DNA of 33,001 nt from Candidatus Heimdallarchaeota archaeon (lineage in GTDB: Archaea > Asgardarchaeota > Heimdallarchaeia > Heimdallarchaeales > Heimdallarchaeaceae). Made by a program: the position numbers and the translations under genes. Below the pieces are notes generated by a model. It did not search any database. It was not told the origin of the DNA and was given only the letters and a program-made list of their open reading frames with translations. The stretch is from assembly GCA_023705985.1 (NCBI GenBank), contig BPTO01000018.1:1-33001 (forward strand), given 5' to 3'. Below, in pieces: positions 1 through 33,001 of the stretch (its first letter is position 1; the number at the start of each line of letters is the position of its first letter).

Positions 1-486
1 ATTCAAGATTGGATAACAGAAACTTCAGAGGACAGCATTCTGGATAGATATAATGTAGGTAGTGGTGACGTATTTTCAGTTGTTTCAAATGCTGAATGGC
101 TTCTTTATGCAACAAATGAGATAGCTAAGTTACTTGGATATTCTGAAGTTGCGGCAAAAACTAAAATTCTCCATAACAGAGTAATAAATGGTATAAAAGA
201 AGAACTTCTAGACCTAGTTTCCATCCCTGGAATCGGAAGAGTAAGAGCTAGATTGTTGTTCAATAAAGGTTATACTTCTCAAAAAATAATAAAACAAACA
301 AATCCTGCAGAAATGCAGAAAATACCTGGTATAGGAACAGAGATAGTTAAATCAATCTACAACCATTTATTTGGAGAAAAAAAGTCTTTTGAGATGTTAC
401 AAGAATTACCTAGAGAAGAATCTGAAGATAATTCAAGTGAACATTCTCAATCTCAGAAGAGTTTAGAAGATTTTTTCACAAAATAA
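1..486 (+). CDS. Hel308/Ski2-like DNA helicase, C-terminal part (5' truncated by window start)
   Basis: Frame 1 is open from base 1 (IQDWITETSEDSILDRYNVGSGDVFSVVSNAEWLLYATNEIAKLLGY...ELLDLVSIPGIGRVRARLLFNKGY...IPGIGTEIVKSI), with the helix-hairpin-helix pattern typical of the Hel308 C-terminus. The listed ORF start at 253 is internal. Confidence 0.85.
   Translation: MQDWITETSEDSILDRYNVGSGDVFSVVSNAEWLLYATNEIAKLLGYSEVAAKTKILHNRVINGIKEELLDLVSIPGIGRVRARLLFNKGYTSQKIIKQTNPAEMQKIPGIGTEIVKSIYNHLFGEKKSFEMLQELPREESEDNSSEHSQSQKSLEDFFTK
454..477 (+). other. Putative PIP-box (PCNA-interacting peptide) QKSLEDFF at the helicase C-terminus
   Basis: Q-x-x-[ILM]-x-x-[FY]-[FY] consensus matched exactly, two residues from the stop (QKSLEDFFTK*). 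Confidence 0.7.
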
Positions 487-528
487 GCAATGTTTTAAAA
501 CTATTTTCAGAGTCTTATTTTTGATAAC

Positions 529-1095
529 ATGTTAGATGAAAATCTATTATCAGATGAGCTTGAAAGAATTCAACTCGATTTTGAGACACTTGAAATAACA
601 GTTATGTGTAAACAAAATCTTGAAGAATTTACTTTAGGAGAAAGAAAAATCAAGCTTACAGAAGGAGTAAAAATTAAATTGCCATATTGGCTAGCTATAT
701 TACTAGCGAAAGAAGATTATGTAACAATTGAAGATTTATCTGATTTTGATTTTCCAGAATTACATGAAGTCACAAGGAAAGAGAGAGAGAATATAAGCCT
801 TCAAAAGATTGACCAATTCTTCTATATTTTAGCACGCAAAACATTTGATGAATTACAGAAGAAAGAGAAAGTGATATCGTTTAGACAACAACAATCAATA
901 GAAACGAAAATTAGAGAATTTATGACAGTAAGGCTTTCCAAAATAATTAAAATAGCAGAGAAAGGAAAAAACATCACTAGTAAGACTAGGAACTTTACTC
1001 CTGAAGAAAAATGGTTGTATGAAATAGTGGTAGATGCAGTAGAAAAATGGAAAGAATTAGTGAAAAAACCAAAAATTCTATCAAATGATATTTGA
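529..1095 (+). CDS. GINS complex subunit, Gins23 (Psf2/Psf3)-like
   Basis: N-terminal B-domain-like segment followed by 'EGVKIKLPYWLAILLAKE', resembling Psf2 'LPVEVPLWLAINLKQ', then a helical A-domain-like region. Located directly after Hel308. Confidence 0.7.
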   Translation: MLDENLLSDELERIQLDFETLEITVMCKQNLEEFTLGERKIKLTEGVKIKLPYWLAILLAKEDYVTIEDLSDFDFPELHEVTRKERENISLQKIDQFFYILARKTFDELQKKEKVISFRQQQSIETKIREFMTVRLSKIIKIAEKGKNITSKTRNFTPEEKWLYEIVVDAVEKWKELVKKPKILSNDI

Positions 1096-1124
1096 ACTGA
1101 TAACTTTATATTCAACTTTGGAAA

Positions 1125-2750
1125 ATGAATAATATGCCTAAATATATCTTTGTCTGTGGAGCTTTAATATCAGGGTTAGGCAAGGGAGTAGTTAGCTCAG
1201 CTATAGGAAGAAATTTCCAAATTCGTGGTAAGAAAGTTGATGTAATCAAGGTTGACCCTTACTTAAATATCGACGCAGGCACTATGAACCCTTTTGAACA
1301 TGGTGAAACTTATGTTACATCTGATGGTTCAGAAATTGATATTGATTTTGGCCATTATGAAAGAATGCTTAATTTAGAAATGAGAAAAGATCAAAATATC
1401 ACAACTGGCCAAGTATACCTTAATGTCATTGAAGCAGAGAGAAGAGGAGATTTTCTTGGCAAGACAGTTCAGGTAATTCCCCATATTACTGATGAAATAA
1501 AACGTCGTGTCAAGAAAGTAGCTGATAGAGACCCAGATCTTGATGTTCTTATTATTGAAATTGGGGGTACCATTGGTGACATTGAAAGTCAACCCTTTTT
1601 GGAGGCTCTCAGACAGCTTAGAAGAGAAATGTCTAGTGATGATTCGCTTTTAGTTCTTTTAACATATATTATGATCCCTCCTAATTTAAATGAACAGAAA
1701 ACAAAGCCAACTCAACATGCTGTTAGAGAACTTCAATCTATGGGGTTGAACCCAGACATAATTATTGCTCGAGGAGAAAAATATCTTGCACAGCAAGCAA
1801 AAGAAAAAATTATCATGTATTGTGATGTTCCAGCTAATGCAGTATTTTCCCTTCCAGATCTTGAACATGTTCTAGAATCTCCTATTTATTTGGATAAACA
1901 AGGTTTAGGATCAACATTGAACCTAAAGCTTAGATATGAAGATGTTTCTGCAGATTGGTCTGCAGATGAGAGAATAATCGAAAAATTCCTTCATGCAGAT
2001 GATATTGTGAATATTGCTATAACTGGGAAGTATACTCGTCTAGCTGATTCTTATATTAGTGTTAAAGAAGCCCTTAAACATGCAGCAGCCCACAACAATG
2101 CTAAAGTTAATGTTGAATTTATTGATACTGAAGATTTTGAAGACAGTGCAAACAGAATAAATGAATTAAACAAGTATGATGGCATACTAGTTCCAGGTGG
2201 ATTTGGCTCTAGAGGAATTGAAGGAAAAATAAATATAATAAAGTATGCAAGAGAAAATAAAATCCCATTTTTAGGCATCTGTTATGGATTTCAATTATCT
2301 GTGATAGAATATTCGAGAAATGTATGCAATTTAGCAGGGGCTAACTCTGCGGAAATTGATTCTAATACACCTTATCCTGTTATTGATATACTCCCTGAAC
2401 AAAAGACAATTACGAGAAAAGGAGGAACCATGAGATTAGGGAAACACAAGATTTTAATCAATCCAGGATCCAGATTTGAAGCTATATACAAATCGACTTC
2501 AATTTTCGAAAGACATAGACACAGATATGAGGTTAATCCCGATTATATTGAGTTATTAGAGAAAAGTGGTCTTGTATTCTCAGGAAAATCTGAAGATGGA
2601 AGAAGAATGGAGACTTTAGAAATTGCTGAAAATCCCTATTTCATAGCAACACAGTTCCACCCTGAATTTCAATCTAGGCCCAACAATCCCTCTCCTCCAT
2701 ATTTTGAATTTATTAAATCAGCACTTTCAAAGAAAAACAAAATTGATTAG
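1125..2750 (+). CDS. pyrG: CTP synthase
   Basis: MPKYIFVCGALISGLGKGVVSSAIGRNFQIRGKKV..., glutamine amidotransferase domain with 'LGICYGFQ' and 'ATQFHPEFQSRP'. Confidence 0.98.
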   Translation: MNNMPKYIFVCGALISGLGKGVVSSAIGRNFQIRGKKVDVIKVDPYLNIDAGTMNPFEHGETYVTSDGSEIDIDFGHYERMLNLEMRKDQNITTGQVYLNVIEAERRGDFLGKTVQVIPHITDEIKRRVKKVADRDPDLDVLIIEIGGTIGDIESQPFLEALRQLRREMSSDDSLLVLLTYIMIPPNLNEQKTKPTQHAVRELQSMGLNPDIIIARGEKYLAQQAKEKIIMYCDVPANAVFSLPDLEHVLESPIYLDKQGLGSTLNLKLRYEDVSADWSADERIIEKFLHADDIVNIAITGKYTRLADSYISVKEALKHAAAHNNAKVNVEFIDTEDFEDSANRINELNKYDGILVPGGFGSRGIEGKINIIKYARENKIPFLGICYGFQLSVIEYSRNVCNLAGANSAEIDSNTPYPVIDILPEQKTITRKGGTMRLGKHKILINPGSRFEAIYKSTSIFERHRHRYEVNPDYIELLEKSGLVFSGKSEDGRRMETLEIAENPYFIATQFHPEFQSRPNNPSPPYFEFIKSALSKKNKID

Positions 2751-2806
2751 TTTAGTTTTTATACCAAAAAAATGTCTTTATTATTGGAACACTGTTTACG
2801 AAGATT

Positions 2807-3967
2807 GTGGCGAGTATGTTTCTTAAAGACAAAATAAATAGTGCTATAGACAAAATTTCGCAACAAATACTTAAATACAACGAGCATAGAAAATTGTTTC
2901 AAAATTTGTTTCGAAGCGTGAAAAATTCTCTTAACCCATCTGAATTCCCAGTTTCTTTTGGTTTTAAAACAACAGATAAATCATTTGCAGTGAACTGTGC
3001 TGAAACAAATATTGAAGGTCTTAAAATCGCAGGTGTAGATGGAGGGATTATTCATCGATCATTGAATTTCTTTGATATAGCATTAATACGCGCTGTTGGT
3101 GTTCTTTTTTATTATGTGCCTAACAGTAACCCAATAGTTAGATATTTTCCTGAAGAGAATCCTTTCCCTGATATTGTAACCAGTATTGAACCACTAAATC
3201 AGAATGAGATTGAAAGTTTAATATCGATTTGGAGGATGCAGAAAGAGATCAAATGTGCAATTTCCTTGGTTAAAGAGGATCTTCCCGATATTATTATTCT
3301 TGATGGTTCTGTTTTGCCGTATATTGATTATAAGATGATTAATCAAAGTGAATTTCTTGTTCATCAGTACCTGAGCCTTAAAACATTATACAGACAACTA
3401 TATTCTCTCTGCCAGAAGCATCATACTGCTTTATGTGGGATTGTGAAAGATTCAAGATCAGCTATTTTGACTGAAAAAATGTCACACTTATTACCACATT
3501 TAAGCAAACTTAAAGAATTTGAAAAGCTTCTAGAAATAGACTACCGTCCAATAATAAGGCAGTTAAGAGATACAGATCTATTATTCCAAGTTTTAGACCA
3601 GAATGAGCGAACATTTGAGTTTTACTTATCAAACTTCAATGAGAAATTCGATAAAAACTTACCTGATTTCGATATTCACTGCTTTTATCTTAAAACAGCT
3701 GAATATGATACTCCTTTGAGAATAGAATTCCCTATTCTTTTTTCAAACCCCCAAGATTTGTCTCAATCAATTTCAGCATTAGTAATTTCAGTATCCAAAT
3801 ATAATCCAGAGTACGGTTTACCAAGTGTCATAATTGAAGCAGATGCACGGGCTAGATTACAAGAAGTTGATGCAGATATTTTGATAGATGAAATCGCTTC
3901 AAAAGTAGGATATTCTAGTTTCTCTCTCCAAAAAAGAAGAGCAAGATCTCCATTCGCAAAAAGGTGA
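2807..3967 (+). CDS. nurA: NurA-domain nuclease
   Basis: 'IAGVDGGIIHRSLNFFDIALIRAVGVLFYY' and 'DIIILDGSVLP' typical of NurA; directly upstream of herA. GTG start, or ATG at 2816. Confidence 0.85.
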   Translation: MASMFLKDKINSAIDKISQQILKYNEHRKLFQNLFRSVKNSLNPSEFPVSFGFKTTDKSFAVNCAETNIEGLKIAGVDGGIIHRSLNFFDIALIRAVGVLFYYVPNSNPIVRYFPEENPFPDIVTSIEPLNQNEIESLISIWRMQKEIKCAISLVKEDLPDIIILDGSVLPYIDYKMINQSEFLVHQYLSLKTLYRQLYSLCQKHHTALCGIVKDSRSAILTEKMSHLLPHLSKLKEFEKLLEIDYRPIIRQLRDTDLLFQVLDQNERTFEFYLSNFNEKFDKNLPDFDIHCFYLKTAEYDTPLRIEFPILFSNPQDLSQSISALVISVSKYNPEYGLPSVIIEADARARLQEVDADILIDEIASKVGYSSFSLQKRRARSPFAKR

Positions 3968-3971
3968 AGAT

Positions 3972-5465
3972 ATGAAAGGAAAAAGTATAGGAACAGTAAT
4001 TGTTGCGGAAGAAACACCAAACCCATCCGAATTTAGTTTTGTTTTAACAAAGTCAGAAGACGATTTCCGTTTACAGAAAGGAATGTATGTAACTATTCAA
4101 TCAGAAGAAGGAGAAATTATAGCTTCTGTTCTAAATGTTTTCAAGACAAACAGATATTTTTCATCCCCTTCAGCTGTAAAAGCATACGAAACTAGCGGTA
4201 AAACATTAGCGTCGATTTTTCCTGTCGATTCTTGGGAATACATTATTGCACAAGCAAAACCCTTGGGGATATTTACAGAAATAGGTATAAAACGCTTACT
4301 TTATCCAGTTTCACCTGGAGATACAGTATATGTACCCGATGCTGGTACTCTATCAAAATTTCTTGGACTTGACCCAGAAAACGGTTTGCTCTTAGGTAAA
4401 ATAGCTCATCATGATTTAGAAGTAAAAGTTAACCTAACAAGATTTTTACAAAAGCATGCAGCTTTATTAGCAATCTCAGGAGCAGGGAAATCTTACACAG
4501 TTTCAATTATTTTAGAAGAACTATTATCTAGGAGTCAAGAGCAAGGAAGAGTAGCTGTAATTTTGTTCGATGTTCATGGGGAATATAAAGGATTAAGTGA
4601 TGATTCCTCTGAATTCAAGGATAAAATTGAATTCTTTCCTGGCGCATTTATTCAATTTGCAACTCACAAATTAACAGCAGGACAGTTTGCATCATTTCAA
4701 CCTCAAATGTCAGCTGTCCAAGTTCGAGAGTTATATAGAATTTTAGGAAAATTATACGTAACAAACACAAAACAGGGCAAAAGTTACCTGATTAAAGATA
4801 TAATTGAAAAAATCGAAAACGATGAAAATATCAATCAAAGAAGTAAAGAAGCACTAATTGGATGGTTTTATACTCTTGAATCTACACATCTTTTTGGTCA
4901 ATTAGAGAAGCCTTCTTTAGAAGAGGATATAAAAGCAGGAAAGCTGTTAATAGTAGATCTAAGTGATTTTACGAGTTTAAGGAAAAAGCAGTTAATAATG
5001 AGCTATTTTCTCACTCAACTTTTTGATTTACGAAAGAAAAACAAGATTCCTCCAACTACAATAATTGTAGAAGAGGCACATCAATTCGCCCCTGAAGCAA
5101 GCATTAGTATGGGACTCTCCCGACCTATTATCGAAACAATTGCGAGAGAAGGAAGGAAGTTCTTCCTTTCCCTTGTTTTGATAAGTCAAAGACCTGTGAA
5201 ACTATCCACAACAGCACTGAGCCAATGCAACACCCACGTAATAATGAGAATTGTGAATCCCTATGATCTAGATTTTATTGGTAGATCTTCAGAAGGTATT
5301 GATAGAGAAACAATGGATTCAATAACAACTTTAGGAATAGGGGAAGCTATTATTGTAGGTAATGCAGTAAACCATCCTATTTTCGTTAGTGTCAGAAAGA
5401 GAAAAACAAGCGCTCTTCAGACAATGGATTTAGAAGAATCTGCAAAAGCTTATGATACAGACTAG
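3972..5465 (+). CDS. herA: HerA family DNA translocase/helicase
   Basis: Walker A-like 'ISGAGKSYTVSIILEEL', 'FDVHGEY', Walker B 'TTIIVEEAHQFAP', 'EGRKFFLSLVLISQRPVKLSTTALSQCNTHVIMRI'. SD-like 'aggtga' upstream. Confidence 0.95.
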   Translation: MKGKSIGTVIVAEETPNPSEFSFVLTKSEDDFRLQKGMYVTIQSEEGEIIASVLNVFKTNRYFSSPSAVKAYETSGKTLASIFPVDSWEYIIAQAKPLGIFTEIGIKRLLYPVSPGDTVYVPDAGTLSKFLGLDPENGLLLGKIAHHDLEVKVNLTRFLQKHAALLAISGAGKSYTVSIILEELLSRSQEQGRVAVILFDVHGEYKGLSDDSSEFKDKIEFFPGAFIQFATHKLTAGQFASFQPQMSAVQVRELYRILGKLYVTNTKQGKSYLIKDIIEKIENDENINQRSKEALIGWFYTLESTHLFGQLEKPSLEEDIKAGKLLIVDLSDFTSLRKKQLIMSYFLTQLFDLRKKNKIPPTTIIVEEAHQFAPEASISMGLSRPIIETIAREGRKFFLSLVLISQRPVKLSTTALSQCNTHVIMRIVNPYDLDFIGRSSEGIDRETMDSITTLGIGEAIIVGNAVNHPIFVSVRKRKTSALQTMDLEESAKAYDTD

Positions 5466-5552
5466 AAAACTCAAAAACACTAATTTGCCATCAAAATGTT
5501 TTTAAACATCCCACTTGGCAATATCTTCAGTTAGTTGAACAAGGTGTAACAT

Positions 5553-5783
5553 ATGAGTAGCCTTCCAATAGGTACATTAAAAAAAGCATTAGGAAAATTT
5601 ATCATAATAAGATTAAAAGATAATGTCAAGTATAAAGGAAAACTTGAGAGTTTTGACCAATATATGAACTGCCATCTTTCTGAAGCAGTTGAAATCATAG
5701 ACGATGAAGAAGTTTCTCGTTATGGGAGCATATTTGTTAGAGGAAACAACATCTTGTTAGTTCGACTTTCAATTAATGAATAA
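5553..5783 (+). CDS. Sm-like (LSm) RNA-binding protein
   Basis: 76 aa with Sm1/Sm2 signatures 'LGKFIIIRLKDNVKYKGKLESFDQYMNCHLSEAVE' and 'RYGSIFVRGNNILLVRL'. Confidence 0.93.
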   Translation: MSSLPIGTLKKALGKFIIIRLKDNVKYKGKLESFDQYMNCHLSEAVEIIDDEEVSRYGSIFVRGNNILLVRLSINE

Positions 5784-5807
5784 TCTTCACTTTTTTACGT
5801 TTAATCT

Positions 5808-7934
5808 TTATTCATTTTCACGAGTATAATCGATGTTATCATTTCTACGTCCTTCCTGCTTCTTTAACTCGTTATACTCTTCAAATTCTTTCTGTCTTTC
5901 TTCTCTATACTCCTCAAGCAAGCTTTTAAGAAAACCTTTCTTTTTCTTTGTTTGAATTTTTTCTAAATCTTTCTCAGCTTTTGTTACAATATTATTAAGA
6001 TCTTCTTCCTTAATAATAGCAATTTCATCTATCCTTATAATTTCTACACTGCTAGAATCAGCCATGGGGACATTTAATTCGACTAGTTTTTCCTTTGCAT
6101 AATATGAAAATTGATCGATATTACCTATTACAGCTTTAATTTTGTAGGAAAGTAAAAGTTCAACAGTTTGCCCTCCTCCACCAGTTGTGTCCAAAATATA
6201 TACCGAATCTCCAGGACCTAGACCATAAGTTTTTTCAGTTTTCATAATTTCATCTTGAGAAAACTTTCGAATTACTTTCAGTGGAGTCCAGCCTTCATTT
6301 CCTCTTAACCAAGCTACTCGTTTAAGCTCCTCTATTCTATCTGCAAAAAACTCCATTTCTCTTTCTAATAATCTCATTTTTTCACTGTAAGAAGATATTA
6401 AATTATCTTTCTGTCTTATTATTTTTTCTCTATATATTTGTTTAAAATAATCTGTTTTCCCTTCTTCAAGCTTCTCTTGAAGGTACTCGATTTTTATTTC
6501 TAGTTCCTTATTCTCAGAATAGAATTCAGTGTTTTTTCTTCTTTCAAAATCTAAGAGTTCTTCGAGTAAATTTATTTTTTGAAGCAATGAATCAGCTTGT
6601 GCTTCAGTGGGTTCCTTCTTGATAATTTTAATATCAGGTGGAGCTTTTATAGGTGCTCGTTCCTCAAATAATTCTTTTTTAATAGATTGTTCAGCCTCTG
6701 AAATCGAACTACCTTTTACAATCATATCCTTGATTTCATCACGTAAAGATTGGTTAAAATCATAAAAGAATCTTTTATCAATTTTGTCAAATTCGCTTCT
6801 ATATTTTTTATAACCGCTGTAAGCGGCTGCAAAAGAATCTCGTTGATGTGCATTTTTAACAGTTATACCCTGTTGCAATGCAAGTGTTCTAGACATTACA
6901 TTTTTTTCAGCAACAGTCATAACACTCTTTGGTGCATAAATTCTAGCACTTAGCGTTGCTGCAATCTTTTCAACATAGCTGGGATAAGGGTAAACATCAC
7001 AACAAATAATTGTAGGTTTGCCATAACGAGTTATTTCTCTTATTATTTGACCTCTACTCACCTCTCTAAAACTTGCTATTTTTACGATTCTACCTTTTAA
7101 ATCTAGAATAGACAATCCAACAGTTAATCCAGGATCAATACCTACTATTAATCTTTTAAGTTTAGATTTTTCTGTAACTTCTTGAGAAAGAGGGATAAAT
7201 TCTACTCTTTCTTTATTTACAGGTACAACATTAATTCTACATATCTCACCTTTTTGTTTCTTGATAACTTTAGTAACTTCATTAAAAGGTGCATAAACGT
7301 TAAAAATAACTTTTTGAGCCCCATATTTGCTCTTAGCTGTGTTTTTATCATAATCAAAATTCTGATCTTTTAGAATTATTTCAACTTTTTTAGCTTCTTG
7401 ATTTACAGATGTATCCATCAGCCTACTGTATCTAGCTTGAGACCAACCTCCAGCTCCTTTTGATCTAGTTCTAGAAACGATTATTCTTGTTTCATCTTCA
7501 AAGGGTTCAATTATATACCCTAATTTTTTACTAGCCAAAAATGCACAAGCTTTTGCAGCGCTTAGTGGAGTAAGTTTTCCAGATATTTTCATTCCGTGAT
7601 CTCTTATTAATTTTGATAGAGGAGTAAAACCGTGTATAGGTGAACCTGTAACCTGAACTAATTTTGTTACAGGTAAAAGTTGGATACAAAGAAAAGGAAT
7701 TTGTGAGGGAGAAAGTACAAGCTCATATATATTGTCTGTTGCTAACAAGTGCGCTTTGGCGCTTGTTGTTATACCTAGGAGTTTGTGAATATTAACTCTA
7801 TCAAACTCCATAAGTACCTTATCTTGCTTGACATCATAAACACAAACAGCAAAGTAATTTTTTCTTGAAGGCGATGTCTGTGGAAGAATGTCCACTCCAA
7901 TAATTATCGATTCTTCTTTTACGATTAATATCAC
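5808..7934 (-). CDS. DUF460/COG2433 RNase H-like protein with coiled coil
   Basis: 'IVGIDPGLTVGLSILDLKGRIV', 'DSFAAAYSGYKKYRSEFDKID', long coiled coil, and C-terminal domain typical of COG2433. Confidence 0.88.
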   Translation of the reverse strand: MILIVKEESIIIGVDILPQTSPSRKNYFAVCVYDVKQDKVLMEFDRVNIHKLLGITTSAKAHLLATDNIYELVLSPSQIPFLCIQLLPVTKLVQVTGSPIHGFTPLSKLIRDHGMKISGKLTPLSAAKACAFLASKKLGYIIEPFEDETRIIVSRTRSKGAGGWSQARYSRLMDTSVNQEAKKVEIILKDQNFDYDKNTAKSKYGAQKVIFNVYAPFNEVTKVIKKQKGEICRINVVPVNKERVEFIPLSQEVTEKSKLKRLIVGIDPGLTVGLSILDLKGRIVKIASFREVSRGQIIREITRYGKPTIICCDVYPYPSYVEKIAATLSARIYAPKSVMTVAEKNVMSRTLALQQGITVKNAHQRDSFAAAYSGYKKYRSEFDKIDKRFFYDFNQSLRDEIKDMIVKGSSISEAEQSIKKELFEERAPIKAPPDIKIIKKEPTEAQADSLLQKINLLEELLDFERRKNTEFYSENKELEIKIEYLQEKLEEGKTDYFKQIYREKIIRQKDNLISSYSEKMRLLEREMEFFADRIEELKRVAWLRGNEGWTPLKVIRKFSQDEIMKTEKTYGLGPGDSVYILDTTGGGGQTVELLLSYKIKAVIGNIDQFSYYAKEKLVELNVPMADSSSVEIIRIDEIAIIKEEDLNNIVTKAEKDLEKIQTKKKKGFLKSLLEEYREERQKEFEEYNELKKQEGRRNDNIDYTRENE

Positions 7935-7937
7935 CAG

Positions 7938-8828
7938 CTATTTTTTTGTAATGTAATCAATTACCGATTCTAGTTCCATACTTATAGACCATTTCTTTCC
8001 AAAGAAGTCAAATAAATGCTCAAAATCTCGAGAAAGAAAATTCATTGCTTCTGGATGATCAGAAGGAATGGCTTGTGGAAAATCTATTATTGTAATTTTT
8101 TCTCCGTTTTCATCATAAAGGATATTATATTCAGTTAAATCACCATGAATTAGCTGATAGTCTTTGTAAAGTTTCTTTTCAAATTCGATGGTTTTCTTTA
8201 GAACTTTCGTTGGATTTTTCAGATATTTAAAGTTAACAAGTTCTATTCCAGGAATTGGTTCCATTACAATAATGTGTCTGTTGTAATTTACAATTTTAGG
8301 AATAGAAAGCTTTGATTTTTGTAACTTAGAAAGAATAGTATACTCTCTATGAGCAGAGACAGCAGCTAAAAAGAATATCGAATAGTGGAATTTTCCATCT
8401 AGAAAATCTCTTTTCTTTTTTATATGTTGAAAACTAGGTCTTCCTGTTCTATTAATTTTAATTATAACCTCATTTTCTTCGAAGTCTATAGCGTAGTAAA
8501 TATCGCTCTCTTTTCCTACTGCTTTCTCTCTACCTACACCGTAGACTGCTTTTTTGTTATAGAGTGCATTCAAAGCAAGAGCATCATGACCTGCAAAAGT
8601 TAGAGTGTAACCTACATAATGTCCTTTCCACCTTTGCAATAATTTGAACTTATGGAGTCTAGATATCATAATATCAACATCCTTTTCTCTAAATCCAGAA
8701 TAAAGTGCTATTTTCTCAAATGGAGCATATTCTCCTCGTTTAAGTAAGGTTTCAACCATTTGTAAAACTCGTATATCTTTAATAGATAAATCCTTGAGTA
8801 TTTTTGCTCCTTTAAGAGAGAGTGTCAT
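7938..8828 (-). CDS. rio2: RIO2-type serine/threonine protein kinase
   Basis: N-terminal winged helix (LSIKDIRVLQMVE) plus RIO kinase motifs 'VGVGREKAVGKESDIYYAID', 'LIHGDLTEYNILYDENGEKITIIDFPQAI'. Confidence 0.96.
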   Translation of the reverse strand: MTLSLKGAKILKDLSIKDIRVLQMVETLLKRGEYAPFEKIALYSGFREKDVDIMISRLHKFKLLQRWKGHYVGYTLTFAGHDALALNALYNKKAVYGVGREKAVGKESDIYYAIDFEENEVIIKINRTGRPSFQHIKKKRDFLDGKFHYSIFFLAAVSAHREYTILSKLQKSKLSIPKIVNYNRHIIVMEPIPGIELVNFKYLKNPTKVLKKTIEFEKKLYKDYQLIHGDLTEYNILYDENGEKITIIDFPQAIPSDHPEAMNFLSRDFEHLFDFFGKKWSISMELESVIDYITKK

Positions 8829-8935
8829 GCTTTTACCTTCTTCTCCTTCGTTTGTTAGTCCGTTATTTGGTTTGTTTTCATTAATTGTATGTATGAGGAT
8901 AACTTAAAATTGTTTTCCATTTATAATCTATCAGA

Positions 8936-9496
8936 ATGAAAAATAAGAAACAAGAAGTTCGAAAAAGATACGACGCTACAGCTGATAAATATGACAGTAG
9001 ATATCAACAAATTCAATTCGCAAAATATAGAGAGGTTCTATCATCTATTGTTCTTGAATCAGAAGATGTTTTATTTGATGTAGGCAGCGGAACTGCTTTA
9101 CTACTAGACTATTTTCAACAGAATAATCTTAATTTCGTTTGTTGTGATTTTTCCTATGAAATGTTATCAGAAGGTAGAAAAAAGCATCCAAATAGCAATT
9201 TTGTACGTGCAGATATCGATTATCTACCATTTAGAAAAAATTCTTGCGACATTTTGACTTGTTTTTCAGTGCTTCAGAATTGTCCGAATCCAGCAAAAAC
9301 TTTTAGAGAATTGACTTCAATTTTAAAAGAAAACGGTAAAATTATATTATCAGTTCTTACAAATATATTCAACTTGGATAATCTTTCTAAAATGGCCAAA
9401 GATGCAGATGTAGAAGTGGAAAAAATATGGAAAATGAAAATCGAAGACTACTGTTTAATAGGAAAAAAGAAAGATGAAAAGTCTATTAAATGTTAA
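8936..9496 (+). CDS. Class I SAM-dependent methyltransferase
   Basis: Motif I 'LFDVGSGTALLLDYF', 'ADIDYLPFRKNSCDILTCFSVLQNCPNPAKTFRELTSILKENGKIIL'. Confidence 0.88.
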   Translation: MKNKKQEVRKRYDATADKYDSRYQQIQFAKYREVLSSIVLESEDVLFDVGSGTALLLDYFQQNNLNFVCCDFSYEMLSEGRKKHPNSNFVRADIDYLPFRKNSCDILTCFSVLQNCPNPAKTFRELTSILKENGKIILSVLTNIFNLDNLSKMAKDADVEVEKIWKMKIEDYCLIGKKKDEKSIKC

Positions 9497-9779
9497 TAAT
9501 AACTTTTCTTACTTTTGTTTTACAGACTTTTCTAACTCCATGAACACCAGGCTCGTATCTTGATTCTAGAACTCCAGCTTTTTCTAGAAATTTAATCTGA
9601 GCTGATGTATTAGCTTCTGTTTGGTTCATTTTCTTAGCAATATTAGAGATATCCATTTCTTTGTTAACAAGCAATTTCACGATTTTATATCTTGTGGGGG
9701 ATGAAAGAGCTTTTGATAAGCTAATGATACCTTGTTCATCACTTAATTCTAATGTTTCCGTCATAAAATAAACACCCAA
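9486..9779 (-). CDS. ArsR-like winged-helix transcriptional regulator
   Basis: 'LSKALSSPTRYKIVKLLVNKEMDISNIAKKMNQTEANTSAQIKFLEKAGVLESRYEPGVHGVRKVCK' has ArsR/HTH_20 layout. Probable real start is MTETLEL. Confidence 0.85.
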   Translation of the reverse strand: MGVYFMTETLELSDEQGIISLSKALSSPTRYKIVKLLVNKEMDISNIAKKMNQTEANTSAQIKFLEKAGVLESRYEPGVHGVRKVCKTKVRKVIINI

Positions 9780-9795
9780 TCAATACTATACTACT

Positions 9796-9899
9796 ATTTT
9801 ACTTTTATTAAGATATTTAAATATTCTGTTTATTTTAAAGCATTTATGTTGTTATATTAAAGAAGTATATATATTATCGATATTTATTAAAAGTAAAAT
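9796..9899. repeat. 12-bp perfect inverted repeat (arms 9796-9807 attttactttta and 9888-9899 taaaagtaaaat) upstream of the ArsR-like gene
   Basis: Arms are exact reverse complements, lying in the divergent intergenic region between the regulator and the DRG GTPase gene; AT-rich, so chance is possible. Confidence 0.4.
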
Positions 9900-10025
9900 T
9901 TTTGTGTGTACTTTCAGTTTTACTAATATGATGTTTTTTTGATTTTTCATTACAATAGTTAAATCTAAATATTTAACTGAATTAAGTGAATTAATCTATA
10001 AAACAACTATACTTCAGGGGATAGT

Positions 10026-11150
10026 ATGAGCACTACCATAGAGGAAAAGATCAGGAATTTAGAAGATGAGATCCGAGAAACGCCGAAAAACAAGTCTACA
10101 GAGCGGCATATAGGATTTCTTAAAGCTAAAATGGCTAAATTACGTAGAAAGCAGATAGATTTTCAACTTTCTTCTAAAGGATCTACAGGTTATGGTTTTG
10201 ACATAAGAAGAACAGGCGATGGCACAGTTGTTCTTCTAGGTTTTCCATCAACAGGGAAGTCTACGCTTATTTCCAAAATTACTAGTAAAGAATCTAAAAT
10301 TGGAGCTTATGACTTTACTACAACTGCAGCTATTCCGGGTATTTTAGCTCACAAAGGAACGAAAGTTCAGATTATTGACCTTCCTGGTATAATTGAAGGA
10401 GCACATATCGGTAAAGGAAGAGGAAAGGAGATTCTTGCTGTTGCTAGAGCGGCAGATATGATTCTACTTCTTCTCGAATCTAAACCTTTGGCTCTCAAAA
10501 TAATCGATACCTACAACATCATAATTGAAGAACTAGGTAAAGTTGCTATAAGACCAGACAAAAAGAAACCATTTATTAAAATAAGCAAGACAGAACGTGG
10601 AGGTATATCAATTTCTACCCTTAAAGCTCTTTCTCATATGAGCGAGAAAACTTTTGCAAGCATCATGAGAGAATACAAGATTAGTAATGCACAAGTTACT
10701 GTAAGAAGTGATCCGACCATTGATGATTTAATTGATATTTTAGAAGGTAATCGAACATATCCTAAACTATTAGTTGTTATAAATAAAACAGATTTACTAT
10801 CTAGAAAAGAATTGAAAAATTTAAAGAAAATCTTTCAAGATGCGGTTTATATTAGTGCGTTAAGTGGAAAAAACCTTTCAAATCTAAAGGATATTATTAT
10901 TGATAAACTAGAATTAATACAAATTTACCTTAAAAAACAAGGTGAAAAGACTGATTTTGAGGAACCACTTATAATAACCAGATATTCAACCATAAAAGAT
11001 GTATGCGCTAAAATACATCGGAAATTTGAAAAAGAGTTTAGATACGCGGTTATATCCGGTAAGAGTGCAAAGCATCCCAACCAAAGAGTAGGGTTAGATC
11101 ATGTAATTAAAGAAGGGGATGTTATAACTATAATTACTAAAAAATTCTAA
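10026..11150 (+). CDS. DRG-family (Rbg/OBG-like) GTPase with TGS domain
   Basis: G1 'GFPSTGKSTL', 'DLPGIIEGAHIGKGRGKEILAVARAADMILL', 'NKTD', C-terminal TGS 'GLDHVIKEGDVITIITKK'. Confidence 0.96.
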   Translation: MSTTIEEKIRNLEDEIRETPKNKSTERHIGFLKAKMAKLRRKQIDFQLSSKGSTGYGFDIRRTGDGTVVLLGFPSTGKSTLISKITSKESKIGAYDFTTTAAIPGILAHKGTKVQIIDLPGIIEGAHIGKGRGKEILAVARAADMILLLLESKPLALKIIDTYNIIIEELGKVAIRPDKKKPFIKISKTERGGISISTLKALSHMSEKTFASIMREYKISNAQVTVRSDPTIDDLIDILEGNRTYPKLLVVINKTDLLSRKELKNLKKIFQDAVYISALSGKNLSNLKDIIIDKLELIQIYLKKQGEKTDFEEPLIITRYSTIKDVCAKIHRKFEKEFRYAVISGKSAKHPNQRVGLDHVIKEGDVITIITKKF

Positions 11151-11160
11151 AAAAAAGAAA

Positions 11161-12723
11161 TTATTCTCTCTTGTAGATAATTCTTCCTCCTATGATTGTA
11201 TAAGCTACATCAACATCACAGAATTTTTCAAGGTCTATTTCATCCAAATTTTTGTCTAAAATAGTTATATCTGCTAGTTTTCCTTTTTCTAACGTACCTT
11301 TATCTTTTTCATCTTTTGATACTATTGCAGGATATACAGTAAAACATCTAATTGCTTCTTCTAGAGAAAGTCTCAATTCTGGATTTGAATGAAACAATGC
11401 TCCTTTAATACCGTAAAGAGGTCCTAATGGCATTCCATCACTACCAAATATTAAAAGAAGATTCTCATCCAATATCCATTTAAATGGATTATTAAGCAAA
11501 GTTCTATCAAGTCCTATTCTCTTCTCATACATTCCATTTACTCCAACTAGTCCCCATCTGTAAACAAAGTTAGGTTGCATAGAAAAGACTATTCCATAAG
11601 GTTTTGATCGTCTTACTTCCTCTTTCCTCAAAATCTCTGCATGTTCTATTCGATGCATCATTACTTTACATTCTTCAGGATCAAGGTTGTCTTCTATAGC
11701 TTTCACCACGTTAGCAATTGCTTTATCACCTATTGCATGAACAGCGAGTTGTAAATTCGCTTTATGGACTTTAGTAACCATCTCACTGAGCATGGTTTCA
11801 TCATATAGAGCAAATCCTTTCTCTCCCGGTTTGTCATCATAATCTTCAAACATTAATGCTGTGCGAGAAGATAAAGCACCATCAGTCATCAGCTTAACAG
11901 CCCCTATTTTGAACCATTTATCGCCAAAATTCTTATCAATATCTAGTTTAATAGTTTCTTCTAACATATCTTGGTAGATGATTCCATAAACTCTAATGAG
12001 CAATTCATTATTCTTTATCAATTCCTTATAAGCAGGTAATAACTCAAAAGTAATATTATCATGAACAGAAGTTATTCCCAATTTAACAGCTTCTTTCATT
12101 CCTAGTTTAATCCCTTGAATAAACTCTACAAGACTAGGTTGAATCTCTTTGTATTCTGATAATTCAACATCTCTCAAAGTTCCTGTTATCTCTCCATATT
12201 CATCTAAATCTACACCTTTCAAGTCTTTGGATAAATCTAGTTTTTCGAAACCATAGGTATTAATAGTGTCAAAATGTCCTGAAACATGTTTAAGAATAAT
12301 AGGATTCCGTGTGCTAATAGGGTCTAAATCAGCTGCTGTTATGTATCTCTGTTCCTTCCATTTACTTTGATCCCAATTACGTCCTATTATCCATTCTCCT
12401 GCATTTTTTTCTGCTATTTCTTTTTCTATTAATTCTAAAGCTTCACTAAGGCTTTTAGTTTTACCTAAATCAAGGCGCATTTTATTCAAACCGGTCCAAG
12501 CAATATGAGTATGAGAATCAATAAAACCAGGTAAGACTGTATTATTCTGAACATCGATTATTTCAGTTGAGGGTCCTATTAAATGTTCTATATCATTTTT
12601 ATTCCCAATTTTGAGAATTGTATCTGAAAAAATAGCTAAACACCCAGCTCTTGGTTGTGCATTATTCATTGTCCAAACATTACCATTAATTATAACTAAA
12701 TCAGCATATAATCTCTGTTCCAT
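11161..12723 (-). CDS. Amidohydrolase family protein, YtcJ-like
   Basis: 'TVLPGFIDSHTHIAWTG', 'EWIIGRNWDQSKW', 'VKLMTDGALSSRTALMFEDY', 'AVHAIGDKAIANVVKAIE', 'FGSDGMPLGPLYGI'. Confidence 0.93.
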   Translation of the reverse strand: MEQRLYADLVIINGNVWTMNNAQPRAGCLAIFSDTILKIGNKNDIEHLIGPSTEIIDVQNNTVLPGFIDSHTHIAWTGLNKMRLDLGKTKSLSEALELIEKEIAEKNAGEWIIGRNWDQSKWKEQRYITAADLDPISTRNPIILKHVSGHFDTINTYGFEKLDLSKDLKGVDLDEYGEITGTLRDVELSEYKEIQPSLVEFIQGIKLGMKEAVKLGITSVHDNITFELLPAYKELIKNNELLIRVYGIIYQDMLEETIKLDIDKNFGDKWFKIGAVKLMTDGALSSRTALMFEDYDDKPGEKGFALYDETMLSEMVTKVHKANLQLAVHAIGDKAIANVVKAIEDNLDPEECKVMMHRIEHAEILRKEEVRRSKPYGIVFSMQPNFVYRWGLVGVNGMYEKRIGLDRTLLNNPFKWILDENLLLIFGSDGMPLGPLYGIKGALFHSNPELRLSLEEAIRCFTVYPAIVSKDEKDKGTLEKGKLADITILDKNLDEIDLEKFCDVDVAYTIIGGRIIYKRE

Positions 12724-12817
12724 ATATGAGAGAAAAATTACATATATTTAATTATGAGGGAATATTGCTTTACAAAAAAAATAAATAGCTTATTAGTATT
12801 CTATAAATTGTGCAAGT

Positions 12818-13714
12818 ATGACAAAAATAGCCTTAATATCTACTAATGATAGAGAAAAGGGAGTTACTGAAGCAATCAAACTATTAGGTATAAACCCAGT
12901 AAAAGGTAAAAATGTAATTTTGAAACCCAACTTCAATACAGCAGATCCACCTCCTGCATCAACAGATATCAACCTCTTAAAATCATTGATAGTCAAACTA
13001 AAAGAAATGGGTGCAAATTCTATAACAGTAGCAGAGAGAAGTGGTCCCGCAGATACAGCTGAAGTTTTCGAGAAGAAAGGACTTAACAAACTTTCAGAAG
13101 GACTAGGATTTAAAATTGTAAATCTTGCTGAAGTCCCTGTTGGAGAATATATTCATTTTAGACTCAAAAATAGTCACTGGGAAGAGGGGTTTCTTTTTGC
13201 GAAAATATATCATGAAGCTGAATGTATCGTTGAAACAGGATGTATTAAAACGCATCAATATGGGGGGCATTTTACACTTTCCTTAAAAAATGCTACAGGA
13301 TTAGTTCCACGAAGAAATCTCGATGGCAAATCATACATGGGTGAACTCCACGGTTCTCCTAATCAGAGAAAAATGATAGCTGAAATTAATACAGCTTTCT
13401 CTCCGGATTTAATAGTCATGGATGGTGTGTCTATTTTTGTAGATGGAGGGCCAGATGAAGGAACTAGAAAAGAAGCTAATGTAATAATCGCTGGTACAGA
13501 TCGTATTGCAGTTGACGCGGTTTCAGTTGCCATCTTGAGGATGTTCGGAACAACACCTGAAGTATCTGAAGGTTCTATTTTCGATCAAGAACAGATTGCG
13601 AGAGCTGTAGAATTAGATCTAGGTGTTAAATCTCCTACAGAAATTGAATTGTTATATAATTCTGAAGAATCAGAAAATGTAGCAGAAAAAGTAAAAATAG
13701 AACTCGAAAAATGA
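12818..13714 (+). CDS. DUF362 domain-containing protein
   Basis: 'NVILKPNFNTADPPPASTDINLLKSLI', 'CIKTHQYGGHFTLSLKNATGLVPR', 'IVMDGVSIFVDGGPDEGTRKEANVIIAGTDRIAVDAVSVAIL'. Confidence 0.87.
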   Translation: MTKIALISTNDREKGVTEAIKLLGINPVKGKNVILKPNFNTADPPPASTDINLLKSLIVKLKEMGANSITVAERSGPADTAEVFEKKGLNKLSEGLGFKIVNLAEVPVGEYIHFRLKNSHWEEGFLFAKIYHEAECIVETGCIKTHQYGGHFTLSLKNATGLVPRRNLDGKSYMGELHGSPNQRKMIAEINTAFSPDLIVMDGVSIFVDGGPDEGTRKEANVIIAGTDRIAVDAVSVAILRMFGTTPEVSEGSIFDQEQIARAVELDLGVKSPTEIELLYNSEESENVAEKVKIELEK

Positions 13715-13732
13715 ATAAGAGGAATATAGTAG

Positions 13733-14776
13733 TTATTCTGGATAAGCAGAGTTAAGTAAATCTTGTTTATCCTCGAATTTTTCTCTAACATGTTCTAGCA
13801 GGATGTTTACGTACTTAGCTACAGATTTCTTAAAATCTTGAGGGTGTAAGCTACCTTCAACAAAGTTTTTCTCAAGTTCGTCATATGTTGCAAACTCAAT
13901 GTTTCCACCAAATTTTTCCGTTCTTTCGACACAATATTTTTTGTTTCTTTTCTCTAATAAAGGAAAGAGAACTGTCTTAACAAAAAGTATAACTCCATTT
14001 TCTTCTATTTGTTTTTCAGGGCAAAAGGATTTTAAGACTTTTTTTGTAATTGAAGCTTCTGCATCTAAACAATCAATTTTAGATGCTGTATCACTTGCGC
14101 TCATTTTTTCTCCTTTTAATCCAGGTAACATTGGCGTGAAAACGCAAATAGGTTTCTTATAACCTAACTCAGGAAGTACTTCTCGGCTTAACATGTAGAT
14201 TCCTCTTTGATCTATACCTGAATAAGCTATGTCAGCTTTCAATGCAGAAACATCTACTGTTTGCATTAGAGGATATATCAAACCACCTATTTTTGGATCA
14301 CTAGATTGACGAACAACTTCTGCTCCAGCTCTTATTGCTCTTTTTATTGTTACAAGAGTGGAGAGTCTCAAGAGATCAGAGGAGTATTGTTTTTCAAGTT
14401 CTATATCTCTTCCCCTAATGAAAATTAGTTTACTAATATCAGCCCCAAGACTTTCAAGCATTGCAATAATAATTTGTTTGTAATATTCAGTTCTAGCGTC
14501 GAGCAAGTCCCAAGGACTTTTACTATCATCTAAGTGTGCATGGAAATCAGCAAGAAGAATTTTAAAAGTTACACCTGCGTTAAGAAAATCAGCTATTTTC
14601 GTCAAAGGAATAAAATAACCAATATGTATTCTACCAGTTGTAGCTGTTCCCCAATATGCTACAGGATTCTCTTTGGTTGCAAGAAGATCTAATAACTCAT
14701 CTTCCGAAACTATTTCTTGAGTGTTACGCTTTATTAGGTTAAACGCCTCCTCTTTCTCGATGACCATATCTAACAA
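13733..14776 (-). CDS. tyrS: Tyrosyl-tRNA synthetase (archaeal/eukaryotic type)
   Basis: HIGH-like 'TTGRIHIGYFIPL', 'FKILLADFHAHLDD', 'YPLMQTVDVSALKADIAYSGIDQRGIYMLSREVLP', KMSKS-like 'GEKMSASDTASKID'. Confidence 0.93.
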   Translation of the reverse strand: MLDMVIEKEEAFNLIKRNTQEIVSEDELLDLLATKENPVAYWGTATTGRIHIGYFIPLTKIADFLNAGVTFKILLADFHAHLDDSKSPWDLLDARTEYYKQIIIAMLESLGADISKLIFIRGRDIELEKQYSSDLLRLSTLVTIKRAIRAGAEVVRQSSDPKIGGLIYPLMQTVDVSALKADIAYSGIDQRGIYMLSREVLPELGYKKPICVFTPMLPGLKGEKMSASDTASKIDCLDAEASITKKVLKSFCPEKQIEENGVILFVKTVLFPLLEKRNKKYCVERTEKFGGNIEFATYDELEKNFVEGSLHPQDFKKSVAKYVNILLEHVREKFEDKQDLLNSAYPE

Positions 14777-14874
14777 GAATTTATAATACTTTTAAATGAT
14801 TTTGTGATGAACAAAAATAGAGAATGCAGTGGTTTCAATATTTATTTAAATGAACAATAAATTGCTAATTAATC

Positions 14875-16167
14875 ATGCCTGAGCTTGAAACTATTTCACC
14901 TTCATTACAAGATAAAAAAGAAAAATTTTCTGATATCTTTAAAGCTCAGGAAACAAGAGAAGTTCTTGCTTTCTTAACAGCGCAATTTCTTAGTTTTTTA
15001 GTCTACATGAGTATCCGACAACTTTTCCCACTTTATCTTCAAGAAAGATTTGGATTATCCGAAGAACAAGTAGTTATTAAATGGGCCATAATAACAACAG
15101 TTTATACTTTTACGGGGTTATTTGCTAGAGTACCAAGCGGGTGGATAATTGAAAAATATGGTAGAAAAATAATTCTTTTTATTGCGTTTGTTATAATGAC
15201 TCTTTCCGTTGGTGGGCTAGCATTTACAAACAATACTGCACTTCTAGCTGTTCTATTCTCTCTACTAAGATTAACGAATAATGTTTTTGGTTTAGCCAGT
15301 CGATCCTTACTTTCTGATTTGAAAACTAGATATAAAGGCTTGTTTAATTCAGTGATTTCAAGTTCAGGGAGATTAGGAGTACTCATAGGTACAGTAGGGT
15401 TGGGGTATGTTCTAGACTTTCTACCTGCTTATGCAATGATAATTTGTGTGTTTGCTCTGTCAATATTAGGTCTTATAAGTTTCAGACTCTTATTTGTCAA
15501 AGGTAAAGCTGAAACAATTCATTTTCTCAGACGAATCGATGTAAAGGAAGGGAGAAAAACAAAATTTGATTTTCAAATTTTCAAATCAGGAAGTGTAAGC
15601 TTTTTTATTACAGCTTTCATTATCTTTGGGATCATTTCAGGTGTAACAGACCCTATTATTGCACTTTATGGTAAAAATGTATTAAATCAATCAGATAGCT
15701 TTATTGGAACATTACTTGGTCTTTCTCAACTTAGCTTTATAGTAGTATCACCAATAATTGGATGGTTAATCTCCAAGAAACCCAATATAATCAACTATTT
15801 ACTGTTGACTTCTTCTTTAATAATGGTTGGAAATTACCTTACACTCTACTTATTTCCAGACAGTGTTCTTGTTTATGGAATGATGCTTTTTATTAAGAAT
15901 ATAGGCCATGCGCTATTTTTCCCCGTAGTATTCACAATCCTTACTTATGAATTACCAAAAGCACACTTTTCTATATTATACTCCATCATAACAACTGGAT
16001 TCTTTCTAGGAGTTTCAGTTACTTCATATCTTTCTGGATATCTATATAATATATCATACAAATTACCATGGCTAGCAGCAGTTATTGCATCAATTGTTTT
16101 ATGCTCAACGATATTGGTTTTTGTTATTTACAAAATATTCGACAAGAGAAAATCGACAGAACAATAA
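14875..16167 (+). CDS. Major facilitator superfamily transporter
   Basis: Multiple TM segments, 'GLFARVPSGWIIEKYGRKIILFIAF', 'RLTNNVFGLASRSLLSDLKTRYKGLFNSVISSSGRLGVLIG'. Confidence 0.9.
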   Translation: MPELETISPSLQDKKEKFSDIFKAQETREVLAFLTAQFLSFLVYMSIRQLFPLYLQERFGLSEEQVVIKWAIITTVYTFTGLFARVPSGWIIEKYGRKIILFIAFVIMTLSVGGLAFTNNTALLAVLFSLLRLTNNVFGLASRSLLSDLKTRYKGLFNSVISSSGRLGVLIGTVGLGYVLDFLPAYAMIICVFALSILGLISFRLLFVKGKAETIHFLRRIDVKEGRKTKFDFQIFKSGSVSFFITAFIIFGIISGVTDPIIALYGKNVLNQSDSFIGTLLGLSQLSFIVVSPIIGWLISKKPNIINYLLLTSSLIMVGNYLTLYLFPDSVLVYGMMLFIKNIGHALFFPVVFTILTYELPKAHFSILYSIITTGFFLGVSVTSYLSGYLYNISYKLPWLAAVIASIVLCSTILVFVIYKIFDKRKSTEQ

Positions 16168-16227
16168 GTTTTTCCTTGCTTCTCTTATTTAATTTGTTTT
16201 TACTCTAAAAAAATAGTAGAGTTTGGA

Positions 16228-16308
16228 ATGTTGAACACAACATTCTTCATTTTTTCATTTATTGGAGTATCTAGTGCTATAATTCTCAGAAAAAGAAAGA
16301 AGACCTAA
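16228..16308 (+). CDS. Possible 26-aa membrane microprotein, or remnant of a C-terminal membrane anchor
   Basis: ATG...TAA encoding MLNTTFFIFSFIGVSSAIILRKRKKT (one TM helix plus basic tail); followed by a T-rich stretch (ttttttttcctttt). Confidence 0.25.
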   Translation: MLNTTFFIFSFIGVSSAIILRKRKKT

Positions 16309-16362
16309 AAGCTTTTTTTTCCTTTTGCGGAGTTTATATAGAATCTTAAAATTACTTTTAGT

Positions 16363-17403
16363 GTGTCAATAGAGCTACGTAATGTAACTAAAATCTTCAA
16401 TAAACGAGGACTGGGAATTACAGCTTTAAATGATATATCTTTAGATATCGATCAGGGAGAACTTGTAGGTGTATTAGGTCCTAATGGTGCGGGAAAAACC
16501 ACTTTAACTAAAATACTCTCTACAATTTTGCTACCTACATCTGGAGAAGTCTATTTAGATAATATTCCTCTCAAAAATGATCGAAAAATAAGGAAAATCA
16601 TAGGAAATGTTTTTGGAGAGAGCAGTGGGAGAAGTTTGTACTATCGTTTATCTGTTAATGACAATCTTAAATTTTATGCTACTTTAGCAGGTGTTTCAAA
16701 AAAAGAAACTAAAGCTAGGATTATTTCATTACTAAAATATTTTGACTTATATTCTAAAAAAGATACTCTTGTCATGAAACTTTCGGCAGGAATGAAGACA
16801 AAAGTGGCTTTGATAAGAGCTTTACTACCTAATCCAAAAATACTATTACTAGATGAGTTTTCTTCTGGGTTGGATGCTGTAAGTTCTGTAAAAGCTCATG
16901 ATTTGTTAATAGAACTAAACAACGAATTTGGGACAACAATATTGTTAACAAGTCACAATTTCACGGAACATGAAGAACTAGCGAATCGGTTATTACTAAT
17001 CGATAAAGGATGTTTAGTTAAAGATTGTTCTCCTGAAAAATTCAAACAAATTACTGCTAAGAAACATATTTTTGTTAGTTTTTCTGTGTCAGATTTTCAT
17101 TTACCCAGTTTCAAGTATGCTATTAGAGAGTCAGTTGGAGCGGAATTATCTTTAATAGAAAAAAGAGCTAATTTACGGGGAGCTTTTGAAGCTAGAATCG
17201 AGCCAAAGGAGTTCTCACTAAATGAATCAATAGCCAGATTAACGATATTAATAGTACAAATGAAGGGACAGATCTATTCTATAGCGCCCCATTCTCCTAG
17301 TTTGAAGGAATCTTTTCTTGCTTTTCTATCTATGGAAAATGAACGAAAACAGGTCGAAGATAGCTTTCCTACACCATATCTCGGAGATGGCTATAATAAC
17401 TAA
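16363..17403 (+). CDS. ABC transporter ATP-binding protein (ABC-2 exporter type)
   Basis: Walker A 'GPNGAGKTTLTKIL', signature-like 'KLSAGMKTKVALIRALLPNPKILLLDEFSSGLD', 'LLTSHNFTE'. GTG start in the ORF track. Confidence 0.96.
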   Translation: MSIELRNVTKIFNKRGLGITALNDISLDIDQGELVGVLGPNGAGKTTLTKILSTILLPTSGEVYLDNIPLKNDRKIRKIIGNVFGESSGRSLYYRLSVNDNLKFYATLAGVSKKETKARIISLLKYFDLYSKKDTLVMKLSAGMKTKVALIRALLPNPKILLLDEFSSGLDAVSSVKAHDLLIELNNEFGTTILLTSHNFTEHEELANRLLLIDKGCLVKDCSPEKFKQITAKKHIFVSFSVSDFHLPSFKYAIRESVGAELSLIEKRANLRGAFEARIEPKEFSLNESIARLTILIVQMKGQIYSIAPHSPSLKESFLAFLSMENERKQVEDSFPTPYLGDGYNN

Positions 17404-18259
17404 TTCAACTACAAAAATCTTTGAATCCTTTCAAAATAAAACCTCACATAGTAATTCTTTTACTAGAATTGGGGTGATATTTTCAATGAAAGTCAAAAGC
17501 GCATTAAGTTACAAAAGTAGTTTTTTCATGGTTGTTGCTTTGAATCTTGTAACTATATTGATGTACTTCTTTTTCAGTCGATTGAATCCTGATATGACTA
17601 TTTTTGGAATGTCCGCCACATATTTTGAATTTGCTTTTGTAGGTTTAGCTCTTCAAATGATCGTAGGAACTAGCCTAAGTACTGTTAATGGAAACATTTA
17701 CAACGAAATTTTATCTGGAACATGGCCATCGATTCTTATTCATTTTAATATTGTTGAGTATGCTCTAGGAACCTCTCTTGCAGGGGTAGCTCTTTCTTCA
17801 ATTTCTATTTTTGTAGCTGTATTCATCGGGACCCTATTCTTAGGATTAGAATTCCATTTCGTTTTTAGAGAACTGATCTTGATTATTCTGTTGTTAATCC
17901 TTATTCTGTTATCACATATTGTCATATCTATGTTATTTAGTGCATACTGTATTTGGTACAAGAAAAATAGCGGATTAGTTGCTCTAATTTATAGATTAAG
18001 TAAGACATTTTCTGGGATAGTTTTTCCTATAGTCTTGTTAACAGGTTTTACAGGTATTTTATCAAAGACTCTACCTTTAACATACGGTTTACAATCAATT
18101 CATGAGATATTATATGCGTCTAATGCTAATTTCAACCTCATTTTGTACAATTTTCTAATACTTTTGGGTTTCATAATTATCATCGGTGTTTTAAGCTGTT
18201 TCTTAGTCTCAAAGAGCATTAAACGTTCCAAAATAACAGGGAGTGTAGGGTGGTATTAA
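17387..18259 (+). CDS. ABC-2 type permease
   Basis: Six-TM ABC-2 membrane protein; ORF runs 17318-18259, but the internal ATG at 17387 gives a short overlap with the upstream ATPase gene and is the more likely start. Confidence 0.85.
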   Translation: MAIITNSTTKIFESFQNKTSHSNSFTRIGVIFSMKVKSALSYKSSFFMVVALNLVTILMYFFFSRLNPDMTIFGMSATYFEFAFVGLALQMIVGTSLSTVNGNIYNEILSGTWPSILIHFNIVEYALGTSLAGVALSSISIFVAVFIGTLFLGLEFHFVFRELILIILLLILILLSHIVISMLFSAYCIWYKKNSGLVALIYRLSKTFSGIVFPIVLLTGFTGILSKTLPLTYGLQSIHEILYASNANFNLILYNFLILLGFIIIIGVLSCFLVSKSIKRSKITGSVGWY

Positions 18260-19149
18260 TGGTAAACAATCCGAGTTTGGACGATGTCACTCAATCATTT
18301 GTAAATAGAGAAACAACCAATCTTAACCTCCTAAAAGGGATTGGAGCTACATTTAAAAGAAATATAAAAATAATTATGCAATACAAAATCATACTCCTGG
18401 TTGGATTCTTTAATACTTTCATCTATATTTCATTAGCTGTTTTTATAGCTAAACTTGTCCCAGGAGAAGAAATAGCTGCAGATGGGTATATAGTATCTAG
18501 CTTCTCGTTCATTATAGCAGGAGCACTTACTATGGATCTAACAACAAAAATCTTGATGAAATCACTGAATAGTTTTGTAAGCGAACAAAAACAAGGTACA
18601 TTTGAAACTTTAACAACGTTACCTTTTGGTCTGAAAAAATATTGTTTATCTGAAATATTCTTTGAAATGGTTTACGCTATAGTTTTATTTATTGTATATA
18701 ACATACCCATATTTTTTATTTTCAATGTGTTTTACGATGTTACAATCAATATCTTCTCGATTCTTTCACTTCTATTGCTAGTTTTAGCTCTACTATTACT
18801 ATTTTTTTCTCTTTCTCTTCTAGCTGCAAACTTTACAATATTAATTAAGAGAGGTAAAGAGGTTGCGATGGTAATCATAGGTATTTTGCAGTTGTTGAGT
18901 GGAAGTATCTTTCCTCTTTACTTGTTCCCTCAATGGCTCAAGATTGTAGCGTATACTTCTCCATTTACCCATGCTGTGAGAGCTATTAGATTCTGCCTCT
19001 TTGGAGGAGGAAATATTACTGATTCAATAGTCTGGATTTCAATATTTATCTTACTAGTTTCAGCTGTTCTTTTGTATTTTCTATTTAATTGGACACACAA
19101 AAAGATTTACAGAAGAATTCAGCTCAAGGGTACAGTACATGAATATTAG
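18259..19149 (+). CDS. ABC-2 type permease (second subunit)
   Basis: ATG overlaps the stop of the preceding permease (TAATG at 18257-18261); 'LLSGSIFPLYLFPQWLKIVAYTSPFTHAVRAIR' is typical of ABC-2 permeases. ORF track start is GTG at 18250. Confidence 0.88.
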   Translation: MVNNPSLDDVTQSFVNRETTNLNLLKGIGATFKRNIKIIMQYKIILLVGFFNTFIYISLAVFIAKLVPGEEIAADGYIVSSFSFIIAGALTMDLTTKILMKSLNSFVSEQKQGTFETLTTLPFGLKKYCLSEIFFEMVYAIVLFIVYNIPIFFIFNVFYDVTINIFSILSLLLLVLALLLLFFSLSLLAANFTILIKRGKEVAMVIIGILQLLSGSIFPLYLFPQWLKIVAYTSPFTHAVRAIRFCLFGGGNITDSIVWISIFILLVSAVLLYFLFNWTHKKIYRRIQLKGTVHEY

Positions 19150-19160
19150 GTAAAAACATA

Positions 19161-19814
19161 TTAGTTTCTTTTTTCTAGTATTTCTAGAAACTTAGTTACC
19201 TCATTTGATATATCTTTAGCTTGAGTAATTGCTCTACCAATTATAATTATGTCTGCACCTTTATTTAGAGCTTTTTTACTTGTTTCCAACGATAACCCTC
19301 CAGCAATTGCTATCAATGCTTCAGGATATGATTTCTTTACTTCTGTTATTAACTCCCAAGGATGTTCTTTATTCCCTTCTTGATCTATTCCTCTATGGAA
19401 CAGTATGATTTGTGGTATTTCCTCTAACGATTTTAACAGTGTCAAAGGTTCAGATACATTCATTAGGTCTAAAACTATATCTACATCTCTTTTTTCTGCT
19501 TCTTGGAGGGAACTTATAATCGTTTCAATTGGAGCTAACCCACTTATAGCTATTGCATTCGCTCCCGCTTCTGCTCCAATTTGAACCTCCAACCAACCTA
19601 CATCTAAAGTTTTCATGTCGGCAATTGCATAGCTTTTGTTGTGTAACTCTTTTATTTTTTTGATAATTTTTGCTCCAAATTTTTTGATTAGAGGAGTTCC
19701 AGCTTCTATAAGAATCTTTTCTGAAAAAGGAATGCTCTTGATAATTTCTATGAAACTATCGTATGATATCAAATCTATTGCAATTTGTAAGTATGGAGGT
19801 TTTAAGAGCTTCAT
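19161..19814 (-). CDS. OMPDC/HUMPS superfamily enzyme, 3-hexulose-6-phosphate synthase-like
   Basis: 'LQIAIDLISYD', 'AIADMKTLDVGWLEVQIGAEAGANAIAISGLAP', 'VDIVLDLMNVSEPL', 'ILFHRGIDQEG', 'IAIAGGLSLETSKKALNKGADIIIIGRAI'. Confidence 0.82.
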   Translation of the reverse strand: MKLLKPPYLQIAIDLISYDSFIEIIKSIPFSEKILIEAGTPLIKKFGAKIIKKIKELHNKSYAIADMKTLDVGWLEVQIGAEAGANAIAISGLAPIETIISSLQEAEKRDVDIVLDLMNVSEPLTLLKSLEEIPQIILFHRGIDQEGNKEHPWELITEVKKSYPEALIAIAGGLSLETSKKALNKGADIIIIGRAITQAKDISNEVTKFLEILEKRN

Positions 19815-19815
19815 T

Positions 19816-21174
19816 TCAATTATCCATTAGAGGTGTTTTTTCATGTTCATTCAGTGTTTTTGGTGATGCAATATCTTTAACGAAATCCATAATATAGTCT
19901 TGATTTCGCTTTTCTCCATGTACTAAGAAAATATTCTCAGCTTTGGATTCGTGCATATATCGTTTTAATCCTTCAACAGAGCTATGTCCGGAATAAGGGA
20001 ATTTCATGATTTGTGCTTTTAAATCGATTGTTTTCGGTTGATAACGATCGCCAAAGATTTTGATTTTATTTTCACCATCAACAATTTCTCTTCCAGTTGT
20101 TCCTTGTACTTGATAACCTGTAAATCCTATGATGTTCTCTTTTTTCCATCCACAATAGTCTAGATATGAGTGAATAGGACCACCCATCACCATTCCACTT
20201 GTTGTAACTATTATTGACCCTTCTTTGTTGGTTGCAATGTACTTTCTTGCCCTATATCTCTTATCTGATATTGAAGAAACAGGAATAAAATTTTCTTTTT
20301 TAAAGGGTGAAACTAACCCTCGTTCTTTTAGATTATCTAGAAAGCGTTTTGAAACCCACTTTTCCGATAAATAAGCCTCTGTGATCATATTCATCGTGTT
20401 AATCATTCCATCTATATATACAGGAACATTATCTAAGTCTGGATCAAGAGCTAGGGTGATAAGTGTTTCTTGAGATCTACCCACTGCGAATGATGGCAAA
20501 AGCAGTTTATGTCCTTCTTCGACTGTTTGTTTTGCTATCATTCTAAAACCGATATCGATTTTGTATCTCTCTGGAACGTATCTGTCACCATTAGTTGATT
20601 CGATTATTAATATGTCAATATCTTCTTCAGGTAGATCATATCCATCAAACATTGGAGTTACTCTATCGTTTATATCTCCAGTATATAGTATAAGAGTCCC
20701 CTCCCAATCTAGTAAAACTTGCGCGGCTCCCAGAACATGACCTGCATTCAAGAACTCTGCTGTAATTCCATCAGCTATCTTAATTTTCTTTCTATATTCA
20801 AAAGTTTTTGTTTTCGTATAAGTTTGATCGAGATCATCTTCTCTCCAGTGTCTTTCTCCTTCGATTTTAAGGTGATCCATCCATAATCTGTAAACTATAT
20901 CCTTGGTTGGTTGAGTCATGAAGTAATTGCCCTCATAACCAAAATCAACCATTTTTGGTGCATACCCAGTATGATCTATATGAGCATGACTAAGAATAAC
21001 AGCATCTAGATTTTGAGCTATTTTTTCCAAACCTTTTGGAGCTTCAGAGAGTTTATCGGGGATCAGTTGAATCCCACAGTCTAACATGACGTTGTGATCT
21101 TTATCACCTATAACAAAGGAACTTCGACCTACAAAATCTGTTGCCCCGTATGCTGTAATATGTAAATTATTCAA
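19816..21174 (-). CDS. Metallo-beta-lactamase/beta-CASP family RNA-processing nuclease
   Basis: 'ILSHAHIDHTG', 'FLNAGHVLGAAQVLLDW', 'IESTNGDRYVPE', 'VTTSGMVMGGPIHSYL', 'FPYSGHSSVEGLKRYM', 'NIFLVHGEK'. Confidence 0.92.
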   Translation of the reverse strand: MNNLHITAYGATDFVGRSSFVIGDKDHNVMLDCGIQLIPDKLSEAPKGLEKIAQNLDAVILSHAHIDHTGYAPKMVDFGYEGNYFMTQPTKDIVYRLWMDHLKIEGERHWREDDLDQTYTKTKTFEYRKKIKIADGITAEFLNAGHVLGAAQVLLDWEGTLILYTGDINDRVTPMFDGYDLPEEDIDILIIESTNGDRYVPERYKIDIGFRMIAKQTVEEGHKLLLPSFAVGRSQETLITLALDPDLDNVPVYIDGMINTMNMITEAYLSEKWVSKRFLDNLKERGLVSPFKKENFIPVSSISDKRYRARKYIATNKEGSIIVTTSGMVMGGPIHSYLDYCGWKKENIIGFTGYQVQGTTGREIVDGENKIKIFGDRYQPKTIDLKAQIMKFPYSGHSSVEGLKRYMHESKAENIFLVHGEKRNQDYIMDFVKDIASPKTLNEHEKTPLMDN

Positions 21175-21347
21175 TTTTTATACACTTTCCTAATAAAATT
21201 AAAATACAATAATTAATTTGTCATTTTACCTTTTATCTTGTTTTTTTTATTCTTAGTCTTTAAGATATTTTTGTTTCCCAACTTAAAACTTTGAATTTAA
21301 GTAAACAAGATTGTCATTAAGTCTAAATCAATTGAATACTCTTTTAT

Positions 21348-22124
21348 ATGAAATCAATGCATTTCTCTATGGTTATAATGGTTCAAGACAAAAAGGAAAA
21401 GGAAAGAAAAGACAAAAGCGAAGAAACACTATCACGTTCAGCTTTATCACAAGCTTACTCTTCTTTTGAACAAGATCTTGTTGAAACTCAAAAGAAAGAT
21501 AAAGAAAAGAAAAAAGACATTCTTCAGAAAGGGATAGAAGAAATTGAGAAAAAATCGAAAGTAGAACTTCTATCTTCCAAAAATCTTGTTGGAAAGCTAT
21601 TAGAGATAAGACAAAGAGCTGAAATGTCTTCAACCATTGGAACAGCAGGAAAAATCAAGACCCCTGTAATTTTTGGAAAAGATGAATACAGGCAAAAACT
21701 TGCTAGAGAGATTTTAACTATAGGTACTGAAGAAATAAAATCGATGGGTTATGCAATTACAGTTGCTAATTTTGTTGATTATTTTAAAAGAACCAGACCA
21801 AATTGGAAGATTAAAACAGGTGAGATTCTACAAACAATCAAAGAATTAGAGAAAGAGAAATTAATACCTCCAAAAGTGGATTTAGGCGAAGATGAAGTGT
21901 TAATAAGATTCAAACCAATTGAACTTTCTAATGACTTGCAAGAGATTTTACAGCTAGCTACGGGTCTTCCAGGTTTGAAAGCTGAGCAAGTGTCTTCACA
22001 TTTAGGTTGGCCTTTTGAAAGGTCACAGTCCACATTAACAATGATGTCTGAGATGGGTTTAGCGGTACTTGATGACGAAACAAGTGTATATTATTTCCCG
22101 GGAATATTCAAGATTCAAGAATAA
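21348..22124 (+). CDS. EAP30-domain protein, ESCRT-II Vps22/Vps36-like
   Basis: C-terminal 'LQEILQLATGLPGLKAEQVSSHLGWPFERSQSTLTMMSEMGLAVLDDETSVYYFPGIF' parallels human SNF8/Vps22 'VVLQLAEKNGYVTVSEIKASLKWETERARQVLEHLLKEGLAWLDLQAPGEAHYWLPALF'; preceded by a charged coiled coil and a second winged-helix-like unit. Start may be a later Met (MVQDKKEK). Confidence 0.75.
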   Translation: MKSMHFSMVIMVQDKKEKERKDKSEETLSRSALSQAYSSFEQDLVETQKKDKEKKKDILQKGIEEIEKKSKVELLSSKNLVGKLLEIRQRAEMSSTIGTAGKIKTPVIFGKDEYRQKLAREILTIGTEEIKSMGYAITVANFVDYFKRTRPNWKIKTGEILQTIKELEKEKLIPPKVDLGEDEVLIRFKPIELSNDLQEILQLATGLPGLKAEQVSSHLGWPFERSQSTLTMMSEMGLAVLDDETSVYYFPGIFKIQE

Positions 22125-22285
22125 AACTGACTCTTCCCTTTTTTGGTTAAAGGCTTAATTTGACAATGAATAAGAGTTATTCAATAAACAGAAAGATAAT
22201 ATTGTAATTTGTGAAGAGAACTTTTAAGGCTTTAATATCAAAAACTGTCGAAGAATTTATAAACCTTAAAATTTTAAATTAATAC

Positions 22286-22327
22286 GCCCATCTTGCATAT
22301 CTTCATGATTTTCATAGCAAGATGGGC
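22286..22327. other. GC-rich stem-loop: 11-bp perfect stem (gcccatcttgc / gcaagatgggc), 20-nt loop
   Basis: Arms 22286-22296 and 22317-22327 are exact reverse complements, between convergent genes, about 25 nt downstream of a TATA-like 'tttata' (22257-22262). Confidence 0.6.
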
Positions 22328-22343
22328 CTCCCTCCCTCTCAAA

Positions 22344-23183
22344 TCAGAGAGCGATTTTTCTATACCAGAATTTCTTATTGACTTTCTCTTTACTCTCATC
22401 CATTTCAGATAGTATCTTAGCCGCATAATTTGCGGCCATAATGGCTTTTTTCTCCCCTACAGTTCCAAATTCGTTTGTCACTCTATTAGCATAAACTGCA
22501 CAAATGGCTCCAGTTCTAAGACCGAAAATTTGTCCTAAAGTGAATATATGGGAAGCTTCCATCTCGAAATTCAAAACCCTAGCTTTTTGCATATCTGGAA
22601 GTATTTTGTCAGTTCTAGAAGTTTTATAATCACTGTACCCTGGTCGTCCTTGACCAAGATAGAAACTGGAAGTCGAAGCTGTTAAACCTACATGGTATCT
22701 GTACCCATGTATTTCACAAGCTTCAATGAGTGCAAGTATTATTTCATGGTGAGCTACAGCTGGAAAACTATCAGGAACATAATGAATGCTAGATCCTTCC
22801 AGTTTCACTGCCCCAGTACTAATTATTAAATCTCCCAATTCAATCCCAGGCTGGATAGCTCCAGTTGAACCCACCCTGATAAATGTATTACAACCAATAT
22901 TAGCTAATTCAGTTAAAGCAATTTCACAAGCAGGAGTTCCAATACCAGTAGAAGTAACACTAATTGGAATACCATTAAATTTCCCCGTATAAGAATGATA
23001 TTGACGGTGTTTTGCTACTTCTTTATATTCATCCCAGGTTTCCGCTATTTTTTTTGATCTCTCTGGGTCTCCAGGTAATAAAACTGTGCCTAGAATGTCT
23101 CCAAGTTTTGCATTTATGTGATATTGTTTTCCTTTCTCTAAAACAGGTTTATCAGCTGCTATCTTTTTTTTGTCCTCATCCAT
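22344..23183 (-). CDS. udp: Uridine phosphorylase / nucleoside phosphorylase
   Basis: 'TVLLPGDPERSKKIAETWDE', 'ISVTSTGIGTPACEIALTELANIGCNTFIRVGSTGAIQPGIELGDLIISTGAV', 'VLNFEMEASHIFTLGQIFG'. Confidence 0.94.
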   Translation of the reverse strand: MDEDKKKIAADKPVLEKGKQYHINAKLGDILGTVLLPGDPERSKKIAETWDEYKEVAKHRQYHSYTGKFNGIPISVTSTGIGTPACEIALTELANIGCNTFIRVGSTGAIQPGIELGDLIISTGAVKLEGSSIHYVPDSFPAVAHHEIILALIEACEIHGYRYHVGLTASTSSFYLGQGRPGYSDYKTSRTDKILPDMQKARVLNFEMEASHIFTLGQIFGLRTGAICAVYANRVTNEFGTVGEKKAIMAANYAAKILSEMDESKEKVNKKFWYRKIAL

Positions 23184-23294
23184 AATCTAAAATTCTTTAT
23201 ACAATTAAAAAAATATCTCACAAAGAGATACCCATTACCAGAAAATTGGTAACCTAACCCATAAAAATATAAAGATTCTTTGGAAAAATCTCTT

Positions 23295-24431
23295 ATGACA
23301 CATAAACTGGAAACTACCGAAAGTTCACTTTTTGGTCCAGCCTTTGTTTCTCTAGCTAATGCAGCTCGAGCCTTTGATGCTCCTGCAAGATATCCAGTTC
23401 TCTTTATGGCTCCTTATTTATGGACTGGGGGATTAGCTGGAATAATGGCTTTACCGCGAATGTCTTCATTTGTAGTATTAATAGAACATCTCTTTGGAAT
23501 CATGATTTTATTACCAATATTAGGTTTCACTAGAGGTTTTGGCAAGTTGAAGCAATCAATAAAGAGTTTCGATAGAAGAGATTGGTTTGCAGTTATTTTC
23601 GTTTCTTTTGGAGGATCAGCGTTAGGTTTGTTTTTCTTTCTTATTTCGTTTTCTTTAGGAAATCCAACTATTGCTATTCTTCTTCAAAAATCACAACCAC
23701 TAATTACACTCATTTTTGCATTTTTTATTCTAAAAGAACGACCGACTAAATTTTTCTATCTAGCATTAGCTCTAGCGCTTGTTGGAATTGGTTTAATGAC
23801 CACTCCAACGATAATTGAGAGTATTAAAGATCCAGGGGCTGAAGGATATGAAGGATTGATAGCTATTCTTTGCTCACTAGTTGCAGCAACGTTGTGGGGA
23901 GGATCTACAGTTTTTGGAAGAATATTAACTAAAAAGATTGATTTTTGGGATTTAACTCTCATCAGGTATATTGGAGGATTTTTATTTTTAATTTTCCTTA
24001 ATGCTGCGCTCTTAACTTATGATAAAGATTACTTCAGTATGCTTGGGTCCAAAGTTAACGTTTTTGGATATTTTAATCCAGATGCTGGAGGTTTTGTACC
24101 TTTAGATTGGCAGTGGTCAGTTGTTATTTGCATTCTCTTTTTCGCAGCTTTTACAGGAGGAGTTCTCCCACTATCTTTGTACTACTTTGGTCTAAAAAGA
24201 TCTAAAGCTTCTATTGCTGGCTTAGCAGAACTAGCATTTCCATTATTGGCAATATTTGTAAATTTCTACTTTCTTGGTTGGGGACTAAAAACACTAGAAT
24301 GGGTTGGTGCAATAGTTTTGTTTGTACCAATTGTAGCTATGACTTACATTAATGCTTTAGATAAAGAAAAGAAACAGCCTAAACTCACTCAAGGTCAAAA
24401 TTCTATGAGTAGTCAAAATAATGTAGAATGA
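23295..24431 (+). CDS. DMT superfamily (EamA) transporter
   Basis: Two EamA-like repeats, 'NPTIAILLQKSQPLITLIFAFFILKERPTKFFYLALALALVGIGLM', 'ASIAGLAELAFPLLAIFVNFYFLG'. ORF track start is TTG at 23280; ATG at 23295 is more plausible. Confidence 0.9.
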   Translation: MTHKLETTESSLFGPAFVSLANAARAFDAPARYPVLFMAPYLWTGGLAGIMALPRMSSFVVLIEHLFGIMILLPILGFTRGFGKLKQSIKSFDRRDWFAVIFVSFGGSALGLFFFLISFSLGNPTIAILLQKSQPLITLIFAFFILKERPTKFFYLALALALVGIGLMTTPTIIESIKDPGAEGYEGLIAILCSLVAATLWGGSTVFGRILTKKIDFWDLTLIRYIGGFLFLIFLNAALLTYDKDYFSMLGSKVNVFGYFNPDAGGFVPLDWQWSVVICILFFAAFTGGVLPLSLYYFGLKRSKASIAGLAELAFPLLAIFVNFYFLGWGLKTLEWVGAIVLFVPIVAMTYINALDKEKKQPKLTQGQNSMSSQNNVE

Positions 24432-24446
24432 TCATTCCACTTTTTC

Positions 24447-25718
24447 TCATTTTTTATTTTTTTTATTTAAGTTCAGAATCTTTTTTGCAGAGTCGTAATT
24501 GATAGTTTTTTCACTTATCATTATTTCAGCTATTTTTTCTATTTCTTCACAAGTAGCTCCTGCACTCACTGCTACATTTCTCGCGTGTAATAACATATGT
24601 CCTTCTTGAATACCTTCTGAGACAAGAGCTCGTAATGCTGCAACATTTTGAGCCAATCCTACTGCTCCAGCTACTTTAGCTAATTCTTCAGCTGTAGAAA
24701 CATTTAGAATCTTAAGAGATAGTTTATATGATGGATGAACATTAATAGCCCCCCCAAGAATGCCAACAGACATAGGAATTTCTAAAACGCCTCTTAGATC
24801 TCCCTCTTGTGTTTTCTCGAATCTCGTTAGAGAACCATAACTACCATCTCTTACTGCATATGCGTGTGCTCCAGCTTCTATAGCTCTCGTATCATTTCCT
24901 GTAGCAAGCATTACAGAGGTTATACCATTCATAATCCCTTTGTTATGGGTTACAGCTCGGTAAATATCATTATCAGCTAAATCATAAGCTAATAAGATAT
25001 TGTCTACAACTTTTTCTCCTCCCAATCCTTCTTTATCAAAAACAGCTTCTACGCTAACTTTTCGTTTAATAGCATAATTAGAGATAATTTTTAATAAAAC
25101 ATTTCCATTAGAAATTTCATTTACTTTTGGACTAATAGCCTCTAACATGGTGTTGATGGCATTAGCACCCATAGCATCTAGCGTATCAACTATCAAATGC
25201 AGGAGATGATAATTCTGTAACTTCCCTTTTACAGAGCGAACTTCGATATCTTTAGCTCCTCCTCCAAGTTTAACCAAAATCTCATTAGTTGAATTTGCTA
25301 TTTCCAACAGTTCATCTTTATGATTTAACAGCTTCTCTTTTATCAGAGTAAAATCTTCACTGCTTAAAATCTGTAATTGGCCTATTACATTAGATCCTGA
25401 ATATTTTGCTCTGAACCCCCCTTTTTTACGAGCGATTTTTGCTGCATTACTAGCTGCAGCAATAACTGAAGATTCCTCAGTAACCATCGGGATAAGATAA
25501 TCTTTTTTATTTACTGTAAAATTTGTCGCAATTCCTACAGGAAGAGGGATTTGCCCAATAACATTTTCTATCATGATGTTTAGTGTTTTTTGAGAGATCT
25601 TTTTTCCTTCCAGAGTCTTAATATCATCTTCAGATAAGTTAAGAAGATCTTTAATAATTATTTGTCTTTCTTCCATAGTTTTATCATAAAAACCGGGAAT
25701 TCTTGACTTCGAATCCAT
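24447..25718 (-). CDS. hmgA: Hydroxymethylglutaryl-CoA reductase, class II type
   Basis: 'SRIPGFYDKTMEERQ', 'MIENVIGQIPLPVGIATNFTVNKKDYLIPMVTEESSVIAAASNAAKIARKKGGF', 'DAMGANAINTMLEA', 'ATGNDTRAIEAGAHAYAVRDGSYGSLTRF' resemble Pseudomonas mevalonii-type enzymes. Confidence 0.95.
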   Translation of the reverse strand: MDSKSRIPGFYDKTMEERQIIIKDLLNLSEDDIKTLEGKKISQKTLNIMIENVIGQIPLPVGIATNFTVNKKDYLIPMVTEESSVIAAASNAAKIARKKGGFRAKYSGSNVIGQLQILSSEDFTLIKEKLLNHKDELLEIANSTNEILVKLGGGAKDIEVRSVKGKLQNYHLLHLIVDTLDAMGANAINTMLEAISPKVNEISNGNVLLKIISNYAIKRKVSVEAVFDKEGLGGEKVVDNILLAYDLADNDIYRAVTHNKGIMNGITSVMLATGNDTRAIEAGAHAYAVRDGSYGSLTRFEKTQEGDLRGVLEIPMSVGILGGAINVHPSYKLSLKILNVSTAEELAKVAGAVGLAQNVAALRALVSEGIQEGHMLLHARNVAVSAGATCEEIEKIAEIMISEKTINYDSAKKILNLNKKNKK

Positions 25719-25806
25719 ATAAACGCCTAATACTAGAAATTAAAAAGGTTTTTCGTTTAAGATTTTGAAGAATATTATAATTACAATATTCCCAAATATA
25801 AACGAT

Positions 25807-26025
25807 TTATAATTCTTCTAAGACCTGAATCTTTTGATCTTTGAATTGTCTCATAATATTTGTAACATATCCTGCAATTTGATTACGAACTTTCTTTGTC
25901 ATAGGAGAGCAAACTTCTTCGACAACCATTTTGTTATTCTGGAAATCAGTGTTTAGTTGGTCATGGAAGTCTCTTACTATCTGTTTTGAAAGACGTTTTA
26001 CTTGACTCGTTCGGATATTACCCAT
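25807..26025 (-). CDS. rps17e: Ribosomal protein S17e
   Basis: 'MGNIRTSQVKRLSKQIVRDFHDQLNTDFQNNKMVVEEV...KKVRNQIAGYVTNIMRQ' matches the S17e pattern; ORF extends to 26034, with MGNIRTS the likely true start. Confidence 0.93.
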   Translation of the reverse strand: MGNIRTSQVKRLSKQIVRDFHDQLNTDFQNNKMVVEEVCSPMTKKVRNQIAGYVTNIMRQFKDQKIQVLEEL

Positions 26026-26103
26026 TGTTATCATTCTCGTTTTTAGCTTGTTATTTTAAATCTTATGTTAATCGATTGAAATTTTGTAAAACAAGAACAG
26101 ATA

Positions 26104-26823
26104 TTAGTAGTAGAACTGTTCATCTGAATGTACCTCGATTCCGCTTGATCCGATAGAGAATGGCCTTTCTATCATTTCGTGCTTAATTCCTCTCATTTTT
26201 CTTATATTTAAACTTCTTATTCCCACTGAGTTTCTAAATTCATAATTCAAAACAATAACACCTTGACTCATGAATTCTTCTACACCGAATCTTGAAACTT
26301 CTCCCCTTGACATTTCACTTGTTAATATGGTTGTACATTCTAGTGAAGACATGACTGCACTTAACTTGAGAATTTGCCTTCTTATTTGTTGTTCATTTGC
26401 CATTGATAATGCTAATGCTGTTATCGAATCTATTACTACTCTTTCAGCAGATGTTTTATCAATTATTTCCACCAATTGTGTTATAACCTCATCAACATCT
26501 ACTAGAGTTTGATATTTTTCTCCTGAGCTAACACCTGCCCTAGGGCTAAATCCATCAACAATAACTAACAGATTATCATCTTCTAATTCTTTTAGATTCC
26601 ATCCATAGTTTAGACATTCCTCCCTAACATGAGCTGGGAGCTCATCAAAAGAGACAAAGATTCCACTTTCTCCTTCAGTTAGAATCCCATGATATAAGAA
26701 TTGAATCCCAAATGTAGATTTCCCTGCTCCTGCGGGTCCAGCAACCAATATAGTTCTCCCTTTGGGGAAACCTCCTCCTATTATTCGATCCAATCCCGGT
26801 ATTCCCGTTTCTACAACTTCCAT
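26104..26823 (-). CDS. Single-domain KaiC-like RecA-superfamily ATPase
   Basis: 'VETGIPGLDRIIGGGFPKGRTILVAGPAGAGKSTFGIQFLYHGI', 'GIFVSFDELPAHVREECLNYGW', 'RVVIDSITALALSM'. Confidence 0.93.
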   Translation of the reverse strand: MEVVETGIPGLDRIIGGGFPKGRTILVAGPAGAGKSTFGIQFLYHGILTEGESGIFVSFDELPAHVREECLNYGWNLKELEDDNLLVIVDGFSPRAGVSSGEKYQTLVDVDEVITQLVEIIDKTSAERVVIDSITALALSMANEQQIRRQILKLSAVMSSLECTTILTSEMSRGEVSRFGVEEFMSQGVIVLNYEFRNSVGIRSLNIRKMRGIKHEMIERPFSIGSSGIEVHSDEQFYY

Positions 26824-26874
26824 AATTGGGTATTAGCGATGTCAATAAAAAGAATTTCGGAGATAACGTATATA

Positions 26875-28674
26875 TTACTCCAATATTGAAGCATCCCACC
26901 CACTTGTTGATCTGACAATCACTAAGGGGGAGGATTCACGGTTTATAGTCAGAATAAACTCGATACCATATTTATTTCTGAAATATTTGGTTGCTTTTGT
27001 TATCTTGAATTTACCGTCTACGAGATAGATAATCGCACCTAAAGAAGCTTTATCTTCTAAGACATTAGATTCGTCTATAATTCCTATACGAGCCATCATA
27101 TCCCAATTCATAACTCTGATTAAAGGTATAGTTTTACTCTTAATTTTAGCTTTCCTAATACCAATACAATAATTAGATGCTTTGATTGCTTTGGGTATTT
27201 TTGCTATGCTCACAAAATCTGTGGTTTCATATTTTTGAAGAACACTTTCATTACTAGTTATACTTAGGTTGTATCTATAACTTGTTTTAATATTTGGGTA
27301 TCTCTTTGTCAACTTTGTATAGAGTTTTTCTATAGTGGGTTTCACGCTTTCTAATCCTGAAAAATATAACCAACTTAGATATTCTATACTAGCTATACAC
27401 ATCCCTTTGTTATCACTATTTAATGATAGATAGAAAGTTTGTTCAAACATTAGATTTGCTTTCTTCAGCTGCTTTAATTGCATGAATTTAAAGCCCAGTT
27501 GGTTAATGAACTCAATACTATCATAATCCCCTACATCTGAAGTATCTTCTACTCCTTCTTTACCTAATACTACAGTAAGTAAAATCAATGCTCTGATAAT
27601 ATTCGAAACATCGCATCGTTGATATTGTTGACATTCTTCCTCAAAAGTTATATTAAAATAAGAAGTTAAGCGGCTAATTTGGTTTGACAACAGTAAGATT
27701 ATCATTCTTAAGAAGTGAACATCTATTCCATAATCTTTTACAGCTTCAGCATTCTGGAAAAGTATCATCATCAATTTATCCATGTATACACGAGCAAGTT
27801 CCACTTTTTGGTTCTCTATTAAGCATATGCAAGCTAGATACTGTAGTCTCCCCAGAAGAACTAATGCATCATTATAAATCGGATGATCTTCTATTATATT
27901 AACAGCTAACTTCCAATCTACGATAAAGTCAGTTATTTCTCGTACTCTGCTCAGAATTTCTTCTTCTAAATCTGCGTATTTCTCTTCTTGAAAATCTTGT
28001 TCTAAAGTTGTGAAATCGCTTCTAATTTCAACTAAAAGCTCTTGTAATTGTAATGCTTCAAGTGAAAATGTGTCATTTTGTTTCAAGTCGCTTACAATTG
28101 TTTGCGACATCTTTTGCTCATATTCAGCTCGAATAACACTAATAGCCGAATCCATTATTTTTCTTATTCTTTTGACAGGATCATATCTATTAGTGCTGGC
28201 AACAGAATAACGTATCTCTTCTGCAAACAATTTTGATTCTAACTCATGTAAGAAAGAATTTAAAGAAGAATCCTGATTTGCTTTTGCAACTAATTTGGCA
28301 AATGCAGAGTTGGTTAAAGTTTTCAAACCAATAAGTTCAGCTGTTTCCAGCAACTTAAGGTCGGAAGAAACGATTGTTGCTTGAATCTTATCAGCAAGGC
28401 TTATGACTGTTAAATCAGGTTTTTGAGGGAGATTTGTCGTAATCCTATGAATTTTCGTGAGAAACAGTTGAAAATCAGCATTTTCTATGTATCTAATTTT
28501 CACATGTGGTTTTATTTCTCTTTGTAAGTAATATCGCATCTCGTTTTTAACAGCATTAGTTATCAATATCTGAATATTTAATTGCTTAAGGGCTTGAGCA
28601 AGTTTTTTAAAAGTATCAGGGCGAGATTGGAATCCAGTAATAAATAAGTTTGTGTCAACAACGTAATTTTCCAT
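26875..28674 (-). CDS. Large PIN-domain protein with helical middle region and C-terminal beta-rich domain
   Basis: N-terminal PIN motifs 'VVDTNLFITGF', 'AVKNEMRYYL', 'DLTVISLADKIQATIVSSDLKLLE'; a TPR-like helical region of about 350 aa follows. Confidence 0.8.
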   Translation of the reverse strand: MENYVVDTNLFITGFQSRPDTFKKLAQALKQLNIQILITNAVKNEMRYYLQREIKPHVKIRYIENADFQLFLTKIHRITTNLPQKPDLTVISLADKIQATIVSSDLKLLETAELIGLKTLTNSAFAKLVAKANQDSSLNSFLHELESKLFAEEIRYSVASTNRYDPVKRIRKIMDSAISVIRAEYEQKMSQTIVSDLKQNDTFSLEALQLQELLVEIRSDFTTLEQDFQEEKYADLEEEILSRVREITDFIVDWKLAVNIIEDHPIYNDALVLLGRLQYLACICLIENQKVELARVYMDKLMMILFQNAEAVKDYGIDVHFLRMIILLLSNQISRLTSYFNITFEEECQQYQRCDVSNIIRALILLTVVLGKEGVEDTSDVGDYDSIEFINQLGFKFMQLKQLKKANLMFEQTFYLSLNSDNKGMCIASIEYLSWLYFSGLESVKPTIEKLYTKLTKRYPNIKTSYRYNLSITSNESVLQKYETTDFVSIAKIPKAIKASNYCIGIRKAKIKSKTIPLIRVMNWDMMARIGIIDESNVLEDKASLGAIIYLVDGKFKITKATKYFRNKYGIEFILTINRESSPLVIVRSTSGWDASILE

Positions 28675-28737
28675 TATTTCTAAAAATAGGGTGAGGATTT
28701 ATTATGTTTTGTGTAGCTTTTTTTTTTTGAAAGAGAG

Positions 28738-29667
28738 TTAGAGAATAATTTTTTCATACATATCCTTTAATCCGTCGTGTAGCGATATTTTCGGAGAAAA
28801 ATCCAATTCTATTTCAGCTTTTTCAATTGAACAATAACTTTCCTTAATCTCTCCTTTGATTGCTGGTTGGAATGTGATATCTAAATTTTTGTTACTGATT
28901 TGGAGAATCATATCAGCAAGATCAACAATTGAAGTAGCTTTCCCTGACCCGATATTGAAAGTCTTACTAGAAGTTTTCTTAATAAGAGCCAACTCTAGTG
29001 CTCTAGCTACATCTTTGACATTGATGAAATCTCTAGTTTGTCTCCCATCACCGAATATAGTTAGATTACTGTCACGTTTTACAGCTGTAAGAAATTTGAA
29101 TATTACTCCTGCATAAGGGTCGTTTTCGTTTTGTAATGGACTGTAAAAATTAAATGGAATCAAACTAACGGTGTTTAAACCATAAAGATCATTGTACATT
29201 TTTACATAGTTTTCTCCAACAAGTTTACTTAATCCATAGGGTGAGATAGGATTTCTGGGGTGGTTTTCATCTACTGGTAAATATTGGGGGTTACCGAAAG
29301 TACCTGCGGAACTTATGTAAATGAATTTTTTGACATTTTGTTTCCTAGCATACTCAAGCAAAGCTAACGTTCCGTATATATTAGATTGAGCATCATAAAT
29401 TGGTTTTTCGATTGATTTTTTTATACTTATTTGAGCTGCAAGATGAATTATAAAATCGATATCAGGTAATTTCTCAAAAATTTCTTCATCTGGCAATCTT
29501 TTCTTAATGAATTGTACATCTTCAGGTGGTTCAACTTTAGCATTGGATAAATCATCGACTATACAGATATTGTACTGATGTTTCAGCTTAAGATATGTGA
29601 AATAACCTAGTTGTCCTAATCCTCCTGTAAGAAGTATTGTTCCTAGCTTCTCATCCATAAATATCAA
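28738..29667 (-). CDS. NAD-dependent epimerase/dehydratase (UDP-glucose 4-epimerase-like)
   Basis: 'ILLTGGLGQLGYFTYLKL', 'IDFIIHLAAQISIKKSIEKP', 'YISSAGTFG', 'YGLSKLVGENYVKMY', 'FGDGRQTRDFINVKDVARALELAL'. Confidence 0.93.
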   Translation of the reverse strand: MIFMDEKLGTILLTGGLGQLGYFTYLKLKHQYNICIVDDLSNAKVEPPEDVQFIKKRLPDEEIFEKLPDIDFIIHLAAQISIKKSIEKPIYDAQSNIYGTLALLEYARKQNVKKFIYISSAGTFGNPQYLPVDENHPRNPISPYGLSKLVGENYVKMYNDLYGLNTVSLIPFNFYSPLQNENDPYAGVIFKFLTAVKRDSNLTIFGDGRQTRDFINVKDVARALELALIKKTSSKTFNIGSGKATSIVDLADMILQISNKNLDITFQPAIKGEIKESYCSIEKAEIELDFSPKISLHDGLKDMYEKIIL

Positions 29668-29757
29668 AATGGTAAAACTTTTTAAAAGCCTACTGTTCCG
29701 GTAGATTGAAGTTTATTCAATAAAACATACTTTGATAATAGCAATGGAGAGCTCAAT

Positions 29758-30840
29758 GTGACGAAAAAAGTACGAATAGCTATAGCTGGTTTAGGTAACT
29801 GCGCTTCAGCATTAGTTCAAGGATTAGAATACTATAAAAATGCAGATGCACGTGACTATGTTCCTGGTATCATGCATGTAAAATTCGGTGAGTATCATAT
29901 TTCAGATGTTGAAGTTGTTGCTGCTTTCGAGGTTAGTACTAAAAAGATAGGTAAAGACATCTCAGAAGCAATATGGGCTAAACCCAATTGCTGTGTTAAA
30001 TTTTCAGATGTCCCTAATAAGGATGTCACTGTTCAACCGGGACATATTGAGGATGGGGTTGCACCCCATATGAAAGAGTCTTTCCATTGTTATGACCCTA
30101 AGGAAATAACCTCTGTAAATATCGCAGACGCGTTAAAAGAATCACAAGCTGACGTATTAATCAATTTTTTACCTGTTGGTAGCGAAATTGCTACCCAAAA
30201 GTATGCTCAAGCAGCTTTGGATTCAAATGTAGCTTTCGCAAACGGTATTCCAGCATTTATCGCGTCTAATACAGAGTGGGCACAGAAATTTACTGATAAG
30301 AAAATACCAGTAGCTGGTGATGATATTAAATCACAATTAGGAGCGACCATTTTACATCGAATGCTAGTTAGTCTAGCGCATGATCGTGGAATTAAAATGG
30401 ATGAAACATTTCAGTTAAACATTGGAGGGAACACTGATTTTGAGAATATGAAGAAGGAATACCGATTAACTACTAAAAGGATATCAAAAACAGAAGCTGT
30501 AACAAGCATGATTCCTTATGAAGTTCCTACAAGAATAGGTCCAAGTGACTATGTTCCATTTCTAAACGATGAAAAAATCTGTTATCTATGGTTGAAGGGT
30601 AAAAATTTCGGAGAACAACCTCTAAAGATTCAATTGAAATTATCTGTTCAAGACTCACCAAATAGCGCGGGAGTTATGATAGATGTAGTAAGGTCTTTGA
30701 AAATAGCAAAAGACAGAGGTATAGGAGGACCTTTAGTTGGTGTTTCCAGCTATTTCTTCAAACATCCTCCTAAACAAATACCAGATTCAGAGGCATTCCA
30801 ACTAGTAGAGAAATTCATTAGAGGAGATATAACAAACTGA
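29758..30840 (+). CDS. ino1: myo-Inositol-1-phosphate synthase (canonical copy)
   Basis: 'VRIAIAGLGNCASALVQGLEYY', 'GDDIKSQLGATILHRML', 'QLNIGGNTDFENM', 'RISKTEAVTS', 'IGPSDYVPFL', 'DSPNSAGVMIDVVRSLKIAKDRGIGGP', matching the actinobacterial/archaeal Ino1 pattern. GTG start. Confidence 0.94.
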   Translation: MTKKVRIAIAGLGNCASALVQGLEYYKNADARDYVPGIMHVKFGEYHISDVEVVAAFEVSTKKIGKDISEAIWAKPNCCVKFSDVPNKDVTVQPGHIEDGVAPHMKESFHCYDPKEITSVNIADALKESQADVLINFLPVGSEIATQKYAQAALDSNVAFANGIPAFIASNTEWAQKFTDKKIPVAGDDIKSQLGATILHRMLVSLAHDRGIKMDETFQLNIGGNTDFENMKKEYRLTTKRISKTEAVTSMIPYEVPTRIGPSDYVPFLNDEKICYLWLKGKNFGEQPLKIQLKLSVQDSPNSAGVMIDVVRSLKIAKDRGIGGPLVGVSSYFFKHPPKQIPDSEAFQLVEKFIRGDITN

Positions 30841-30850
30841 GGATGAAATA

Positions 30851-31921
30851 ATGATTGAAAGAAAAATAAGAATCGCTTTAGCTGGAATAGGAAACATAGC
30901 TTCAGGTGTTTTACAAGGTATAGAATACATAAAAGCTTATGAAAATAAAAAAGATTTTTTACTTCATCCTACTATCTTGGGATATGAAGTGAAAGATATT
31001 GCAATCGTTGCTGCTTTTGATGTTGATGCTTCTAAAATAGGTAAAGATATTGTTGAAGCAATTTTTGCTCCCATTAATAGTACTCCAAAGTTTGTAGAAA
31101 TAGACAATTATGGTGTTTCTGTTTTTAAGGGTCCTGTTCTAGATGGTTTATCTGACACGCTTAGAGAAGTAATTCAAATAGCAGAGGGAGATCCTGTAGA
31201 TTTGGTTAAGAAATTAAAAGAAGCGGAAACAGAAATTCTAATCTGTGCTTTACCCTCAGGCGCAGAACTTGCTGTTAAAGCATATGCTCAAGCAGCTCTT
31301 GATGCTGAAGTAGCTTTTGTAAATTGCACTCCAACTTTGATAGCTAGCAATCCTCAATGGGCTCAAAAATTCAAAAAAGCTAATTTATGTCTTATTGGAG
31401 ACGATTTACAATCTTTAGCTGGAGGTACAGTTCTTCACAAAGGATTTTTAGAAGTACTTAATGAACAAGGTATAACTATCAAAGATACTTATCAGCTTGA
31501 TGTTGCTGGTGGTCTTGAAACTCTTAACACTCTTGATGATGATCGAAAGCAATACAAAAGAAAAGTAAAAGAAAGAACAATTCAAGATGCTACACAAAAT
31601 AACATAAACATTGCTAGCGGAACCTCAGATTATTTAGAATTTCTTGGAAACAGGAGAATAGGTCACTTTTGGATATTAGGCGAAGGATTTATGGGGATGC
31701 CTGTGAAAATTGATATGAGATTGGAAACTTTAGATGGTCCCAATGGAGCTGCTACCCTAATAGATGTTATAAGAGCAACTAAATTAGCAATAAATAGGGC
31801 TCATGGAGGACCTATGACTTCAATCAGTTCTTATGGATTTAAAGCTCCTCCCATATCAACCAATAGATATACTGCTAATCAACGGTTTAATGAATATATT
31901 GAAGGAGTAAGACCAGTATAG
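30851..31921 (+). CDS. myo-Inositol-1-phosphate synthase paralog with diverged active-site motifs
   Basis: Co-linear with the upstream copy ('IRIALAGIGNIASGVLQGIEYI', 'AYAQAALDAEVAFVN', 'GPNGAATLIDVIRATKLAINRAHGGP'), but GDDIKSQ becomes GDDLQSL and ISKT becomes KERT. Confidence 0.88.
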   Translation: MIERKIRIALAGIGNIASGVLQGIEYIKAYENKKDFLLHPTILGYEVKDIAIVAAFDVDASKIGKDIVEAIFAPINSTPKFVEIDNYGVSVFKGPVLDGLSDTLREVIQIAEGDPVDLVKKLKEAETEILICALPSGAELAVKAYAQAALDAEVAFVNCTPTLIASNPQWAQKFKKANLCLIGDDLQSLAGGTVLHKGFLEVLNEQGITIKDTYQLDVAGGLETLNTLDDDRKQYKRKVKERTIQDATQNNINIASGTSDYLEFLGNRRIGHFWILGEGFMGMPVKIDMRLETLDGPNGAATLIDVIRATKLAINRAHGGPMTSISSYGFKAPPISTNRYTANQRFNEYIEGVRPV

Positions 31922-31937
31922 TATCATTCTTTTTCTT

Positions 31938-32918
31938 TTAATCTTGAAGCAGATTTGTTATTTCTATTAGTTTATCTCTAGGTGTTGAGCTAGGAAATTC
32001 CTGCAATATCGCTATAGCTTCCAGAATACATTTTTCCATCTTTTTTTGTACTATCCTTAACGCTGGTGAATTTGTGATTATTTCTTTAATTTGAGTTACA
32101 TGATATTTCCCTTTATTAACATAATAATCATGTAAAATCACCTTATCTTCTTCGTTGACGTTCTCCATTGCTTCTAGAACAATATAAGTTTGAATTTTAT
32201 TACTTAAATCAGTCTCTACACCAGATTTTCCTTGTTCTTCAGTTGTTGATGTGAAAGATAAAAGATCATCCCTCAACTGAAATGCTCTACCAAACATCTT
32301 TCCAAATTTTTTCATGTTTTCTTGGTCTTTTTTAGAAGCTGCTCCAAGAATAACACCAATCACAGAAGCAGCTTCAAATAAACATGAAGTTTTCATATCA
32401 ATAAGCTGTAGAGCTTCTTTTTTTGTTATTACTCTTCCTTCAATCCTGAGCTTTTGCTCTAAGAACAGTGATGATGAAAGCTTCTTTATTGTATTCACAA
32501 GTTCTTCAACTATTTGCATGATTTGAGTCTGAGTTGCTAAACTCAGGGCTAAACTGCTCATAGCATAGGAAACTGATAAAGCAGCAAATGTTGAATATTT
32601 CAAATAAAAGGATTTTTCTTTTCTTCTATAAATATCTTTATCAAAAAGGTCATCAATTAAAAGAGATGCGTTGTGTAAAATTTCTATAGAACATGCAGCT
32701 GTGAAATGATGCTCTTCTCTGGGTTTTGAAGATATCATTTCATATGATAACAAACAGATTAAAGGGCGAATTCTTTTACCACCTTTACAAAGTATAATAT
32801 ATATAAGATTATTAACTTCATCATCATAAGGAGCATGATTTCTTAAGTTAGTCAAATATGCATTAATCTCTTTTACATCACTCGAGAAATCAAATTTTGT
32901 TTCTGTCACTAATACCAA
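31938..32918 (-). CDS. Polyprenyl diphosphate synthase (GGPP synthase-like), divergent
   Basis: 'KGGKRIRPLICLLSYEM', first Asp-rich motif 'LIDDLFDKDIYRRKEKS', 'DMKTSCLFEAASVIGVILGAA', second motif 'FQLRDDLLSF'. Start is non-ATG (TTG 32918 or GTG 32909). Confidence 0.85.
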   Translation of the reverse strand: MVLVTETKFDFSSDVKEINAYLTNLRNHAPYDDEVNNLIYIILCKGGKRIRPLICLLSYEMISSKPREEHHFTAACSIEILHNASLLIDDLFDKDIYRRKEKSFYLKYSTFAALSVSYAMSSLALSLATQTQIMQIVEELVNTIKKLSSSLFLEQKLRIEGRVITKKEALQLIDMKTSCLFEAASVIGVILGAASKKDQENMKKFGKMFGRAFQLRDDLLSFTSTTEEQGKSGVETDLSNKIQTYIVLEAMENVNEEDKVILHDYYVNKGKYHVTQIKEIITNSPALRIVQKKMEKCILEAIAILQEFPSSTPRDKLIEITNLLQD

Positions 32919-32928
32919 ATGATTGCAA

Positions 32929-32953
32929 ATATATTATACTTTGTAAAGGTGGT
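32929..32953. repeat. 25-nt fold-back copy: exact reverse complement of 32778-32802; probable library artefact
   Basis: 32929-32953 atatattatactttgtaaaggtggt is the reverse complement of 32778-32802 accacctttacaaagtataatatat and directly abuts adapter sequence. Confidence 0.93.
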
Positions 32954-33001
32954 AGATCGGAAGAGCACACGTCTGAACTCCAGTCACGTGGCCTTATCTC
33001 G
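32954..33001 (+). other. Illumina TruSeq index adapter contamination (AGATCGGAAGAGCACACGTCTGAACTCCAGTCAC + GTGGCCTT + ATCTCG)
   Basis: Exact match to the known TruSeq read-1 3' adapter, followed by an index-like octamer GTGGCCTT (TruSeq index 20) and the start of the constant ATCTCGTATGCC tail. Confidence 0.99.

Follow-up and report, generated by a model that had tools for sequence, protein, structure and literature searches.

The second of two adjacent genes (copy 1 and copy 2) near the end of the analysed 33,001-nucleotide stretch of DNA from a Candidatus Heimdallarchaeota archaeon (contig BPTO01000018.1, hereafter the window) codes, as judged by sequence, for the orthologous member of an ancient group of archaeal paralogs of inositol-1-phosphate synthase, here termed type B, and its product is probably a different working enzyme and not a broken one. 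Type B is new as a variant of an enzyme family that is itself known. With a probability of about 0.5, it would be a catalytically competent NAD-dependent enzyme with an altered substrate or product that works together with copy 1, the type A synthase of the same locus.

As described in the initial annotation, copy 1 and copy 2 are tandem INO1 paralogs, i.e., two intact open reading frames on the same strand separated by 10 bp (Table 1), and BLAST aligns their products with 38% identity across 357 columns (E = 3e-88). Both match PF01658 and Mycobacterium tuberculosis (Mtb) Ino1 (1gr0), copy 1 with 3e-31 and 408 bits, and copy 2 with 5.6e-20 (72 bits versus a cut-off of 27) and 258 bits, respectively. 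No PF01658 genes beyond these two were found in the window's genome (3.6 Mb, about 90% complete). The relatives of copy 2 that carry a name come from Candidatus Heimdallarchaeota genomes, which identifies the window's genome as that of an Asgard archaeon. Copy 1 has every catalytic residue and an Asn/Asp/Lys signature (see below). At the contig end, positions 32954-32987 are an exact 34-base match to the Illumina TruSeq adapter and are followed by index-like bases; window positions 32954-33001 are an assembly artefact, and the last bases are not genomic.

With respect to the catalytic residues, copy 2 had been described as having lost conserved active-site lysines. In the Archaeoglobus fulgidus enzyme (MIPS) the catalytic lysines are K274, K278, K306 and K367, and the lysines of the KxxxK pentapeptide are essential in the enzymes studied (PMC5614600). 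When the residues listed in Table 3 of that paper are mapped with structure 1u1i as the reference, the K367A mutant entry 3qvx pinning K367, the counterparts in copy 2 are K236, K240, R269 and K331. Three of the four lysines are hence kept, and the fourth, a Lys in copy 1, is a conservative Arg in copy 2. Since the pairwise alignment places K240-RIS-K244 of copy 1 opposite K236-RKV-K240 of copy 2, both KxxxK lysines are retained, and the supposed replacement of ISKT by KERT reflects a register slip by one. In the alignment of copy 1 with A. fulgidus MIPS, K367 falls at the FFK-HPP motif, the copy 2 version of which is GFK-APP with K331. All strings quoted for copy 2 (GDDLQSL, KERT and KLAINRAHGGP) are indeed present, and the N-terminal nucleotide-binding part is kept as stated, with the glycine motif GIGNIASGVLQGIEY. 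However, the Lys altered between KIAKDR and KLAINR is none of the four catalytic ones, and the change from Lys to Gln in GDDxK, although real, is not diagnostic since the position is variable: type B has Q, M, E, V, I or L there, and the Lys is also missing in about one in nine type A proteins, in Ari2 and in TM1419. The GDDxK substitution was therefore rejected as the key change, and a loss of catalytic lysines was rejected as an explanation by the alignment to solved enzymes.

Table 1. Positions in the window of the two genes and of selected codons of copy 2.
Feature	Position	Strand	Remarks
Copy 1, inositol-1-phosphate synthase of type A (similar to Mtb Ino1)	29758..30840	+	GTG start, 360 aa
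Copy 2, type B (paralog within the inositol-phosphate synthase family)	30851..31921	+	356 aa
Gln187 of GDDLQS	31409..31411	+	A. fulgidus K227 position; variable, non-diagnostic
Asp217	31499..31501	+	in place of Asn (Mtb N229, A. fulgidus N255)
Glu223	31517..31519	+	in place of Asp (Mtb D235, A. fulgidus D261)
Lys236	31556..31558	+	catalytic Lys kept (Mtb K248, A. fulgidus K274)
Lys240	31568..31570	+	catalytic Lys kept (Mtb K252, A. fulgidus K278)
Arg269	31655..31657	+	in place of catalytic Lys (Mtb K284, A. fulgidus K306)
Asp295	31733..31735	+	kept (Mtb D310, A. fulgidus D332; metal/NAD orientation)
Ile314 of KLAINR	31790..31792	+	in place of second Lys of KIAKDR; outside the four catalytic lysines
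Lys331	31841..31843	+	catalytic Lys kept (A. fulgidus K367)

Three changes from A. fulgidus MIPS to copy 2 had been overlooked, namely N255 to D217, D261 to E223 and K306 to R269. In an alignment of 250 family members, Asp/Glu/Arg occupies these positions in 112/112 type B sequences and Asn/Asp/Lys in type A; as the type labels were assigned from two of the three signature residues, the evidence from these two is partly circular, whereas the remaining one (K to R) and the phylogenetic tree are independent of the labels. Exactly three columns are conserved to at least 85% in both types and yet differ between them, and these are the Asp/Glu/Arg positions, while 28 columns are conserved and identical. 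All three discriminating columns are known active-site positions; N255 contributes to glucose-6-phosphate binding in A. fulgidus MIPS (PMC5614600). In the same alignment, the equivalents of K274, K278, D332 and K367 are invariant among the 112 type B sequences. In the N-terminal glycine-rich NAD motif of type B, G12 and G14 are invariant and N15 nearly so. At the residues expected of EC 5.5.1.4, type B has Arg for K306 and, in Block D (blocks being defined after PMC5614600), Asp and Glu for N255 and D261 (112/112). A close relative (L011) has Asp/Asp/Arg at the signature positions.

In a maximum-likelihood tree of 226 proteins type B is monophyletic, all 82 type B rows being set apart from the others by a branch that has an SH-aLRT of 100, and in an Asgard-only tree the type B branch has an SH-aLRT of 98. 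Type B is present in most Asgard families and in several other archaeal lineages, and most other, i.e., non-Asgard, archaea sampled have only type A. An Asgard-only family was rejected because type B is found in other archaea, and a recent local duplication leading to copy 1 and copy 2 was rejected because the A/B split predates the Asgard families.

The family contains additional variants. A third paralog with the motif DWGG[CS]SDF occurs in the Asgard family f19 (L093:6341-7453, L248-L252, L267-L272), where it is the sole family member in several near-complete genomes; it has Asp in place of Asn255 but keeps Asp261 and Lys306. In many f19 genomes (L144-L148, L247, L255-L266), type A clusters with Mtb Ino1 as well as other archaeal and Patescibacteria sequences and not with native Asgard type A, possibly as a result of gene replacement. 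Outside Asgard, a subgroup of type A (L213, L215, L217, L224, L230-L232) carries GDDVMSQ and NIGGD[TM]DF; the archaeal genomes concerned often have another member of the family beside it, and it could possibly be a further specialisation.

Among 97 Asgard genomes with a completeness of at least 90%, type B was found in 51, and in 50 of these it is accompanied by native type A, the exception being a 91% complete genome (G004). Native type A without type B occurs in six genomes, 12 have only type A of the 1gr0 grouping and never type B (0/12), and 28 have neither native or 1gr0-type A nor type B. The co-occurrence of A and B gives a Fisher p of about 1e-19, a value inflated by kinship among the genomes. 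The survey of Asgard genomes for the tandem pair that had been suggested at the outset finds the pair to be common, but its linkage confined to some lineages. In families f1-f4 and in one f18 genome the order is A-B and the intergenic distance -4 to 31 bp, and in families f19 and f20 the order is B-A and the distance -11 to 116 bp, some tandem pairs overlapping; since tandem pairs exist in both gene orders, the linkage probably arose more than once. In many lineages A and B are unlinked, and on the single contig of one genome (G051) they lie 1.9 Mb apart. Co-occurrence and linkage support a shared pathway and a complex alike.

When the neighbours of type B were clustered and annotated across loci, no common pathway was found among them, the partners being lineage-specific only. 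A UbiA prenyltransferase gene lies near type B in families f12, f13 and f20, and a polyprenyl synthetase gene in f1, f4 and three other loci. In four loci (L205, L207, L210, L211) a bact-PGI_C phosphoglucose/phosphomannose isomerase-like gene is convergent with type B, possibly a hint at the sugar phosphate used. In family f97 (L201, L234, L236, L237), type B is immediately adjacent to genes for Mrp-type antiporters (Proton_antipo_M) and overlaps with them. A MobA-like nucleotidyltransferase gene is found repeatedly beside type A (L092:6260-7048; L094, L098, L139, L145-L148) and perhaps codes for a CTP:inositol-phosphate cytidylyltransferase. As to the proposed link to inositol-lipid headgroups, archaetidylinositol is formed from inositol-1-phosphate in archaea (PMC9385802), and since the window's genome has a gene for a CDP-alcohol phosphotransferase whose nearest relatives of solved structure are phosphatidylinositol-phosphate synthases, a lipid use of inositol-phosphate is plausible in general terms, but no conserved lipid operon was found that ties this phosphotransferase to copy 2.

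In 22 close pairs from genomes of the window's family, dN/dS is 0.045-0.147 for type B and 0.025-0.098 for type A, so that type B is under purifying selection and not in decay. The AlphaFold2 model of copy 2 (pLDDT 92, pTM 0.91) has its best PDB match in 1gr0 (TM 0.85 by query, 0.92 by target), followed in order by Ari2, TM1419 and A. fulgidus MIPS, and from the low dN/dS together with this confident model, type B is a maintained family member with the expected fold. Although copy 2 evolves faster than copy 1 and Arg at the K306 position might abolish catalysis, the reading suggested by lost lysines, namely a duplicate that is dead or in decay, is very improbable, since the reading frames are intact family-wide with dN/dS well below 1 and the active-site residues are invariant over an ancient clade. 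Copy 2 has retained the family's fold and its glycine motif for NAD binding, all catalytic lysines but one, and the aspartate of the metal site, and the fixed swap of Asn to Asp, Asp to Glu and Lys to Arg lies around the sugar-phosphate site. Most likely, type B would perform the same kind of chemistry, i.e., oxidise, aldol-cyclise or isomerise, and reduce, acting on a different sugar phosphate or yielding a different cyclitol phosphate, and copy 2 would serve the same pathway as copy 1. That type B is an undescribed archaeal enzyme family, in Asgard and beyond, whose product is not 1L-myo-inositol-1-phosphate but another cyclitol or sugar phosphate, and that it acts in concert with the ordinary synthase, perhaps in a mixed tetramer, is a tentative proposal falling somewhat short of even odds.

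Against the main reading it can be held that the three swaps, being mild in chemical terms, could modulate the reaction instead of changing it. That they are all conservative and that most catalytic residues stay would also fit an isozyme whose reaction is unchanged and whose specialisation concerns expression, metal or temperature; this is quite unlikely given that type B hardly ever substitutes for type A (1/51 genomes is B-only), that the swap is absolute across distant archaea, and that K306 and N255 were reported to be important in the A. fulgidus enzyme (PMC5614600). Further points against the main reading are the lack of linkage between A and B in many lineages and the neighbours of type B, which differ between lineages and do not point to a pathway. 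Less probable than the main reading is the alternative that type B is a partner subunit in mixed A/B tetramers and tunes the activity or stability of A. The tandem, nearly overlapping genes in both orders, the occurrence of type B almost only alongside native type A and never with 1gr0-type A alone, and the fact that characterised synthases are homotetramers (PMC11348189) are in line with such a role. However, A and B are far apart in many genomes, the tie of B to native A may reflect shared ancestry, and a purely structural subunit would need neither three catalytic lysines nor an invariant new active-site set. The options of a heteromeric partner and of a new reaction had originally been derived from the loss of lysines; this premise falls, but both options survive on the invariant three-residue swap, the co-occurrence and the tandem pairs in both orders.

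If type B makes another cyclitol phosphate, the metabolism of inositol or of polar-lipid headgroups would have an as yet unrecognised branch in archaea, Asgard included, and such a branch would be relevant to how inositol lipids evolved in the closest lineage to eukaryotes. Because annotation by homology would label type B as inositol-3-phosphate synthase, pathways reconstructed in this way may contain errors. Owing to the three-residue signature, the question of specificity lends itself directly to a test by mutagenesis.

No NCBIfam model was found that scores type B above its cut-off, and no paper on the type B paralog was found in a literature search that was thin on subscription journals. 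Amongst known relatives, Mtb Ino1 (1gr0; TIGR03450) matches copy 2 best in both sequence and fold and has the same length, the same NAD motif and the same catalytic lysines in KxxxK and at the C-terminus, but its N229, D235 and K284 are Asp, Glu and Arg in copy 2; with 289 and 453 bits, respectively, copy 2 and copy 1 both score below the equivalog cut-off of 638 bits for the mycothiol Ino1 model TIGR03450. A. fulgidus MIPS (1u1i, 3qvs-3qw2) is about 16% identical to copy 2, which has the same fold and the equivalents of K274, K278, K367 and D332, whereas N255, D261 and K306 are replaced. Thermotoga maritima TM1419 (3cin) shares with copy 2 the fold, KxxxK and the missing GDDxK lysine and has KIALDR, but it retains the Asn, Asp and Lys and is distant in sequence. 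Ari2 (6k96), a five-membered cyclitol phosphate synthase on a long branch of unsure placement in the tree, is a family member named as the maker of another cyclitol phosphate; like copy 2 it is without the GDDxK lysine, but it retains the Asn, Asp and Lys which are altered in type B.
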